Shown here piece after piece: positions 1 through 64,000 of a DNA stretch of 64,000 nt (its first letter is position 1; every line of letters starts with the position of its first letter). A model generated the notes under the pieces. That model was given only the letters and a program-made list of their open reading frames with translations, ran no database searches and was not told the origin of the DNA. The position numbers were made by a program, and so were the translations under genes. Source of the DNA: Falsiroseomonas bella (GTDB lineage Bacteria > Pseudomonadota > Alphaproteobacteria > Acetobacterales > Acetobacteraceae); contig NZ_QGNA01000001.1 of the NCBI RefSeq assembly GCF_003173615.1, positions 248,001 through 312,000 on the forward strand. Direction: 5' to 3'.

Positions 1-1
1 T

Positions 2-1618
2 CGTCCCATCACCGAGCCGCGCGAGCGCGATGCGCTGGCGCGCTGGGTGCAGGAAGGCGGCACGCTGCTGCGCTTCGCCGGGCCGCGCGTGGCCGAATCG
101 CCCGATCCGCTGCTGCCCGTGCCGCTGCGCGCCGGGGAGCGTCAGATCGGCGGCGCGCTCTCCTGGGAGCAGCCGCAGCGACTCGCGCCGTTCCCGGAGG
201 GCTCGCCCTTCGCCACCCTCGCTCCGCCCGCCGAGGTGACGGTGGAGCGGCAGGTGCTGGCCGAACCCTCTGCGCGGCTGACCGGCCGTACCTGGGCGCG
301 GCTGGCCGATGGCACGCCGCTGGTGACGCAGGAGGCGCGCGGCGCCGGGCGCATCGTGCTGTTCCACATCACGGCCAATGCCGACTGGTCGAACCTGCCG
401 CTGTCGGGCCTGTTCGTGGACATGCTGCGGCGGATCGTCGCGCTCTCGGCCGGCGTCGCCGGCGCGGAAGGGGAAGCGCCGCTCGCGCCGCTCGAGACGC
501 TGGACGGCTTCGGCCGGCTCGGCCCGCCGCAGCCGGGCGCGCAGCCCATTCCCGCCGCGCGCATCGAGGAGGAAGCGGCATCCCCGCGCCATCCGCCGGG
601 CTGGTACGGCACCGGCGTGGCGGGCAGCGAGGCGACGCAGCGCCGCGCGCTGAACCTCGGCGCCGGCATCCCCGCGCCGCGCCCGGCCGCGGCGCCGCCG
701 CCCGGTACCCGCACCCAGGCGATCGGCGGCGTGCCGGCGGAGCGCGACCTCGGGCCCTGGCTGCTGGCCCTGGCGCTGCTGCTGCTGGTGGCGGACCTGA
801 TCGTGTCGTTGCTGCTGCGCGGGCTGCTGGTGCGGCCGGCGGCGCTGGCGCGCGGCGTGCTGGCGCCGCTGCTGCTGGCCTCTCTGCTTTCGGGGCCGGC
901 GATGGCGCAGCCGGAGGGCAATGCCGCGCTCGCCACGCGGCTGGCCTATGTGCTGACCGGCAATGCCGAGGTGGACGAGATCTCGCGCGCCGGGCTGGTT
1001 GGCCTGTCGGACTTCGTGAACCGGCGCACGGCGGCCGCACTCGCCGATCCGCATGGCGTGACGCCGGGGCGGGACGACCTCTCCTTCTTCCCGCTGCTCT
1101 ACTGGCCCGTACTGCCGGACGCGCCGCAGCCCGACCCGGCGATGGCCGCCGCGCTCAACGCCTTCATGCGCCAGGGCGGGATCATCCTGTTCGACACGCG
1201 CGACGAAGGCTCGGGCGAGGGGTTTTCACCGGGGTCCCGCGCCGCGCTGCGGCGGGTGACGCGGGACCTGGTGGTGCCGCCGCTGGCGACGGTGCCGGAG
1301 GACCATGTGCTGAAGCGCGCCTTCTACCTGCTGCAGGACCTGCCGGGCCGCTTCGCCGGCGGCAGTGTCTGGGTGGCGCGCGAGCAGGACCGCGCCAATG
1401 ACAGCGTGAGCCCGGTGATCATCGGCGGCCATGACTGGGCGGCGGCCTGGGCGGTGGATGCGCGCGGCAACAATCCCTACGCCACCGTCCCCGGCGGCGC
1501 GCGCCAGCGGACCCTCGCCTATCGTTTCGGCGTCAACCTCGTGATGTACGCGCTCACCGGGAACTACAAGGGCGACCAGGTGCATGTGCCGGCGATCCTG
1601 GAAAGGCTCGGGAATTGA
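2..1618 (+). CDS. DUF4159 domain membrane protein, 5' end cut by window edge
   Basis: The reading frame is open from the first bases, so the start lies to the left of the window. The visible part begins in an amidotransferase-like region (ALARWVQEGGTLLRFAGP), where such proteins test whether a line of sequence can be pulled out of a Rossmann-like fold. A strong membrane segment lies near nt 755-835, followed by a second hydrophobic stretch ending in AMAQ. The C-terminal half is the DUF4159 region (FFPLLYWPVLPDAP, then GGIILFDTRDEG). In the family an N-terminal BatA-type domain precedes this, and the gene usually follows moxR and DUF58 genes; those would lie outside the window. The biochemical role of DUF4159 proteins is not established; a role in envelope or metalloprotein assembly is only inferred from such clusters. 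Confidence 0.85.
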   Translation, partial: RPITEPRERDALARWVQEGGTLLRFAGPRVAESPDPLLPVPLRAGERQIGGALSWEQPQRLAPFPEGSPFATLAPPAEVTVERQVLAEPSARLTGRTWARLADGTPLVTQEARGAGRIVLFHITANADWSNLPLSGLFVDMLRRIVALSAGVAGAEGEAPLAPLETLDGFGRLGPPQPGAQPIPAARIEEEAASPRHPPGWYGTGVAGSEATQRRALNLGAGIPAPRPAAAPPPGTRTQAIGGVPAERDLGPWLLALALLLLVADLIVSLLLRGLLVRPAALARGVLAPLLLASLLSGPAMAQPEGNAALATRLAYVLTGNAEVDEISRAGLVGLSDFVNRRTAAALADPHGVTPGRDDLSFFPLLYWPVLPDAPQPDPAMAAALNAFMRQGGIILFDTRDEGSGEGFSPGSRAALRRVTRDLVVPPLATVPEDHVLKRAFYLLQDLPGRFAGGSVWVAREQDRANDSVSPVIIGGHDWAAAWAVDARGNNPYATVPGGARQRTLAYRFGVNLVMYALTGNYKGDQVHVPAILERLGN

Positions 1619-1641
1619 TGATGCGCACCCCGCTCTTTCCT

Positions 1642-1658
1642 GGGCCGCACAGCGGCCC
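1642..1658. repeat. Short inverted repeat in intergenic gap
   Basis: Perfect 7-bp arms GGGCCGC and GCGGCCC around ACA, 23 bases after the stop of the DUF4159 gene. It could be a weak terminator or an mRNA hairpin between two genes that normally go together. There is no T-run after it. The same 136-bp gap also holds a short direct repeat CGTCTGAG at 1693-1700 and 1735-1742. Confidence 0.35.
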
Positions 1659-1754
1659 CGCGCGGCTCGCGCCCTGCCCGCCCGGCGCCGCACGTCTGAG
1701 GCGCGGAAGCCAAGGCCGCGGAGCGGCCGCCCGGCGTCTGAGGGCATCCGATAG

Positions 1755-3890
1755 ATGACTCACGTCCTCGCCGGCCTGGACTTCGCCCCGGTCATCCCCG
1801 CTTGGCTGCTGATCGCGCTTGCCGTCGTGGCGCTCCTCGCGCTCGCCCCGGCGCTGATTCGCATCGGCGTCACCGGGGAGGGGAAGCGCCGCCTGGTTCC
1901 GGCGCGCGGCGCGCTGCTGCGCCTCGCGGCCTTCGCCGCACTGGTGCTGGCCCTGGCCAATCCGCGCCTGGTCGAGGAAACGCGGGAGACTCGGCCGGAT
2001 ATCGCGCTGCTGGTGGTGGATCGCAGCGACAGCGCCACCCTCGGCCCGCGCGCCGCGCAGATCGAGGCGGCGCGCGCCGCGCTGGATGCCCGCGCCAAGC
2101 GGCTGCCTGAGCTCGAACTACGCACGGTGGAGGTGCCGGAAGGCGGCAACCAGGGCACGCGGCTCTGGACCGCGATGGAGCGCGCGCTGGCGGAAATCCC
2201 GCGCGCGCGGCTGGCCGGCGTGGTCGCGCTGACGGATGGCCAGGTGCACGACATCCCCGCCGCGCCGGCGCTGGAAGCGCCGCTGCACCTGCTGCTGCCG
2301 GGCCAGGAGGGCGAGGTGGACCGGCGCATCCGCGTGGTGGAGGCGCCGGGCTACGGCATCGTCGGCCGGCAGGTGGAACTGCGCGTGGTGGTCGAGGATC
2401 TCGGCACGACGAGCCCCGGCACCGCTGCGCGGCTTTCGATCCGCCGGGACGGCGGCACGCCGCGCGTGGAATCCGTGCCCGTGGGCCGCGAGCACCGCAT
2501 CGCGCTCAACATCGAACGCGGCGGCCCGACCGTGGTGGAACTGACCGCGGAGACGCGCCCGGGAGAGGTCTCGGAGCGGAACAACCGCGCGGTGGTGAGC
2601 ATCAACGGCGTGCGCGACCGGCTGCGCGTGCTGCTCGTGAGCGGGGAGCCGCATGCCGGGGAGCGGACCTGGCGCCGCTTGCTGAAGGCCGACCCGAATG
2701 TGGACCTGGTCCACTTCACCATCCTGCGCCCGCCCGAGAAGGACGACCTGACGCCGCTGCACGAGCTGGCGCTGATCGCCTTCCCGGTGCGGGAGCTGTT
2801 CCAGGTGAAGCTGCGCGAATTCGACCTGATCGTCTTCGACCGCTTCGCCAATCGCGGCCTGCTGCCGCCGGTGTACATGCGCAACATCGCCGACTACGTC
2901 CGCGGCGGCGGAGCGCTGCTGCTGGCGGTGGGGCCGGAATATCTCGGCCCGACCAGCCTGGCGGCGACGCCGCTCGGCCAGATCCTTCCGGCGCGCCCGC
3001 CGACCGGGCCGGGCGCCGCGCAGGCCGCGCTGGTCGAGCAGCCCTTCCGCCCCCGCGTCACCGAGACCGGCGCGCGCCACCCCGTCACCGAGGAGTTGCC
3101 CGGCGCCAACCCCGCCGAGGGCCCGGGCGACCCGAGCTGGGGCCGCTGGTACCGCGCACTACGGACCGAGGCGCGATCGGGCGCCACGGTGATGGACGGG
3201 CCGGGCGGCGCGCCGCTGATGGTGCTGGACCGCGTGGGGGAAGGGCGCGTCGCGCTGATGCTCTCCGACCATATCTGGTTGTGGTCGCGCGGCCATGACG
3301 GCGGCGGCCCGCAGGCCGAGCTGCTGCGCCGCATCGCCCATTGGACGATGAAGGAACCGGAGCTGGAGGAGGAGGATCTGACGGCGCGCATCGAGCACGG
3401 CCAGATGACCGTGCTGCGCCGCAGCCTCGATGCCTCGCCGGCGCCGGAGATCACCATCACCGCGCCGGATGGCGGCACCAGCCGCCACCAGCCCCAGGCA
3501 CGCGGCGGCCGAGCCCTGGTGGAGATCCCGGCGACGCTGCCCGGCGTCTGGCAGGCGACCGACGGGCGCCGCACCGCCTATGCCGCGGCCGAGGCGGGCA
3601 ACCCGCTGGAGATTGCCGATCTGCGCGCCGACGCCGCCCGACTGCGCCCGGTGGCGGAGGCGACCGGTGGCGCGGTGCGCTGGCTGGGCGCCGATCCGGC
3701 GCCCGCCGTGCCGGAGCTGCGCCGCGTCGCCGCCAGCCGCGACACCTACGGGCCCGGCTGGATCGGGCTGCGGCGCAACGAGGACCACACGGTCACCGGC
3801 ATCACCGCCATGCCGCTGCTGCCGCCCTGGCTGGCCCTGCCCTTCGTGCTGGGCCTCGCCATCCTGGCATGGCGGCGCGAGGGGCGCTGA
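1755..3890 (+). CDS. Large membrane protein with VWA/glutamine-amidotransferase-like domains
   Basis: 711 residues. Two hydrophobic segments stand at the N-terminus (residues about 13-35 and 50-68), then a VWA-like stretch starting at RPDIALLVVDRSDSATLG (aspartate plus DRSDS, a degenerate metal-site motif). A class I amidotransferase-like fold follows, with FDLIVFDRFANRGLLPP and YVRGGGALLLAVGPEY, and a final membrane helix (ALPFVLGLAILAW) lies near the C-terminus. No amidotransferase catalytic Cys-His-Glu set is evident. It lies 136 bp after the DUF4159 gene, and the pair recurs in alphaproteobacteria next to moxR and DUF58 genes. The ATG directly follows an in-frame TAG, so no upstream start is possible; GAGGG lies about 10 bases before it. 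Function unknown, probably inner-membrane. Confidence 0.8.
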   Translation: MTHVLAGLDFAPVIPAWLLIALAVVALLALAPALIRIGVTGEGKRRLVPARGALLRLAAFAALVLALANPRLVEETRETRPDIALLVVDRSDSATLGPRAAQIEAARAALDARAKRLPELELRTVEVPEGGNQGTRLWTAMERALAEIPRARLAGVVALTDGQVHDIPAAPALEAPLHLLLPGQEGEVDRRIRVVEAPGYGIVGRQVELRVVVEDLGTTSPGTAARLSIRRDGGTPRVESVPVGREHRIALNIERGGPTVVELTAETRPGEVSERNNRAVVSINGVRDRLRVLLVSGEPHAGERTWRRLLKADPNVDLVHFTILRPPEKDDLTPLHELALIAFPVRELFQVKLREFDLIVFDRFANRGLLPPVYMRNIADYVRGGGALLLAVGPEYLGPTSLAATPLGQILPARPPTGPGAAQAALVEQPFRPRVTETGARHPVTEELPGANPAEGPGDPSWGRWYRALRTEARSGATVMDGPGGAPLMVLDRVGEGRVALMLSDHIWLWSRGHDGGGPQAELLRRIAHWTMKEPELEEEDLTARIEHGQMTVLRRSLDASPAPEITITAPDGGTSRHQPQARGGRALVEIPATLPGVWQATDGRRTAYAAAEAGNPLEIADLRADAARLRPVAEATGGAVRWLGADPAPAVPELRRVAASRDTYGPGWIGLRRNEDHTVTGITAMPLLPPWLALPFVLGLAILAWRREGR

Positions 3891-3927
3891 CGTGACCGGC
3901 GCCCAGCCTGAGGCCGAGCGGCCCGCC

Positions 3928-4281
3928 ATGCGACGCGCGATCCTCTGCCTGCCGCTGCTGCTGGCAGGCTGCGCCCAGGGACCGACGCTGCAGGAGCGGC
4001 TGTCTGTCTGGATCGGACGGAGCGAGCTGGACCTGGTCACCGCGCTCGGGGTGCCGAACCGCACCTATGAGCTGGAGGGGCGGCGCTTCCTGCAATACGA
4101 GCAGCGCCGGACCGTGCCCGTGGCGGCGCCGGCCTATGACCCCTGGTACGGGCCCTGGGGCCCGCGCGCCGGCTATTGGCCGCCGCCGCCGTCCTATGCG
4201 GTGGTGGAATGCGACGTCACCTTCATCATCCGCCAGGACCGCGTGGAGAACTTCACATTCCGGGGTCAGGGCTGTTCCTGA
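3928..4281 (+). CDS. Small putative lipoprotein
   Basis: 117 residues with a short lipoprotein signal peptide, MRRAILCLPLLLAGCAQ, whose lipobox LLAG-C puts the acylated cysteine at residue 12. The mature part has a PxRTYELEGRRFLQYEQR section resembling the SmpA/OmlA-like fold of small outer-membrane lipoproteins (a test region after 'ALGVPNRTYE'), a proline- and tyrosine-rich linker, and a closing segment ECDVTFIIRQDRVENFTFRGQGC with two cysteines. An in-frame GTG at 3892 would lengthen it by 12 residues, but the ATG places the signal peptide correctly at the N-terminus. The gene lies 37 bp after the previous one. It is probably anchored in a membrane facing the periplasm; exact role unknown. 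Confidence 0.75.
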   Translation: MRRAILCLPLLLAGCAQGPTLQERLSVWIGRSELDLVTALGVPNRTYELEGRRFLQYEQRRTVPVAAPAYDPWYGPWGPRAGYWPPPPSYAVVECDVTFIIRQDRVENFTFRGQGCS

Positions 4282-4330
4282 GCCGCCGGCGCCCTTCCCT
4301 CGGCGGCCCCCGGTCGCCTAGTTTCCCGCC

Positions 4331-4993
4331 ATGCATGCCGCCATCCGCCTTGCCGTCCTCCTCCCCCTGCTGGCGCTGCCGGGCCTGATCCCTGCCGGCG
4401 AGGCCGCCGCGCAGGGCATGATCCGGCCGCCGCCGCGCGACAACGCGCCCCTGGCGCCGGCCCCCGCCCTGCCCGGCCTGTCCTCGCGGCAGAGCGTCGC
4501 GCCCATTCCCGCCGGCGAGAACACTGGGGACATGTCGCCGAACGCCGCGCTGTTCGACGGCATCATGCGCGGCGACCTGGCGGCGGTGCGCGACGCGGTC
4601 TCGCGCGGCGCCGACCTGAACGCGCGCAACGCGCTGGGCCTGACGCCGATCGACGCGGCGGTGGACCGTGGGCGGAACGAGATCGCCTTCTACCTGCTTT
4701 CCGCCCGCGACCTGACGCGGGGCGGCCCGCCGCCGGCGCCCGGCCCCGGCGGGCTGGATGCGCCCCCGCCCGAGGCGGCGCGGCGCGCCAACGCAGCACG
4801 GCGCGATGCGGCGCTGACCGCGGCGGCGAGGGCCTCGGCCCGCAACCAGGCGCCGGCGACGCCGCGTTCCGCGCGCCTCTGGGCGAATGACGGCGGAAGC
4901 GCGCAGCCCGATATCGGCTTCCTCGGCTTCGATGCGGGGCGCCCTGCCGGTGCGACAGCGCCGGCCTCGGCGCGGCGCGGCGGGCGGGGCTGA
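4331..4993 (+). CDS. Secreted ankyrin-repeat protein
   Basis: 220 residues. Residues 1-28 form a signal peptide ending AAAQ. A proline-rich stretch follows, then about two ankyrin-type helical hairpins: NAALFDGIMRGDLAAVRDAV with SRGADLNARNALGLTPIDAAV, and GRNEIAFYLLSARDL. The C-terminal third is low-complexity, rich in Ala, Pro and Arg, and ends in a Gly/Arg tail. Ankyrin repeats mediate protein-protein contact, so a periplasmic binding or scaffold role is possible, but no partner is visible. There is no clear Shine-Dalgarno before the ATG. The convergent mccA gene ends 21 bp further on. Confidence 0.75.
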   Translation: MHAAIRLAVLLPLLALPGLIPAGEAAAQGMIRPPPRDNAPLAPAPALPGLSSRQSVAPIPAGENTGDMSPNAALFDGIMRGDLAAVRDAVSRGADLNARNALGLTPIDAAVDRGRNEIAFYLLSARDLTRGGPPPAPGPGGLDAPPPEAARRANAARRDAALTAAARASARNQAPATPRSARLWANDGGSAQPDIGFLGFDAGRPAGATAPASARRGGRG

Positions 4994-5014
4994 ACCAGGC
5001 GCCGCGACGCCGGC

Positions 5015-6991
<1,977 letters not shown>

Positions 6992-7056
6992 GCTGTCAGG
7001 CGCCCAGTGCATGGGCTTCGGTCGCGCCCCCACCCGCCCTCGCTCCGCTCGGGCAT

Positions 7057-7123
7057 CCTCCCCCGCTTCGCGGGAGAGCGGTGGTCGGCGCACCCTGCTC
7101 GCTCTCCCGCGAAGCGGGGGAGG
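7057..7123. repeat. REP-like 24-bp perfect inverted repeat between mccB and mccA
   Basis: Arms at 7057-7080 and 7100-7123 are exact reverse complements over 24 bases, with a 19-bp spacer. The core is CCCCCGCTTCGCGGGAGAG. Each arm is itself partly palindromic (CCCGCTTCGCGGG), so the RNA can fold as two small hairpins or one long one. It fills much of the 162-bp gap inside the mccB-mccA transcript. REP/BIME-type elements of this shape stabilise or attenuate downstream mRNA in other proteobacteria; that role is inferred here. Confidence 0.8.
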
Positions 7124-7153
7124 GTCGGGGTGGGGGTGAGCGCAACACAACCC

Positions 7154-8770
7154 TCACATCCGGAACGCGCCGAAGCGCGCCTCCCCCGACCACCCCGCGA
7201 CGGGGTTGTTGCGCGCCGCCGAGAGGCATAGCGCTAGCACCATGCGCGTATCCTCGGGCGCGATCACGCCATCGTCCCACAGCCGCGCCGAGGCATAGGT
7301 CGGATTGCCCTGCGCCTCGTACTGCGCCTCGATCGGCGCCTTGAATCTTTTCTCCTCGTCTTCGGGCCAGGTCTGGCCGCGCGCTTCCAGCGCATCACGC
7401 CGGATCTGCGCGAGCACGCTCGCGGCCTGGGTGCCACCCATCACGCTGATTCGCGCATTCGGCCACATGAACAGGAAGCGCGGCGCATAGGCGCGGCCGC
7501 ACATGCCGTAATTCCCTGCGCCGAAGCTGCCGCCGATGATCACGGTGAATTTCGGCACGCGGGCCGTGGCCACGGCGGTCACCATCTTCGCGCCGTCCTT
7601 GGCGATGCCTCCGGCCTCGTATTTGCGGCCGACCATGAAGCCCGTGATGTTCTGCAGGAAGACCAGCGGGATGCCGCGCTGGTCGCAGAGCTCGATGAAA
7701 TGCGCACCCTTCTGCGCGGATTCGGAGAACAGCACGCCGTTGTTCGCGACGATGCCGACGCGATAGCCCCAGATGCGCGCGAAGCCGGTGACCAATGTCG
7801 GGCCATAGAGCGGCTTGAATTCGTCGAACTCGGACCCGTCCACGACGCGGGCGATGACCTCCCGCACGTCATAGGGTTCGCGGATGTCGGCGGGGATCAC
7901 GCCGCCGATCCCCTCGTACAGCGGCGCGCGCGGCGGCGCGAGGTCGTCCGCCCCCGCGGGCTTCGCGCGGTTCAGCCCCGCGACGATGCGCCGCGCCAGG
8001 CCGAGCGCATGCGCGTCGCTCTCCGCCAGGTGGTCCGTGACGCCGGAGGTGCGGCTGTGCAAATCGCCGCCGCCCAGCTCCTCCGCCGTGACCACCTCGC
8101 CCGTCGCGGCCTTCACCAGCGGCGGACCGCCGAGGAAGATCGTGCCCTGGTTGCGCACGATGATCGCCTGGTCGGACATCGCTGGCACGTAAGCGCCGCC
8201 GGCCGTGCAGCTTCCCATCACCACCGCGATCTGCGGGATCCCCGCCGCGCTCATGCGCGCCTGGTTGAAGAAGATGCGGCCGAAGTGATCGCGATCCGGG
8301 AAGACCTCGTCCTGGCTCGGCAGGTTCGCGCCGCCGGAATCCACCAGGTAGATGCAGGGCAGGCGGTTCTGCTCCGCGATCTCCTGCGCGCGCAGGTGCT
8401 TCTTCACCGTCATCGGGTAGTAGGTGCCACCCTTCACCGTCGCGTCGTTCGCGACGATCACGCAGTCGCGCCCCGAGACGCGGCCGATGCCGGTGATGAT
8501 GCCCGCGGCTGGGATGTCTTCTCCGTACATCCCCTGTGCGGCGAGCTGCGAGAATTCAAGGAAGGGCGAGGCGGCGTCGAGCAGCGTGCGGATGCGCTCC
8601 CGCGGCAGCAGTTTTCCCCGGTCGAGATGCCGCTTGCGAGCCGCCTCCCCGCCGCCTTCGCGGATGCGCTCCACCGTTGCGCGCAGCTGCGCGACGAGGG
8701 CCTCCATCGCGGCCGCATTGGCCCGAAACGCGTCGGAACGGGGATCGGCGGTGGTGGCGAGGACGGCCAT
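7154..8770 (-). CDS. mccB: 3-methylcrotonyl-CoA carboxylase carboxyltransferase beta subunit
   Basis: 538 residues, the normal length for MCC beta. It transfers the carboxyl group from carboxybiotin on MccA to 3-methylcrotonyl-CoA, giving 3-methylglutaconyl-CoA. Visible family signatures are [20 protein letters not shown] near the N-terminus, [35 protein letters not shown] (oxyanion glycines of the crotonase-like N half), and in the C half [20 protein letters not shown] with [20 protein letters not shown]. The sequence resembles LiuB/MCC beta much more than propionyl-CoA carboxylase beta. It is preceded by the hydrolase gene with a 9-bp gap and followed by mccA, so the three probably share a transcript. 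Confidence 0.95.
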
Positions 8771-8779
8771 GCCCTCACT

Positions 8780-9874
8780 TCACCCCGTCGCGCGCAGAAA
8801 ATCCAGCAGATGCCGGATCACCGCCTCCGGGCGTTCCTGCTGCACCCAGTGGCCGGCGCCGGGCACCAAGTGGACGCCGCGCATGTCCTTGCAGGCTTCC
8901 TCCCGCATGCGTCGCAGCGCACCGGGGAACTGGTGGATGCCCCAGTCGGCCGCGCCAGCGACGAAGAGGCTCGGCACGCTGATCCGCAGGCCGCTGAACA
9001 GGCGCAGCTCCGCCGCATTGCCGCCGCCGGTCTGGCAGCGATACCAGTTGAGCCCGCCCTGGAAGCCGGTGCGCGCATACTCGGCCGCGTATACGTCGAG
9101 CTCGGCCTCCGTCAGCCACGCGCATGCGCCATGCGGCATGTGCGGCGCGACGGTCTCCGCCATCGTCTCGGCAGCATGCATAACGTAGTAGGTCGGCAGC
9201 TTCGCGAGCTCCGCCGCGGTCCAGCCCGCCAGCTCGAAGGGCCTGTTCTCCGGCCAGTCCGCGCTCTTGTGATGGTAGTAGGCGCGCAGGAAATCGTGCA
9301 GGCCCTGCTTCGCGCGCAGCATGTCGTCGTTCGCCTCGCGCGTCGCATAGTACCACTGGTAGTGCTTGCGCGCCGGATCGAGCGCCGCGAGGTCCTCATG
9401 CACCGTGTCGCGCGGCGCCGCGTCCCAACGCGGCGCGCCGGCGAAGGGCGAGCTCATCATCGCGACGCGCGCGAAGATGTCCGGACGGATCAGCGCGCAG
9501 CAGGCCGCGACCGGCGAGCCGAAGTCATGGCCGATCACGGCCTGGACGCGCGCGATGCCCAGCGCGTGCAGGAGCGCGAGCTGGTCGCGCACGAGGTTCG
9601 GCATGCGGAAGGGCGCGGTGTCGGCGTCGTAGTCGGCGCTCCAGCCGGTGGTGCGGCCATAGCCGCGCTGGTCCGGCGCGATCACGTGGAAGCCGGCGGC
9701 GGCGAGCGCCGGCATCACCTTCCGCCACGAATACGCAAGCTCCGGGAAGCCGTGCAGCAGCAGCAGCGCGGGCCGGCCGGCCTCCCCCGCTTCCAGCACA
9801 TGCATGGCGAGGCCGTTCACGCCCGCGACGATGCGCGACCGGATGCCCTGCGGAAGTCCGTCCAGTGGCTGCAT
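8780..9874 (-). CDS. Alpha/beta hydrolase, soluble epoxide-hydrolase-like
   Basis: 364 residues. The alpha/beta-hydrolase core shows the oxyanion motif LLLHGFPELAYSW (HGFP at 41-44), PDQRGYGRT, and the nucleophile elbow GHDFGS with Asp117. An aspartate nucleophile is typical of epoxide hydrolases and haloalkane dehalogenases rather than of serine esterases. The catalytic histidine is in PGAGHWVQQERPE. A large cap domain with YYHH and PTYYVMHA lies in between. The ATG at 9874 is preceded by GGGAAGGG; a start 12 bases upstream is less well placed. The gene heads the mccB-mccA transcript where isovaleryl-CoA dehydrogenase often stands. Its substrate is not known; it may be unrelated to leucine. 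Confidence 0.85.
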   Translation of the reverse strand: MQPLDGLPQGIRSRIVAGVNGLAMHVLEAGEAGRPALLLLHGFPELAYSWRKVMPALAAAGFHVIAPDQRGYGRTTGWSADYDADTAPFRMPNLVRDQLALLHALGIARVQAVIGHDFGSPVAACCALIRPDIFARVAMMSSPFAGAPRWDAAPRDTVHEDLAALDPARKHYQWYYATREANDDMLRAKQGLHDFLRAYYHHKSADWPENRPFELAGWTAAELAKLPTYYVMHAAETMAETVAPHMPHGACAWLTEAELDVYAAEYARTGFQGGLNWYRCQTGGGNAAELRLFSGLRISVPSLFVAGAADWGIHQFPGALRRMREEACKDMRGVHLVPGAGHWVQQERPEAVIRHLLDFLRATG

Positions 9875-9939
9875 CGCCCTTCCCATGCGCCCCGTGCCGG
9901 GACAGACTCGCCCCGGTTCGCGAGGGGAGCAAGAGCGCC

Positions 9940-10845
9940 ATGTGGCAGGCCCGCACCATCATCCACAACGGCCAGGCGATCCCCTTCGCGGAGGCGCGCA
10001 TCCATCCGCTCGCGCTCGGCGTGGCCTTCGGCATCGCGGTGTTCGAGGGGCTGCGCGCCTATCGCCATCCCGGCGGCGGCTTCTCCGTGTTCCGGCTGGA
10101 GGAGCATCTGGATCGACTGGCACAGGGCATGAAAGTCCTGCGCCTGGCCGACCCGCCTTCCAAGGACACGCTGCGCCAGGCGCTGCTGGAGGTGATCCGG
10201 CTGAATGAGCCGGACGAGGACGCCTATCTGCGCCTGCAGGTGCAGATCGAGGGGCTGGGCATGATGGCGACGACGGGCCCGGTCGGCTGGATCGCGGCGG
10301 CGCTGCCGCGGGAACGGTCGGCAAAATTCGCCACGGGGCTGGCCGCGCAGGTCTCCTCCTGGACGCGCCTGCCCGACAACGCCATGCCGCCGCGGGTGAA
10401 GGCGAGCGCGAACTACCATGCCTCGCGCCTCGCCACGCTGCAGGCGAAGGCGGATGGCTATGACAGCGCGATCCTGCTGACGCAGCGCGGCAAGGTGAGC
10501 GAGGCCGCGGCCGCCTGCCTGTTCCTGGTGCGCGACGGCGTGCTTGCGACGCCGAGCCGCGGCAGCGACATCCTGGAGAGCATCACGCGCGACACCGTGA
10601 TGGTGCTGGCGCGCGAGGCCGGCATCCCGGTGGAGGAGCGCGAGGTGGACCGCACGGAGCTCTACGTCGCGGACGAGATCTTCCTCTGCGGCACCGGGCA
10701 GGAGCTTGTGGCGGTGACGAGCGTGGACCGCCTGCCGGTCGGCGACGGCGCGCCGGGCGCCGTCACGCGTCGGCTGCAGGCGGCCTATGAGGGCGTGGTG
10801 CGCGGCACCAGCGACGCGCATTCCGAATGGCGCACGCCGGTCTAG
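9940..10845 (+). CDS. ilvE: Branched-chain amino acid aminotransferase
   Basis: 301 residues, class IV PLP-dependent aminotransferase. It moves the amino group between leucine, isoleucine or valine and 2-oxoglutarate. The N-terminal section VFEGLRAYRHPGG, the PLP lysine in RVKASANYHASRLA (about Lys154), SEAAAACLFLV and SRGSDILESITRDTV are all as in IlvE. The ATG at 9940 is preceded by GAGGGGAGC, so an upstream ATG at 9865 that would overlap the hydrolase start is rejected. The gene is divergent from the hydrolase-mccB-mccA genes with a 65-bp shared spacer, consistent with the first step of leucine degradation, although IlvE also works in synthesis. D-amino acid aminotransferase is a less likely alternative. 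Confidence 0.9.
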   Translation: MWQARTIIHNGQAIPFAEARIHPLALGVAFGIAVFEGLRAYRHPGGGFSVFRLEEHLDRLAQGMKVLRLADPPSKDTLRQALLEVIRLNEPDEDAYLRLQVQIEGLGMMATTGPVGWIAAALPRERSAKFATGLAAQVSSWTRLPDNAMPPRVKASANYHASRLATLQAKADGYDSAILLTQRGKVSEAAAACLFLVRDGVLATPSRGSDILESITRDTVMVLAREAGIPVEEREVDRTELYVADEIFLCGTGQELVAVTSVDRLPVGDGAPGAVTRRLQAAYEGVVRGTSDAHSEWRTPV

Positions 10846-10900
10846 GCGCGCGGCCGTCGGCCGTGGTTCCATCCAGTGTGAAGCGGCAGAGGCGCGCGGC

Positions 10901-12091
10901 ATGACAACGGATGAGACGGAGGCAGGGCCGCTTGCGGGACTGACGGTGCTGGAGCTTTCGGGCTCGCCCGGCCCGGCCTTCGGTGCCGCGCTGCTCGCCG
11001 ATCTCGGTGCGCGCGTGATCGTCTGCGAACCGCCCGGCGGATCGGCGCTGCGACGCCTCGGGCCTGAGGCGGTGCGGCGCGTCTGGTGGCCGATCGCCGC
11101 GCGCAACAAGCTCTCGCTCGCGGTGGACGCGACGCATCCGGACGCCGCGCCGGTGCTCGACCGGCTGGTGGGTGTGGCGCGCATGATGCTGCGCGACGAC
11201 GACGCGCCGCCGTGGCGGGAGGCTGCCGCGCGCGCCACGAACCCGCCGCAGGACGTGCATCTGTTCCCGACCGGCGCGGACCGACCGGAGCTCTGGCCGT
11301 GGAGCACCGCGCCGGAACTTGCGGGCGCGGCGAGCGGCATGATGGCGCTCACTGGTGAGAACGACGGCCCGCCCGTGCTGCCCGAAATCCCGCTGGCCGA
11401 GCACGCCACCGGCATGCTCGCCGCCGCCGCCGCCCTGTTCGAGCAGCGCGCCGCCGTCCTGGAAGGTCGCGCGGCCGCGCCGCTCGGCTTCGCCCTGCAT
11501 GAGGGGCTGATGCGCATGATCGAATGGCAGCTTCCCGTCGCGGCGGCGCAGGGCCGGGCGGAACTGCGCTGCGGCAACCGCTTCCCGATGAACGCCAATA
11601 TCGGCAACGTCTTCCGCACGCGCGACGGCGGGCTGCTGACCGTATCGGCCGCGACCAACGCGGTTGCGGAGCGGATGCTGCGCATGATCGGCGGCGAGGC
11701 GCTGGCCGCCGATCCGCGCTTCCGCACCCAGGCGGACCGACGCGCCCATATGGACGAGATCGAGGCGCGCATCGCCGAATGGATGGGCCGCCACGACACG
11801 GCGGAGGCGCTGGCACTGGTGCAGGCGAACGACGTGGTCGTGGGACCGATCCTCGATGCCGGCGAGCTGATGGCCGACCCGCATGTCGCGGCGCGCGAGG
11901 GCTTCGTGGAGGTCGCGCTGCCGGAAGGCGGCAGCCTGCCGATGCCGGGTGTGATGCCGCACGGCCTCGGCGGTGCGGTGCGCAATGCGGGACCGGCGCC
12001 GGGCGCGGACAGCGACGCGGTGCTGGGCTCGCTCGGCTTCGAGCCCGGTGAGATTGCGGCGCTGCGCAGGACGGGAGTGATCTGGGCATGA
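10901..12091 (+). CDS. Family III (CaiB/BaiF) CoA transferase-like protein, catalytic Asp replaced
   Basis: 396 residues. The N-terminus LAGLTVLELSGSPGPAFGAALLADLGARVIVCEPPGG is the family III signature, and NRFPMNANIGNVFRTRDGG is the usual second-domain entry. In the position of the catalytic aspartate (LGD in formyl-CoA transferase) it has PLAEHATGM, so Glu167 stands where Asp normally does. The segment ARMMLRDDDAPPW to PELWPWSTAPELAG lacks the usual SxxGxxGP loop. Both point to altered or lost transferase chemistry. It overlaps the CoA-ester lyase gene by 4 bp, and a normal CoA transferase follows that. Perhaps it is one subunit of a heteromeric enzyme. Start ATG at 10901 matches the family; an upstream in-frame ATG at 10787 would overlap ilvE. 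Confidence 0.85.
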   Translation: MTTDETEAGPLAGLTVLELSGSPGPAFGAALLADLGARVIVCEPPGGSALRRLGPEAVRRVWWPIAARNKLSLAVDATHPDAAPVLDRLVGVARMMLRDDDAPPWREAAARATNPPQDVHLFPTGADRPELWPWSTAPELAGAASGMMALTGENDGPPVLPEIPLAEHATGMLAAAAALFEQRAAVLEGRAAAPLGFALHEGLMRMIEWQLPVAAAQGRAELRCGNRFPMNANIGNVFRTRDGGLLTVSAATNAVAERMLRMIGGEALAADPRFRTQADRRAHMDEIEARIAEWMGRHDTAEALALVQANDVVVGPILDAGELMADPHVAAREGFVEVALPEGGSLPMPGVMPHGLGGAVRNAGPAPGADSDAVLGSLGFEPGEIAALRRTGVIWA

Positions 12092-13008
12092 ACGAAGCAC
12101 CGAACGACTCGATCTGGCCGCTGCGCTCGATGCTGTTCGTGCCGGCGCACCGGCCGGACTTCGTCGCCAAGGTGCCGCGCTTCGCGCCGGACAGCGTGGT
12201 GCTCGACCTGGAAGACGCCGTGCCGCCGCAGCACAAGATCGCCGCGCGCGACCAGGCGCGGGAGGCGATCGGCTTCCTGCGCGGCCACGGCATCCCGGCC
12301 TTCGTGCGGATCAACGCGCTCGACCAGGGCGGCATAGAGGACGCCATCACCGTGGCGGCGGAAGGCTATGCCGGCGTGATGCTGCCCAAGGCCGCGCGCG
12401 CGCGGGAGGTGCAGGATCTCGACGCGGCGCTCGGCTTCGCGGAAGGCCGCGCCAACCTGCCCTTCCGCTCCGTCGCGATCATGCCGCTGCCGGAGACGGC
12501 GGTGGGCATGTGCGACGCGCGCGAGCTGGCGGCGGCAAGCCCCCGCGTGCGCGGGCTGATCGGCGTGGTGGGCGGGCCGATCATCGGCGATGTGGCGCGG
12601 GCCGCCGGCTTCATCCCGACGCGGGACGGCACGGAGCAGGTCTTTCTCGCCTGCAAGATGGTGCTGGAGAGTCGCGCGGCGGGTGCGTTCCATCCGATGG
12701 GCAGCCTGATCGGCACGGCGCTGGACGACCACGAGCATGTCCGCACCCTGGCGCAGCGCGCCTTCCACTACGGTTACACCGGCGCGGTGCTGATCCATCC
12801 CTCCCATGTCGCGATCGCGCATGAGGTGTTCACGCCGACGCGCGAGCAGGCCGAGCATTTCGCCGGCATGATCGCGGCAATGCGCGAAGCGGAGGCGAAG
12901 GGTCTCGGCGCCGTCTCCTATCGCGGGCAGATGGTGGACTACGCGATGATCCCGTATGCCGAGGATCTGGTGCGCGCCGCGCGCCGCTTCGGCGTGCTGC
13001 CGCGATGA
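12088..13008 (+). CDS. CoA-ester lyase, HpcH/HpaI family (CitE/citramalyl-CoA-lyase-like)
   Basis: 306 residues. TIM-barrel aldolase of the citrate-lyase-beta family, with RSMLFVPAHRPDFVAKVPRF, SVVLDLEDAVPPQHK (metal-site Glu-Asp), AFVRINALDQGG, GVMLPKAARAREV, and IMPLPETAVGMCDARELAAA. Members cleave or form 3-hydroxyacyl-CoA thioesters such as malyl-CoA, citramalyl-CoA or 3-hydroxy-3-methylglutaryl-CoA analogues. The C-terminal segment GYTGAVLIHPSHVAIAHEVF is typical. It overlaps both flanking CoA transferase genes by 4 bp, which suggests a sequence of CoA activation and cleavage, as in itaconate/citramalate or hydroxypropionate-type routes. The exact substrate cannot be read from sequence. 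Confidence 0.88.
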   Translation: MNEAPNDSIWPLRSMLFVPAHRPDFVAKVPRFAPDSVVLDLEDAVPPQHKIAARDQAREAIGFLRGHGIPAFVRINALDQGGIEDAITVAAEGYAGVMLPKAARAREVQDLDAALGFAEGRANLPFRSVAIMPLPETAVGMCDARELAAASPRVRGLIGVVGGPIIGDVARAAGFIPTRDGTEQVFLACKMVLESRAAGAFHPMGSLIGTALDDHEHVRTLAQRAFHYGYTGAVLIHPSHVAIAHEVFTPTREQAEHFAGMIAAMREAEAKGLGAVSYRGQMVDYAMIPYAEDLVRAARRFGVLPR

Positions 13009-14051
13009 GCGCGCCACTGCCGCTACGCGGCGTGAAGGTGGTGGAGCTCGGCAGCGTCATCGCCGCGCCCTATGCCGCGAGCCTGCTGGCGGAATTCGGC
13101 GCCGAGGTGGTAAAGGTCGAGCGGCCCGATGGCGGCGACGCGCTGCGCAACATGGGCGTGCGCGCCAATGGCGTGCCGCTGTGGTGGCATGTGGCATCCC
13201 GCAACAAGCGGCTGGTGACGCTGGACCTGAAGGAGGAGGAAGGCCGCGCGGCGTTCCTCGCGCTGGTGGATGCGGCCGACGTGCTGCTGGAGAACAACCG
13301 GCCCGGCGTGATGGACCGCCTCGGCTTCGGCTGGAAGGCGCTCTCGGCGCGCAATCCACGGCTGGTGATGGCGAGCATCTCCGGCTTCGGCCAGACCGGG
13401 CCCTATGCGCCGCGGCCGGGCTTCGGGAAGATCGCGGAGGCGTTCTCGGGCGCCGTCGCCCTGACCGGCGCACCGCAGGACATTCCGCTGCATGTCGGTT
13501 TCAGCCTGGCGGATGCCTGCGCGGGCCTCGCCGCGGTGTATGGCGTGGCCGCGGCGCTGCATGCGCGGGACGTGCTGGGCACCGGGCGCGGCGCGCATGT
13601 GGACGTGGCGCTCTACGAGCCGATGCTGCGCATGGCGGAGTGCCAGGCGGCGCTGACGCGGCTGCTCGGCACGGCCGCGCGCCGGCAGGGCAGCAACGAC
13701 CCGTGGGGCTTCGGGGCGCCAGGCGAACGCCGCATCGCCACGGCGCGCTGCGCGGATGGCGGCTGGATCGCCGCGATCCTCGAGCCCGGCAGCACGCTCG
13801 ATCTCGATGCCCTGGCCGCGGCACAGGCACGCCCGGATGCGCTGGCGGCACTGCGCGCGGCGGGCGTGCAGGCGGCGCCGGTGCAGGACGGCATGAGCCT
13901 GCAGCAGGATCCCTACTTCGCCGCACGCGGCGACGTGATACGCACGCAGGACGGAACAGCGGGCACGCTCGCCGTGCCCGGCGCCGTGCCGCATGGCTAT
14001 GACCGCGGCGGCCTGCGCGACTTCCTGCCCTCAGGCCCGCCGGCGGAGTAG
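13005..14051 (+). CDS. Family III (CaiB/BaiF) CoA transferase
   Basis: 348 residues. Transfers CoA between carboxylic acids. It has LRGVKVVELGSVIAAPYAASLLAEFGAEVVKVER, NNRPGVMDRLGF, SISGFGQTGPYAPRPGF, and SLADACAGL with the catalytic aspartate at residue 170. It is shorter than the usual 390-410 residues, with the C-terminal region compressed after DGGWIAAIL. It starts inside the last codons of the lyase gene (4-bp overlap). Its last 21 bp overlap the last 21 bp of the convergent TRAP permease gene. Compare with the CoA transferase at 10901, which lacks this aspartate. Confidence 0.88.
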   Translation: MSAPLPLRGVKVVELGSVIAAPYAASLLAEFGAEVVKVERPDGGDALRNMGVRANGVPLWWHVASRNKRLVTLDLKEEEGRAAFLALVDAADVLLENNRPGVMDRLGFGWKALSARNPRLVMASISGFGQTGPYAPRPGFGKIAEAFSGAVALTGAPQDIPLHVGFSLADACAGLAAVYGVAAALHARDVLGTGRGAHVDVALYEPMLRMAECQAALTRLLGTAARRQGSNDPWGFGAPGERRIATARCADGGWIAAILEPGSTLDLDALAAAQARPDALAALRAAGVQAAPVQDGMSLQQDPYFAARGDVIRTQDGTAGTLAVPGAVPHGYDRGGLRDFLPSGPPAE

Positions 14052-15956
14052 CCAGATCAGGGCGCCCGCCATCGCCAGCCCGACGAGGCTGCTGATCGGC
14101 TCCGGCTCCAGGATCAGGGCGGAGGCGACGAACAGCGCGACGCGCGCCAGCGGATTGAGCGGTGCGAGCAGGTAGCCCGAGAGCGAGGCGCTCATCAGCA
14201 CGGTGCCGATCACGGCGACGACGAGCGTGACCAGCACCATTGCCGCGCTGCCCTCCATCAGCAGCGCCGGGTGCAGCGCGAAGAGGAAGGGCAGCAGGTA
14301 CTTGATGATGGCGAGGCGGACCGTGTGGTACGCGGTCTCGGTCCAGGGTGCGCCGGCGATGCCGGCGGCGACGAAGACCGCGGCGCAGACCGGCGGCGTC
14401 AGCGCCGAGAGGGTCGCCACGTAGAAGGCGAAGAGATGCGCCTGCAACGGCGAAAGCCCCACCCGCTGCAGCGCCACGACGATGACGGCGGTGGAGAGCA
14501 CATAAGCGGCCGTGGTCGGCATGCCCATGCCCAGCAGCAGCATCACCGCCGCCGAGAGCAGCAGCGTGACGATCAGACTGCCGTCCGAGAGGCCGAGGAT
14601 CACCTCGGTGAACTTCACGCCGACGCCGGTCAGGTCGATCAGGCCGACCAGCACGGAGGCCGCGGCGATCAGCGCGCCGAGCGTGACGAGGCCCGGCCCC
14701 GTCTCGATCAGCGCGTTCACCAGCTCACGCGTGTTCTTCGCCAGCTCGGCCAGGCTGCGTGCGGTCAGCAGATGCGAGAGCGCGATGGCGGCGGAGGCTG
14801 CGAGCACGGACCACGAAACCGGCCAGCCCTGCGCGATCATCCCGATCAGCACGACGAAGGGCAGCAGCAACGGGATGACGACACGCGGGTCGCGCAGGCG
14901 GCGCGGATCCGGCATCTCCTCAGGCGGCACGCCGCCCACGCCTTCCTTCGCGCTGTCGAAATGCACGGAGGCGAGTACGCCGACATAGAACAGGAAGGCC
15001 GGGATCAGCGCGGCCAGCATGATGTCGGTGACGGCGACGTTGAGGAAATCCGCCATCAGGAACAGCCCCGCCCCCATCAGCGGCGGCGTGATCTGCCCAC
15101 CGGAGGAAGCGGTGGCCTCCACCGCGCCGGCGACGGCGGGCTTGTAGCCCAGCCGCTTCATCAGCGGGATGGTGAACTGCCCCGTCATAGCGACATTGGT
15201 GACGGAGGATCCGGTGATCGTGCCGACCATCGCCGAGGACACCACCGCGATCTTCGCCGCACCGCCGGTGAAACGGCCCGCGGCAAGCTTCGCCGCATCC
15301 ATCATCGCCGCGCCGACGCCGGTGTTCATCATCAGCGCGCCGAAGATCACGAAGAGCGCGATGAGGCTGACGAAGGAATCGGTCAGCGGCCCCCACAGGC
15401 CGGAGGTGCTGAAATAGACATTCTCCGCCAGAAACTGCCAGGTGAGACCGGTATGCGCGAAGCGGCCGGGGATGAGGTTGCCGTAGAGCGTGTAGAGGAC
15501 CGCGATCACGACCAGCACCGCGAAGGATGAGCCGACCGCGCGGCGCGAGACCTCCACCGTGATGGCGGCGACGCAGAGGCCCAGCACCAGGTCGGGCACC
15601 GCGATGGCCGCCATGGGGTCCATCATGATGTCCCAGAACTTCAGGTGCAGGTTGACCGCGGCGACCACCAGCACCACCGCCATCGCCCAGTCGTACCAGG
15701 GCACGCGATCGCGCGCGCCGGCATGGGCGGGGAAGCTGATCAGGCCGATCAGCAGCACCAGCGTCACCGCGATGTTGCGCTGCTGCATGTTCGGCAGCTG
15801 GCCGTACACCGCGGTGATGCAAAGGAAGCCGACGAGCCCCGCCGTCAGCACCAGCAGCAGCGGCCGTCGCCAGCCGCCGATGCGTGCCGGCGGCACGGCC
15901 TCGGCAGCCGGAAGGACCGCGCCCGCCTCAGCGGCGGGTGGGACGGGCGCGGCCAT
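14031..15956 (-). CDS. TRAP transporter fused permease (4TM + 12TM), TAXI type
   Basis: 641 residues with about 16-18 hydrophobic helices. The N-terminal third corresponds to the small DctQ-like subunit and the rest to the large DctM-like subunit; the fused form is typical of TAXI-TRAP systems. DctM-like motifs are seen in GTITGSSVTNVAMTGQFTIP, EATASSGGQITPPLMGAGLF and LLLGMGMPTTAAYVLS. It imports organic acids or other small solutes using the proton or sodium gradient. The gene lies 3 bp after the TAXI binding-protein gene. The 3' end overlaps the convergent CoA transferase gene by 21 bp. Substrate unknown; the upstream catabolic genes of the same transcript give the best hint. Confidence 0.92.
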   Translation of the reverse strand: MAAPVPPAAEAGAVLPAAEAVPPARIGGWRRPLLLVLTAGLVGFLCITAVYGQLPNMQQRNIAVTLVLLIGLISFPAHAGARDRVPWYDWAMAVVLVVAAVNLHLKFWDIMMDPMAAIAVPDLVLGLCVAAITVEVSRRAVGSSFAVLVVIAVLYTLYGNLIPGRFAHTGLTWQFLAENVYFSTSGLWGPLTDSFVSLIALFVIFGALMMNTGVGAAMMDAAKLAAGRFTGGAAKIAVVSSAMVGTITGSSVTNVAMTGQFTIPLMKRLGYKPAVAGAVEATASSGGQITPPLMGAGLFLMADFLNVAVTDIMLAALIPAFLFYVGVLASVHFDSAKEGVGGVPPEEMPDPRRLRDPRVVIPLLLPFVVLIGMIAQGWPVSWSVLAASAAIALSHLLTARSLAELAKNTRELVNALIETGPGLVTLGALIAAASVLVGLIDLTGVGVKFTEVILGLSDGSLIVTLLLSAAVMLLLGMGMPTTAAYVLSTAVIVVALQRVGLSPLQAHLFAFYVATLSALTPPVCAAVFVAAGIAGAPWTETAYHTVRLAIIKYLLPFLFALHPALLMEGSAAMVLVTLVVAVIGTVLMSASLSGYLLAPLNPLARVALFVASALILEPEPISSLVGLAMAGALIWLLRRRA

Positions 15957-15959
15957 GGA

Positions 15960-16916
15960 TCAGGGCACCAGTTCGGCGGGCACCTGCACGCCAATCTCGC
16001 GGTAGAAGCGGATCGCACCCGGATGCAGCTTCACGCCGCGCACCGACATGGTGTTGGCGATCACGTCGGTGTCGCGCAGCGGCGCGAAGGCCTCCCGCTG
16101 CTCGGCGATGCCGGAATGCATGCCGCGCACCACGCGATAGGCGATGTCGTCGCTCATGCGCGTGGTGGCAGCGAAGCCGACCATCAGCTCATGCGTGCGG
16201 AAGGGCCCCGCGCCGAGCACACCGGCCGGCACCTCGCGGAAGCTCATCCAGGGGATCTCCCGCTGGACCCTGGCGATCTCGGCGTCGGTGTAGCCGATCG
16301 CCCGCAGCGGCACGGTCAGCGCGAGCTCCGCCGTGTTGGCATCCACATTGCGGTTGCCGCCGGTGCGCGCCTGGCCCAGGCAGCGGCCCGTCCGGATAGC
16401 GTTGATCGCATCCGCCGCATCCGCCGGATAATGCTGCGGCGTGTAGCCGAGCGCGCGGATGATGCGCAGCATGTTCTTCTCGGAGGAGGAGCCGCGCATC
16501 CCGGCATGGAAGCAGCGGCCGTTCAGGTCCGACAGGCTCCGCACCGGGCTGTCCGCGCGCACCACGATGTACTGCACGGCGGGCACCGCCCACCACAGCA
16601 CCCGGAAATCGCGGAAAGGCGTCGCGGCGTTCTCGGCATCCTCGAGCAGGTCGGGCGAAACGCCGCCGAAATTCATCTGGCCGCCGATCATCTGCCGGAT
16701 GTTGGTGCCGAAGCCGCCGGTGGAGACGACTGTCACGTTCAGCCCGGGATCGGACTGCGAGATGCTGCGCGCCACCGCGGAGTAGTAGGCGAAGAAGGGC
16801 GTCGTCGTCGTGGAGCCGCCCATGGAAAGCTGGGTCGGCTGGGCCGCCGCGGGCTTCGCGATGGCAGCCGAGACGGCAAGCGTCGCCGCCGCCGCAAGGC
16901 GCAGGAGCGCGTTCAT
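15960..16916 (-). CDS. TAXI-family TRAP transporter solute-binding protein
   Basis: 318 residues with a signal peptide (residues 1-25, AKPAAAQ), so periplasmic. The TAXI family pattern is clear in QLSMGGSTTTTPFFAYYSAVARSI, VVSTGGFGTNIRQMIGGQMNFGG, and the closing region KLHPGAIRFYREIGV. It captures the ligand for the fused permease encoded 3 bp downstream. Upstream, 81 bp separate it from the hydrolase gene, and that gap contains a small inverted repeat at 16961-16977, so its expression may differ from that of the enzyme genes before it. Confidence 0.92.
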   Translation of the reverse strand: MNALLRLAAAATLAVSAAIAKPAAAQPTQLSMGGSTTTTPFFAYYSAVARSISQSDPGLNVTVVSTGGFGTNIRQMIGGQMNFGGVSPDLLEDAENAATPFRDFRVLWWAVPAVQYIVVRADSPVRSLSDLNGRCFHAGMRGSSSEKNMLRIIRALGYTPQHYPADAADAINAIRTGRCLGQARTGGNRNVDANTAELALTVPLRAIGYTDAEIARVQREIPWMSFREVPAGVLGAGPFRTHELMVGFAATTRMSDDIAYRVVRGMHSGIAEQREAFAPLRDTDVIANTMSVRGVKLHPGAIRFYREIGVQVPAELVP

Positions 16917-16960
16917 GTCCTTCCTCCCTCTTATGTCTTCGCAGGCAACGGGCGATGATA

Positions 16961-16977
16961 GGAACGGCTCGCGTTCC
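16961..16977 (-). terminator. Small hairpin between hydrolase and TAXI genes
   Basis: Perfect 6-bp arms GGAACG and CGTTCC around GCTCG, in the 81-bp gap after the hydrolase stop. It lacks a U-run on either strand, so it is at best a processing or attenuation hairpin that could set the ratio between enzyme and binding-protein mRNA. Confidence 0.35.
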
Positions 16978-16997
16978 GCTGCAACAGCACCCCGGGA

Positions 16998-17837
16998 TCA
17001 GCTTCGCGGCAGGGCGGCGTGCCAGGCGCGGATGATCGCCGCGCTTTCTGCACCGGCAGGCCCGACCATCAGGCAATGCGGCGCCTCCGGCAGCAGCAGG
17101 TGGCGCGCGCCGTAGAAGGCGGCCACCGCCTCGTCCTGGCCGGCCGGATGGCGCGCGGGGTCCTCGCGCCCGGCCTCGATGCAGAGGGATGGGAGGCGTC
17201 GCAACGGCGCAGGGTCTACGCCCACGCGCAGCAGGTAGCGGTCGTTCAGCGCGCGCGGGCTTTCCGGGCAGAGCCGCGCGCACCATGCGTCGAGGCCGCG
17301 CGGTCGGACGCCGCCGAAGAAGCGGGCCAACGCCTCGGCGCGGGACGGCGGCGGGCGCAGGCGGTCCTCCGGCACCGGTGGAACGGGTTGCGCATCGGGC
17401 AGGTTGCCGGGCGGCGAGGGTGCGAGCAGCACGAGACCCGAACCGGGCGCCAGATGTGCCGCCATCGCGACGACCAGCGCGCCGAGGCTGTGGCCGACCA
17501 GCACCGGCGCGGTTCCGGCCAGCGACGCGAGATGGCGCGACGCCTCGGCGACATCCGCGGCGTAGTCGGCAAGCCCGCTGCCGGGATGCAGGCCGTCAGC
17601 CGCCAGCACGCCATGGCCGCGCGGCTCCGCAGCCGCCGCAGCGATGCCGGCCGCGGCGCAGTCATCCAGGTAGCCGGCATAGCACCAGGCGCCGTGATAG
17701 CCCCCGGGCACGAAGAGCAGCGGCGGCGCTGCAGCGCGCTGCACGGCATGCGGCATCCAGAGGCCGCCCTTCCCAAGCCGGAAGAATTCGCCAGGCGCGG
17801 GATCGCGGAGGCGCCAGCCGAAAGCCGCATCGGTCAT
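16998..17837 (-). CDS. Alpha/beta hydrolase
   Basis: 279 residues. Serine hydrolase with oxyanion strand LLFVPGGYHGAWCY, nucleophile elbow LVGHSLGALV (Ser117), and a late histidine in LLPEAPHCLMVGP. It probably hydrolyses an ester, amide or C-C bond of a small molecule. There is no signal peptide, so cytoplasmic. The ATG overlaps the stop of the arylmalonate-decarboxylase-like gene (ATGA), indicating translational coupling. A longer open frame upstream is the shadow of that gene and is not used. The substrate is probably linked to whatever the adjacent TAXI-TRAP system imports. Confidence 0.85.
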   Translation of the reverse strand: MTDAAFGWRLRDPAPGEFFRLGKGGLWMPHAVQRAAAPPLLFVPGGYHGAWCYAGYLDDCAAAGIAAAAAEPRGHGVLAADGLHPGSGLADYAADVAEASRHLASLAGTAPVLVGHSLGALVVAMAAHLAPGSGLVLLAPSPPGNLPDAQPVPPVPEDRLRPPPSRAEALARFFGGVRPRGLDAWCARLCPESPRALNDRYLLRVGVDPAPLRRLPSLCIEAGREDPARHPAGQDEAVAAFYGARHLLLPEAPHCLMVGPAGAESAAIIRAWHAALPRS

Positions 17838-18553
17838 GCGGGCGCCTGCCGAAAGATGCGGCCGAGATGCGCGGCGGGCGTCATGTCGCGGCCGATCGCA
17901 TCCAGGCACGCCCAGACTCCGGCCGCGGCGGAGTCGATCACCGGTATGCCGAGCGCCGCCTCCAGCGGCGCCATTGTCCCCCATCCCGCCAGGTTCGTGC
18001 TCCAGAGCAGGATCGCGTCGGGCTTCGCTTCCGCCGCGAGGTCGCGGGCGAGTGCGACGATCCGCTCCGACGGCACAGCGGCGGCCACGAGGTTGTCCGT
18101 TAGGCCGAGCGTGCGCGCGCCGGCGAGCGTTCGGCCGAGGCCGGCTGCCGCCTCCTCCGCATAGGCGGCGTCGCCCGGCGTGACGATGCCGATGCGCCGC
18201 GCATCGAGCCGGTCGAGAAGCGTGGCTGTGGCGAGCGCGGCGGTGGTCGCCGGGCAGCCGGCGACCTCCGCCATCACGGCACAGAGCGCCCGGTCCGCAT
18301 CGAGCCCAAGCCCGGCGCCGCGCGTGCCGTTCCAGCACACCATGCCGACGCCGGCGTGGCCGAGCTGCCAGGCCGCGTGGCGAAACGGCTCCGCATCATA
18401 GCGGTCCTTCGGCTGGCCAAGGCCGGCGCCGTGATAGGGGATGCGCGCGATGCAGGAATCGAGGCCGGGAAACAGCGGCAGGATCGCGGCCAGCGTGCGT
18501 TCCACGACGCGGTTCGAGGAGGGCGTGACGGTGCCGATGGCGGGATGGGTCAT
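17834..18553 (-). CDS. Arylmalonate decarboxylase/maleate isomerase-like protein with catalytic Cys replaced by Ser
   Basis: 239 residues of the Asp/Glu racemase superfamily. The N-terminus IGTVTPSSNRVVER is that of the maleate isomerase and arylmalonate decarboxylase group. In the first catalytic position it reads VCWNGTRGAG, so Gly76 stands where racemases have Cys, as in arylmalonate decarboxylase (MGTS). In the second it reads ILLWSTNLAGW, aligning with ILLSCGGL of the Bordetella decarboxylase, so Ser185 stands in place of the catalytic cysteine. The alignment is by eye and from memory. Genes before and after are an amidohydrolase (18-bp gap) and a hydrolase (4-bp overlap). It might be a decarboxylase, isomerase or non-catalytic binder. 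Confidence 0.8.
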   Translation of the reverse strand: MTHPAIGTVTPSSNRVVERTLAAILPLFPGLDSCIARIPYHGAGLGQPKDRYDAEPFRHAAWQLGHAGVGMVCWNGTRGAGLGLDADRALCAVMAEVAGCPATTAALATATLLDRLDARRIGIVTPGDAAYAEEAAAGLGRTLAGARTLGLTDNLVAAAVPSERIVALARDLAAEAKPDAILLWSTNLAGWGTMAPLEAALGIPVIDSAAAGVWACLDAIGRDMTPAAHLGRIFRQAPA

Positions 18554-18571
18554 GCGTGCTCCGTCCGGTCT

Positions 18572-20068
18572 CTAGCGGGTGAGGCGTCGCTGCAGGCCGA
18601 CATCGCGCGCCTGCGCCTGCAGATACATCGCGCGGTAGTAGGGCTCCAGCCGTCGCGCCTCCGCAATGGCCGGCGCGAATTCCGCGCGGTAGCCCTCGGT
18701 CAGCGCGCGCGCTTCCTGGCGCAGCGCGCGCTCATCCACGGTGGTCACGCGGCCGTCCTCGAACACGACGCGCCCGTCCACGATGGTCATCCGGACGGCG
18801 GAGGCGGGCTCGCAGAAGACGAGCTGGCGGTGCAGGTCGTTCAGCGGCGTAAAGGGCAGGCTGTCGAGGTCGAGCAACGCGATGTCGGCGCGCGCGCCCG
18901 GCACCAGGCGGCCGATGTCGGGCCAGCGCAGCGCCCGCGCGCCGCCCGTCATCATGCAGTGCAGGATCTCGGGCGCGGCGGGCCAGCTTCGGTAGTCCAC
19001 CTCGGACAATGTGTGCACCAGGCCCGCCATCTTCAAAGCGGCCCAGGGATTGATCGCGTCGTCCGCCACCGCCTCGTCGGTGCCGATGCAGATCGGGACG
19101 CCCGCGTCGCGCAGCGCGCGGAAGGGCATGACGCCGCTGCCGAGCCGCAGGTTGCAGACGGGGTTGTGCGCCACCGTCGCGCCGGAGGCGGCGAGCAGCG
19201 CGATGTCGTCGGCGTCGATCCAGATGGCGTGGATCACCACCATGCGCTCGTCCAGCACGCCGAGGTCATGCACCAGGCGCACCAGGCTCCTGCCGTATTT
19301 CTCCTCGCCGAGCACGCGCTGCAGCTTGGTCTCCAGGATGTGGCAGTTGAAGGGCAGGTCATGCTTCGCGGAAAGCGCGGAGAGCGCCCGGAAATAGTCG
19401 AGCGTGACGCGCTGCGGCGCGGAGCAGGAGAGTGCCGCACCGATGCGTCCCTCCGCCGCGCCGTCCCAGCGCGCGATCAGGTGGTCGTAGAGCTCCAGCA
19501 GCTCCTCCGCCGGCTGGATCGGCGCCGCCGCCATGCCGGCGCGGATATCCGCCGGCAGAAGCTCCGCGAGGAACGGAAACTTCTCGTATTCGACGACATT
19601 GGGCTGGTCGATCGCGAGGCGGGCGCGGATGCCGCTATCGCGATACGCCTCGGCGATGCCGTCGATGCCCTCGGCGCTGGCGACGGGGATGTGGAAGGCG
19701 TCGTCCATCACGCTGGTGACGCCTTGGCGCAGCATCTCCACCGCGCCCAGCATGGTGCGCACGTAGTTCAGGCGCTTCACCGGTACGCCCGTGGCGAGCG
19801 GCGGCACCTCGTAGAGCATGAAGACCTCGAGCGGCAGGCCATCCAGCGCGCCGCGCAGGAAGTTGCCGGGAGAATGGAAGTGGGCGTTGATCAGGCCGGG
19901 CATCGCCAGCATCCCGCGCGCCTCGATCACGCGGGCAGGCGGCGTCTCTGGACAGAGGCCGGGACCGATGGCCAGGATGCGACCGTCGGCGACATGAATG
20001 TCGGCCTCGGGCCAGATGCGGCCGCCATCGAAGGTGAGGACCTGGGCGTTGCGGATCAGCAGGGACAT
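18572..20068 (-). CDS. Amidohydrolase family protein (TRZ/ATZ, SsnA-like)
   Basis: 498 residues. Metal-dependent hydrolase of the cytosine-deaminase/chlorohydrolase group. Metal ligands are visible in INAHFHSPGNF (His63, His65), LPFNCHILETK, MVVIHAIWIDADD, NPVCNLRLGSG and the aspartate in CIGTDEAVADDA. It hydrolyses a C-N or C-Cl bond of a cyclic or aryl amine substrate, likely cytosolic. The ATG at 20068 starts MSLLIRNAQVLTFDGG, the usual first beta strand; a longer upstream frame runs antisense through the SDR gene and is rejected. It is the first gene of the five-gene minus-strand operon ending with the TAXI-TRAP permease, and it is divergent from the SDR gene with 51 bp between. Confidence 0.9.
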   Translation of the reverse strand: MSLLIRNAQVLTFDGGRIWPEADIHVADGRILAIGPGLCPETPPARVIEARGMLAMPGLINAHFHSPGNFLRGALDGLPLEVFMLYEVPPLATGVPVKRLNYVRTMLGAVEMLRQGVTSVMDDAFHIPVASAEGIDGIAEAYRDSGIRARLAIDQPNVVEYEKFPFLAELLPADIRAGMAAAPIQPAEELLELYDHLIARWDGAAEGRIGAALSCSAPQRVTLDYFRALSALSAKHDLPFNCHILETKLQRVLGEEKYGRSLVRLVHDLGVLDERMVVIHAIWIDADDIALLAASGATVAHNPVCNLRLGSGVMPFRALRDAGVPICIGTDEAVADDAINPWAALKMAGLVHTLSEVDYRSWPAAPEILHCMMTGGARALRWPDIGRLVPGARADIALLDLDSLPFTPLNDLHRQLVFCEPASAVRMTIVDGRVVFEDGRVTTVDERALRQEARALTEGYRAEFAPAIAEARRLEPYYRAMYLQAQARDVGLQRRLTR

Positions 20069-20087
20069 GGGCGCATCTTCGCCGGGG

Positions 20088-20105
20088 CTGGCGCGATCTG
20101 GCCAG
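20088..20105. promoter_or_regulatory. Candidate operator in 51-bp divergent spacer
   Basis: Inverted repeat CTGGC-N8-GCCAG lies in the middle of the only 51 bp between the divergent amidohydrolase and SDR genes. A spacer this short must carry two overlapping promoters, so a regulator binding here would control both. No regulator gene lies beside it. The site is a guess from symmetry. Confidence 0.35.
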
Positions 20106-20119
20106 AGGCAACAGCGCGG

Positions 20120-20899
20120 ATGACGGGGCGCGCGCTGGAAGGCCGACGCGCCCTGGTCACCGGCGGCGGCGCGGGCATCGGGCGGGCGATCGTGCTTGCG
20201 CTCGCCGCAGCCGGGGCGCGCGTGGCGGTCACGGACCTGGACGGCGCGGCAGCCGAGCGTGTGGCGCGCGAGGCGGGGGCGGGGCATGTCGGGTTCCCGC
20301 TCGACGTGACGCATGCGGCGGCGACTGGGCGCGTGGTGCAGGAAGCGGCCGAGGCACTGGGCGGGCTGGATGCGGCGGTGGCGAATGCCGGCATCTCCAC
20401 CATGGCGCGCGTGGTGGACCTTACCGAAGCGGAGTGGGATGCGAACATGGCGGTGAACGCCAAGGGCGTGTTCCTCACCGACCAGGCCGTGGTGCGACAT
20501 TTCCTGGCGAGCGGCACGAAGGGCGTGATCGTCAACACGGCCTCGCTGGCCGCGAAGGTCGGCGCGCCGCTGCTGGCGCACTACTCCGCCAGCAAGTTCG
20601 CGGTCGCCGGCTTCACCCAGGCTCTTGCCAGGGAAGTCGCGCCGCAGGGCATCCGCGTGAACTGCGTCTGCCCCGGCTTCGTCAACACCTCCATGCAGGA
20701 CCGCGAGACGGTGTGGGAAGCGGAGCTGCGCGGCATGACGCCGGAAGCGGTCCGGGCCGAATACGTCTCCCTCACGCCGCTCGGCCGGCTGCAGGTGCCG
20801 GAGGACGTGGCCGATGTGGTCGTGTTCCTGCTGGGCGACGCGTCGCGATTCATGACCGGCCTGGCCGTGGACGTGAATGGCGGCGTCTTCATGAGCTGA
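20120..20899 (+). CDS. SDR family NAD(P)-dependent oxidoreductase
   Basis: 259 residues, classical short-chain dehydrogenase. Cofactor loop VTGGGAGIGRAI, Asp39 after the second strand (VAVTDLDG, which favours NAD), VANAGIS, then catalytic Ser142 and Y155-x3-K159 (HYSASK). It oxidises or reduces a hydroxyl group, plausibly of a polyol or sugar acid since a sugar kinase follows in the same operon. First gene of SDR-BtpA-FGGY-deacetylase. ATG at 20120; a long upstream frame antisense to the amidohydrolase gene is rejected. Confidence 0.92.
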   Translation: MTGRALEGRRALVTGGGAGIGRAIVLALAAAGARVAVTDLDGAAAERVAREAGAGHVGFPLDVTHAAATGRVVQEAAEALGGLDAAVANAGISTMARVVDLTEAEWDANMAVNAKGVFLTDQAVVRHFLASGTKGVIVNTASLAAKVGAPLLAHYSASKFAVAGFTQALAREVAPQGIRVNCVCPGFVNTSMQDRETVWEAELRGMTPEAVRAEYVSLTPLGRLQVPEDVADVVVFLLGDASRFMTGLAVDVNGGVFMS

Positions 20900-20915
20900 A
20901 AGGAATTTTTCGAGC

Positions 20916-21716
20916 GTGATTCCCGGCCTTTTCTCGACACGGAAGACGATCATCGGCATGGCGCATCTCGGCCCGCTGCCGGGCTCACCGCTCTACGATG
21001 CGGCGCGCGGCATGGCGGGCCTGGTCGCCGACATCGAGGAGGACATCGCGGCGCTGCAGGCGGGCGGCGTGGATGCGATCATGTTCGGCAACGAGGGCGA
21101 CCGGCCCTATCTGCTGAAGGCCACGCCGGAGTCGCTCGCCGCCATGGCCGCGATCATCGGCCAGGTGAAGGCGCGGCTGACCGTGCCCTTCGGCGTGAAC
21201 TACCTGTGGGATCCGGTGGCGACCGTGGGGCTCGCCGTTGCCACCGGCGCGAGTTTCGCGCGGGAGGTGTTCACCGGCGTCTACGCCTCCGACATGGGGA
21301 TGTGGCAGCCGGATTGCGCCGGCGCGCTGCGGCTGCGCGCGCAGCTCGGCCGGCCGGACCTCAAGCTGCTGTTCAACGTGAATGCGGAATTCGCCAGCGC
21401 GCTGGATAGCCGCAGCGTGGCGCAGCGGGTGCGGAGCGTGGTGTTCTCCTCGCTGGCCGACGTGATCTGCGTGTCCGGCGCGATCACCGGGCAGGCGGTG
21501 GACGGCTCCGATCTCGAGGCCGCGAAGGGCGCGGCCGGCAGCGTGCCCGTCTTCGCCAACACCGGCGTCAACATCGACAACGTGGAAAAGATCCTGGCGG
21601 TCGCGGATGGCTGCGTGATCGGCACGCATTTCAAGCACGAGGGATACACCTGGAACAAGGTGGACCCCGACCGCGTCGCGCGCTTCATGGAGCGCGTGCG
21701 TCGGCTGCGCGCGTGA
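20916..21716 (+). CDS. BtpA/SgcQ family TIM-barrel protein
   Basis: 266 residues. Recognised by TIIGMAHLGPLPGSP at the N-terminus, AGGVDAIMFGNEGDRPY, VPFGVNYLWDPVATVGLAVATGA and GSDLEAAKGAAGSVPVFANTGV. In cyanobacteria BtpA is linked to photosystem I stability, and E. coli SgcQ sits in a sugar operon; no reaction is firmly established. The fold is a phosphate-binding TIM barrel by prediction, so it could be an aldolase or isomerase acting on a phosphorylated product of the adjacent kinase. The start is GTG, with AAAGGA about 12 bases before it. Its stop overlaps the kinase start (GTGA). Confidence 0.88.
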   Translation: MIPGLFSTRKTIIGMAHLGPLPGSPLYDAARGMAGLVADIEEDIAALQAGGVDAIMFGNEGDRPYLLKATPESLAAMAAIIGQVKARLTVPFGVNYLWDPVATVGLAVATGASFAREVFTGVYASDMGMWQPDCAGALRLRAQLGRPDLKLLFNVNAEFASALDSRSVAQRVRSVVFSSLADVICVSGAITGQAVDGSDLEAAKGAAGSVPVFANTGVNIDNVEKILAVADGCVIGTHFKHEGYTWNKVDPDRVARFMERVRRLRA

Positions 21717-23194
21717 TCCTGCTCGGCCTCGACATCGGGACGACCTCCACCATCGGCATCCTGGTCGAGGCCAACGGGCGCGTGCTGGCCACGGCCTCGC
21801 GCCCCGTCGCGCTCAGCAGCCCGAAGCCGGGCTGGGCGGAGGAGGATCCCGCGGAATGGTGGGGGAATGCCTGCGCCATCATTCACGAACTGCTGGCGGA
21901 GGCGGGTGTGCGCGCGGCGGATGTCGCCGCAATCGGCGCGACCGGCATGGTCCCGGCGCTGCTGCTGCTGGACGCGGAAGGCCGGCTGATCCGCCCCAGC
22001 ATCCAGCAGAGCGACGGGCGCACCGCGGCGGAAGTCGAGGAGATCCGAAGCGCAACCGACGAAGGCGCCTTCGTCCGCCGCACCGGCAACGGCATCAACC
22101 AGCAGCTCGTCGCGCCGAAGCTGCGCTGGCTGGCGAAGCACGAGCCGGAAAACTTCGCGCGCATCGCGACGATGTTCGGCTCCTACGACTTCATCGCCTG
22201 GAAGTTGTCGGGCGCGCTCTCGCTGGAGCGGAACTGGGCGCTGGAGGCGGGGTTCCTCGATCTCGGCACGGGGGCTCTCGCGGATGACCTGGTCGCGCTG
22301 GGCGGCAGGCCCGGCGCGCTGCCGCCGCTGCGCGACGCGCATGAGATCGTCGGCCGCGTCACGCCGGGGGCCGCCGCGGCGACCGGGCTCGCTGCCGGCA
22401 CGCCGGTGGTCGCGGGCTGCGCCGACCATGTCGCCTCGGCCTTCGTCGCGGGCATCGCGCGGCCGGGCGACCTGCTGATCAAGTTCGGCGGTGCGGGCGA
22501 CATCCTGTTGGCGACGGATGCGCCGCGCCCCGATCCGCGGCTGTTCCTCGACTTCCATCTCGTGCCGGGGCTGTTCCTGCCGAATGGCTGCATGGCGTCC
22601 TCCGGCGCGGTGCTGAACTGGATCGTCCGCGAGTGGGGCGGCGGGCTCGATCACGCCGCGCTCGATGCGCGCGCCGAAGCCGTGCCGCCGGGCGCGGAGG
22701 GGCTGCTGCTGCTGCCTTATTTCCTCGGCGAGAAGACGCCGCTGCACGATCCGCATGCGCGCGGCACGCTGGTGGGGCTCGGGCTGCATCACGGCCTCGG
22801 GCATGTCTGGCGCGCGGCGCTGGAGGCGGTGTGCTTCGGCTTCCGCCATCACCTGGAGGTGCTGCGCGAACTCGGGCAGCCCGTGACGCGAATCATCGCC
22901 TCGGATGGCGGCGCGCAGAGCGCGCTGTGGATGCGCATCGCCGCCGGCGTGCTCGGCCAGCCCGTGCAGCTGCTGCACGGCCATCCCGGCTCCTGCCTCG
23001 GCGCCGCCTATGTCGCGGGCATGGCCGTCGGCGCCTTCCCGGACTGGAACGAGATGGGCCGCTTCGTCCGTCCCGCCCGCGTGGTGCAGCCCGACCCGGC
23101 CTGGGTGGCACGCTACGACGCGCTGTATCCGCTCTGGCGCGAGACCTATGAGCGGCTGAAGCCGCTCTATCCGAAGCTCGCCGCCACCGTGTGA
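21713..23194 (+). CDS. FGGY-family carbohydrate kinase
   Basis: 493 residues, the usual length for xylulokinase-like FGGY kinases. The phosphate-1 loop LGLDIGTTSTIGI is at residues 3-15, the substrate section WAEEDPAEWW is normal, and the catalytic aspartate is in VAGCADHVASAF. LPYFLGEKTPLHDPHARG and IIASDGGAQSALWMRIAAGV are typical of the C-terminal domain. It phosphorylates a ketose, polyol or sugar acid with ATP. Start is GTG with a 4-bp overlap on btpA-like; the FGGY signature lets the family be called but not the substrate. Works together with the SDR and BtpA-like protein by context. Confidence 0.9.
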   Translation: MILLGLDIGTTSTIGILVEANGRVLATASRPVALSSPKPGWAEEDPAEWWGNACAIIHELLAEAGVRAADVAAIGATGMVPALLLLDAEGRLIRPSIQQSDGRTAAEVEEIRSATDEGAFVRRTGNGINQQLVAPKLRWLAKHEPENFARIATMFGSYDFIAWKLSGALSLERNWALEAGFLDLGTGALADDLVALGGRPGALPPLRDAHEIVGRVTPGAAAATGLAAGTPVVAGCADHVASAFVAGIARPGDLLIKFGGAGDILLATDAPRPDPRLFLDFHLVPGLFLPNGCMASSGAVLNWIVREWGGGLDHAALDARAEAVPPGAEGLLLLPYFLGEKTPLHDPHARGTLVGLGLHHGLGHVWRAALEAVCFGFRHHLEVLRELGQPVTRIIASDGGAQSALWMRIAAGVLGQPVQLLHGHPGSCLGAAYVAGMAVGAFPDWNEMGRFVRPARVVQPDPAWVARYDALYPLWRETYERLKPLYPKLAATV

Positions 23195-23202
23195 GGATCG
23201 CG

Positions 23203-24087
23203 ATGCTCAGGTCGCAGGATCGCTTCGCCTACCGCTCCATCGAGGTCCGACCGCGCTTTCGCTGGCCGAACGGCGCCGGGGTCGCGGTCTATTTCGCGCT
23301 GAACGTCGAGCACTACGCCTGGGACGAGGGGCTGGTGGAAGACCTCGTGCCCGGCATGACGAAGCCGGACGTGCTGAACCCGTCCTGGCGGGAATACGGC
23401 ACGCGCGTGGGCGCGTGGCGATTGCTGCGGCTATTCGAATCGCAGGGGCTTCCGCTGACCATTCTGCTGAACAGCGCGCTGCTGGATCACGCGCCCGATT
23501 TCGCCGCCGCCTGCACGGCGCTCGGCCACGAGATCTCCTGCCACGGCCGCACCAATTCCGAGAGCCAGGCGGGGCTGGACGAAGACGCGGAGCGCGCGCT
23601 GATCGCGGAAGCAACCAGGCGCATTGAGCACGCCACCGGCACACCACCGCCGGGCTGGCTCGGCCCCTGGCTTTCCGAGACGGAACGCACGCCGGAGCTG
23701 ATCCGCGCGGCCGGCTATCGCTACATCCTGGACTGGTGCGCGGACGACCAGCCCTTCTGGCTGAACACGGCGGAAGGGCAGCTGCTGGCGCTCCCCTATT
23801 CGCAGGAAGTCAATGACAGCGTCGTCGTCATGGGCCGCCAGGCGAGCGCCGCCGAATTCGCGGACATGGTCGTCGCGCAGGTGGACCAGCTGATCGAGGA
23901 TGCGAAGGACGGCGTGGCGCTGGCCTTCGGCATCGCGCTGCACACCAACATCATCGGCCAGCCCTTCCGTCGCCGGCATTTCGCGCGCGCGCTGGACCAT
24001 ATCCGCGCCCGCGCCGACGACCTCTGGATCACGCGCGGCGTCGACATCGCGGATTTCATCCACGCCGATCCGTCGCGCGCCGTCTAG
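23203..24087 (+). CDS. Polysaccharide deacetylase family protein, PuuE/allantoinase-like
   Basis: 294 residues. NodB-fold hydrolase; RPRFRWPNGAGVAVYFALNVEHYAW, LGHEISCHGRTNSESQ, PPGWLGPWLSETERTPELI and YILDWCADDQPFWL are as in the PuuE-type amide/allantoin hydrolases rather than chitin deacetylases. It probably cleaves an amide or ureide in the cytosol, as no signal peptide is seen. I chose the ATG at 23203 because GAGGA lies 5 bases before it; a GTG at 23191 overlapping the kinase stop would add 4 residues. Last gene of its operon. Its TAG stop shares the CTAG with the stop of the convergent racemase-like gene. Confidence 0.87.
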   Translation: MLRSQDRFAYRSIEVRPRFRWPNGAGVAVYFALNVEHYAWDEGLVEDLVPGMTKPDVLNPSWREYGTRVGAWRLLRLFESQGLPLTILLNSALLDHAPDFAAACTALGHEISCHGRTNSESQAGLDEDAERALIAEATRRIEHATGTPPPGWLGPWLSETERTPELIRAAGYRYILDWCADDQPFWLNTAEGQLLALPYSQEVNDSVVVMGRQASAAEFADMVVAQVDQLIEDAKDGVALAFGIALHTNIIGQPFRRRHFARALDHIRARADDLWITRGVDIADFIHADPSRAV

Positions 24088-24821
24088 CCGCCCTTCAGCA
24101 GCGCCGAGAGCGGCGCCGCAAGCCCGACCGTCGGCCTCATGCCGGGATGCGCAAGGCTGCCGACCTTCGCCTTCGCCGCCTTCAGCTTCACCAGCATCTC
24201 GCAGAGGCCGACGCCGGCCGCGATGCCGTCGATCACCGGCACCGGCACGCGATCGGCGATGCGCGCGGGCATGCCCGCCATCGCAGCACCACACAGCACC
24301 GCCACCTCCGCCCCCGTCTCCTCGACCAGTGCCGCCGCGGCGTCCGCGACCTTGGCGTCCACCGTCGCCGGATCGGCATAGGCGTCCTTGGGCGAGGCCA
24401 CGATGGAGCGGATGCCCGCCAGCCGGTCGGTCAGGCCGTACAGCGCGACGAGCTCGCGATAGACGGTGGGCGTGCCGAAGGTCACCAGCCCGAAGCTCGT
24501 GCCGAGCAGGCAGGCGGAGAGCATGGACGCCTCCGTCATGCCGACCACCGGCACGGACAGCACCTCCCGCGCGGCGAGCAGCCCGGTGTCGTAGGAGACG
24601 GCGAGCAGCACGACGTCGGCGCCCGGCGCGTGCTCGGCCAGCATCTCCAGCATGGCATGGGCGGCGATCGCGTTCTCGGCGCGGGAGTTGATGATCTCCG
24701 CGCCGAACCGGCCGGTGACCGGCAGGATCTCGGTGCCCGGCGAGGCGACGGCGCGCGCGGCGCGGGCGCAGAGCTCCGTCACCTGCGGCGTGGTGTTGGG
24801 ATTGGCAACCAGCAGGCGCAA
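24084..24821 (-). CDS. Asp/Glu/hydantoin racemase-family protein, first catalytic Cys missing
   Basis: 245 residues beginning at a TTG preceded by GGAG and 8 spacer bases; no in-frame ATG fits, and the mature strand LRLLVANPNTT starts right there. Family features are NPNTT, EIINSRAENAIAAHA, VVGMTEASMLSACLLG and ADRVPVPVIDGIAAGV. Hydantoin racemases have Cys in IACFDDTGL and GCAGM. Here the first is LLAVSYDTGL with Val75 at the Cys position and the second is VLCGAAM with Cys177 one place early. Racemisation by the usual two-cysteine mechanism seems unlikely. Divergent from the TRAP operon at 25040 with 218 bp between; tail-to-tail with the deacetylase gene. Confidence 0.82.
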   Translation of the reverse strand: MRLLVANPNTTPQVTELCARAARAVASPGTEILPVTGRFGAEIINSRAENAIAAHAMLEMLAEHAPGADVVLLAVSYDTGLLAAREVLSVPVVGMTEASMLSACLLGTSFGLVTFGTPTVYRELVALYGLTDRLAGIRSIVASPKDAYADPATVDAKVADAAAALVEETGAEVAVLCGAAMAGMPARIADRVPVPVIDGIAAGVGLCEMLVKLKAAKAKVGSLAHPGMRPTVGLAAPLSALLKGG

Positions 24822-25039
24822 GGCGGAATCTCCGGGACGCTGGAGGAGTTCAGGGGTCCAAGTATGCCCGCCTGCCAGGCCTGTGTCGCCTGCCAGAACC
24901 TGCCCAACGGCGGTGCAGCCGGCGTGGCGATCGGAAGCAATCCGCGCCGGACAGCGGAAGAAATCGGCATTCTTCGCCTTGCGTCCCGGAGCCTGAACGG
25001 GTTGCAATGCGGTTCCACCCTGGAGGGAGAACGGCAACC

Positions 25040-26083
25040 ATGCGTCGAGCCCGGCTTCTACTTGCCGCAGCCCTCGGCCTCGTGCTGGCCGCCGGCACGG
25101 CAAGCGCCCAGACCGGCATGCGCTGGCTGAGCCAGTCGCAGCAGGCCAGCACCCAGTTCCCGGTCGAGAGCGCGGCGATGGACCGCATGCGGTCGGAGCT
25201 GAACCTGCGCATCGAGCGCAGCGAGTTCCAAGCGCTCGGCCTCAACATGGCGGACGCCTTCCGCCTGGTGCGCGCCGGCACCTTCGATGTCGTCTCCGCA
25301 CAGGTCGGCCTCGCCGCGCGCGACGATCCCTTCCTGGAAGGCATCGACCTGATCGGCGTTTCGACCGACATGGACGAGCTGCGCAGCGCGGTGAATGCCT
25401 ACCGCGAGGTGTTCAACGCCCGCATCGAGCAGCGCTTCGGCGCGCGCGTCCTCGCCATCTGGCCCTTCGGCACGCAGGTGTTCTTCTGCAACCAGCCGAT
25501 CCGCACGCTGGACGACCTGCGCGGGCTGAAGGTGCGCTCCTTCACCGCCTCCATGTCGGCGCTGCTGGAACGGCTGGGCGCGACACCGGTGACGCTCGCC
25601 TTCCCCGAAGTCTATCCGGCGCTGCAGCGCGGCGTGGCGAGCTGCGGCATCACCTCGCCCACCTCCGCCAACACTGGCAAGTGGCCCGAGGTGACGACGC
25701 ATCTGCTGCCGCTCTCGGTCTCGGGCTCGGTGCAGGCGCATATGGTGAATCTCGCCTGGTGGAACCGGCAGACGCCAGCGATGCGGGAGGGCCTGACGGC
25801 GCAGTTCCGCCAGATGGAGGATGCATTCTGGGATCTGGCGCGCACCACCAACGAGGATGCGACGAACTGCTCGATCGGCCTGCCGAGCTGCCTGCGCCGG
25901 GCGCACCAGCCCTACAGCATGACGCTCGTGCAGGTGAGCGAGGCCGACAAGGCGCGGGTGCGGCAGATCGCCGAGGAAGTGGTGCTGTCCGACTGGGCGC
26001 AGCGCTGCGCCCGCGGCTATCCGAACTGCGCGCAGGTCTGGAACGAGACGGTCGGCCGCGCCCGCGGCATGGCGATCCGCTGA
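25040..26083 (+). CDS. TRAP transporter substrate-binding protein, DctP type
   Basis: 347 residues with a signal peptide MRRARLLLAAALGLVLAAGT up to ASAQ, so periplasmic. DctP features are FRLVRAGTFDVVSAQ, the substrate-contact region IRTLDDLRGLKVRSF and SALLERLGATPVTLAFPEVYPALQRG. Six cysteines lie in the C-terminal part (NCSIGLPSC, WAQRCARGYPNC), more than usual, and could form disulfides. The ATG is preceded by GGAGGGAG. It leads an operon with small permease, large permease and an amidohydrolase. Confidence 0.92.
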   Translation: MRRARLLLAAALGLVLAAGTASAQTGMRWLSQSQQASTQFPVESAAMDRMRSELNLRIERSEFQALGLNMADAFRLVRAGTFDVVSAQVGLAARDDPFLEGIDLIGVSTDMDELRSAVNAYREVFNARIEQRFGARVLAIWPFGTQVFFCNQPIRTLDDLRGLKVRSFTASMSALLERLGATPVTLAFPEVYPALQRGVASCGITSPTSANTGKWPEVTTHLLPLSVSGSVQAHMVNLAWWNRQTPAMREGLTAQFRQMEDAFWDLARTTNEDATNCSIGLPSCLRRAHQPYSMTLVQVSEADKARVRQIAEEVVLSDWAQRCARGYPNCAQVWNETVGRARGMAIR

Positions 26084-26084
26084 G

Positions 26085-26699
26085 ATGCGGAAGCCGCCGG
26101 CGCGGCCGCCGCTTCCGCTCCGGCTGCTGGACTGGGTGGCGAGCAGCCTTGCGCTGCTCGCCGGCTTCGCGGTGTTCGTGCTCGCGCTGATGATCGGCTT
26201 CGACGTTCTGGCGCGGCGTTTCGCGGGCTTCTCCGTGCAGGGCACGGACGAGCTCGGCGGCTACACGCTGGCGCTGATCGGCTCGCTCGGACTCGCCTAT
26301 GCGCTGATGCGCCGACGACACACGCGCATCGACATCCTGCTGCCCTACATGCCGGAGCGGATCGCCCGGGCGCTGGATGCGCTGGCGGTGGCGACGCTGG
26401 CAGGCTTCGCCGTGTTCATTGCCGACCATGCCTGGGTCGCCTTCGAGGAGACCTGGACCTTCGACAGCCTGGCGAACACGCCGTTGCAGACGCCGCTGTG
26501 GATCCCGCAGGCCTTCTGGCTGGCCGGGACGATCGCCTTCGCCGTCTGCGCCCTGGCCCAGGCGCTGCACGCGGGCTGGCTGCTGCTGCGTGCGCCGGAC
26601 CGGATCGCCCCCTTCTACGGCCCGCTGACAACGCAGGAGGAGCTCCAGGAATTCCAGGAGGAGCGCAGCGGCAGCGGCCCTGCGCCGACGCTGCGATGA
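26085..26699 (+). CDS. TRAP transporter small permease, DctQ type
   Basis: 204 residues with four membrane helices (about residues 18-42, 62-80, 98-118 and 142-162). The family motif TDELGGYTLALIGSLGLAYALMRRRHTRID is present. It forms the inner-membrane complex with the large permease. The C-terminus has an unusual Glu/Gln-rich tail (TQEELQEFQEERSG) that extends beyond the last helix. Starts 1 bp after the stop of the binding-protein gene. Confidence 0.9.
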   Translation: MRKPPARPPLPLRLLDWVASSLALLAGFAVFVLALMIGFDVLARRFAGFSVQGTDELGGYTLALIGSLGLAYALMRRRHTRIDILLPYMPERIARALDALAVATLAGFAVFIADHAWVAFEETWTFDSLANTPLQTPLWIPQAFWLAGTIAFAVCALAQALHAGWLLLRAPDRIAPFYGPLTTQEELQEFQEERSGSGPAPTLR

Positions 26700-26715
26700 T
26701 GACGGAGCCGCACGC

Positions 26716-28017
26716 ATGATCGGCCTGGAAGGCATCCTCGTCGGCTTCCTGATCCTGCTCGGCCTGATGATGCTCGGGCTGCACATCGCGACCGCCCTCT
26801 TCGCCACGGCCGCGGCTGGCGCCTGGTTCTTCTTCGGGGACGTGATGTTCCGTCCCTTCGGCACCATGATGTGGGGCACGCTCAACAACTTCCTCCTGGT
26901 CGCCATCCCGCTGTATGTGCTGATGGGCGAGATCCTGGTGCGCGGCGGCGTGACGGAGCGCATGTACGTGGCACTGGCGGACTGGCTGAACCGGCTGCCG
27001 GGCGGGCTGCTGCACACCAACATCGCCGCCTCCACGCTCTTCGCCTCGATCTCGGGGTCTTCCGTCGCGACCGCGGCGACGATCGGCACCGTCGCCTTCC
27101 CGGCCTTCCGCAAGCGCGGCTACAGCGAGAAATGGGTGCTCGGGTCGGTCGCGTCCGGCGCGACGCTCGGCATCCTCATCCCGCCCTCGATCAACATGAT
27201 CATCTACGGCGCGCTGACCAACACCTCGATCGGCGCGCTTTTCCTTGCGGGCTTCCTGCCCGGGCTGCTGATGGCGGCGATGTTCATGGCGGTGATCGTC
27301 GTCGCGAGCGTGCTGTATCCGTCCATTGCCGGAAGCAAGGAGCAGGTGGCGCCGCTGGCCGAACGCGTGGGCCGGCTGAAGGACCTGCTGCCGCCGCTGT
27401 CCATCTTCATCCTGGTGATGGGCAGCATCTATGCCGGCTGGGCCACGCCGACCGAGGCCGCCGGCGTCGGCGTGGTGGCGGCGCTGCTGCTGGTCGGGCT
27501 CAGCGGGCGGCTGACGGTGCACATGCTGGTGCAGTCCATGCTGACCACGGTGGGCGTCACGGCGATGACGCTGCTGATCCTGGTCGCGGCCTTCTACCTG
27601 AACTTCATCGTCGGCGTGCTGGGCGTGCCGGAACAGGTCTCGGCCTTCATGTCCGGCATCGACGTGCATCCCTGGACGATGATCCTGCTGCTGGTGCTGC
27701 TCTACATCTTCCTCGGCTGCTTCCTGGACAGCCTGGCGATGATGATCGCCACCATCCCGATCGTGTTCCCCATCGTCTCCCATCTCGGCTACGACGCCAT
27801 CTGGTTCGGCATCTTCCTGGTGATCATGTGCGAGATCGCGCTGATCACGCCGCCGGTCGGAATGAACCTCTATGTCGTGCAGGGCGTGCGCGGACGCGGC
27901 ACGATCGGGGAGGTGGTGATGGGCACGCTGCCATTCCTGTGCTGCATGTTCGCCATGGTGGCGCTGATGACCGTGTGGCCGGCCTTCATCGGCTTCCTGC
28001 CCAGCCTGCTGTCGTGA
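26716..28017 (+). CDS. TRAP transporter large permease, DctM type
   Basis: 433 residues with about 12 membrane helices. DctM signatures: FASISGSSVATAATIGTVAFP, SGATLGILIPPSINMIIYGALT, GWATPTEAAGVG, and FLGCFLDSLAMMIATIPIVFPI. It is the transport channel of the DctPQM system, driving uptake with the ion gradient. GGAG lies 8 bases before the ATG. Its TGA overlaps the GTG start of the amidohydrolase gene, which ties enzyme synthesis to the transporter. Confidence 0.94.
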   Translation: MIGLEGILVGFLILLGLMMLGLHIATALFATAAAGAWFFFGDVMFRPFGTMMWGTLNNFLLVAIPLYVLMGEILVRGGVTERMYVALADWLNRLPGGLLHTNIAASTLFASISGSSVATAATIGTVAFPAFRKRGYSEKWVLGSVASGATLGILIPPSINMIIYGALTNTSIGALFLAGFLPGLLMAAMFMAVIVVASVLYPSIAGSKEQVAPLAERVGRLKDLLPPLSIFILVMGSIYAGWATPTEAAGVGVVAALLLVGLSGRLTVHMLVQSMLTTVGVTAMTLLILVAAFYLNFIVGVLGVPEQVSAFMSGIDVHPWTMILLLVLLYIFLGCFLDSLAMMIATIPIVFPIVSHLGYDAIWFGIFLVIMCEIALITPPVGMNLYVVQGVRGRGTIGEVVMGTLPFLCCMFAMVALMTVWPAFIGFLPSLLS

Positions 28018-29456
28018 GCGCGCCCGTCACCTGCATCCGCCGCGCCGCCTGGGTCGTCGCCTGGGATGCCGCGCGGGGTTCGCATGTCTATCTGCGCGAC
28101 GCCGACATCGCCTTTGCCGGCGGCGCCATCATCCATGTCGGCGGGCATTGGGACGGCGTGGCGGCGCGCGACATCGACGGCGCCGCGCTGTTCGTCATCC
28201 CCGGCCTGATCAACATCCACTGCCACCCGGCGCAGTCGCCGATCTTCCGCGGCTTCGTCGAGGAGTTCGGCAATCCGCGCCTGTTCTATTCCTCGCGCCA
28301 CCGCTTCCGCCAGGCATTCATCCCCGATACCGAGGCGCAGCTTGCCTCGGCGCGCTTCGGCCTGGCGGAGCTGCTGGCCGGCGGGGTGACGACGGCGGTG
28401 GACCTCAGCCACGCCTATCCCGGCTGGATCGAGCTGCTGGCCGAAAGCGGCATCCGCGCCGTCGCCGCGCCAATGTTCCGCTCTGCGGCCTGGTTCACCG
28501 AGACGGGGCAGGAGACGCAGTACGAGTGGGCGCCCGACCTCGGCGAGGCCGCCTTCGCGGAAGCGGCCGCGGTGATGGAGGCGGCGGAGCGGCATCCTTC
28601 GGGGCGCCTGTCCGCGATGGTCTCGCCGGCGCAGGTGGATACCTGCACGCCGGAGCTGCTGCAGCGGAGTGCCGCGCTCGCCCGCGACACGGGGCGGCCG
28701 CTGCACACCCATGCGGCGCAGAGCTATGCCGAGTTCGCCGGGATGACGCGGCGGCACGACATGACGCCGATCGCATGGCTGCATCGCCTGGGCTTCCTGG
28801 GGCCGCGCACCATCCTGGGCCATGCGGTCTTCACGGACGAGCATCCCTGGCTGGTCTGGCCGCGCCGTGACGACCTGCGCCTGCTGGCGGAGAGCGGCAC
28901 CGCGGTCGCGCATTGCCCCACCGTCTTCCTGCGCGACGGCACGCTGCTGCATGACCTCGGCACCTACTTGGAAGCCGGCATCCGCATCGCGATCGGCACC
29001 GACACCCATCCGCAAAGCCTGCTGGAGGAGATGCGCACGGCCGAGCTGCTGGCCCGCGCCGCCGCCGGCACGCGGCATCGCTGCGACACGGCACGGGTGT
29101 TTCACGCCGCGACGATCGCGGCGGCGGAGGTGCTGGGGCGCGCGGATCTGGGGCGGCTTGCGGTGGGCGCGCGGGCGGACATCGTCTGCTGCACGCTCGA
29201 TCACCCCGCGATGCAGCCGCTGCGCGACCCGCTGCGCAACCTGATCCATGTGGCCGCCGAGCGCGTCGTGCGCGATGTCTGGGTGGATGGGCGGCAGGTC
29301 GTGGCCGATGGCCGCGTGCTGACGATCGACCAGGCTGCAGCGGCGCGCGCGTTGCAGGGCGAGCAGGACAGGCTGGCGGCAGCCGTCGCGCAGCGCGATC
29401 CGGAACGCGCCTCGATCGAGGACCTGATGCCGCTTGCCTTGGCGCTCGGGGCGTGA
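28014..29456 (+). CDS. Amidohydrolase (TRZ/ATZ, cytosine deaminase-like) coupled to TRAP operon
   Basis: 480 residues. Metal-dependent hydrolase with PGLINIHCHPAQSP (His69, His71), RPLHTHAAQSYAEF, HAVFTDEHPW, and the aspartate in IAIGTDTHPQSLLEEM. The extra FVEEFGNPRLFYSSRHRFRQ near the N-terminus and LAVGARADIVCCTLDHPAMQPLRDPL near the C-terminus match N-ethylammeline-chlorohydrolase/hydroxyatrazine-like members. It starts at GTG 28014 with a 4-bp overlap on the permease gene, so the imported solute is most likely its substrate, perhaps a guanidino or s-triazine/pterin-like amine. A longer frame upstream is a shadow of the permease gene. Confidence 0.88.
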   Translation: MSAPVTCIRRAAWVVAWDAARGSHVYLRDADIAFAGGAIIHVGGHWDGVAARDIDGAALFVIPGLINIHCHPAQSPIFRGFVEEFGNPRLFYSSRHRFRQAFIPDTEAQLASARFGLAELLAGGVTTAVDLSHAYPGWIELLAESGIRAVAAPMFRSAAWFTETGQETQYEWAPDLGEAAFAEAAAVMEAAERHPSGRLSAMVSPAQVDTCTPELLQRSAALARDTGRPLHTHAAQSYAEFAGMTRRHDMTPIAWLHRLGFLGPRTILGHAVFTDEHPWLVWPRRDDLRLLAESGTAVAHCPTVFLRDGTLLHDLGTYLEAGIRIAIGTDTHPQSLLEEMRTAELLARAAAGTRHRCDTARVFHAATIAAAEVLGRADLGRLAVGARADIVCCTLDHPAMQPLRDPLRNLIHVAAERVVRDVWVDGRQVVADGRVLTIDQAAAARALQGEQDRLAAAVAQRDPERASIEDLMPLALALGA

Positions 29457-29469
29457 AGCCGCGACGGCG

Positions 29470-31521
29470 CTACCCGATCTCCACCACAAGGTTGCGCGCC
29501 GCGTCGTATCGCGCCGTCGTGCCGGGGGGCAGCACGAGGGTGCTCTCGCGCTCCTCGATCAGCGCGGGCCCGCTGATGGCCTCGCCGGGCGCGAGTGCCG
29601 CGCGGTCGAACACGGCGGCTTCGACGAAGCGGCCGCCGAACCACGCCTGGCGCGTTCCCTTGCGCGCGTTGCCGGAGCCGCCGGGAACGGCGCCGAGATC
29701 AAGGTTCGGCGTCGGGCCACTGACGGTGACGCGCCAACCGACGCATTCGACTGGCAGGTTGCTTTCGACGCGGCCGTAGAGGCGGCGGTATTCGGCCTCG
29801 AAGGCGGCACGGATCGTCGTACGGTCCAGTTCGGCGATGTCGGCTTCCACCTGGTAGCCCTGGCCGGCATAGCGCAGCGCCGCGCGGATGCGGATCTCGG
29901 CGGCTTCCACGCCGGCCTGCGCGACAAGCGCGCGGCCTTCGGCTTCCATGCCGTCGAGCATCGCGCGCAGCGCATCCAGGTCGAGCGTGGCGAGCGCCGC
30001 GACCTGACCGCGAAGAAGCGAAAAACTGATCGGCGCGGCGAGGAAGCCGAAGGCGGAGGCGACGCCCGCGCCGGCGGGCACAACCATCCGCGCGATGCCC
30101 AGCTTCCGCGCGACCTCCACCGCATGCACCGGGCCGGCGCCGCCGATGGGCACCAGCGTGTAGCCTTCGATCCGCCGCGCCTTCTCCAGCGCATGGATCG
30201 CGGCGGCCTGCGCCATGGCGGTGTTCACCGTCTCATGCACGGCGAAGGCTGCCTCGACCGGCGAGAGGCCGAGCGGCTTCGCCAGCTTCTCGTGCACCGC
30301 GGTTTCGGCCGCGGCGACGTCCAGCGTCATCGCGCCCCCCAGGAAACTGCCGGGCGCGAGATAGCCGAGGAGCAGGTCGCAATCGGTGACGGTCGGCTCC
30401 GTGCCGCCGAGGCCGTAGCAGGCGGGGCCGGGATCGCTGCTGGCGCTGTCCGGACCGACGCGCACCAGGCCGAGCGCGTCCACGCGCGCGATGGAACCGC
30501 CGCCCGCACCGATCTCGATCATCTCGACGACGGGCACCTTCAGCGGCAGGCCGCTGCCCTTGCGGAAGCGATCCACGCGGGAGACTTCGAAATCGAGGCT
30601 TCGCTGCGGCTGGCCGCCGTCGATCAGCGCGGCCTTGGCGGTGGTGCCGCCCATGTCGAAGCAGAGCACGTCGGGTGCGCCGGCCGCCGCGCCGATCACG
30701 CGCGCGGCCTGCACGCCACCGGCGGGGCCGGACTGCACGAGGCGGATCGGGTGCCGCGCCGCGACCGCGCCGGCGACCGTGCCGCCATCCGACAGCATCA
30801 GGAAGAGCGGGCCGGCGATGCCCGCCTCGCGCAGGCCAGCTTCCAGCCGCGCGAGGTAGCGTGCGAAGACCGGCAGGACATAGGCGTTGGCGATGGTGGT
30901 GGAGCCGCGCTCGTATTCACCGATCTCCGGCACGAGGTCGGAGGAGAGGCAGAGCGCGATATCGGGCGCTTCCTCGGCGGCGAGTTCCGCGATGCGGCGC
31001 TCATGCGCGGGATTGGCGAAGGCGTGCAGCAGGCAGACGGCGATGGCGCTCACGCCGTCCTCGCGCAGCGCGCGGATCGCGGCGCGCGCGGCGGCTTCGT
31101 CGAGCGGCGTGCGGATGCCGCCATCGGGCAGCAGGCGCTCCGGGATCTCCAGGCGCAGGCGGCGCGGCACCAGCGGGTCGGGGCGGCGCATGAAGAGGTC
31201 GTAGGTGTCGTGGCGGAGCTCGGTGCCGATTTCCTGCACGTCCCGGAAGCCCTGGGTGGTGAGGAAGCCGGTCTTCACGCCGCGGCGCTCGATCAGCGCA
31301 TTGGCGACGAGGGTGGTGCCGTGGATGACGTGGCGCACGTCTTCAGGTGCGACGCCGTGCTGCGCCAGCAGGCCGCGCACGCCGTCCAGCACGGCCTGCT
31401 CGGGCGCGTGCGGCGTGGTGAGGACCTTGCCGTTGAACAGGCGGCCATCGCGGGTGTCGAGCAGGACGAGGTCGGTGAAGGTGCCGCCGATATCCACGCC
31501 GATGCGGTAGGGCGCCTGCAT
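29470..31521 (-). CDS. Hydantoinase A/oxoprolinase family subunit (HyuA-like)
   Basis: 683 residues. ASKHA-type ATPase fold: YRIGVDIGGTFTDLVLLDT at the N-terminus, HGTTLVANALIERRG, and the second phosphate loop CFDMGGTTAKAALIDGG. It is the ATP-using subunit of N-methylhydantoinase, 5-oxoprolinase or acetone-carboxylase-like enzymes; the exact reaction cannot be told from sequence. Its ATG overlaps the stop of the B-subunit gene (TGATG). Third gene of ThDP enzyme-HyuB-HyuA. The closing section ALIEERESTLVLPPGTTARYD is typical. Confidence 0.92.
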   Translation of the reverse strand: MQAPYRIGVDIGGTFTDLVLLDTRDGRLFNGKVLTTPHAPEQAVLDGVRGLLAQHGVAPEDVRHVIHGTTLVANALIERRGVKTGFLTTQGFRDVQEIGTELRHDTYDLFMRRPDPLVPRRLRLEIPERLLPDGGIRTPLDEAAARAAIRALREDGVSAIAVCLLHAFANPAHERRIAELAAEEAPDIALCLSSDLVPEIGEYERGSTTIANAYVLPVFARYLARLEAGLREAGIAGPLFLMLSDGGTVAGAVAARHPIRLVQSGPAGGVQAARVIGAAAGAPDVLCFDMGGTTAKAALIDGGQPQRSLDFEVSRVDRFRKGSGLPLKVPVVEMIEIGAGGGSIARVDALGLVRVGPDSASSDPGPACYGLGGTEPTVTDCDLLLGYLAPGSFLGGAMTLDVAAAETAVHEKLAKPLGLSPVEAAFAVHETVNTAMAQAAAIHALEKARRIEGYTLVPIGGAGPVHAVEVARKLGIARMVVPAGAGVASAFGFLAAPISFSLLRGQVAALATLDLDALRAMLDGMEAEGRALVAQAGVEAAEIRIRAALRYAGQGYQVEADIAELDRTTIRAAFEAEYRRLYGRVESNLPVECVGWRVTVSGPTPNLDLGAVPGGSGNARKGTRQAWFGGRFVEAAVFDRAALAPGEAISGPALIEERESTLVLPPGTTARYDAARNLVVEIG

Positions 31522-33110
31522 CAGACGTAGCCCTCCGCCGCATCCCGCGCGCGATCCTCGGCGCTGCGCTCGCGCGGATCGCCGAAGCCGCCGCCGCCGG
31601 GCGTCTCGAAGGCGATCACGTCGCCGGGCTGCAGCACGATGCGCGCCTTGGCCGGCACCGGCTTGCCGTTCACCAGGTCGCGGCCGCCGCGGCCGGCGCC
31701 GCCGCCGAGCAGGCCGCGCGGCGGATGCTGCACGCGCTCGTGGCGATAGGTGGCTGTCACCGGCTTCCCGCCGACGACCTCGAAGGAAAGACGCTGGCCG
31801 AGGCCGCCGCGGCGGGCGCCGTCGCCGCCCGAGCCTGGGATTAGCGACTTCTGCGTGATGAGCATCGGCACCGCATTCTCGAACTGCTCGACGGGCTGCG
31901 TCGCGACATTGGAGGGGAAAGAGAGGCAGGAGGGGCCGTCATGCGAAGCCGCCGCGCCATGGCCGCCATTCATGAAGAACATGCGCGTGTAGCGACGGCC
32001 ATCCGCGTGCTCGCCGGTGAAATACACGTTCCACAGCGGGCTGCCGGATTCGGCGATGACGCGATCCGGTATGAGCCGGCCGAGCGCGGCCAGCACCAGC
32101 ATCGGCAGGTAGTGGCCAGTCAGATGCCGGCCCCAGACAGGCGCGGGACGGCGCGGGTTCACGATGCAGCCTTCCGGCGCGATGAGCGTGATGGGCCGGA
32201 AGCTGCCGTCGTTGTTGGGCGTCGCCGGATCGAAGGCGCATTTCACGGCGTAGTTCGAATAGGCGCGCGAGAAGTTCAGCGGCGAATTCACGGGCCGCGC
32301 GATCTGCGGATCGGTGCCGCTGAAGTCGAGTGTGATGGAATCGCCCTGGATCGCGAGGCGCAGGCGGATCGTCACCGGATGGTCGAAGCCGTCCGCGGTG
32401 ACCTCATCCGTCACCTCGCCATCCGGCACGGCCGCGATGGCGGCGCGCATCGCGCGTTCGGAGCGGCCAAAAATGTCGGCGGCGAGCGCGTCGAGGTCGG
32501 GGATGCCCTCCTCCTCCAGGATGCGGAACAGGCGCGGCGCGGCCTGGTCGTACATCGCGAATTGCGCGCGGATGTCGCCCAGCGCTTCCTCCGGCATGCG
32601 GAGATTGGCCTCGAGGAAGGCGACGACGTCCTCGTTCTCCTCGCCGGCGCGGAGGATGCGCGCGACGGGGATGGTCAGCCCTTCCTCCCAGGAATCGCGC
32701 GCCTCGACGCTCGGCGCGCCGCCGATGTCGGTGCAGTGGAAGGTGCTGCCGATCCAGGCGGCGATGCGGCCGCTCCGGAACAGCGGGCGGATCATGGTGA
32801 TGTCGTTCAGGTGGCCGGTGCCGAGGTAGCCGTCATTGCTGATCAGCACGTCGCCCGGCGAAAGCCGCGCCGCCGGGATGCGCTCCAGCATCGCGGCGAG
32901 GGTGCGCGGCATGGTGCCGACGAAGCTCGGCACGGAGCGCGAGGATTGCGCGACCTGGCGGCCGGCGCTGTCCATCAGCCCGACCGCCATGTCCCAGTTG
33001 TCGCGCACGACGGAGGAGAAGGAGGTGCGGACGAAGGTTTCCGCCGCCTCGTCCATCAGGCCGCAAATACGCGCCCAGGCGGTGCCGAGGCGCAGCGCGG
33101 GAATGGTCAT
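31521..33110 (-). CDS. Hydantoinase B/oxoprolinase family subunit (HyuB-like)
   Basis: 529 residues. HyuB signatures are MDEAAETFVRTSFSSVVRDNWDMAVGLMD, GDVLISNDGYLGTGHLNDITMIRP, SGTDPQIARPVNSPLNFSRAY and IPGSGGDGARRGGLGQRLSFEV near the C-terminus. It carries out the hydrolytic part of the ATP-dependent hydantoin or oxoproline opening with HyuA. It overlaps the ThDP enzyme gene by 4 bp (ATGA) and HyuA by 1 bp. Confidence 0.92.
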   Translation of the reverse strand: MTIPALRLGTAWARICGLMDEAAETFVRTSFSSVVRDNWDMAVGLMDSAGRQVAQSSRSVPSFVGTMPRTLAAMLERIPAARLSPGDVLISNDGYLGTGHLNDITMIRPLFRSGRIAAWIGSTFHCTDIGGAPSVEARDSWEEGLTIPVARILRAGEENEDVVAFLEANLRMPEEALGDIRAQFAMYDQAAPRLFRILEEEGIPDLDALAADIFGRSERAMRAAIAAVPDGEVTDEVTADGFDHPVTIRLRLAIQGDSITLDFSGTDPQIARPVNSPLNFSRAYSNYAVKCAFDPATPNNDGSFRPITLIAPEGCIVNPRRPAPVWGRHLTGHYLPMLVLAALGRLIPDRVIAESGSPLWNVYFTGEHADGRRYTRMFFMNGGHGAAASHDGPSCLSFPSNVATQPVEQFENAVPMLITQKSLIPGSGGDGARRGGLGQRLSFEVVGGKPVTATYRHERVQHPPRGLLGGGAGRGGRDLVNGKPVPAKARIVLQPGDVIAFETPGGGGFGDPRERSAEDRARDAAEGYV

Positions 33111-34723
33111 CCCCGCATCGCCCGCAGCTGCGCGGGGTAGCCGGCGGGGTCCACATGCACGTCGATCAGCGACGGTCCGTCATGCGCGAAGGCGGCCCGC
33201 AGCGCATCGGCGTAGGAGTCCGGATCGGTCGCGAGGAAGCCGCGCAGGCCGAAGCCTTCCGCAACGCGGGTGAAATCCGGGCGCGTCCAGCGCACGCCGG
33301 CGGGCGGCAGCTGCCGGCTCTGCTGCTTGATGTCGATCAGCGAGAGCGCGCCGTCGTTGAACACCACCGTCACCAGCTTCGCGCCGGTGGCCGCCGCGGT
33401 CGCCAGTTCGCCCGCCACCATCATCAGCCCGCCATCGCCGGTGAAGCAGATGGCGCCGCGCCCGGGGTCGTGCAGCGCCGCCGCGATGCCGGCCGGCAGC
33501 GCGAAACCCATGGAGGCGAGGCCGTTCGAGATCAGCAGGTCGCGCGGCGCGTCGCACTGCCAGAAGGCGGTGGCGGAGAACATGTGCGCCCCGGCATCCA
33601 CCGCCACGCGTGGCGCGAGGCCGGCACGCCGTGCCTCCTGCTGCGCGATGCGCACGATGTCGGGTGGCGAGACGCCACGATCGCCCTCCCAGGCCAGCGC
33701 CCGTTCGGCCGTTGCGCGGTGCGCGGCGATCTCTTCCAGCGTCCAGTCCATAGGATGCACCGCGCGGTGCAGGCTGCGCAGGGAGGCGGCGAGCGCGCCG
33801 TGCAGCGTCGCGGCGGGCGTGACGTAGCGCACCGCGAAAGGCCGCAGCGCGATGTCCACCACGGGCGCGGCATAGCGCCAGGGCTGCAGGATCAGTTCCA
33901 CCGTGTCGAGGCCGATGGTCAGGATCAGGTCGGCCACCTCCATCAGCGGCGCTTCCAGCGTGCCGCCGGTGAAGATGCCGGCATGCAGCGGATGCGCATC
34001 CGGCAGCACGCCCTTCGCCTTGTAGGTGACCAGCACCGGCGCCTGCAGCGCCTCCGCCAGCACGCGCAGCGCCGCCGCGGCCGCGGGCTCCGCGGCTTCC
34101 AGCCCGGCGACCAGCACGGGGCGGCGGGCATTCAGCAGCAGCGCCGCGCCATGGCCGAGATTGGCCGCGACCTTCTCCGCGACGTGTCGCGCCGTGCGGA
34201 TACCGGGCACGCGCCGCGCGGCGGGGCCGGTCAGGTCGAGATGCACCGGGCGCCGCTCACGCTCCGCGAGGTCCAGCAGCGCCGCGACCTCGGCCGCGTC
34301 AACGCCCGTGGCATAGCCCGCGACATAGGGCGCGCTGGCGGCGCGCTGGTCGAAGACCTGGTGCGTCACCCAGCCGAGCTGCTGCGGCGTGAAGCCGTCC
34401 GAGACCAGCACCACCGGCGCCCGTTCCAGGCTGGCGCAGGCAAGGCCGTTCAGCGCATTGCCGACGCCCGGCCCCTTGGTGGTGAGCACCACGCCGGGCG
34501 CGCCGGTCAACTCGGCATCCGCGAGCGCCGCCATCGCCGCCGCGCCTTCGTGCTTCGCCAGCACGAACTCGATGCCGTAGCGCGGCATGCCGAGCAGCAG
34601 GTCCAGCGAGGAGCCGCCGCCGGGCACGCCCCAGATGCGCCGCGTGCCGCGCCGCGCGAGATCCGCCAGCAGCGCCTCCGCCACCGTCTGCGGCGTGGTG
34701 CCCCGCCCCATGTCGTCCGGCAT
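33107..34723 (-). CDS. Thiamine-diphosphate-dependent enzyme (acetolactate-synthase-like)
   Basis: 538 residues. The Pyr domain has RRIWGVPGGGSSLDLLL and catalytic Glu59 in FVLAKHEGAAAMAALADAE; the PP domain has the ThDP motif GDGG (429-432) with Asn456 in VVFNDGALSLI. Family members are acetolactate synthase, benzoylformate or oxalyl-CoA decarboxylases. No regulatory subunit gene is next to it, so a catabolic decarboxylase is more likely than a biosynthetic synthase. Of three clustered in-frame ATGs (34711, 34723, 34738) I chose 34723, which follows GGGGAGGGGG. It heads the operon with HyuB and HyuA. A longer upstream frame antisense to the SDR gene is rejected. Confidence 0.9.
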   Translation of the reverse strand: MPDDMGRGTTPQTVAEALLADLARRGTRRIWGVPGGGSSLDLLLGMPRYGIEFVLAKHEGAAAMAALADAELTGAPGVVLTTKGPGVGNALNGLACASLERAPVVLVSDGFTPQQLGWVTHQVFDQRAASAPYVAGYATGVDAAEVAALLDLAERERRPVHLDLTGPAARRVPGIRTARHVAEKVAANLGHGAALLLNARRPVLVAGLEAAEPAAAAALRVLAEALQAPVLVTYKAKGVLPDAHPLHAGIFTGGTLEAPLMEVADLILTIGLDTVELILQPWRYAAPVVDIALRPFAVRYVTPAATLHGALAASLRSLHRAVHPMDWTLEEIAAHRATAERALAWEGDRGVSPPDIVRIAQQEARRAGLAPRVAVDAGAHMFSATAFWQCDAPRDLLISNGLASMGFALPAGIAAALHDPGRGAICFTGDGGLMMVAGELATAAATGAKLVTVVFNDGALSLIDIKQQSRQLPPAGVRWTRPDFTRVAEGFGLRGFLATDPDSYADALRAAFAHDGPSLIDVHVDPAGYPAQLRAMRG

Positions 34724-34846
34724 CGCCCCCCTCCCCATCAGCTTGCCGTGGGTTATGCATCGCGGGACGCGCAACGTCACCCCGGCGGCTTGCCATCCCG
34801 CCCGGGCGCGCCTTGCATGGCGCCACACCTCGGAAGGGCATGAGCG

Positions 34847-35593
34847 ATGACGACATTCGCGGGCAAGCGCGTGCTGGTGGCGGGCGGCAGCAAGGGGATC
34901 GGGCGGTCCGTCGCGCTGGCTTTCGCGCGGCAGGGTGCCGCCGTGTCCATCTGCGCCCGCGGTGCCGAGGCGCTGGAGGCGACGCGCGCCGAGATCGCGG
35001 CACTCGGCGTCACCGCCCATGCGCTGCCCACCGACCTGGCGGAGGCGAGCGAGGTCGCGCGCTGGGTGATGCAGGCGGCGACGGCGCTCGGCGGCGTGGA
35101 CGTGCTGGTCAACAACGCCTCCGGCTTCGGCTCCCGCGACACGGAGGAGGACTGGGCGAAGGGGCTGCAGGTGGACGTGATGGCGACGGTGCGCGCCAGC
35201 CGCGCCGCGGCGCCGCTGCTGCGCGCGGCGAGCGGCTGCATCGTCAACGTGACCTCCATCTCCGGCTACCGCCCGTCGCTGCGCACGCCGGCCTATGCGG
35301 CGGTGAAGGCGCTGCTGATCAACTACACGCAGAGCCAGGCGGCGGCCTTCGCAAAGGACGGCGTGCGCGTGAATGCGGTGGCGCCCGGCTCGATCGAGTT
35401 CCCCGGCGGCAGCTGGGAACAGCGGCGCAGCAGCGATCCGGCGCTCTACAACCGCATCCGGGATTCCATCCCCTTCGGTCGGCTCGGCACGCCGGAGGAG
35501 GTGGCGGATGTGGTGCTGTTCCTCGCCGGCCCGGCGGCGCGCTGGGTGACGGGGCAGACCATCATCGTGGATGGCGGGCAGTTGCTGAGCTGA
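34847..35593 (+). CDS. SDR family oxidoreductase
   Basis: 248 residues. Cofactor loop VAGGSKGIGRS, VLVNNASGFGS, Ser137/139 in NVTSISG, and Tyr150-x3-Lys154 in TPAYAAVKALL. Arg38 after the second strand (SICARGA) suggests NADPH. Acts on a hydroxy or oxo compound in the cytosol. Divergent from the ThDP-HyuB-HyuA genes with 123 bp between, so it may serve the same pathway. Confidence 0.92.
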   Translation: MTTFAGKRVLVAGGSKGIGRSVALAFARQGAAVSICARGAEALEATRAEIAALGVTAHALPTDLAEASEVARWVMQAATALGGVDVLVNNASGFGSRDTEEDWAKGLQVDVMATVRASRAAAPLLRAASGCIVNVTSISGYRPSLRTPAYAAVKALLINYTQSQAAAFAKDGVRVNAVAPGSIEFPGGSWEQRRSSDPALYNRIRDSIPFGRLGTPEEVADVVLFLAGPAARWVTGQTIIVDGGQLLS

Positions 35594-35735
35594 GGCGGCC
35601 CGCCCGACCTGCAAGGCGCGTTTCGCGTGTGTCGCACGCTGTCACGGACGGAACGCGATTCCGCCGCCGGCGGCATCGCGGCGAAACATCGCGGCGCGAT
35701 AGGGCGGGGGCCAACACCACGGAGGAACCCCGTCC

Positions 35736-36140
35736 ATGTCCCGCCTTCCGCTGCTCTTCCTCGTCACCGCCGCCGCCTGCATGGTGGGCGGCGTCATGCT
35801 CGGCATCGGGATGGGGATGGCGCACGACTTCCGCCTGATGCCCGTGCATGCGCATACCAACCTGGTGGGCTGGGCCTCGCTGGCGCTGATGGGCCTCACG
35901 CTCCGCGCCTGGCCGCAACTGGCGGAGGGGAAGCTCGCCGTGGCCCAGTTCCTTGTCTCGGCCGGCTCTGCGCTGGCCTTCCCGGTGGGGATCTATTTCG
36001 CCGTGATCCATGACGCGCCGGGGCTCGCCATCGTCGCCGGAATGGTGTGGCTCGTCGGGGCGCTGCTGTTCCTCGGCCGGCTCGTGCATCTGCTGGTGGC
36101 GCCGGTGCGGCGGCCCGCAGCCTTCGCCGCGGCGGAGTGA
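35736..36140 (+). CDS. Small four-helix membrane protein with heme-copper-oxidase-like His motif
   Basis: 134 residues with four predicted membrane helices (about 5-25, 38-57, 70-92, 96-118). PVHAHTNLVGWASLALMG resembles the H-x-H-x-N-x-x-G-W segment of subunit I of cbb3 oxidases and nitric-oxide reductases. GGAGGAAC precedes the ATG. The protein is far too short to be a full oxidase subunit, and only part of the oxidase helices is represented. No oxidase genes are nearby. The 142-bp gap before it carries two copies of ATCGCGGCG. Function unknown; it could sense heme or simply share ancestry. Confidence 0.78.
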   Translation: MSRLPLLFLVTAAACMVGGVMLGIGMGMAHDFRLMPVHAHTNLVGWASLALMGLTLRAWPQLAEGKLAVAQFLVSAGSALAFPVGIYFAVIHDAPGLAIVAGMVWLVGALLFLGRLVHLLVAPVRRPAAFAAAE

Positions 36141-36167
36141 CGCGGCCGCGAAGCGCTGAAGCGGGCG

Positions 36168-36554
36168 CTACAGCGCCCGCGCGCTGACATTCACGACGCG
36201 CCAGGCGGCCTCCGCACCGTCCGGCGCGCGCAGGGTCAGGATCTCACCGGGGCGGAAGGGGCCGGAGGCGTCCACGATGCGGTGCGGCGGCACGTCCGCC
36301 GCCGACCCCTCGCCCGCAAAGAAGCGCAGCACCCAGCCTTCCTCGTCATGGCCGACATCGCCGCCTTCCGGCGGCTGGCCGGGGACGATCCGCGTCGCCG
36401 GCCACGGATCAGGATCGTCGAACCAGGCCTGCAGGTCGGGCCGCCCATTCGCGTCGAGCACCACGGCGAATTCGACGTGCCCGGCCTGCTCCATGCGCTC
36501 GCCGGCATCCCAGGCCCGCGCGAGGGTCACCGTCACCAGTCGCCCGGACGCCAC
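36168..36554 (-). CDS. Hypothetical protein
   Basis: 128 residues. I chose the GTG at 36554 because GGAAAGGAG lies just before it. There is no signal peptide or membrane segment. The sequence is hydrophilic with many acidic residues and contains DDPDPWPATRIVPGQPPEGGDVGHDEEGWVLRF, and a C-terminal beta-like stretch AWRVVNVSARAL. I do not recognise a family. It lies 72 bp downstream of kup on the same strand and is tail-to-tail with the small membrane protein gene. Confidence 0.6.
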   Translation of the reverse strand: MASGRLVTVTLARAWDAGERMEQAGHVEFAVVLDANGRPDLQAWFDDPDPWPATRIVPGQPPEGGDVGHDEEGWVLRFFAGEGSAADVPPHRIVDASGPFRPGEILTLRAPDGAEAAWRVVNVSARAL

Positions 36555-36626
36555 ACCGCGCTCCTTTCCTGCCCAGCCCCACGGCCCGCACACCACCCGG
36601 CACAACGCAACCGACGCTGCCGCGGT

Positions 36627-38507
36627 TCAGATCGCCACGCGCACCCCGAGTTCCACGACGCGATCCGACGGGATGCGGAAGAACTCCGTGGCGGAGAGGG
36701 AGTTGCGGCTGAGGGTGGTGAAGATCCACTGCCGCCAGCGCGACATCTTTGGCACCGCCGCCGCCACCACCGTCTCCCGGCCCAGGAAATAGCTGGCCTG
36801 CATCGCTTCAAAGGGTATGCCGAATTCCTGCAGCGACTCCAGCTCCTTCGGGATGTTCGGGCTTTCCTGGAAGCCGTAGCGCAGGATGACGCGATGAATG
36901 CCGGGTGCGAGTTCCGTCACCTCCCGCCGCGCCGCCGTCCCGACGCGGGGTATGTCGTCGTTCACCACGGTGACGAACAGAACCCGTTCATGCAGCACCT
37001 TGTTGTGCTTCAGGTTGTGCAGCAGGGCGCCGGGCACGAAATCCGCCTGCCCCGTCATGAACACCGCGATGCCGGGAACGCGCACGGTGCGGCTCTGCGG
37101 CAGGCGGGCGATGAAGGACTTGAGCGGCAGGCTGTCCTGCCGGAACCGGGCGAAGAGCAGCTCGCGTCCCTGCTTCCAGGTCAGCATCAGGAAAAACAGC
37201 ACCAGGCCAAGCAGCAGCGGCACGTAGCCGCCTTGCGGGATCTTGAGCGCGGTCGAGATGAAGAAGGCCGCATCGAGCATCCAGAGCGGCCCGAAGACAC
37301 CGATCACCGCAAGCCACGGCCAGCGGAAGGCCCTGCGGAAGACAAGGATCGCCAGGCAGGAGGTGCAGAGGAAGGTGCCCGTCACCGCAAGCCCATAAGC
37401 AGCGGCCAGCGCCGAGCTGTTCTTGAACTCGAGCACCAGGATGACGACGCCGATCAGCAGCATCGTGTTCACCTGGGGCATGTAGATCTGGCCCTGCTCC
37501 GTCTCGCTGGTGTGGACCACCTGCAGCCTCGGCAGGAAGCCGAGCTGGACGCATTGGCGCGCTATCGAATAGGCGCCGGAGATCATCGCCTGACTGGCGA
37601 TGACGGTCGCCGCGGTGGCCAGGATCACCAGCGGCAGGCGGAACCATTCGGGCGCGAGCAGGAAGAAGGGGTTCTCGATCGCGTCGGGCGTCGAGAGGAT
37701 GAGTGCGCCCTGGCCGAAGTAATTGAGCGCGAGCGCGGGCAGGACGAAGCCGATCCAGGCGACGCGGATCGGCTTGCGGCCGAAATGTCCCATGTCGGCA
37801 TAGAGGGCCTCGGCCCCCGTCACGGCCAGCACCACCGCGCCGAAGGCGATGAAGGCCGCGAGCTTGTAGTGGATGCAGAAGGCGATGGCATAATGCGGCG
37901 ACAGTGCGACCAGCACGCCGGGCTGCTGCACGACCTCGATCAGCCCGAGCAGGCCGAGGACGCCGAACCAGACGGCGCAGATCGGCCCGAACACCAGGCC
38001 CATGCTGCTGGTCCCCTTCCACTGGACCAGGAACAGGGCGAGCAGGATGCCGAGCGCGATCGGGATCACCGAAGTCTCGAAGGCCGGCGAGATGACCTTC
38101 AGACCTTCGACCGCGGACAGCACGGAGATGGCCGGCGTGATGATCCCGTCGCCGAAGAACAGCGCGGCGCCGGTGATGCCGATCAGCGCGAGCAGCCAGC
38201 GGCCGCGATCGGAGTGCGCATGGCGCTGCGCAAGCGCCATCAGCGCGAGGATGCCGCCCTCGCCCTTGTTGTCCGCGCGCAGGATGAACAGGACGTACTT
38301 GATCGTGACCGTGAGAATCAGCGACCAGAAGATGAGGCTGAGAAGCCCCAGGACTTCCCATCGCTCGACGCCATCATCCGCGAAGTGCGCGAGGGACTCG
38401 CGCAGGGCGTAGAGCGGGCTCGTCCCGATGTCGCCGTAGACGACGCCGAGGACGCCGATGAGGCCGGCCGTCGAAAGCGGGCGGTCGGCCGGGGAAGGGT
38501 GGCTCAA
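36627..38507 (-). CDS. kup: Low-affinity potassium transporter Kup
   Basis: 626 residues with about 12 membrane helices and a cytosolic C-terminal part of about 150 residues. The Kup signature [23 protein letters not shown] is at the N-terminus, and [20 protein letters not shown] and [26 protein letters not shown] are family-specific. It imports potassium together with protons. Starts 85 bp after the stop of aapP; the spacer has a hairpin (38548-38584) that would end the aap transcript and leave kup with its own promoter. The hypothetical gene at 36168 may be cotranscribed. Confidence 0.96.
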
Positions 38508-38547
38508 GATCGCGCTCCGGTGGCGGAACGCCGCTACGCATAGAACC

Positions 38548-38584
38548 GCCCGCGGCAGCGGCGCAAGCGCCGCCTGCCACGGGC
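38548..38584 (-). terminator. Hairpin terminator after aapP
   Basis: Long interrupted stem GCCCG-c-GGCAG-CGGCG around CAAG, pairing with CGCCG-c-CTGCC-a-CGGGC, located 9-45 bases past the aapP stop on the minus strand. There is no U-run, so termination may need help, but the stem is strong and well placed between two unrelated units. Confidence 0.5.
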
Positions 38585-38592
38585 GATCCCGC

Positions 38593-39384
<792 letters not shown>

Positions 39385-39424
39385 ACGCGGAAACCCCCTT
39401 GTTCTTCCCTGTCCGGCCGCGCGC

Positions 39425-40570
39425 TCAGCGGCGCCTGTGCCGGTTCAGGTCCCGTTCCAGATCCTGGCTGTATCTGCTCATCGCGAAGCAGAACACCAGG
39501 TAGATGACGCCGACAGTGATGTACACCTCGATGCCGAAGCCCTGCCAGGCGGGCTCCACGATCGCGGTCTTGCCCGCCGTCAGCAGGTCGAAGATGCCGA
39601 TGATCAGCACCAGCGAGGTGTCCTTGAAGAAGCCGATGAAGGTGTTGACCAGCGGCGGGATCACCATGCGCAGCGCCTGCGGCAGGATGATCAGCCCGGT
39701 CTTCTGCCAGTAGCTGAGGCCGAGCGCGTCCGCCGCCTCGTACTGGCCGCGCGACAGCGCCTGCAGGCCGCCGCGCACCACCTCCGCCAGGTAGGCGCCG
39801 GCGAAAAGCGTGATCGCCACCTGCGCCCGCAGCAGCTTGTCGATGTTCATGCCTTCCGGCAGGAAGAGCGGGAACATCACGCTCGCCATGAACAGCAGCG
39901 AGATCAGCGGCACGCCGCGGATCAGCTCCACGTACAGCACGCAGAGCATCTTGATCGCCGGCAGCTTCGACCGCCGGCCGAGCGCCACGAGGATCGCCAG
40001 CGGGAAAGCGAAGGCGAGGCCGAAGGTGGAAAGGATCAGCGTGATCGGCAGCCCGCCCCAGCGCTCCTGCGGCACATAGGAAAGCCCGAACACGCCGCCC
40101 CACATCAGCACGCCGATCAGCGTCAGCGTCACCGCCCAGATCGGCACCAGCGTCCAGTTCCAGAAGCGCCGCATCGCGGAGACGACGTAGAGACCGACGA
40201 AGAGCAGGCAGACCAGCGCGGGGCGCCAGTGCTCCTCGAAGGGGTAGGTGCCGAACAGGATGAAGCGGTGCTTCTCCGTGATCACCGCCCAGCAGGCGCC
40301 GATGCCCTTGATCTCGCGGCAGGCCTGGGTCTGCGCCTGGCCGTTGACGACCGGCACCTCCCAGATGGCGTTCAGGAAGGCCCATTCGACGAAGCCGATG
40401 GTCCAGCGCACGATCAGATAGGCGAGCGCCAGCGTGACGGCGGTGGACCACCAGCTGCCGAACAGGTTCTGCCGCGCCCAGGCGACGGCGCCCGTGGTGC
40501 GCACGGGGGCCGTGCGGGACGGTGCCTCGGGCACGCCGGATACGGCTGTGTTGAGCGTGATCTCGGACAT
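39425..40570 (-). CDS. aapM: General L-amino acid ABC transporter permease AapM
   Basis: 381 residues, longer than single-domain amino acid permeases, as usual for AapM. The binding-protein-dependent transport motif is in [25 protein letters not shown], with an N-terminal helix bundle and a loop with two cysteines ([12 protein letters not shown]) in between. It pairs with AapQ in the membrane. Lies 166 bp after aapQ; that gap carries hairpins. Confidence 0.94.
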
Positions 40571-40592
40571 TATCGGGGGCCCTCAAGCGCGT

Positions 40593-40669
40593 CGTGCCGA
40601 AGGCACGCCTCCGGCGTGACGCGCGGCCTCCGGCCGCTTGGCTTGCGCGCCTCAGACATGGCGCGCAAG
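40593..40669. repeat. Hairpins between aapQ and aapM
   Basis: Two perfect inverted repeats: CGTGCC-GAA-GGCACG (40593-40607), and CTTGCGCGCC with GGCGCGCAAG around an 8-base loop (40642-40669). They fill the unusually long intercistronic gap inside the aap operon. Likely RNA structures that tune the relative amounts of aapQ and aapM, or REP-like elements. Confidence 0.5.
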
Positions 40670-40736
40670 ACGACGGCGTGGCTCGCGGCGCGGGCCCGAT
40701 GCGCGGGCCGGTTCAGGGTGTGGTCACGCATGGCGC

Positions 40737-41939
40737 TCACCGTTCCACCAACGCGATCTTCGCGTTGTACCAGTTCATGAACAGGCTGATGCTCAGGCTG
40801 ATCGTCAGATAGACCAGCATGATGATCGCGATGCCCTCGATCGCCTGGCCGGTCTGGTTCAGCGTGGTGTTCGCGATGCTGACGATGTCCTGGTAGCCGA
40901 TCGCAACCGCGAGCGAGCTGTTCTTCGTCAGGTTCAGGTACTGGCTGGTCATGGGCGGCACGATCACGCGCAGCGCCTGGGGCAGCACGATCTTGCGCAG
41001 CACCTCGGTGCGCCTGAGGCCCAGCGCCTCGGCGGCCTCCCACTGGCCCTGGTTCACCGCCTGGATGCCGGCGCGCACGATCTCGGCGATGAAGCCGGCG
41101 GTGTAGGTGACCAGGCCGATCAGCAGCGCGAAGAACTCGGGGCTGACGGTCAGGCCGCCCCGGAAGTTGAAGCCGCGCAGCTCCGGGATGTCGGGCGTGA
41201 AGGGCGCGCCGAAGGCCGCCCAGACCGCGAGCGGGAAGCCAAGGATCAGGGCAAGGCCGGCCGGCCAGACCTTGCGCGGCTGGCCGTCGGCATACTGCTT
41301 CGCGCGCGCAACGCGGGCATAGAGCCAGGTCAGCACGATGCCCACCACCATCACCAGCAGCGTCCACCAATGCGCGCTGGTCCACTCGATGAAGGGCAGC
41401 TTCATGCCGCGGTTGGAGAGGAAGACCCCATCGATCGGGTTCAGCGCCTGGCGCGGCCCGGGCAGGCCCTGCAGGATGGTGTACCAGAACAGCAGCTGCA
41501 GCAGCAGCGGCAGGTCGCGGATCACCTCGACATAGACCGCCGCCAGCTTCGACAGCAGCCAGTTGTTCGACAGCCGCGCGATGCCCACGACCGTGCCCAG
41601 CAGGGTCGCCAGGATGACGCCGATCACCGCGACCTTCAGCGTGTTCAGCACGCCGACGGTCAGCGCCCGCAGATAGGTGTTGGAGGGATCGTAGGGGATC
41701 AGGCTCTCGCCGATCGGCAGGCCGGCCTCGCGGCTGAGGAAGCCGAAGCCCGTGGCGATGCGCCGGACCTCCAGGTTGTGGACCGTGTTCGACCACAACC
41801 AGTAGACGACGCTGACCACGATGCCCACGACGAGCACCTGCCAGACGATTCCGCGCACCCGCTCGTCGCCCCAGGACAGCCGAAGCGGTCGTTTCGGCGG
41901 GCCGGGGGAGGCGAAGCGGGGATCTGTGGATGCGGACAT
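40737..41939 (-). CDS. aapQ: General L-amino acid ABC transporter permease AapQ
   Basis: 400 residues. Large Aap-type permease with about 8 helices; the EAA loop is WEAAEALGLRRTEVLRKIVLPQALR, and PPMTSQYLNLTKNSSLAVAIGYQD is a family hallmark. I chose the ATG at 41939, preceded by GGGACGGAG; an upstream start at 41978 lacks such a site and the extra residues look non-native. 144 bp separate it from aapJ, with a hairpin in the gap. Confidence 0.94.
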   Translation of the reverse strand: MSASTDPRFASPGPPKRPLRLSWGDERVRGIVWQVLVVGIVVSVVYWLWSNTVHNLEVRRIATGFGFLSREAGLPIGESLIPYDPSNTYLRALTVGVLNTLKVAVIGVILATLLGTVVGIARLSNNWLLSKLAAVYVEVIRDLPLLLQLLFWYTILQGLPGPRQALNPIDGVFLSNRGMKLPFIEWTSAHWWTLLVMVVGIVLTWLYARVARAKQYADGQPRKVWPAGLALILGFPLAVWAAFGAPFTPDIPELRGFNFRGGLTVSPEFFALLIGLVTYTAGFIAEIVRAGIQAVNQGQWEAAEALGLRRTEVLRKIVLPQALRVIVPPMTSQYLNLTKNSSLAVAIGYQDIVSIANTTLNQTGQAIEGIAIIMLVYLTISLSISLFMNWYNAKIALVER

Positions 41940-42048
41940 GGTCTCCGTCCCTTGGCGGCCTGCGGCCCGCCCGGTCACGCGGCCGGCTGCGGTGGATGAT
42001 CCATCGCGGCCGGCCGGTTCATCAATGCAAATCCGTCACAGCAAGAAG

Positions 42049-42074
42049 GGGGCCAGCCGGCATCGCCCGGCCCC
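42049..42074 (-). terminator. Attenuator-like hairpin between aapJ and aapQ
   Basis: Read on the minus strand: GGGGCC, then a small GGC-GAT-GCC hairpin, then GGCCCC, followed by CTTCTTGC. It lies just after the aapJ stop. Such hairpins commonly let the binding protein be made in excess over the permeases; this is inferred. Confidence 0.5.
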
Positions 42075-42083
42075 GGCTCCCAT

Positions 42084-43127
42084 TCACCGGAAGGGCGGCG
42101 AATACTGCAGCCCGCCCCGGTTCCACAGCGCGTTGGGGCCGCGCTGCAGGCCGATCGGGCCGAGGTTGCGCTCGAAGAGCTCGCCGTAATTGCCCAGCGT
42201 GGCGACGATGTTCACCATGAAGGCATTGTCCACGCCGAGCATGCGGCCGAGATCGCCGGTGCGGCCCGTCAGACGCTGTGCGTCCGGGCGGGTGTCGCCT
42301 TGCGCCGCCTGGCGCACGTTGCCGGCATTGATGCCGAGTTCCTCGGCGGTCAGCAGGCCGTTGTGGATCCAGCGCACCAGGTCCGCGAAGGCCTGGTCGC
42401 CGTGCCGCACCAGCGGCCCGAGCGGCTCCTTGGAGATCACGTCGGGCAGGATCGTGTGCTCGGCCGGGCGCGGCTGGGCGGAGCGCGTGGCGGCGAGGCC
42501 GGAAACGTCGGTGGTGTAGGCGTCGCAGCGGCCGGCGACATAGGCCTGCACCACTTCCTCCAGCCGCTCGATCACGACGGGCGTGAAGTTGATCCGGTTG
42601 CTGCGGGCCCAATCGGTCAGGTTCTGCTCCGTCGTGGTGCCGGGCTGCACGCAGATCGTGGCGCCATCCAGCTCGCGCGCGGTCTTCACGCCGGTCGAGG
42701 TCTTCACCATGAAGCCCTGGCCGTCATAGAAGTTGATGCCGGTGAAGTCGAAGCCCAGCGAGGTGTCGCGCGACAGGGTCCAGGTCGTGTTGCGCGCCAG
42801 CATGTCCACTTCGCCCGACTGCAGCGCCGTGAAGCGGTTCTGCGCCGTGGTCGGCACGTAGCGGACCTTGCTCGGGTCGTTCCACAGCGCGATGGCGACG
42901 GCGCGGCAGTAGTCCACGTCGAAGCCGCGCCACACGCCCTGGCTGTCGGGCTGGGCGAAGCCGGCGAGGCCGGTGTTGACGCCGCAGATCAGCGTGCCGC
43001 GCTGGCGGATCGTATCGAGGGTCGGGCCGCTCACCGCGGGCTGCTGCGCGAGGACCGGCAGCGTGACAGTGGCCGCAAGGGCAAATCCGCCGACAGCGCG
43101 CGTCATGGCGAGGCGCAAGGCCTTCAT
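42084..43127 (-). CDS. aapJ: General L-amino acid ABC transporter periplasmic binding protein
   Basis: 347 residues with a signal peptide ending VLAQ. Family 3 binding protein with RQRGTLICGVNTGLAGFAQPDSQGVWRGFDVDYCRA and NRFTALQSGEVDMLARNTTWTLSRD, both diagnostic for AapJ/BztA. I chose the ATG at 43127 (MKALRL), 9 bases after GGAG; an ATG at 43133 is only 3 bases from it. The leader upstream contains a hairpin at 43153-43170. Divergent from the ornithine-cyclodeaminase-like gene. Confidence 0.95.
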   Translation of the reverse strand: MKALRLAMTRAVGGFALAATVTLPVLAQQPAVSGPTLDTIRQRGTLICGVNTGLAGFAQPDSQGVWRGFDVDYCRAVAIALWNDPSKVRYVPTTAQNRFTALQSGEVDMLARNTTWTLSRDTSLGFDFTGINFYDGQGFMVKTSTGVKTARELDGATICVQPGTTTEQNLTDWARSNRINFTPVVIERLEEVVQAYVAGRCDAYTTDVSGLAATRSAQPRPAEHTILPDVISKEPLGPLVRHGDQAFADLVRWIHNGLLTAEELGINAGNVRQAAQGDTRPDAQRLTGRTGDLGRMLGVDNAFMVNIVATLGNYGELFERNLGPIGLQRGPNALWNRGGLQYSPPFR

Positions 43128-43152
43128 GTGCATCTTCTCCAAACGTTTTTCC

Positions 43153-43170
43153 GGCCCGCGAGAGCGGGCC
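43153..43170 (-). promoter_or_regulatory. Hairpin in the aapJ leader
   Basis: Perfect 7-bp stem GGCCCGC-GAGA-GCGGGCC, ending 26 bases before the aapJ ATG and about 12 bases before its Shine-Dalgarno. On the minus strand it is followed by GGAAAAACG, not by T, so it is not a terminator for aapJ. It could protect the 5' end or modulate ribosome access. Confidence 0.4.
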
Positions 43171-43340
43171 GCCCTTGTTCCCCTGCCTGACCTGCGACAC
43201 TGCGCCAGCCCCGCAAAGGGATCAATGGAGGTATTCTTTCGGGGCGGGGGAGGCCCGCCGTCAACTCCGCCCGCGCCCCGGGCTCTTCACGGAAGGGTGG
43301 CGGGATGCAAGACCGCTCCCGGCCGCGAGGGAGGTCCGAC

Positions 43341-44282
43341 ATGCGCCGGATGGGTGCCGAGGAGTTGCGCCGGGCCCTGCCCTGGCCGGCGCTGGAAGCC
43401 GCGCTGGAGCGGATCTTCCGCGAGGGCTGCGCCGCCCCGCTGCGGCATCGCCACGCCCTGCCGCAGGCCGAAGGCCCGGAAGGCACGCTGCTGCTGATGC
43501 CGGCCTGGGAGCTGCCCGGCCATCCCGGACGACGCCATACCGGCGTGAAGATCGTGCATGTGCTGCCCGGAAACGGGGCACGCGGCCTGCCGGCCGTGCA
43601 TGCCTCCTACCTGCTGTCGGACGCGGACACCGGTGTGCCGGTCGCCATGCTGGATGGCGGGGAGTTGACCGACCGCCGCACCGCCGCGGCGAGCACGCTC
43701 GCCGGGCGATTCCTGGCGCGGCCCGACAGCCGGCGGCTGCTGGTGATCGGCGCGGGGAAGGTCGCCGGGGCGCTGGCCGAGGCCTGGTGCGCCCGCTTCC
43801 CGATCGAGGAAGTCGCCATCTGGGCGCGCAACCCGGCGCGCGCGGCGGAACTCGCCGCGCGACTCGCCGCGCATGGCGTGCCGGCACGGCCCGCAGCCTC
43901 GGCCGATCCGCGCGGGTTCGACATCGTCTCCGTCGCCACGCTTGCCGAAGAGCCGCTGGTGCGGGGGGCGGAGGTCTCGCCCGGGACGCATGTGGACCTG
44001 GTCGGCGCCTATCGCCCGACGATGCGCGAGAGCGACGGCGCGCTGCTCGCCCGCGCGACGCTGGTGGTGGACACGCGCGCCGGCGCGCTCGCGGAGGCCG
44101 GAGACCTGGTTCAGGCGATCGCGGAGGGCGCGATCACCGAGGCCGCCGTCGCCGCGGATCTCGCGGAACTCTGCCGCGGCGCGCATCCGGGCCGGACGCG
44201 CGCCGAGGAGATCACGGTGTTCAAGTCCGTCGGCTGGGCCGGCGAGGATCTCGCCGCGGCGGTGCTGGCCGCCGCGGGCTGA
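43341..44282 (+). CDS. Ornithine cyclodeaminase/mu-crystallin family protein
   Basis: 313 residues. NAD(P)-binding loop LLVIGAGKVAGALAEAW, GVKIVHVLPGN, GELTDRRTAAASTLAGRFLA and EITVFKSVGWAGEDLAAA are family signatures. Members are ornithine cyclodeaminases, pyrroline-2-carboxylate reductases or similar imine reductases. GGGAGG precedes the ATG at 43341; an in-frame ATG at 43305 has no such site. Divergent from the aap amino acid uptake genes with 213 bp between, which suits a role in amino acid breakdown. Ends flush against the stop of the convergent cytochrome b561 gene. Confidence 0.9.
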   Translation: MRRMGAEELRRALPWPALEAALERIFREGCAAPLRHRHALPQAEGPEGTLLLMPAWELPGHPGRRHTGVKIVHVLPGNGARGLPAVHASYLLSDADTGVPVAMLDGGELTDRRTAAASTLAGRFLARPDSRRLLVIGAGKVAGALAEAWCARFPIEEVAIWARNPARAAELAARLAAHGVPARPAASADPRGFDIVSVATLAEEPLVRGAEVSPGTHVDLVGAYRPTMRESDGALLARATLVVDTRAGALAEAGDLVQAIAEGAITEAAVAADLAELCRGAHPGRTRAEEITVFKSVGWAGEDLAAAVLAAAG

Positions 44283-44804
44283 TCAGCGGGCGCCGCCCGG
44301 CATCATGTGGCGCAGCACGCCGTCGCGGCGAACGAGGGCGTGCCACAGCGTCGCCGCCACATGCAGCGCCACCGCGCCCAGCATGAGGTTCGAGAGCACC
44401 TCGTGCACCTCCTCGAACACGCCGTGCAGGCTGCGGTCGGGCATCAGGTTCGGCACGGAGAACAGGCCGAAGACCTGCAGAGGCGCGCGGCCGGTCACGG
44501 CGATCGCCAGCCCGCTCAGCGGGACGGCCAGCATCAGCAGATAGAGCAGGCCATGCGCCGCCGCCGCCAGGCGACGTTCCCATTCGGGGCCGGCCGTCGC
44601 CGGGGCGCCGCCGAGCAGGCGGGCCAGCAGTCGCGGCAGCAGCAAGGCGGCGACGCCGAGGCCGAGCAGGACATGCGCCGCCTGCGGCCCGGCGCGCTCG
44701 GCGCGTGGGAACTCCTCCAGCAACTGCCCGATCAGCCAGGCGCCGCCAATCGCCAGCGCCATGGTCCAGTGCAACAGGATGCTCGACATCGCATAGCGGC
44801 GCAT
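44283..44804 (-). CDS. Cytochrome b561 family protein
   Basis: 173 residues with four membrane helices. Histidines placed for two b hemes are seen in SSILLHWTMAL, GPQAAHVLLGLG, FEEVHEVLSN and GAVALHVAATLWHAL. It passes electrons in the inner membrane, from quinol or to superoxide in the CybB/YodB group. ATG at 44804; an in-frame GTG sits 6 bases upstream. 99 bp after the histidine-kinase-like gene. Confidence 0.9.
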   Translation of the reverse strand: MRRYAMSSILLHWTMALAIGGAWLIGQLLEEFPRAERAGPQAAHVLLGLGVAALLLPRLLARLLGGAPATAGPEWERRLAAAAHGLLYLLMLAVPLSGLAIAVTGRAPLQVFGLFSVPNLMPDRSLHGVFEEVHEVLSNLMLGAVALHVAATLWHALVRRDGVLRHMMPGGAR

Positions 44805-44903
44805 GGCCACGTCCCCGTCTCGTCAGGCCGGCGACGGGAACATTGCACCACCCGCGCCGCCAATCCTTGACGCAACGCAAGCCGCGGCGGATCGCGCAGC
44901 AGG

Positions 44904-45551
44904 CTAGGGCGCGCGCGGCCAGACCAGGGCGATGCCGCCCGGCGCCCGCTCCAACCGCCCACCCGTGGCGCCGGCCGCCTCGGCCAGCAGCGCCGCGACC
45001 TCGCCGGCCGGCTCGGCGCCCGGCGGCAGGCGGAGGACGAGGGCGACCTCCTCCGTCCCGGCGCGGCGCTCGCCGCGCGCCGCGATGCGCGATCCGGCCG
45101 GCATCACCCGGGCCGCGTGCTGCACCAGGCGCAGCAGGGCGAGGTCGAGGCGGGCGCGGTCCAGCCGGATTGCGGGCAGGGATTCGCCGCCCTCCGCCTC
45201 TACGTCGAAGCCGTAGCGCCCGCCCAGCGCGACGCGCAGCAGCGGCAGCGCCTGCTGCAGCACCGCGGTCGGCGATGCCAGGGCCGGCTCCTCCGCCTCC
45301 CGCCGCGCCGCGTCGAGATAGCCGCGCACCGTGGCGTCCAGCCGCCGCGCCGCCTCCAACGCACGGTCGAGCTGCCGGCGCGGCGCGCCCTCCGCGGCGC
45401 TGCGGCCCAGCATCTCCAGGTTGGAGGCCAGCACCATCATGGCGTTGTTGACCTCATGCTGCACGGCCGGCGCGGCCCTGCGCAGGCTGTCATGCCGCAA
45501 CGGAACCAGATCGTTGCCCTGCCGCGGTGCCGCGCGAGTCTCGTCGTCCAA
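44904..45551 (-). CDS. Degenerate histidine-kinase-like protein
   Basis: 215 residues. Residues about 28-80 form a phosphoacceptor-type helix hairpin with VQHEVNNAMMVLASNLEML, His32 in an H-E-x-N-N motif as in HisKA. The rest looks like a decayed ATPase domain: DLALLRLVQHAARVMPAGSRI occupies the N-box, but His145 replaces the asparagine, and no DxGxG box is seen. There is no sensor domain or membrane segment. It may be a phosphotransfer or dimerisation partner instead of a kinase, like ChpT-type proteins of alphaproteobacteria. It follows the penicillin-binding-protein gene by 15 bp. Confidence 0.72.
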   Translation of the reverse strand: MDDETRAAPRQGNDLVPLRHDSLRRAAPAVQHEVNNAMMVLASNLEMLGRSAAEGAPRRQLDRALEAARRLDATVRGYLDAARREAEEPALASPTAVLQQALPLLRVALGGRYGFDVEAEGGESLPAIRLDRARLDLALLRLVQHAARVMPAGSRIAARGERRAGTEEVALVLRLPPGAEPAGEVAALLAEAAGATGGRLERAPGGIALVWPRAP

Positions 45552-45566
45552 GCCGTTCCTCTCCCC

Positions 45567-47444
45567 TCAGCCGCCCGGCGTACCGGCGCCCGCATGAAGT
45601 CCGGTCACGATATCCCGGACCAGCCGCGCCGGCAGGGTGCCGCCACGCACCCCTGCCATCGGGGTGCCGTCGTCGTTGCCGAGCCAGACCCCGATGACGA
45701 GCCCGGCGCCCGGCCCCGGCACCAGGCCGAGGAACCAGGCATCCCGGAAATCCTGCGTGGTCCCGGTCTTCCCGGCCAGGGGGCGCTCCCCCGGCGGTTG
45801 CGCCGCGCGGCCGGTGCCGCGCGCAACGACGGCGGCGAGCATCGCCCGCATCCGGGCTGCCTGCTCGGCGCTGGTGGCGCGCATCGCGGCGGCCGGCGCG
45901 ATCGGGACGGTGCGGCCATCGGCGCGCGCCGCGGCCAGGCCGCGCGGCACCGGCCGCAACCCGCCATTCGCGAAGGCCGCATAGGCCGCGGTGAGCTCAA
46001 GCAGCGTCACCTCGCCGGTGCCGAGCGCGACCGTGGCGTCGCGCGGGAACGGCCCGGCCAGGCCGAAGCGCTGCGCCATGGCGGCCGCCTCCCGCGGGCC
46101 GCCGGCGCGCTGCAGCACGCGCACGGCCGCGGTGTTGACCGAATGCGCCAGCGCGTCCTCCAGCGTGAGCTCGCCGCGCATGCGCCACTCGCCGTTCCCG
46201 GGCGACCAGCCGCCGAGATTGAGCGGCGCATCGGAAACGAGGTCAGACGGCGTCGCACCCTGCTCCAGCGCCGCGAGGAAGACGAAGGGCTTGAACACCG
46301 AGCCGGGCTGGCGGCGCGCCTGGGTCGCGCGGTTGAACTGGCTCGTTCGGAAGTCGCGGCCGCCCGCCATGGCGCGCACATTGCCCGTGGCGGCCTCCAT
46401 CACCACCACCGCGCCCTGGGTGGCGTTGGCCCGCGCGCCGGGGCCGGCCAGCAGGGCCTCCAGCCGCTGCTCCACCACCGCCTGGATGCGCGGATCGAGC
46501 GTGGTGCGCAGCGCCAGGTCGGCATTGCCGGGGAAGCGCTCCGCCAGGTCGTCCATCACCCAGTCGGCGAACCAGCCGCCCTGGCGCACGGGGCGCGGCG
46601 GAATGCGGATATGCTCGACGGCCAGCGTCGCCTGCTGGCGGGTGAGGAAGCCGGTCTCCGCCATCGCCTCCAGCACCTCCACCGCGCGGCCGGCCGCCGC
46701 ATCGGGGGCGACGCGCGGATTGAGGCGGGAGGGCGCCTGCGGCAGCCCCGCCAGCACCGCGGACTGCCACAGGTTCACCCGCGTCGCCGGCACGCCGAAG
46801 AAAAGCCGCGCCGCCGCGTCCACGCCATAGGCACCGCCGCCGAGATAGACGCGGTTGAGATAGATCTCGAGCAGCTCGTCCTTGCTGAATTTCCATTCGA
46901 GCCAGAGCGCGAGCACGGCTTCCTGCGCCTTGCGCCACAGGCTGCGCTCCGGCGTGAGGAACAGGTTCTTCGCCAGCTGCTGCGTCAGGGTGGAGCCGCC
47001 CTGCACGACGCGGCCGCTCGACCAGTTCGCCCAGGCGGCGCGCGCAAGCCCGATCGGGTCGATGCCGAAATGCGACCGGAAGCGGCGATCCTCGATGGCG
47101 ATGACCGCGGCCGGCAGGTGCGGCGGCAGGTCGCGCAGCCGCACGATCTCGCCATGCACGTCGCCCGACGTGGCGATGACGCGCCCGTCCGCGGCTTCCA
47201 GCGTCACCCCGGGGCGGCGCGTGGCGGAGAGCGCGAGGTCGCTGCGCGGCAGGTCCCAGGTGAGCACCAGCAGCAGCGCGCCGAGCGCGACGCCGCCCCA
47301 GACGAGAAGCAGGATGGTCCAGCGCAGCCAGCGCCAGCCGCGGGCCGGCCGGGGCGCCGCCCGCCGGTCGGCGCGCGGCGCCGCGCGTCCCTGGGTGGCT
47401 TGCCGCCGGGCAGGCGAGCGGCGGGCAGGTGCGGCGCGCGTCAT
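45567..47444 (-). CDS. Class A penicillin-binding protein (PBP1-type transglycosylase/transpeptidase)
   Basis: 625 residues. A basic N-terminal tail of about 40 residues precedes one membrane anchor (43-63). The GT51 glycosyltransferase has Glu118 in AIEDRRF and QGGSTLTQQLAKNLF. The transpeptidase has Ser382-x-x-Lys385 (GSVFKPF), S435-V-N437 and K559-T-G561 (GKTGTT), all intact. It polymerises and cross-links peptidoglycan in the periplasm. Shorter than PBP1a of E. coli, with no large insertion. I chose the ATG at 47444; an in-frame GTG at 47462 would add 6 residues. The histidine-kinase-like gene follows by 15 bp. Confidence 0.94.
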   Translation of the reverse strand: MTRAAPARRSPARRQATQGRAAPRADRRAAPRPARGWRWLRWTILLLVWGGVALGALLLVLTWDLPRSDLALSATRRPGVTLEAADGRVIATSGDVHGEIVRLRDLPPHLPAAVIAIEDRRFRSHFGIDPIGLARAAWANWSSGRVVQGGSTLTQQLAKNLFLTPERSLWRKAQEAVLALWLEWKFSKDELLEIYLNRVYLGGGAYGVDAAARLFFGVPATRVNLWQSAVLAGLPQAPSRLNPRVAPDAAAGRAVEVLEAMAETGFLTRQQATLAVEHIRIPPRPVRQGGWFADWVMDDLAERFPGNADLALRTTLDPRIQAVVEQRLEALLAGPGARANATQGAVVVMEAATGNVRAMAGGRDFRTSQFNRATQARRQPGSVFKPFVFLAALEQGATPSDLVSDAPLNLGGWSPGNGEWRMRGELTLEDALAHSVNTAAVRVLQRAGGPREAAAMAQRFGLAGPFPRDATVALGTGEVTLLELTAAYAAFANGGLRPVPRGLAAARADGRTVPIAPAAAMRATSAEQAARMRAMLAAVVARGTGRAAQPPGERPLAGKTGTTQDFRDAWFLGLVPGPGAGLVIGVWLGNDDGTPMAGVRGGTLPARLVRDIVTGLHAGAGTPGG

Positions 47445-47573
47445 TGCCCCGCGATGTAGCACGGAAGGCGGCCGGGTGCTTGCGACGCCGCAGGCGGAAC
47501 GTCATGTGTGCGGACGGACGGCCCGAAGAAGGCCGCCACGCCAGCAGGCTTCATCCGACGGGAAAGAACGACG

Positions 47574-48542
47574 ATGCATCTCTCACGCCGCGGCGCGCTT
47601 GGCGCCGCCCTGGCCACGCTTGCCCTGCCTGCCGCCGCGCAGGCGGATTGGACGCCGCCCGGACCGGTCCGGCTGGTCAATCCCTTCGCCCCGGGCGGCA
47701 GCCCGGACATCCTGGCCCGCGTCATGGCGCCGCACATGCAGGCCTTCCTCGGCCAGCCGATGGTGGTGGAAAACCGGCCCGGCGCCGGCGCCGCGGTCGG
47801 CACGCGGTCCGTCGCACGCGCCGCGCCGGATGGCACGACGGTGCTGCTGGCGCCGATCTCCTCGGTCATCGCGCCCTTCATGATGGCCGAGCCGGGCTAC
47901 CAGCTCTCCGAGTTCCGCCCCCTCGCCTGGCTCGCGACGACGCCCTTCGCACTGGTGGTCCGGCCGGGCCGCTTCGCCGATGTGCGCGCCTTCGACGCCT
48001 TCATGAAGGCCAATCCAGGCCGGCTGACCGGCGCCACGGGCGGCACCGGCACGCCGCACCAGCTGGCGGCGGAGCTGTACCGATCCGCCTCGGACACCCG
48101 GTTCGAACTGGTGGGCTATCGCGGCACGGCGCCGGCACTGACCGATCTGCGCGCCGGCAATGTGGACTTCATGTTCGCCGACCTGCCTGCGGCGCTCGGC
48201 CAGATCCGGTCGGGCGACCTGCAGGCGCTTGCCGTCTGCACCCTGGAACGCGTCGCCGCCCTGCCGGGCGTCCCGACCATGGCCGAATCGGTGGCGCCGG
48301 GCTTCGACGCGAATTCCTGGGTGATGTGGTGGGTGCCTGCCGCCACGCCGGACGCGGCCGCGCGCCGCCTGGCGGCGGCGGCGCTGCACGGCCTGGCGCA
48401 GCCGGATGTGCGCACCCGCGCGGGCGAGGTCGGGTTCATCCTGGTCGGCGCCGACATCCCGGGCGCCGAGGCGCATATGCGCCGCGAGTCGGAGAAGTGG
48501 GGCAACCTGATCCGGGCACGCGGCCTGCGCTTCGAAAGCTGA
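47574..48542 (+). CDS. Bug/TctC family periplasmic binding protein
   Basis: 322 residues. Signal peptide MHLSRRGALGAALATLALPA with adjacent arginines resembling a Tat signal, ending AAAQA. Family motifs: VRLVNPFAPGGSPDILARVMA, VVENRPGAGAAVGTRSVARAAPDG and YRGTAPALTDLRAGNVDFMF. It binds a small organic acid-type ligand for a tripartite tricarboxylate transporter, but no TctA/TctB genes are in the window. It stands alone, between the divergent PBP gene and the convergent LysR gene, and is followed by a hairpin at 48558. Confidence 0.92.
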   Translation: MHLSRRGALGAALATLALPAAAQADWTPPGPVRLVNPFAPGGSPDILARVMAPHMQAFLGQPMVVENRPGAGAAVGTRSVARAAPDGTTVLLAPISSVIAPFMMAEPGYQLSEFRPLAWLATTPFALVVRPGRFADVRAFDAFMKANPGRLTGATGGTGTPHQLAAELYRSASDTRFELVGYRGTAPALTDLRAGNVDFMFADLPAALGQIRSGDLQALAVCTLERVAALPGVPTMAESVAPGFDANSWVMWWVPAATPDAAARRLAAAALHGLAQPDVRTRAGEVGFILVGADIPGAEAHMRRESEKWGNLIRARGLRFES

Positions 48543-48557
48543 ACCCGTTTTCGATCC

Positions 48558-48581
48558 GCGTTTTCGGTAACCCGAAAACGC
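48558..48581 (+). terminator. Intrinsic-type hairpin after Bug gene
   Basis: Perfect 10-bp arms GCGTTTTCGG and CCGAAAACGC with loop TAAC, starting 16 bases after the stop. The A/T block in the stem is unusual for this GC-rich genome. It may act for both convergent genes; no T-run follows. Confidence 0.6.
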
Positions 48582-48684
48582 CTTCAGACGCCAGCGCCGC
48601 TCCGCGGCTCGGCGTCGCGGCATAAGCCGCGGGCCGCCTTCGCGACTTCGGCCGGCGGGCGCCGGCCGCCTGGCGTGGGACCGA

Positions 48685-49617
48685 TCAGGCTCCCACCCCC
48701 GGCACCGGCCCGACCTCCCGCGCGACGGCCAGCAGGGTGCGGCGCAGCCAGGCATGGCCGGCATCGGCCTCGAAGCGCCGGTGGAACACGAGGGAGAGGC
48801 GCGTGTGCCGGATCTCCACCGGCACCGGCCGCACCACCAGGCCCGGCGCCTCCGCCATGCGCATTGCCAGCCGCGCCGAGAGCGTCATCACCATGTCCGT
48901 GCGCGCGAGTATCTCCGGCACGGCGCCGAGATGCGCCACAACGGCGCCGAGCCGGCGCGGATGCCCCGCCTCGCGCAGCGGACCGTCCAGCGCGCCGTCG
49001 CGCGAGCCGTTCGGCGAATGCAGCAGATGCGGATAGTCGGTGAAGCGCTCCACCGTCATCGGCCCCTCCGCCAGCGGGTGGCCGGCGCGCATCAGCGTCA
49101 GGAACCCCTCCGGCAGCAGGCGCACGCGGGTGTAGAGCGCCGGCGGCTCCGGCAGCACCGCGACGGCGAGCTCGGCCGCGCCGGCCTCCAGCAGGGCCTG
49201 CGCATTGGTGCGGTCGGCATGGCGGATCGCGAGCAGGGCGCGCGGTGCCTCCTTCGCCATCACCTCGAGCAGCGGAGGCGCCAGCACGCTCTCGGCGTAT
49301 TCGCTGAAGGCGACGGGAAAGACGCGGTCGGTCGTCGCGGGATCGAAGGGCGCATGCGTCGCGAGCGTCTGGCGCAGGCGATCGAGCACCTCCGCCACCG
49401 GCCCGGCGAGGGAGAGCGCCAGCGCGGTCGGCTCCACGCCGCCGGGGCGGCGCAGGAACAGCTCGTCGTTCAGCGCCTGGCGCAGGCGGGACAGGGCGTT
49501 CGACACCGCTGGCTGCGACAGGTTCAGCGTCTCGGCGGCGCGCGTGACGTGCCGCTCGCGCACCACCGCATCGAAGACGCGCAGCAGGTTGAGGTCGAGA
49601 TTCTGCAGGTCGGCCAA
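48685..49617 (-). CDS. LysR family transcriptional regulator
   Basis: 310 residues. N-terminal winged helix LNLLRVFDAVVRERHVTRAAETLNLSQPAVSNALSRLR with the C-terminal effector domain following (FPVAFSEYAESVLAPPLLEV). The sequence is closest to the NodD/PcpR-like group by its short linker. No in-frame ATG exists near the fold start; the TTG at 49617 gives MADLQNLDLNLL, the normal N-terminus. Divergent from the DoxX gene, with a LysR-box-like site between them. Confidence 0.88.
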   Translation of the reverse strand: MADLQNLDLNLLRVFDAVVRERHVTRAAETLNLSQPAVSNALSRLRQALNDELFLRRPGGVEPTALALSLAGPVAEVLDRLRQTLATHAPFDPATTDRVFPVAFSEYAESVLAPPLLEVMAKEAPRALLAIRHADRTNAQALLEAGAAELAVAVLPEPPALYTRVRLLPEGFLTLMRAGHPLAEGPMTVERFTDYPHLLHSPNGSRDGALDGPLREAGHPRRLGAVVAHLGAVPEILARTDMVMTLSARLAMRMAEAPGLVVRPVPVEIRHTRLSLVFHRRFEADAGHAWLRRTLLAVAREVGPVPGVGA

Positions 49618-49659
49618 GCGGCGCCCCCGGTCATTGATGGCCGTGATGATGGGTGTTCG

Positions 49660-49674
49660 TTCCGCCGGTTGGAA
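49660..49674. promoter_or_regulatory. Candidate LysR box
   Basis: TTCC-N7-GGAA inverted repeat, containing the T-N11-A pattern of LysR binding sites, located 43 bp from the LysR start and 75 bp from the DoxX start. By position it could control the DoxX gene and the regulator itself. Confidence 0.45.
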
Positions 49675-49748
49675 GGCTCTGCCCACCGAGGCGCATAACC
49701 GCGCCACGCCGGCGGCATGACGCCGCGGCACCGGACAGGAGAACGACG

Positions 49749-50186
49749 ATGAGCTTCGACGAGCGCAACACAGCCCCCTACGCCGCCTTCCTGCTGCGCG
49801 TCACGATGGGCGTGATGCTGCTGGCGCATGGCCTGCTGCTGAAGGTGATGACCTTCGGGCTGGCGGGTACGATGGGCTTCTTCGGATCGCTCGGCTACCC
49901 GCCGGTGTTCGGCGCGATCGTCGCGATCGCCGAGATCGCCGCGGGCGTGGCACTGATCGCCGGCGTCTGGGTGCGGCTGGCGAGCCTGCTGATGGTGCCG
50001 ATCATGATCGGCGCGACGATCCAGCACCTGCCGGCCGGCTGGCTGTTCAGCGCGCAGGGCGGCGGCTGGGAATTCCCCGCCTTCTGGACGGTGGCGCTGC
50101 TGGTGCAGGCCGGGCTCGGCGCCGGCGCCTTCGCGCTCGACCCGGGCCGGCTGCTCGGCCGCCGCACCGAGACGGCCGCGGCCTGA
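49749..50186 (+). CDS. DoxX family membrane protein
   Basis: 145 residues with four membrane helices. AAFLLRVTMGVMLLAHGLLLKVM and AIVAIAEIAAGVALIAGVWVRLAS are the DoxX/SURF4 pattern. Members are linked to oxidative-stress membrane complexes or thiosulfate:quinone reductase, but the exact role is open. AGGAG lies 8 bases before the ATG. Divergent from, and probably controlled by, the LysR gene. Confidence 0.88.
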   Translation: MSFDERNTAPYAAFLLRVTMGVMLLAHGLLLKVMTFGLAGTMGFFGSLGYPPVFGAIVAIAEIAAGVALIAGVWVRLASLLMVPIMIGATIQHLPAGWLFSAQGGGWEFPAFWTVALLVQAGLGAGAFALDPGRLLGRRTETAAA

Positions 50187-50239
50187 CACGCAGCGGGGCG
50201 CCGCTCGCGCCCCGGCTTCCTGCTCTGCGCGGCGCGGGA

Positions 50240-51430
50240 TCAGTCCAGCGCCGCGTAGACGCCGTTCCAGAACGCCTCGTAGAGCGTCATCCAGCCCGCA
50301 TCCCACATCCGCTGCGTCAGCAGCACGCCGATCAGTTCCTCGGCCGGGTCGCACCAGAAGCTGGTGCCGAAGCCGCCATCCCAGCCGAAGCGGCCCGGCG
50401 AGCCCGCCGGCCCGTCGCGATGCGTCACGACACCGACGCCGAGACCCCAGCCGCGCGCCTCCCAGAAGCCCGGGAAGAAGGGCGAGGCCGCCTTCTGCGC
50501 CGGCGTGATCTGGTCGGTGACCATCGCCGCCACCGTGTTGCGGCCGAGCACGCGCAGGTCGCCATGCCGCCCGCCCGAGAGCATCATGCGGCCGAGCGCC
50601 AGAAGGTCATCGGCCGTCGAGACCAGCCCGCCGCCGCCGGACTCGAACAGCGGCGGCGCGGCGAAGCGCCCGCCCTGCGCCGGATCGAAGAGTTCGAGCG
50701 CGCCGTCGGGCCGGGCCCGGCACGCCGCCGTCAGTCGCCCGATCTGAGCCTCGGGCACGCTGAAGCCGGTGTCGGTCATGCCGAGCGGCCCGAGCACGCG
50801 TTCCTGCAGCACCGCACCGAGCGGCTTGCCCTCGCACCGCGCCAGCAGCACGCCGAGGATGTCGCTCGCGGTGTGATAGAGCCAGCGCTCACCGGGCTGG
50901 TGCGCCAGCGGCAGCGCCCCGATTCGTCGCATGAAGTCATCCGAGTCACCGGCGAAGGCGAAGGGGCCGGGCGCGACGCCGGCCTCCTCCATCGCGCTGC
51001 GCAGCGGCGCCTTGGGGCCATCGAGGAAGTCGAGCGCGCCGAGCCCGCAGCGCATCGTCAGCAGGTCGCGCACCGAGATCGGCCGTTGCGCCGGCATGCT
51101 CTCCTGCAGCGGCGCGCGCGGCGCGCGCAGCACGCGGCGGGATGCGAGTTCCGGCAGCCACGGCTCCACCGAGCCGTCGAGCGTGAGCCGCCCCTCCTCG
51201 ACCAGCGCCAGTGTCGCGACGGCGAGGATCGGCTTGGTGACGGAGGCGATGCGGAACAGGCTTTCGCGGCGCATCGGCGGTCCGGCCGGCGCCTGCTCGC
51301 CGACATAGCTCGCGCGCACCGTGCCGCGCCGCCAGAGCAGCACGACCGCGCCGGCGATCGTGCCCTGCTCCACCGCACGGTGGAGCAGGGCGTCCACGCG
51401 CGCGAGGCGCGCGGAGGAGAAGGCCGCCAC
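50240..51430 (-). CDS. Serine hydrolase, beta-lactamase/class C family
   Basis: 396 residues. Ser63-x-x-Lys66 in RIASVTKPIL, and WLYHTASDILG where the YxN motif is Tyr-His-Thr. WDGGFG near the C-terminus stands where KTG normally is. No signal peptide is seen. It is more like EstB-type esterases than a true beta-lactamase. It hydrolyses an ester or amide of unknown kind. 4 bp after the SRPBCC-DUF1579 gene and last in the ArsR-led operon. Confidence 0.88.
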   Translation of the reverse strand: MAAFSSARLARVDALLHRAVEQGTIAGAVVLLWRRGTVRASYVGEQAPAGPPMRRESLFRIASVTKPILAVATLALVEEGRLTLDGSVEPWLPELASRRVLRAPRAPLQESMPAQRPISVRDLLTMRCGLGALDFLDGPKAPLRSAMEEAGVAPGPFAFAGDSDDFMRRIGALPLAHQPGERWLYHTASDILGVLLARCEGKPLGAVLQERVLGPLGMTDTGFSVPEAQIGRLTAACRARPDGALELFDPAQGGRFAAPPLFESGGGGLVSTADDLLALGRMMLSGGRHGDLRVLGRNTVAAMVTDQITPAQKAASPFFPGFWEARGWGLGVGVVTHRDGPAGSPGRFGWDGGFGTSFWCDPAEELIGVLLTQRMWDAGWMTLYEAFWNGVYAALD

Positions 51431-51434
51431 CCGC

Positions 51435-52382
51435 TCAGGCCACGCGCCGGTAGCGCGCCGTCATGAAGCGAGCCATGGCGCCGTCGGGGCCTTCGACCTC
51501 GGAGGCAATGAGGCGCGTGTCGTCGTCCTCCAGCGTGACGATGTCGCGGTAGCGCGCGGTCCCCTCGCCCGACATCGCCGGACCCGTCGTATCGAGCAGC
51601 AGGGACCGCCCGTCCTCGCTGAGTGTTCCCTCGTAGACGAACATGTGCGGCATCATCGAGCCGATGAAGTTGCCGCGGAACCGCTGCGCGCGCGCGTCGT
51701 AGCCCAAGGCGATGGTCCAGCGCGCGTGGCCGCCGCCCGGCATCTCGCCCTCGTTCTCGCCGACCACCCAGAAGCCGCCGAGCGAGGTGACGCGCTCCGT
51801 GCCGGAGGAGTGCATGACCTGCCCATCGGGCCCCATGCATTCGCCTTCGAAGGTCCAGGATCCGATCATCCGGTGCAGCCAGCCATGCTCCGGCGCGTGC
51901 GGGATCGCGCCGGGGCAGATCGCTGGCGTCTGCAGGACATGGGCAGTGAGCCTGTCCAGCGTCTCGTTCCAGGCGCGCTCGAAGCCGAGTTCCAGATGCG
52001 TCGCGCGCATCGCAGGCGTCGGATGCGTCCAGCGGACATCGAGGCGCGTGCCCTCTCCTTCCGGCGCGAAGGTCGTCGTGCCGACGGCGCCGACCAGCGG
52101 GCAGCAGGATTCGCCCAGCACGCGCAGCACCAGGCGGCGCGGCGCCTCCACCGCGTCCACCGCCATCAGGTTCGGGTATTCCCTCCCTTCGGCATCGCGC
52201 ATCAGCGTGCGATGGATGCCGCCCGGCCGCAGATCCACCTCGGCCTCGGGCGTGGTCATGCCGTGCGGCCCCCACCAGGCCTTGATCCGCTCCGGCTCCA
52301 CCCAGGCGGCGAAGACCGCCTCGGGCGAAGCGGGGATGTGGCGCGTCTTGACCAGTTCCTGCGTGGCGACATGCGTGTCCAT
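51435..52382 (-). CDS. SRPBCC (AHSA1-like) domain fused to DUF1579
   Basis: 315 residues. Residues 1-150 are an AHSA1-type SRPBCC domain (IPASPEAVFAAWVEPERIKAWWGPHG, then a late WNETLDRL). Residues about 160-315 are DUF1579-like (HGWLHRMIGSWTFEGECMGPDG and GGFWVVGENEGEMPG). Both halves are small beta-barrel or helix-grip folds that bind hydrophobic ligands. Usually they occur as separate proteins. Third protein-coding step downstream of ArsR, SRPBCC and GST. Function unknown. Confidence 0.85.
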   Translation of the reverse strand: MDTHVATQELVKTRHIPASPEAVFAAWVEPERIKAWWGPHGMTTPEAEVDLRPGGIHRTLMRDAEGREYPNLMAVDAVEAPRRLVLRVLGESCCPLVGAVGTTTFAPEGEGTRLDVRWTHPTPAMRATHLELGFERAWNETLDRLTAHVLQTPAICPGAIPHAPEHGWLHRMIGSWTFEGECMGPDGQVMHSSGTERVTSLGGFWVVGENEGEMPGGGHARWTIALGYDARAQRFRGNFIGSMMPHMFVYEGTLSEDGRSLLLDTTGPAMSGEGTARYRDIVTLEDDDTRLIASEVEGPDGAMARFMTARYRRVA

Positions 52383-52410
52383 CTGGCCGCTCCTTCCTCG
52401 TTGCGTTCGT

Positions 52411-53043
52411 TCAGTGCCGCGTCGCGGGCGGATAGGGATCGGCCCAGGCGGGCAGCGCCATCAGCCGGTCGTGCCAGCGCGCGATGCGCGGGAAATCGGA
52501 GAGCGGGATCGCGGCCTGGTCGGCATAGGGCAGCACCGCCGCCACCGCGAAATCCGCGACCGTCAGCGCATCGCCGAGCAGGAAGCGCCGTCCGTCGAGA
52601 TGCGCCTCCACCAGCGCCGCCGCCTCGCGGAAGCCGCGCGTCGCCGCCTCCATCGCCGCTTCGTCGGGCGGGCCGAGGGCGAAGCGCGGACGGATCACGT
52701 GCTCGAAATACAGCGCGCCGCCGTGCCGGTTCAGCGCATCCGCTTCCCAGCTCATCCAGCGGAGCACCTCGACCTGCTGCGCCGGTTCCGCTGGCCACAG
52801 CGCCGATCCGGCGCGCATCGCCAGGTGACAGATGATCGCGTTGGATTCCCAAAGCCGCAGCGCGCCATCCTCCAGCGCGGGCACCTTCCCGTTCGGGTTG
52901 ATCGCGAGATAGGCCGGCGCCTTGTGCTCCCCGCGCCCGAGATCGACGCGGCGATACTCCATGGGCAGGCCCAGGTGCCGCGCCGCCGCGCAGGCCTTCC
53001 GCGGGGCGAGCGTGTCCGCGTAGTGCAGCCGCATCCTCGTCAT
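52411..53043 (-). CDS. Glutathione S-transferase family protein
   Basis: 210 residues. Thioredoxin-like N-domain MRLHYADTLAPRKACAAARHLGLP with NPNGKVPALEDGALRLWESNAII, and a helical C-domain with FLLGDALTVADFAVAAVLPYAD. The N-terminal catalytic region has Ala-Pro-Arg-Lys after Thr-Leu, without an obvious Ser/Cys at the usual spot. Conjugates or reduces with glutathione. The MRLHY methionine 9 bases downstream is an alternative start. 24 bp after the SRPBCC gene. Confidence 0.9.
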   Translation of the reverse strand: MTRMRLHYADTLAPRKACAAARHLGLPMEYRRVDLGRGEHKAPAYLAINPNGKVPALEDGALRLWESNAIICHLAMRAGSALWPAEPAQQVEVLRWMSWEADALNRHGGALYFEHVIRPRFALGPPDEAAMEAATRGFREAAALVEAHLDGRRFLLGDALTVADFAVAAVLPYADQAAIPLSDFPRIARWHDRLMALPAWADPYPPATRH

Positions 53044-53067
53044 CGCATCCCTTCCCGTCGTTGCGTG

Positions 53068-53517
53068 TCAGCCCCGCACGCCGCCGGGCTCGTGCAGCGC
53101 CACCAGTCGCTCCAGCGATTCCGTCCAGCCGCGGGTATGACGCGTGGCCGTCGCCTCGTCGGCGAAGCGGTCATGCGTGAGCGTCACCTCGGTGCCCTCC
53201 GGCACCACGCGGAACTCGACCGTCACGCGGGAGACGCGCTCCGGCGTGCTGGTCCAGTGCCAGTCGAAGACCAGACGGCGCTCGGGCTCGATCGCGGTGT
53301 AGCGGCCATTCGCCTCGTGCCGCTCGCCATTGTCCTCGCGCAGCACGACGCGGAAGCGGCCGCCGAGGTTGAGATCCGCCTCCGCCTCCTCGGCGCGCGT
53401 GTGGTGCGGGCCGAACCAGAGCATCATGAGCTCCGGCTGCGTCCAGGCGGCCCAGACGCGCGCCGGCGGCGCCTTGATGCGCTTCACCAGCGTGAGATAG
53501 GGCGCGATCACGTTCAC
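53068..53517 (-). CDS. SRPBCC (AHSA1-like) domain protein
   Basis: 149 residues. AHSA1 pattern: LVKRIKAPPARVWAAWTQPELMMLWFGP, then RYTAIEPERRLVFDWHW and HTRGWTESLERLVAL. Helix-grip fold for a hydrophobic ligand. GTG start at 53517 overlapping the ArsR stop (GTGA). ArsR next to SRPBCC is a recurring pair, and the SRPBCC domain may sense the ligand or degrade it. Confidence 0.88.
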   Translation of the reverse strand: MNVIAPYLTLVKRIKAPPARVWAAWTQPELMMLWFGPHHTRAEEAEADLNLGGRFRVVLREDNGERHEANGRYTAIEPERRLVFDWHWTSTPERVSRVTVEFRVVPEGTEVTLTHDRFADEATATRHTRGWTESLERLVALHEPGGVRG

Positions 53518-53858
53518 CGGCCGTCCTCCAGTATCGCGGCGAGCCGGTCGAGGCTCTCGCCCCAGAAGCGCTGGTAATGCGCCAGCCAGCCCATGGCGTC
53601 CCGTATCCCCTTCCCGTCGAGGCGGCACGTCACGGTCCGTCCAGCCTTCCGCCTTGTGACGAGGCCGGCCTGTTCCAGCACGTCGAGGTGCTTCATCACC
53701 GCCGGCAGCGAGATCGGCAGGGGCGCTGCGATCTCGCTGACCGTCAGCGCCTCCGCCGCGTCGAGCCGGGCGATGATCGCGCGCCGCGTCGGGTCGGAGA
53801 GGGCGCCGAACACGCGATCCAGCGCGGGCGATTGACGGTTAACCATGCGGTTTACCAT
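53514..53858 (-). CDS. ArsR/SmtB family transcriptional regulator
   Basis: 114 residues. Winged helix DRVFGALSDPTRRAIIARLDAAEALTVSEIAAPLPISLPAVMKHLDVLEQAGLVTRRKAGRTVTCRL. No metal-binding Cys pair is visible, so the signal is probably not a metal. Two ATGs (53858 and 53846) give MVNRMVNR; the outer one has GGGA upstream. The coding start lies on a direct repeat that may be its own operator. Heads the five-gene operon. Confidence 0.9.
   Translation of the reverse strand: MVNRMVNRQSPALDRVFGALSDPTRRAIIARLDAAEALTVSEIAAPLPISLPAVMKHLDVLEQAGLVTRRKAGRTVTCRLDGKGIRDAMGWLAHYQRFWGESLDRLAAILEDGR
53836..53858. promoter_or_regulatory. Direct repeat/palindrome over the arsR start, candidate operator
   Basis: CGGTTAACCAT (53836-53846) and CGGTTTACCAT (53848-53858) are direct repeats 12 bp apart differing at one base. 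The first contains the palindrome GGTTAACC. They are AT-richer than the surroundings and cover the ArsR initiation region. Autoregulation by roadblock is a reasonable guess. Confidence 0.5.
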
Positions 53859-53969
53859 ACGCGTCCCGCACCCTGCGTCAAGCGTCGGACGCGGCATCGC
53901 GCGACCGTGAAGCCGCTTGCACCGCGCGTGGGGCCCCAGGCTATGCTGCAGCATCCTGGGAGGAACGCC

Positions 53970-54941
53970 ATGATCCGCTCGACCCGCCGCGCCGCGCTCA
54001 CCCTGTTGGCGCTGCCGGCGATCGCCCGCGCGCAAGGCGCCTGGCCGGAGCGCGGCGTGACGATGATCGTGCCCTTCCCGCCCGGCGGCGCCACCGACAT
54101 GATCGGACGGATGGTCGCCGAAGGACTGGCGCCGCGCCTCGGTCGCCCGGTCGTGGTGGACAACAGGCCGGGGGCCGCGGCCAATATCGGCGTCGCGGCG
54201 CTCGCGCGCGCCGTGCCCGACGGCTACACCTTCGGCGTCGTCAGCCTGACGACCATGGGCATCAATCCCTGGCTGTACAAGGACCGGCTGCCCTTCGACC
54301 CCGACCGCGACTTCATGCCGCTGACCAACGGCGCGATCACGCCGAACGTGCTCGTGGTCAATCCGCGCAAGATCCCCGCGACGAACCTGGCCGAGCTTGT
54401 TGCCTGGCTGCGCGCCAATCCGGGCCGCGCGAATTACGGCGCCGGCGCGGCGGGTACCGCGATCCATGTCGCGATGGAGATGTTCCTCGCCGCCAGCGGC
54501 ACCCGCGCGACGCATGTGGCGTATCGCGGCTCGGCGCCGATGATGACAGACCTGATCGCCGGCCAAGTGGACCTCGCGGTGGACGGCGCCGCGGTCGCCT
54601 GGCCACATGTGCAGGCCGGCAGCATCCGCGCCATCGCGACCACCGGAGCGCAGCGCGCCTTCTTCGCGCCGGAGCTGCCGACGCTCCACGAGATGTTCCC
54701 CGACACCATCATCGACCCCTGGCACGGCTTCGCCCTGCCCGCAGGCGCGCCGGCGCCGGTCGCCGAGCGGCTGTCGCGAGAGATCCAGGCGGTGCTGCGC
54801 GATCCATCGATCGACCAGCGCATGCGCCAGGCGGTGATGCTGCCGGCGCCGATGCAGCCCGCGGAATTCGCCGCCTTCATCCAGGCGGAACGGCGGCGCT
54901 ACGGCCCGGTGATCGAACGCGCCGGGATCCGCGCGGACTAG
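53970..54941 (+). CDS. Bug/TctC family periplasmic binding protein
   Basis: 323 residues. Signal peptide MIRSTRRAALTLLALPAIARAQ with two arginines. Motifs: VTMIVPFPPGGATDMIGRMVAEG, VVVDNRPGAAANIGVAALARAVPDG and AYRGSAPMMTDLIAGQVDLAVDG. GGGAGGAAC precedes the ATG. It has no TctA/TctB genes nearby and is divergent from the ArsR gene across a 111-bp spacer. Its stop codon lies inside a 21-bp hairpin. Confidence 0.92.
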   Translation: MIRSTRRAALTLLALPAIARAQGAWPERGVTMIVPFPPGGATDMIGRMVAEGLAPRLGRPVVVDNRPGAAANIGVAALARAVPDGYTFGVVSLTTMGINPWLYKDRLPFDPDRDFMPLTNGAITPNVLVVNPRKIPATNLAELVAWLRANPGRANYGAGAAGTAIHVAMEMFLAASGTRATHVAYRGSAPMMTDLIAGQVDLAVDGAAVAWPHVQAGSIRAIATTGAQRAFFAPELPTLHEMFPDTIIDPWHGFALPAGAPAPVAERLSREIQAVLRDPSIDQRMRQAVMLPAPMQPAEFAAFIQAERRRYGPVIERAGIRAD

Positions 54942-54981
54942 ACCCGCCTCACCGCGTCCAGACGCGGTGAGGCGGGTCTAG
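54938..54981 (+). terminator. Perfect 21-bp hairpin overlapping the Bug stop codon
   Basis: Arms 54938-54958 and 54961-54981 are exact reverse complements (core AGACCCGCCTCACCGCGT) separated by CA, with CTCTTGTTT after it. The TAG stop (54939-54941) is part of the stem. An efficient transcription terminator; being symmetric it may also work on the opposite strand. Confidence 0.85.
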
Positions 54982-55007
54982 CTCTTGTTTGACGCGTTTT
55001 CCGAGTC

Positions 55008-55027
55008 GCCGAGCGATTCCGCTCGGC
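55008..55027 (-). terminator. Hairpin for the convergent sulfatase operon
   Basis: GCCGAGCG-ATTC-CGCTCGGC, perfect 8-bp stem, 45 bases past the stop of the last minus-strand Bug gene (stop at 55072). On the minus strand it is followed by GACTCGGAAAACG. Together with the 21-bp hairpin it separates the two convergent units. Confidence 0.5.
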
Positions 55028-55071
55028 CTGAAAGCGCTCTAGCGCCGCCCGGCGGAAACGCGGCGGGCCGG

Positions 55072-56040
55072 CTACTCCACCTTGATGCCGGCCGCCTGGA
55101 CCACCGGCGTCCAGCGCGTGATCTCTTCGCGGATGAAGGCGCTGTACTCGGCGGGGGTGCTGGCATGCACCTCGTAGCCCTGGCTGATCAGGCGCGTGCG
55201 CAGCTCCGTTCCTTCGCCCATGGTGGCGACGATGCCGGCATGCAGCTTCGCCAGGATCGCTGGATCGGTGCCCGCCGGCGCGAGGATGCCGTAGAAGCCC
55301 GAGCCGATGAGCTCCGGCATGCCCTGTTCGATGACCGTCGCGACATCGGGCAGCATCGGATGCCGCTGGCGCGAACCAATGGCGATGCCGCGCAGTCGCC
55401 CGCCCACCACATGCGCCCCGGTCGGCACCAGCGCATCGTAGAAGCCATGCACCTGGCCCGAGAGCGCATCCTGGATCGCCTGGCCGGCGCCGCGATAGGC
55501 GACCACCGTGAATCCCGGGCCGCTCTTGGCGCGCAGCACCTCCGCCATCAGATGCGTCACCGCGCCGACATTCGGCACGGCCATGTTGAAGCCCTGCGGG
55601 CTCTTGCCCGCGGCGATCACATCGGCCAGCGACCGCTCCGGCCGCGTCGGATGCACTGCCGCCAGCGCAGGGATCGAGGCGACCAGGCTCACCGGCGCGA
55701 AATCCCGGCCCACATCGTAGGGCAGCCGCATGCCGAGCGCGGTGTTCAGCGCGATGGGCGCGGCGGCGAAGAGCAGCGTGTAGCCGTCCGGCTGCGACTT
55801 CGCGACCGCATCCATGCCCGGCACGCCCGCGGCGCCGCCGCGATTCTCGATCACGAAGCTCTGGCCGAAGCGCTGCTGCAGCTGCTGCGCCAGCAGGCGT
55901 CCCACCATGTCGAGCGCCCCACCGGCAGCAACCGGCAGGACGAAGCGCACCGGCCGCGTCGGCCAGGCATCGGCGCCCTGGGCGAGCGCGGGCGTGGCGA
56001 GCGCCCCGACTGCGAGCGTGGTGAAGTGACGGCGCAGCAT
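55072..56040 (-). CDS. Bug/TctC family periplasmic binding protein (operon end)
   Basis: 322 residues. Signal peptide MLRRHFTTLAVGALATPALAQ. Motifs: VRFVLPVAAGGALDMVGRLL, FVIENRGGAAGVPGMDAVAKSQPDG and AYRGAGQAIQDALSGQVHGFYD. GGGAGG lies before the ATG. Sixth and last gene of the Bug-sulfatase operon, 25 bp after the 738-residue sulfatase. Probably feeds a Tct-type permease encoded elsewhere, since none is in the window. Confidence 0.92.
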   Translation of the reverse strand: MLRRHFTTLAVGALATPALAQGADAWPTRPVRFVLPVAAGGALDMVGRLLAQQLQQRFGQSFVIENRGGAAGVPGMDAVAKSQPDGYTLLFAAAPIALNTALGMRLPYDVGRDFAPVSLVASIPALAAVHPTRPERSLADVIAAGKSPQGFNMAVPNVGAVTHLMAEVLRAKSGPGFTVVAYRGAGQAIQDALSGQVHGFYDALVPTGAHVVGGRLRGIAIGSRQRHPMLPDVATVIEQGMPELIGSGFYGILAPAGTDPAILAKLHAGIVATMGEGTELRTRLISQGYEVHASTPAEYSAFIREEITRWTPVVQAAGIKVE

Positions 56041-56065
56041 GGCGTGTCCTCCCTGTCTTCTGCGT

Positions 56066-58282
56066 TCAGCGCGGCGCGCGTTTGCCGGGCGTGACGGTGA
56101 CGTCGCGGATGCGGCCGGAATAGGGGAAGGCGCCGTGCCGCTCGTATAGGTCCCACAGCACCGGACCGCGGCGGTCCAGCCCCACATCCAACCCTTCGAA
56201 GACGCCGTAGAACACCATGCTCGGCGCCATCGGCGTGAAGGGCACGACCTCCGCCCCGTTGATGGTGAGCCTGCCCTCGCCGCGGCGCTGGCCATGCGCG
56301 CGATACTCGAAGGCAATGGTGACATCGCCCTCCGGCATCGGCACGGAGGGCAGATCGGTGGTCTCGCCGAAGCCGTTGTAGTGGAAGTGCAGCCGCCCGC
56401 CCTCGACCCACAGCACCATGCCGCCGGTCGGATCGCCGATGGCCCACAGGATGCCCTGGTCGCCCTTGCGGCAGGAGGCGCGGACTTCGATGGCGTAGTC
56501 GCGGTCGCTGATCAGCGGGAACAGGTCGAAGCGGTGCACCGTGTCCGCGCCCGGCAGGAAGCGCCGCGGCTGGTCGGCGCGCGCGGCGAACTCCGGCGCC
56601 AGGTCGCGGAACTTGTCGAGCCGGTCGCGATTGTCCAGCGGATAGACCTGGTTCGACCAGGCCGCCGTGTCGAACGCTTCCACCAGTTCCTTCAGCTTGT
56701 CCGGTTTCTCCCGCGCAAGGTCGGTGGACTCGGAAAAATCGCGCGTCAGGTCGTGCAGCGTCCAGTTGTTCCAGTCGATCTCCGCGCCGCGCTTCTGGAT
56801 GGAGCGCGCCAGCCAGCCGTCGCGGTAATAGGCGCGGTTCGACCAGCATTCGTAGTACTGCTCGTTGCGCGGCGCGACGGCGGCGGGCTCGCGCAGCAGC
56901 GCGGCAAAGCTGCGCCCGTCCATGGCCCGCGCCGGCCGGTCATGCAAGCGCTCCAGCGGCGGCGCCGCGGCGCAATCCAGCAGCGTCGGCATGATGTCGG
57001 TGACATGCACGAATTGCTGCCGGATCGCGCCGGGGTCCGGGATGCGCCGCGGCCAGGACAGGATGAAGGAGACGCGCCTTCCGCCCGCGCCGGTGTAGGT
57101 CTTGAAGGACGGGAAGGGCGCGTTGCACATCTCGCCCCAGCCCGTGGGATACAGGCTGGCGCTACGCGGGCTGCCGAGGTCGTGCGCCGTCGCGCGCTCC
57201 ACCTCGATCGGTGGCGGGGCGAGGCCCATGTAGCGGCGGTTGTTGTTGAACATTCCCGTCGGCCCGCCGGCATCGGTCGCGCCGTTGTCGGAGGTGACGA
57301 GGATGATCGTGTTGTCGCGCTCGCCGGTCTCGTCCAGGAAGTCCAGCAGGCGGCCGATGTTCTGGTCCACGCAGTCGATCATCGCCGCGTAGCATTCCAT
57401 GTGCCGCGCCAGCATGGCGCGGTCGGCGGGATCGGTGTTCTCCCACGCGGCGACGCGCGGGTCGGAGGCCGGCAGCTTCGTGCCCGGCGGGATCAGCCCC
57501 ATCGCGATCTGGCGCCTGTGGCGCGCCGCGCGCAGCACGCTCCAGCCGATGTCGTAGCGGCCGCGGTATTTCGCGAGGTCGGCCGGCTTCGCCTGCAGGG
57601 GCGCGTGCGGCGCGTTGTTGGCGACGTAGAGGAAAAAGGGCTTCTCGGGGGAATGCGCGCGCAGGTCGGACAGCCAGCGCAGCGACTGCGTCATCCAGTC
57701 ATCCGTCGCGTAGTAGTCGCGCGGATACGCTTCCATCGGGATCACCTGGTTGCCGGCGGTCAGCGCGGTCGGGAAGAAGAAATGCGTCTCGCCTTCCAGG
57801 AAGCCGTGGAAATGGTCGAAGCCGCGCTGGCAGGGCCAGGACCGCTTGTCGCCGGCCGGCGTGCAATCCGCCGTCGGCGTGTTGTGCCACTTGCCGACCG
57901 CGCAGGTGGCGTAGCCGGACGCGCGCAGCGTCTCCGGCAAGGTGGCGCAATCCATCGGGATCTCGCCGCGATAGCCGGGATAGCCGGCGTCGTTGTTGGC
58001 GAGCCATCCCGTGCCGGCGGCATGTGCGTTGATGCCGGTCAGCAGCGCGGCCCGCGCGGGGGAGCAGATGGGATGCGTGGTGTAGTGGTTGAAGCGCAGC
58101 CCTTCCTTCGCCAGGCGATCCATGTTCGGCGTCTCGATCTCGCCGCCGAAGCAGCCGGGATCGGAGAAGCCCATGTCGTCCATCAGGATGACAACGATGT
58201 TCGGCGCGCCCTTCGGCGCATGGTGCCGCGCCGGCCATTCCGGCGTGCTTTCCTCGCGCGAGCGGCCGATATGCTGTGTCAT
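56066..58282 (-). CDS. Arylsulfatase-like sulfatase with C-terminal beta-sandwich domain
   Basis: 738 residues, no signal peptide. Metal site IVVILMDDMGFSDPG (Asp35, Asp36), formylglycine motif C73-S-P-A-R77 in HPICSPARAALLTG, CAVGKWHN, and TSDNGATDAGG. The catalytic part resembles long actinobacterial/proteobacterial arylsulfatases. Residues about 570-738 form a separate beta-rich domain (IEVRASCRKGDQGILWAIGDPTGG) of concanavalin-like type. It hydrolyses a sulfate ester, assuming the cysteine is converted by a formylglycine-generating enzyme encoded elsewhere. Overlaps the next sulfatase gene by 4 bp. Confidence 0.92.
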   Translation of the reverse strand: MTQHIGRSREESTPEWPARHHAPKGAPNIVVILMDDMGFSDPGCFGGEIETPNMDRLAKEGLRFNHYTTHPICSPARAALLTGINAHAAGTGWLANNDAGYPGYRGEIPMDCATLPETLRASGYATCAVGKWHNTPTADCTPAGDKRSWPCQRGFDHFHGFLEGETHFFFPTALTAGNQVIPMEAYPRDYYATDDWMTQSLRWLSDLRAHSPEKPFFLYVANNAPHAPLQAKPADLAKYRGRYDIGWSVLRAARHRRQIAMGLIPPGTKLPASDPRVAAWENTDPADRAMLARHMECYAAMIDCVDQNIGRLLDFLDETGERDNTIILVTSDNGATDAGGPTGMFNNNRRYMGLAPPPIEVERATAHDLGSPRSASLYPTGWGEMCNAPFPSFKTYTGAGGRRVSFILSWPRRIPDPGAIRQQFVHVTDIMPTLLDCAAAPPLERLHDRPARAMDGRSFAALLREPAAVAPRNEQYYECWSNRAYYRDGWLARSIQKRGAEIDWNNWTLHDLTRDFSESTDLAREKPDKLKELVEAFDTAAWSNQVYPLDNRDRLDKFRDLAPEFAARADQPRRFLPGADTVHRFDLFPLISDRDYAIEVRASCRKGDQGILWAIGDPTGGMVLWVEGGRLHFHYNGFGETTDLPSVPMPEGDVTIAFEYRAHGQRRGEGRLTINGAEVVPFTPMAPSMVFYGVFEGLDVGLDRRGPVLWDLYERHGAFPYSGRIRDVTVTPGKRAPR

Positions 58283-59760
58283 CCCGGTGTCCCCACAACA
58301 ACGCTGGCATCCATGATGGGCGGCGGCGGGTAGTGATGGCCGCGCTGGCCGGAGAGGCCGCGATTGACGCCGCCGCGGAATTCGCGCGCCGGCATGCCGA
58401 CCAGCCTGCCGTCCCGGATCCAGTCAAGATCCGCGCCCCAGGCGCCCTCGACCAGCGCCGCCTCCAGCCGCGCGCGAACCCCGTCGAGCTCGGGGTCGGC
58501 GCTGCGGTCATGCAGCTCGCGCGGATCCTCCTGCAGGTCGAAGAGCTGCATGACGTTGCCGCAGGGATACCAGAGCAACTTGTGCCGGCCGTCCGTCGCC
58601 ATGCGCGTCGCGTTCGCATCCTCGCGGCAGGCGCCGAGGAAGACCTCGCGGCGTGCCTGCCCCACCATCGACAGGCCCTCGACATGCGCGGGCGATTCCA
58701 CGCCGGCGAAGTCCAGCAGCGTCGGCATCACATCCGCAAGGCCGACCAGGCGCTTGTCCACGCTGCCCGGCGGCGTGCGGGCATCGCCGGCCGGCCCGAC
58801 CAGCAGCGTCGGCACGCGCGCGCTGTCCTCGTAGTAGAGCCGCTTCGCCCAGAGCCCGTGGGCGCCCAGCATGTCGCCGTGATCCGCGGTGAACAGGATC
58901 ACCGTCTCGTCCAGCAGACCTTCCTCCCGCAGCGTGCCGATCACCAGGCGAAGCTGGTGGTCGATATGGGTGCAGAGCGCCATGAAGGCCTGCATGATCT
59001 GCCGGTAGTGATGCGGCTTCACATGCGCCCAGTAGTCGCGCACCGCACGCAGCGCATAGGGCTGCGCCGTCTCCTCCTGCGCCCAGGCGCCCATCGGCGG
59101 CGGCGGCGCATCCGCGTCGCGGTAGATGTCGAGATAGGCGTTCAGCGGGATCAGCGGCGGATGCGGCGCCGTGTAGGACAGGTGCCAGAAGCCCGGCCGC
59201 GTCGGGTCGCGGCGCTTGATCTCCCGGCACATCCGCCAGGTCGTCCAGTTCGTGACGTGGCAATGCTCCGGCAGGTGCCAGGGGCGCCAGAGATAGTCGT
59301 TGTTGTTCATGCCGTGGTCGAAGCCGCGGCCCGGGAACCCCTGGTCGGCGATGTAGATGTCGTGGTCGTCCGGCCCGCCGAGATGCGGTCGCCCTTCCTC
59401 GGCCAGATGCACCTCGTCGAAGCCGATGCGGTCGCGCGGCGGATAGACATGCAGCTTGCCCACCGCCGTCGTCTGGTAGCCGGCCTCGTGCAGCAGCGCG
59501 GGCAGCGTCGGAAGGTCCGGCATGCGCAGCGCGGGGTCGAAGCTGCGGTCGCCATGCTGCTTCGCGGTGGTGCCGGTCATCATCGTGCGGCGCGCGGGGA
59601 TGCAGATCGGGCATTCGGAATAGGTGCGCGGATAGCGCACGCCGACGCGCGCCAGCTGGTCGAGCGTCGGCGTCAGGATGGTCGGGTGGCCCTCATAGCC
59701 GGCAAGCGAGGCCGGCCACTGGTCCACCGTGACGAAGAGAATGTTCGGGCGGGCAGTCAC
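58279..59760 (-). CDS. Sulfatase family protein
   Basis: 493 residues, no signal peptide. PNILFVTVDQWPASLAG (metal Asp13), formylglycine motif C53-I-P-A-R57, TTAVGKLHVYPPRDR, and FTADHGDMLGAHGLWAKRLYYEDSARVP. The Asp-Gln first motif puts it with choline-sulfatase-like or phosphonate-monoester-hydrolase-like members rather than AtsA. Cytoplasmic sulfate- or phosphonate-ester hydrolase. Overlaps the Bug gene at 59757 and the larger sulfatase gene by 4 bp each. Confidence 0.92.
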   Translation of the reverse strand: MTARPNILFVTVDQWPASLAGYEGHPTILTPTLDQLARVGVRYPRTYSECPICIPARRTMMTGTTAKQHGDRSFDPALRMPDLPTLPALLHEAGYQTTAVGKLHVYPPRDRIGFDEVHLAEEGRPHLGGPDDHDIYIADQGFPGRGFDHGMNNNDYLWRPWHLPEHCHVTNWTTWRMCREIKRRDPTRPGFWHLSYTAPHPPLIPLNAYLDIYRDADAPPPPMGAWAQEETAQPYALRAVRDYWAHVKPHHYRQIMQAFMALCTHIDHQLRLVIGTLREEGLLDETVILFTADHGDMLGAHGLWAKRLYYEDSARVPTLLVGPAGDARTPPGSVDKRLVGLADVMPTLLDFAGVESPAHVEGLSMVGQARREVFLGACREDANATRMATDGRHKLLWYPCGNVMQLFDLQEDPRELHDRSADPELDGVRARLEAALVEGAWGADLDWIRDGRLVGMPAREFRGGVNRGLSGQRGHHYPPPPIMDASVVVGTPG

Positions 59761-60710
59761 TCCACCCGCGCCCCGCTTGCCTGCACCAGCGGCCCGAACT
59801 TCTGGCGCTCCGCCTGGATCCAGCTTGCGAAGTCGGCCGCGCTGCCGCCCGCGAAGGGCAGGCCGAGCTGGCGCGCGCGCTCGATCACCGCAGGCTCGCG
59901 CAGCGCCGCGTTGAACGCGGCGTTGAGCTTCTGCACCGCATCAGCTGGCACGCCGCGCGGCGCCACCACGCCATGCCAGGATGTGAAGGCATAGCCAGGC
60001 ACCCCGCTCTCCGCGACGGTCGGCAGGTCCGGCGTGAACGGGCTGCGGCTCGCGCCCGTCACGGCGATGGCCCGCACCTGGCCCTGGTTCACCGCGGGCA
60101 GCAGCGTGCCGTCGATCAGCAGGTCGATGCGCCCCGCGATCAGCTCCTGCGCCGCGGGCGCGCTGCCCCGGAAGGGCACATGCGTCATCTTCGTCCCGCT
60201 CAGGCTCATCAGCATCTGCGTCGCGAGATGCCCCGCCGTGCCGGGGCCAGGCGTGCCGAAATTCAGCGCATCGGGCCGCGCCTTCGCCGCGGCGACGAGA
60301 TCCGCCACCGTGCGATGCGGGCTGTCCTTCGGCACGCCGACCAGCAGCGAGACCTCCGTCAGACGGATGATCGGCGCGAAGGCGTCCGGGTCGTAGGGCA
60401 GACGCGCGAAGAGGTGCGGCGCGATCGCCAGGATGCCGATATCGGCGAAGAGCAGCGTGTGGCCATCCGCCGGTGCGCGCGCCGCCGCGCCGGCGCCGAT
60501 GGTGCCGCCGCCGCCGCCGCGATTCTCGATCACCAGCGGCTGACCGATCTCCTTTTCCACGGTCGGCGCGAGAAGCCGCGCCATGATGTCGTTGTTGCCG
60601 CCGGGCGGATAGGGGACGATCACCGTCACTGGCTTCTCCGGCCAGGCGGCGCGCGCGATTCCCGGCGCGGCCAGCGCCGCCGCGACAAGCCCGAATGTCC
60701 TGCGTCGCAT
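59757..60710 (-). CDS. Bug/TctC family periplasmic binding protein
   Basis: 317 residues. Signal peptide MRRRTFGLVAAALAAPGIARA. Motifs: VTVIVPYPPGGNNDIMARLLAP, LVIENRGGGGGTIGAGAAARAPADG and FRGSAPAAQELIAGRIDLLIDG. The loop NNDI and the five-glycine stretch make it distinct from the other Bug proteins here. Third gene of the sulfatase operon, 11 bp after a sulfatase and overlapping the next by 4 bp. Confidence 0.92.
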   Translation of the reverse strand: MRRRTFGLVAAALAAPGIARAAWPEKPVTVIVPYPPGGNNDIMARLLAPTVEKEIGQPLVIENRGGGGGTIGAGAAARAPADGHTLLFADIGILAIAPHLFARLPYDPDAFAPIIRLTEVSLLVGVPKDSPHRTVADLVAAAKARPDALNFGTPGPGTAGHLATQMLMSLSGTKMTHVPFRGSAPAAQELIAGRIDLLIDGTLLPAVNQGQVRAIAVTGASRSPFTPDLPTVAESGVPGYAFTSWHGVVAPRGVPADAVQKLNAAFNAALREPAVIERARQLGLPFAGGSAADFASWIQAERQKFGPLVQASGARVE

Positions 60711-60721
60711 CCGCACTCTCC

Positions 60722-62191
60722 TCAATACAGGGCGCTGCGCGGCGGGCCCGCGCTGATCGTCGCGGCCAGCGCGTCCAGATGCGCCTTCAGCCTGTCCGCC
60801 CGCAGCGCGGCGTCGTCCCACAGATTGTCGAACTCGCCGGGATCGCTGGCGTGGTCGAAGATCTCGCCCTTCGCGTGCCCATGATAGACCACCGACTTCC
60901 AGCGCCCGTCGAACACCATGGAGCCGTGGCTGTGGTCCGAGTGACCGCCGATGCTGTCCTTGAACTCGCAGACGACATGCGCCTTGTGGACATGCGGGTC
61001 GGCGCGGCCTTCCAGAATCGGCAGAAGCGAGCGGCCCTGCATCTGCCAGGGCACCGCGATGCCGGCGGCCTCCAGCAGCGTCGGCGCGATGTCCACGAGC
61101 TCCACCAGCGCGTCGCTCTCAAGCCCCGCCTGCACGCGGCCGGGCCAGCGCCACAGCATCGGCACATGCACAAGCCCTTCGAAGAACCGGCAGCCCTTCA
61201 GCACAAGGCCGTGGTCGCCGAGCAATTCGCCATGATCCGAGTGGAACAGGACCAGCGTGTCCTCCTCCTGCCCGCTGTCGCGCAGCGCTGCCAGGATGCG
61301 CGCGACCTGGACGTCCAGGTGCTCGATCATGGCGTAGTAGTTGGCCTTCACCTGCAACGCGTCGTAATCCTCGGGCACATGCGACGCCACCTTGTCGTGG
61401 TCGCGTTCCTTCGGCGGCGGGGCCGGCGCGGCATTGCGGCGGATGGTGGGGTCCACCGGCTTCTTCTGCTGCTGGTCAACCCCCTCGAAGTCGCGCCAGC
61501 GCTCGGCGTCCGAAGGGCGCCACAGCGGCAGCGGCAGCGTCGCCGCATCCACCCGCGCCAGCGCCTCCGGCGGCGCATCAAAGGGTGCGTGCGGGTCGAA
61601 GAAATTCAGCGAGAGGCACCAGGGCCCGTCGCGGCGATCGGTGATGAACCGGATCGCCATCTCGGCGCACCAGGTGGATTGGTGGTACTCCGCAGGCACG
61701 CCTGCGCCGACGAAGGCGCCCTTGTCGCGATACAGCGCCTGCGGGTCCACCTTCTTCTCGTGCCGCAGCCAGTGCTCATAGGCATCGCCACGCGCGGCAT
61801 CCGGCGTGGGGTGGTGGTTCCAGTGGAACACGCGGTAGCCGTCGTCGGTGCGCTTCTCATGGTGCTTCGCGGCGGAGAGATGCAGCTTGCCGACCAGCCC
61901 GCAATCATAGCCGTGGTCGGCCAGGATGCGCGTGACCAGCACCTCGTTCGGCGGGAAGAAGGCGTTGCCGTTGCGGTAGACGTGGTGGCTCGCCGGGTAG
62001 CGTCCCGTGAGCATGCTCGCGCGCGACGGTGTGCAGATTGGCGACTGCGTGTAGGCACGGCGGAACGCCGTGCCGCGCTCGGCCAGCCCGTCCTGCGCCG
62101 GCGTGCGGATATGCGGATTGCCGAGGCGGCGGATCGTGTCCCAGCGCTGCTGATCGGTGCAGATCCAGAGGATGTTCGGGCGTTTGCTCAC
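60722..62191 (-). CDS. Sulfatase family protein
   Basis: 489 residues, no signal peptide. PNILWICTDQQRWDTI (metal Asp13), formylglycine motif C53-T-P-S-R57, CGLVGKLHLSAAKH, and FHSDHGELLGDHGLVLKGCRFFEG. An extra linker KKPVDPTIRRNAAPAPPPKERDHD lies before the second half. GTG start at 62191 overlapping the upstream Bug stop (GTGA), so it is translated in coupling with that gene. A long frame upstream is only the shadow of the Bug gene. Confidence 0.92.
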   Translation of the reverse strand: MSKRPNILWICTDQQRWDTIRRLGNPHIRTPAQDGLAERGTAFRRAYTQSPICTPSRASMLTGRYPASHHVYRNGNAFFPPNEVLVTRILADHGYDCGLVGKLHLSAAKHHEKRTDDGYRVFHWNHHPTPDAARGDAYEHWLRHEKKVDPQALYRDKGAFVGAGVPAEYHQSTWCAEMAIRFITDRRDGPWCLSLNFFDPHAPFDAPPEALARVDAATLPLPLWRPSDAERWRDFEGVDQQQKKPVDPTIRRNAAPAPPPKERDHDKVASHVPEDYDALQVKANYYAMIEHLDVQVARILAALRDSGQEEDTLVLFHSDHGELLGDHGLVLKGCRFFEGLVHVPMLWRWPGRVQAGLESDALVELVDIAPTLLEAAGIAVPWQMQGRSLLPILEGRADPHVHKAHVVCEFKDSIGGHSDHSHGSMVFDGRWKSVVYHGHAKGEIFDHASDPGEFDNLWDDAALRADRLKAHLDALAATISAGPPRSALY

Positions 62192-63192
62192 TCGATGCGG
62201 ATCCCCGCGGCGCGCACCGCCTCGGCCCATTGCTTGCGCTGGTCGGCAATCAGCGCGCCGAAGGATTCCGCTGTTCCCGGCGCGGCGCTCGCTCCCATCT
62301 CGCCCAGGCGTCCCGTCACCTCCGGCATCGCGAGCACCGCGTTGATCTCGGTGTTCAGGCGCTGGACGATCGCATCCGGCACGCCAGCGGGCGCCGTCAG
62401 CCCGAACCAGCCGGGTGTCGAGAAGCCGGCGAGCCCCGCCTCGTCCGCCGTCGGCACCTCCGGCCAGGCGGAGATGCGCGGCGTGCCGGCGACCATCAGC
62501 GGCCGCACGCGCCCGGCCTGCACCTGCCCCGCGGCTTCCAGCGGGCTTGCGATCATCGCCTGCACGCGGCCGGCGGCGAGGTCCGCTACGGCGGGCCCGC
62601 CGCCGCGATAGGGCACATGCACCAGGTCGATGCCGGCGCGCAGCTTCAACAGTTCGAACGCGACATGCGGCAGCGAACCGTTGCCCGGCGAGGCGTAGTT
62701 GAGCTGCCCCGGCCGCGACTTCGCCAGCGCGACGAACTCCGCGAAGTTCTGCGCCGGCACTTCGCTGCTGACCATCAGCGCGTTCGGGCTGAGCACGAGC
62801 AGCGCGACGGGCCGGAAGTCGCGCTCGGAATTGAAGGGCAGGTTGGCGTAGGCGAAGGGGATGATGGCGAAGGGCGGCGGCGTCAGCAGCAGCGTGTAGC
62901 CATCCGGCGCGCTGCGCGCGACTTCCGTGGTGCCGATGACGGTGGCGGCACCGGGCTTGTTGTCCACCACGACCGTGCGGCCGAGCCGCGTGCCCAGGTG
63001 GTTGGCAACCAGCCGCGCGGAGACATCGGAGGAGCCGCCGGGCGCAAAGGGAACCACGATGCGGATGTTGCGCGCGGGCCACTCGCCCTGCGCCTGGACC
63101 GCCGCAGGCAGGGCCAGCGCGCCCGCCGTGCCGAGCAGCAGCGCGCGACGGCCGGGCCGCGCCAAGGCGGCCCCGTGATGGCGTTCGGACAT
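62188..63192 (-). CDS. Bug/TctC family periplasmic binding protein (operon head)
   Basis: 334 residues. Signal peptide with GRRALLLGTAGALALPAAVQAQ. Motifs: IRIVVPFAPGGSSDVSARLVANH, VVVDNKPGAATVIGTTEVARSAPDG and VPYRGGGPAVADLAAGRVQAMI. GGGGGAGGAAGGG directly before the ATG gives a very strong ribosome site, as expected for a protein needed in excess. First gene of the six-gene Bug-sulfatase operon, divergent from the GntR regulator. Confidence 0.93.
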   Translation of the reverse strand: MSERHHGAALARPGRRALLLGTAGALALPAAVQAQGEWPARNIRIVVPFAPGGSSDVSARLVANHLGTRLGRTVVVDNKPGAATVIGTTEVARSAPDGYTLLLTPPPFAIIPFAYANLPFNSERDFRPVALLVLSPNALMVSSEVPAQNFAEFVALAKSRPGQLNYASPGNGSLPHVAFELLKLRAGIDLVHVPYRGGGPAVADLAAGRVQAMIASPLEAAGQVQAGRVRPLMVAGTPRISAWPEVPTADEAGLAGFSTPGWFGLTAPAGVPDAIVQRLNTEINAVLAMPEVTGRLGEMGASAAPGTAESFGALIADQRKQWAEAVRAAGIRIE

Positions 63193-63227
63193 CCCTTCCT
63201 CCCCCGGTTCCGTGGCAAAGTGGCCTG

Positions 63228-63247
63228 ACCAGTTGAAGGATGCTGGT
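63228..63247. promoter_or_regulatory. Candidate GntR/FadR operator
   Basis: ACCAG-N10-CTGGT inverted repeat in the 93-bp divergent spacer, 36 bp from the Bug start and 39 bp before the regulator start. Overlapping it is a wider pair GTTGA (63232-63236) and TCAAC (63266-63270). The exact register of binding is not determined by sequence. Confidence 0.45.
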
Positions 63248-63285
63248 CCGGGTGCCAAACACCTGTCAACCAGCGAAGCCACCGC

Positions 63286-63978
63286 ATGCCCTTCGAACCC
63301 ATCGAGCCGCGGCGCCTGTTCCGCCGTATCGCCGAGCAGATCGCGGCGATGATCGCCCGCGGCGACCTGCCGCCCGGCAGCCGCCTGCCCGCGGAACGCG
63401 AACTGGCGCAGCGCCTCAACGTCAGCCGGCCATCGGTGCGGGAGGCGCTGATCGCGCTCGAGATCGCGGGCCTCGTCGAGGTGCGCGGCGGCTCGGGCGT
63501 CTATGTCCGCAACGGCGCGCCGGAACCCGTGGCGCAACCCGCCGATGCGCCCGGGCCCTTCGACGTGCTGGAAGCGCGCATGGTGGTGGAGCCCGAATGC
63601 GCCGCCCGCGCCGCGCGGGCCGAGCCGGCGGCGCGCGCCGCCGTCGCCGAGGCCTTCGGCCGCATGGCCGCCGCGCGCCGCGCCGGCCGGCCGGACGAGG
63701 ACAGCGACCGCGCCTTCCACCTCGCCATCGCGGAAGCCGCGGGGAACACCGCGCTCGCGCGCATCGTCGGCGGGCTGTGGCGCGACCAGACGGCGCCGCT
63801 GGCGAGCCGCCTGACCGACCTCGCCGTGTCGCCGGCACGGCGGCGCGACAACCTGGCGGAGCACGCGGCCATCGCTACGGCGATCGTGGCTGGCGATGCC
63901 GCCGCGGCGCGCGCCGCGATGCGCCGCCACCTCTCGGCCGTGCGCCGCGCGCGGCTCCAGGGCCTGGAAGGCGCATAG
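63286..63978 (+). CDS. GntR family transcriptional regulator, FadR/FCD subgroup
   Basis: 230 residues. N-terminal winged helix RIAEQIAAMIARGDLPPGSRLPAERELAQRLNVSRPSVREALIALEIAGLVEVRGGSGVYV, and an alpha-helical FCD effector domain with the metal-ligand pattern in DSDRAFHLAIAEAAGN and EHAAIATAIVAGD ... MRRHL. FCD domains sense small organic acids. Divergent from the Bug-sulfatase operon; probably its repressor or activator. The ATG has no strong Shine-Dalgarno. Confidence 0.92.
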   Translation: MPFEPIEPRRLFRRIAEQIAAMIARGDLPPGSRLPAERELAQRLNVSRPSVREALIALEIAGLVEVRGGSGVYVRNGAPEPVAQPADAPGPFDVLEARMVVEPECAARAARAEPAARAAVAEAFGRMAAARRAGRPDEDSDRAFHLAIAEAAGNTALARIVGGLWRDQTAPLASRLTDLAVSPARRRDNLAEHAAIATAIVAGDAAAARAAMRRHLSAVRRARLQGLEGA

Positions 63979-64000
63979 CGGGGGCGCTTCCGCCCGGCGC

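Follow-up and report, generated by a model that had tools for sequence, protein, structure and literature searches.

What might a bacterium do with an operon that interleaves three TctC-family (Bug) binding proteins with three sulfatases and encodes no permease? Such an operon lies in a 64,000-nucleotide stretch of the Falsiroseomonas bella genome (hereafter the window; all coordinates are positions within it). A first-pass annotation had read the minus strand as Bug, sulfatase, Bug, sulfatase, sulfatase, Bug on one transcript, and had proposed uptake of sulfate or phosphonate esters followed by intracellular hydrolysis, each Bug perhaps being paired with one enzyme.

Results

Operon layout and promoter region

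Gene calls and Pfam searches (Bug1 and Bug2 being entered with a few extra residues upstream) bore out the gene order. Along the minus strand the genes encode Bug3 (62188–63192), the partner of S3; the 489-aa sulfatase S3 (60722–62191; PF00884, E 3.5e-47); Bug2 (59757–60710), the partner of S2; the 493-aa sulfatase S2 (58279–59760; PF00884, 3.9e-42); S1 (56066–58282; PF00884, 8.8e-58), a 738-aa Pseudomonas arylsulfatase-type sulfatase whose C-terminal extension was examined by alignment; and Bug1 (55072–56040). The annotated junctions were also correct, with three 4-bp overlaps (Bug3/S3 and Bug2/S2, both GTGA; S2/S1, ATGA) and two gaps (11 bp, S3/Bug2; 25 bp, S1/Bug1), as was the opposing FCD-type GntR gene (63286–63978, plus strand), which has both a GntR helix-turn-helix (2.5e-22) and an FCD domain (1.4e-23). 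As stated there, no permease is found among the operon genes: both TctA and TctB are absent, and the operon does not hold a complete TTT set. A scan of 54900–63400 for terminators gave no minus-strand hit. A 20-bp perfect inverted repeat (54938–54981), a possible terminator, lies 90 bp beyond the operon's final stop, in the interval that separates the operon from a convergent Bug gene; its T-rich tail was scored on the plus strand only, and for the operon it offers only a hairpin.

The likely operon promoter comprises a −35-like hexamer (TTGACA, 63264–63269, minus strand) and, 18 bp downstream, a −10-like hexamer (CAGCAT, 63240–63245, minus strand; a weak match to the sigma-70 −10), both identical in all six FCD loci, the former at a constant distance to a palindrome; a consensus promoter scan found nothing in this region, and the promoter call rests on the six-locus comparison. 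The imperfect palindrome AAGTGGCCTGACCAGTT (63218–63234), a candidate FCD operator, is conserved between the genes in 6/6 FCD loci and is the sole match in the window at ≤3 mismatches (0.04 expected). Its core, with one base left open, occurred among 204 loci only in the 20 that cover the six FCD places, and its ends differ by a few bases in the genus genomes G152 and G095. The FCD gene is divergent from Bug3 in five other genus genomes (identity 73–81%, 90% in the nearest relative). FCD regulators usually sense carboxylates. We infer that this one probably represses the divergent operon from the palindrome just downstream of the promoter, and that repression would lift once an organic acid, either substrate or product, binds it. 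Transcription of the six genes as an operon is likewise predicted: the tight overlaps and the conserved promoter/operator-like block are what one would expect of the annotated single transcript.

The sulfatases

All three enzymes carry the C-x-P-x-R maturation motif and a K-x-H pair: C73-S-P-A-R77, K131-x-H133 and D332-N333 in S1; C53-I-P-A-R57, K102-x-H104 and D293-H294 in S2; and C53-T-P-S-R57, K102-x-H104 and D319-H320 in S3. The S2 motif residues are invariant across 28 aligned S2 proteins, position 56 excepted. In the PDB, S1 matched 7all (3e-86) and 1hdh (4e-77), the top match of both S2 and S3 was 7oz8, deposited as 'choline-sulfatase' (1.5e-49 for S3), and S2 and S3 also matched the phosphonate monoester hydrolases 2w8s and 4upk. 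S1–S3 thus resemble known formylglycine sulfatases (Pseudomonas arylsulfatase 1hdh; choline-sulfatases 7oz8 and 6fny) in sequence and in C-x-P-x-R, but differ in that they do not reach the NCBIfam cut-offs of choline-sulfatase, PehA or arylsulfatase PRK13759 (for choline-sulfatase TIGR03417, 193, 173 and 88 bits for S2, S3 and S1 vs. 433), and we therefore assign no substrate. The genome has four PF03781 matches to the formylglycine-generating enzyme (FGE) above cut-off, three at E ≤1.8e-80, and an FGE gene directly follows S2 in three core loci and in Aureimonas. S1–S3 are predicted to hydrolyse sulfate esters. The sulfatases lack signal peptides and the Bug1–3 N-termini are signal-like (both judged by eye), which fits the annotated import followed by intracellular hydrolysis, as do TTT genes beside the pair in relatives.

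Pairing of Bugs with sulfatases

PF03401 spans nearly the full length of the three Bugs (profile 2–273 of 274; E 2.4e-49 for Bug1, 1.5e-61 for Bug2 and 3.3e-72 for Bug3), and an AlphaFold model of Bug2 (pLDDT 92) has the Bug fold (TM 0.88/0.93, r.m.s.d. 1.8 vs. 5oei), with AdpC and the terephthalate binding protein as its nearest solved structures. The genome encodes 125 TctC and 17 TctA proteins in 5.9 Mb, so single Bug adjacencies are cheap. Of the 13 sulfatases outside the operon, four have a Bug domain no more than 1300 bp away (5.2% expected; binomial p=0.004), three within 700 bp (p=0.005) and three within 1000 bp (p=0.013). Because the cut-offs were picked post hoc (one of the gaps measures 1293 bp), these p-values are indicative only; the gene order conserved in relatives weighs far more.

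We fetched 75 S2-family loci and used 71, dropping L154, L156 and L157 (<48% to S2) and L155 (S2 gene not called); genes around relatives were called by our own script and clustered by BLAST, Pfam names being given on cluster representatives only. By gene cluster, 47 of the 71 loci carry TTT genes, 11 ABC, 2 MFS and 11 none of these, and S2 has an immediate Bug neighbour, on either strand, in 42. In a quick tree, Bug2 groups with 28 Bugs that adjoin S2 in Alpha-, Beta- and Gammaproteobacteria, in a single clade (SH-aLRT 99) apart from the tree's other 84 Bugs. The tree holds 33 Bugs next to S2 on the same strand, of which this clade takes in 28 (22/22 upstream, 6/11 downstream); outside the clade fall five downstream Bugs (L095, L116, L127, the second Bug of L145, and L158) and all five divergent ones. 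The tree covered 22/24 upstream Bugs, and Bugs called at <250 aa were left out, including the S2 neighbours in L117, L119, L093, L103 and L109. The Bug and S2 trees mirror each other (r=0.86, 0/2000 permutations, 18/26 splits shared) for pairs selected by the Bug tree, that is, with the out-of-clade downstream (5) and divergent (5) Bugs left out. Judged from these trees, the pairing of Bug2 with S2 is old and widespread. The S2 proteins of Bug2-clade pairs were not recovered as a single clade in the S2 tree, in a test where loci with a short-called S2-neighbouring Bug were labelled 'other', which inflated the change count.

The regulator beside S2 in relatives is often LysR, and FCD in the window operon. 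Near other S2 relatives we found a split galactarate/altronate-type dehydratase, an MR_MLE enzyme, a galactonate-type MFS and a neighbour (cluster c12) whose predicted fold (7 sequences, pLDDT 77) matched nothing beyond TIM-barrel glycosidase-like and similar structures (first TM 0.49/0.61). In the dehydratase, MR_MLE and TIM-barrel lineages the TTT binding protein, where present and in the tree, lies outside the Bug2 clade.

Conservation within the genus

The annotation had proposed gene-order conservation in relatives as a check. The core, FCD gene divergent from Bug3-S3-Bug2-S2, occurs with the conserved promoter/operator-like block in 5/15 genus genomes, the window's and four others; the full six-gene order, found in 2/15, is not conserved. 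S1-Bug1 likewise occurs in 2/15 genomes, with Bug1 91% identical beside S1 in one other genome. The best Bug2 match adjoins S2 in 5/5 other S2-bearing genus genomes, and the best Bug3 match adjoins S3 in 6/6 other S3-bearing ones, the best match being taken among at most 150 (Bug2) or 144 (Bug3) scored of the 99–282 Bug candidates per genome; in G231 the adjacent Bug2 match (48%) is barely above further Bugs in G256 and G152 (47%). In one genome the Bug2–S2 and Bug3–S3 pairs are not together but at separate loci (L012, L035). Among S3 pairs, divergence is far faster in the Bug than in the enzyme; G231 and G095 are closest on S3 (89%), yet their Bug3 proteins are just 62% identical, hinting at Bug exchange. 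At E ≤1e-80, S3 was found in the family only in same-genus genomes (5/249 including the window's, with ≤6 candidates scored per genome listed), and at E ≤1e-70 in 0/397 other sampled phylum genomes outside the genus (≤3 candidates scored per genome listed), and the Bug3–S3 pairing therefore rests on one genus. The annotated one-to-one pairing is thus well supported for Bug2–S2, holds within one genus for Bug3–S3 and is weak for S1–Bug1.

The permease

TctA lies within four genes of S2 in 26/71 S2-family loci, and in 13/24 of the relatives with a Bug upstream of S2, 12 of these being arranged S2-TctB-TctA. Since TTT permease genes stand beside the pair in many relatives, the permease has probably been lost locally or acts in trans; the annotated lack of a permease, true of the window operon, marks this lineage and some others but does not belong to the module as such. 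The F. bella genome has a stand-alone TctA (G000:C8:485 kb), with small ORFs upstream of it, and a TctCBA set on C14. The S2-linked TctAs form one clade with the genus C8-type and C14-type TctAs (SH-aLRT 98), which would suit transport in trans via a permease encoded elsewhere. A TctA 56–60% identical to an S2-linked TctA is found in 15/15 genus genomes, with or without S2, and is thus not specific to S2-bearing genomes.

Discussion

Drawing on what can be read from the DNA (gene content, order and pairing, the locally absent permease, the TTT permease genes next to the pair in relatives, the conserved intergenic block and the FGE-domain genes), we consider it fairly probable that the locus serves TTT-type uptake of O-sulfated organic acids and their hydrolysis by cytosolic formylglycine sulfatases, each Bug being matched to one enzyme. 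The operon would be a stack of Bug–sulfatase modules: each Bug would capture an O-sulfated organic acid in the periplasm and hand it to a TctA/TctB-type permease encoded elsewhere (the stand-alone TctA and the C14 set are candidates), and the partner sulfatase, activated by the formylglycine-generating enzyme, would hydrolyse the ester in the cytosol, releasing sulfate together with a hydroxy acid that would support growth. O-sulfated organic acids, perhaps sugar or hydroxy acids, are the substrate class we infer; no catabolic enzyme lies downstream in the operon, so gene content does not reveal the product. More tentatively, and with doubt prevailing over confidence, Bug–sulfatase cassettes may be plug-in specificity units, one ligand and one enzyme each, several of which would draw on a single generic TctA permease whose gene has a conserved site of its own; the window operon would then have gathered three such cassettes.

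Could the same uptake and hydrolysis serve mainly to scavenge sulfur from arylsulfates? In the Pseudomonas ats genes a sulfatase accompanies a sulfate-ester importer, and our locus likewise joins sulfatases to importer genes, with S1 closest to Pseudomonas arylsulfatase-type entries; the ats importer is ABC type and serves a single enzyme, whereas ours would be TTT-type. We regard sulfur scavenging as unlikely, given that the core has no sulfur-assimilation gene and that its regulator (FCD in the window operon, frequently LysR in relatives) points to carbon use through FCD carboxylate sensing. A shade less likely still is that the Bugs serve a signalling system as sensors of external sulfate esters and do not transport them, the substrate entering by another importer: a TTT binding protein does signal in Bordetella (PMC5994714, PMC4996985, in the portions available), and TctA proteins are few beside TctC, but the conserved core holds no two-component genes, only those for the regulator, the Bugs and the sulfatases, and TctA accompanies about half of the upstream-Bug relatives.

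An alternative within the alkaline-phosphatase superfamily, namely that S1–S3 hydrolyse phosphonate or phosphate esters and are not sulfatases, appears very improbable; phosphonate esters had been allowed for in the first-pass annotation. The 2w8s and 4upk matches and the D-H at the metal site would suit such hydrolases, in which the sulfatase K-x-H pair is replaced; that replacement is absent from S1–S3, K-x-H is invariant in the S2 proteins, and the best match of S2 and S3 was deposited as a choline-sulfatase. The FGE gene beside S2 in relatives also suits sulfatases, although phosphonate monoester hydrolases use formylglycine too. Least credible of all, and only barely so, is chance interleaving, in which abundant Bugs (125 in 5.9 Mb) land beside anything and the pairs are functionally unlinked: one S2-neighbour-specific Bug clade spanning three proteobacterial classes, the mirrored trees and the best-match adjacency in other genomes lead us to reject it for Bug2–S2 and Bug3–S3, and it may account for Bug1–S1.

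Several known systems share features with the proposed one. The TphC binding protein and TpiBA permease are encoded in separate operons, and SlcHFG imports sulfolactate, an organosulfur acid (PMC5812351, PMC8556258, in the sections available). Bug1–3 share the TctC family with these systems and AdpC, and a binding protein apart from its permease with TphC/TpiBA; as far as those sections go, the window operon differs in its sulfatase partners, predicted sulfate-ester ligands, three Bugs and lack of a permease. Arylmalonate decarboxylase genes lie with a complete TTT in Alphaproteobacteria and orphan Bugs in Betaproteobacteria, with MR_MLE neighbours as near some S2 relatives (PMC4996985), a precedent for one enzyme occurring with either; the enzyme there is a decarboxylase in place of a sulfatase, and repeated pairs are not described in the part available. 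A Vibrio sp. C42 TTT imports alginate oligosaccharides, sugar-acid compounds, for cytosolic enzymes, lyases there and sulfatases here (PMC13390454, in part; no word in its main text begins with 'sulfat'). No TTT–sulfatase pair was found in the open-licence literature searched.

Our results thus suggest TTT systems as an uptake route for organic sulfates, one not found in that literature. As the pair occurs with and without a co-operonic permease, and a lone TctA of the same clade exists, permease sharing in trans by orphan Bugs becomes directly testable. For most Bugs neither the ligand nor the local permease is known, and for most sulfatases the substrate is not; where a Bug clade goes with a single sulfatase family, as it does here throughout Alpha-, Beta- and Gammaproteobacteria, the ligand of either partner can be predicted from the other.

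Organization of the Bug–sulfatase operon

Re-reading the genes and their domains bore out the six genes, order, strand and spacing that the first-pass annotation had described. The operon (55072-63192, minus strand) reads from its 5' end Bug3 (334 aa), S3 (489 aa), Bug2 (317 aa), S2 (493 aa), S1 (738 aa) and Bug1 (322 aa), where Bug1-3 are TctC-family binding proteins and S1-S3 are sulfatases; three of its five junctions are 4-bp overlaps (GTGA or ATGA), and at the remaining two the genes lie 11 and 25 bp apart. The FCD-type GntR gene (63286-63978, plus strand) is oriented away from the operon. Judged by eye, the Bug N-termini are signal-like, S2 and S3 open directly with the catalytic domain's first strand, and S1 starts ~25 residues ahead of it, without a hydrophobic stretch. 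A fourth Bug gene (53943-54941; 40% identity to Bug3) is convergent with the operon, and between the two lies a 20-bp perfect inverted repeat whose T-rich tail is scored only on the plus strand. Domain searches of the whole genome returned 125 TctC, 17 TctA, 16 sulfatase and 4 formylglycine-generating enzyme (FGE) domain matches.

All three sulfatases carry C-x-P-x-R, which we take to be the formylglycine motif, together with a K-x-H pair and a D-N or D-H that is presumably the metal site. S1, which is extended at its C terminus, comes closest to arylsulfatases of the Pseudomonas type (7all, 1hdh), and the nearest structure to both S2 and S3 is 7oz8, an entry deposited as a choline-sulfatase. 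Since S2 and S3 fall under the curated cut-offs of every NCBIfam sulfatase model listed, family membership yields no substrate for them. Further S1-like sulfatases were seen in two other loci (L018:10359-12767, 31% to S1; L079:2436-4703, 38% to S1), each followed by a same-strand Bug gene whose best match in the window is not Bug1.

Conservation within the genus

Among 15 genomes of the genus, the window's own included, S3 was present in seven (E≤1e-50), S2 in six (E≤1e-60) and S1, at >90% identity, in two. The gene-order search proposed in the first-pass annotation recovered the divergent FCD gene with Bug3-S3-Bug2-S2 in five annotated loci; the full six-gene string, with S1-Bug1 after this core, was confined to the window and a single relative. 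Two culturable relatives, Falsiroseomonas selenitidurans and Roseomonas oleicola, carry the core. In each of the three core loci without S1-Bug1, the gene after S2 encodes an FGE. In one genome (L011:611-10197) the sulfatase gene that comes after FCD and Bug3-S3 is a different one, and upstream stand a further sulfatase and a Bug; the surroundings of FCD and Bug3-S3 there hold two extra sulfatase genes (24% and 30% to S3, the latter being the one after Bug3-S3) and two extra Bugs. A further genome keeps Bug3-S3 apart from Bug2-S2-Bug, at two sites (L012, L035) without an adjoining FCD orthologue. The unit kept across the genus is the Bug–sulfatase pair, not the six-gene string.

With the window's own genome left out, the best Bug2 match was the gene adjoining S2 in 5/5 S2-bearing genomes (best of up to 150 candidates per genome), and the best Bug3 match was the gene adjoining S3 in 6/6 S3-bearing genomes (best of up to 144). 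The weakest Bug2 case (genome G231) stood at 48% identity, vs. up to 47% for further Bugs elsewhere; in genomes lacking S2, a Bug2 match at E≤1e-75 occurred, among the candidates scored, only in G257 (44%).

S2 relatives and their Bug partners beyond the genus

We scanned for S2 relatives and obtained 75 loci; identity to S2 was at least 48% in 71. A Bug gene was the immediate neighbour of S2 in 42/71 and lay within four genes in 45/71; TctA, part of the membrane permease of tripartite tricarboxylate transporters (TTT), lay within four genes in 26/71. Assigned by gene clusters, the transport genes in this range were TTT in 47 loci, ABC in 11, MFS in 2 and none of these in 11. The commonest layout was a divergent LysR gene followed by Bug-S2-TctB-TctA (families named by Pfam on representatives), found in Rhizobium, Pseudorhizobium, Martelella, Salipiger, Psychromarinibacter, Jannaschia and Halomonas. 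Bug stood upstream of S2 in 24 loci, 13 of which had TctA within four genes (12 as S2-TctB-TctA); the 11 without it came from six Roseomonas-type bacteria, three Bosea, one Methylobacterium and one Aureimonas. In Bordetella, Achromobacter, Polaromonas and Advenella a Bug comes after S2, and no TctA lies within four genes. In two loci (L113, L138) Bug-S2-TctB-TctA is succeeded, beyond a divergent LysR gene, by another set that reads sulfatase-Bug-TctB-TctA, so that runs of Bug/sulfatase pairs also occur outside the genus. A TauE/SafE-family gene comes soon after Bug-S2-TctB-TctA in L117 (by Pfam) and in L129 and L132 (by clustering), and in a Thermomicrobiales MAG contig (L120) four more sulfatase genes and an FGE-cluster gene lie upstream of the S2 relative.

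We built a tree of 113 Bug proteins (43 from the window's own genome, 29 from the same loci not adjoining S2, 38 S2 neighbours and Bug1-3). Window Bug2, all 22 upstream S2 neighbours tested and 6/11 downstream ones formed a single group (SH-aLRT 99), outside which fell the five remaining downstream and five divergent Bugs. For the window pair and 28 pairs selected by the Bug tree, Bug and sulfatase distances were correlated (r=0.86, equalled in 0/2000 permutations), an uncorrected value to which shared species history contributes, and the two trees shared 18/26 splits. The S2 partners of the Bug2 group formed no single clade in the tree of S2 relatives; other S2 lineages adjoin ABC, MFS or another TTT.

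A conserved palindrome beside the FCD regulator gene

All six FCD loci keep an intergenic block in which TTGACA and CAGCAT are 18 bp apart and CAGCAT is followed, after 5 bp, by a palindrome approximating AACTGGTCAGGCCACTT; two genomes (G152, G095) deviate from this palindrome by one to a few bases, and much of the remaining intergenic sequence differs between subgroups. The palindrome is unique within the window with three mismatches allowed, and among 204 loci its core occurred only in 20 loci covering the six FCD places. It resembles TGGTnnnACCA-type sites of FCD regulators, and most simply it would be a candidate site for a repressor close to where transcription starts. In locus L010 (12050-16994), consecutive M28, M20 and M28 family peptidase genes lie to the right of the FCD gene.

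A candidate permease in trans

The TctAs of S2 operons fell into one clade (SH-aLRT 98) with two TctAs of the genus, on C8 (at 485 kb) and on C14, which are 60% and 57% identical, respectively, to the TctA of Rhizobium sp. LCM 4573. The C8 gene (485105-486574; L187:6106-7602) stands alone beside an ffh-like gene (by eye), with no TctC within 15 kb; a comparable neighbourhood, free of Bugs over the stretch, is seen in three further genomes of the genus (L199, L200, L202). That orphan Bugs share permeases has been proposed (PMC5994714, PMC4996985), and TphC/TpiBA, whose binding protein is encoded in another operon than its permease, is a precedent for such an arrangement (PMC8556258). Judging from sequence, the C8 TctA is a natural candidate and could possibly serve as a shared permease for the orphan Bugs; against its specificity, 15/15 genus genomes have a TctA with 56-60% identity to that of Rhizobium. 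In locus L196, a TctA gene (called as 654 aa) adjoins two Bug-profile matches absent from the genome's PF03401 list.

Substrate class and significance

Near S2 relatives in Acuticoccus and others lie a split galactarate/altronate-type dehydratase, which could also be the related sulfolactate lyase, an MR_MLE enzyme and a glycosidase-resembling TIM-barrel protein; a galactonate-type MFS carrier is found in two other loci. These neighbours, with the FCD regulator, modestly favour O-sulfated sugar or hydroxy acids as substrates, modestly because the dehydratase, MR_MLE, TIM-barrel and MFS genes sit on other S2 branches than the window's. A Pfam-unmatched protein family near S2 (L090:9464-10849, with six homologues in L092, L109, L111, L127, L141 and L158) has an MR_MLE gene in most of its loci, and its predicted model resembles TIM-barrel glycosidases. 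Bug ligands known so far are mostly carboxylates (PMC5812351, PMC8556258).

Among the matches listed in open-licence full-text literature, none described a TTT–sulfatase pair by title or abstract; passages of PMC7029141, PMC6383258, PMC6277516 and PMC10838667 mention TTT and sulfatase in unrelated places. The array in the window is a genuine string of recurring Bug–sulfatase pairs. Its general kind, a binding protein with a catabolic enzyme and a permease in trans, is already known; what is new, as far as we have seen, is the sulfatase partner, the repetition of the pairs and the broad co-inheritance of Bug2 with S2.
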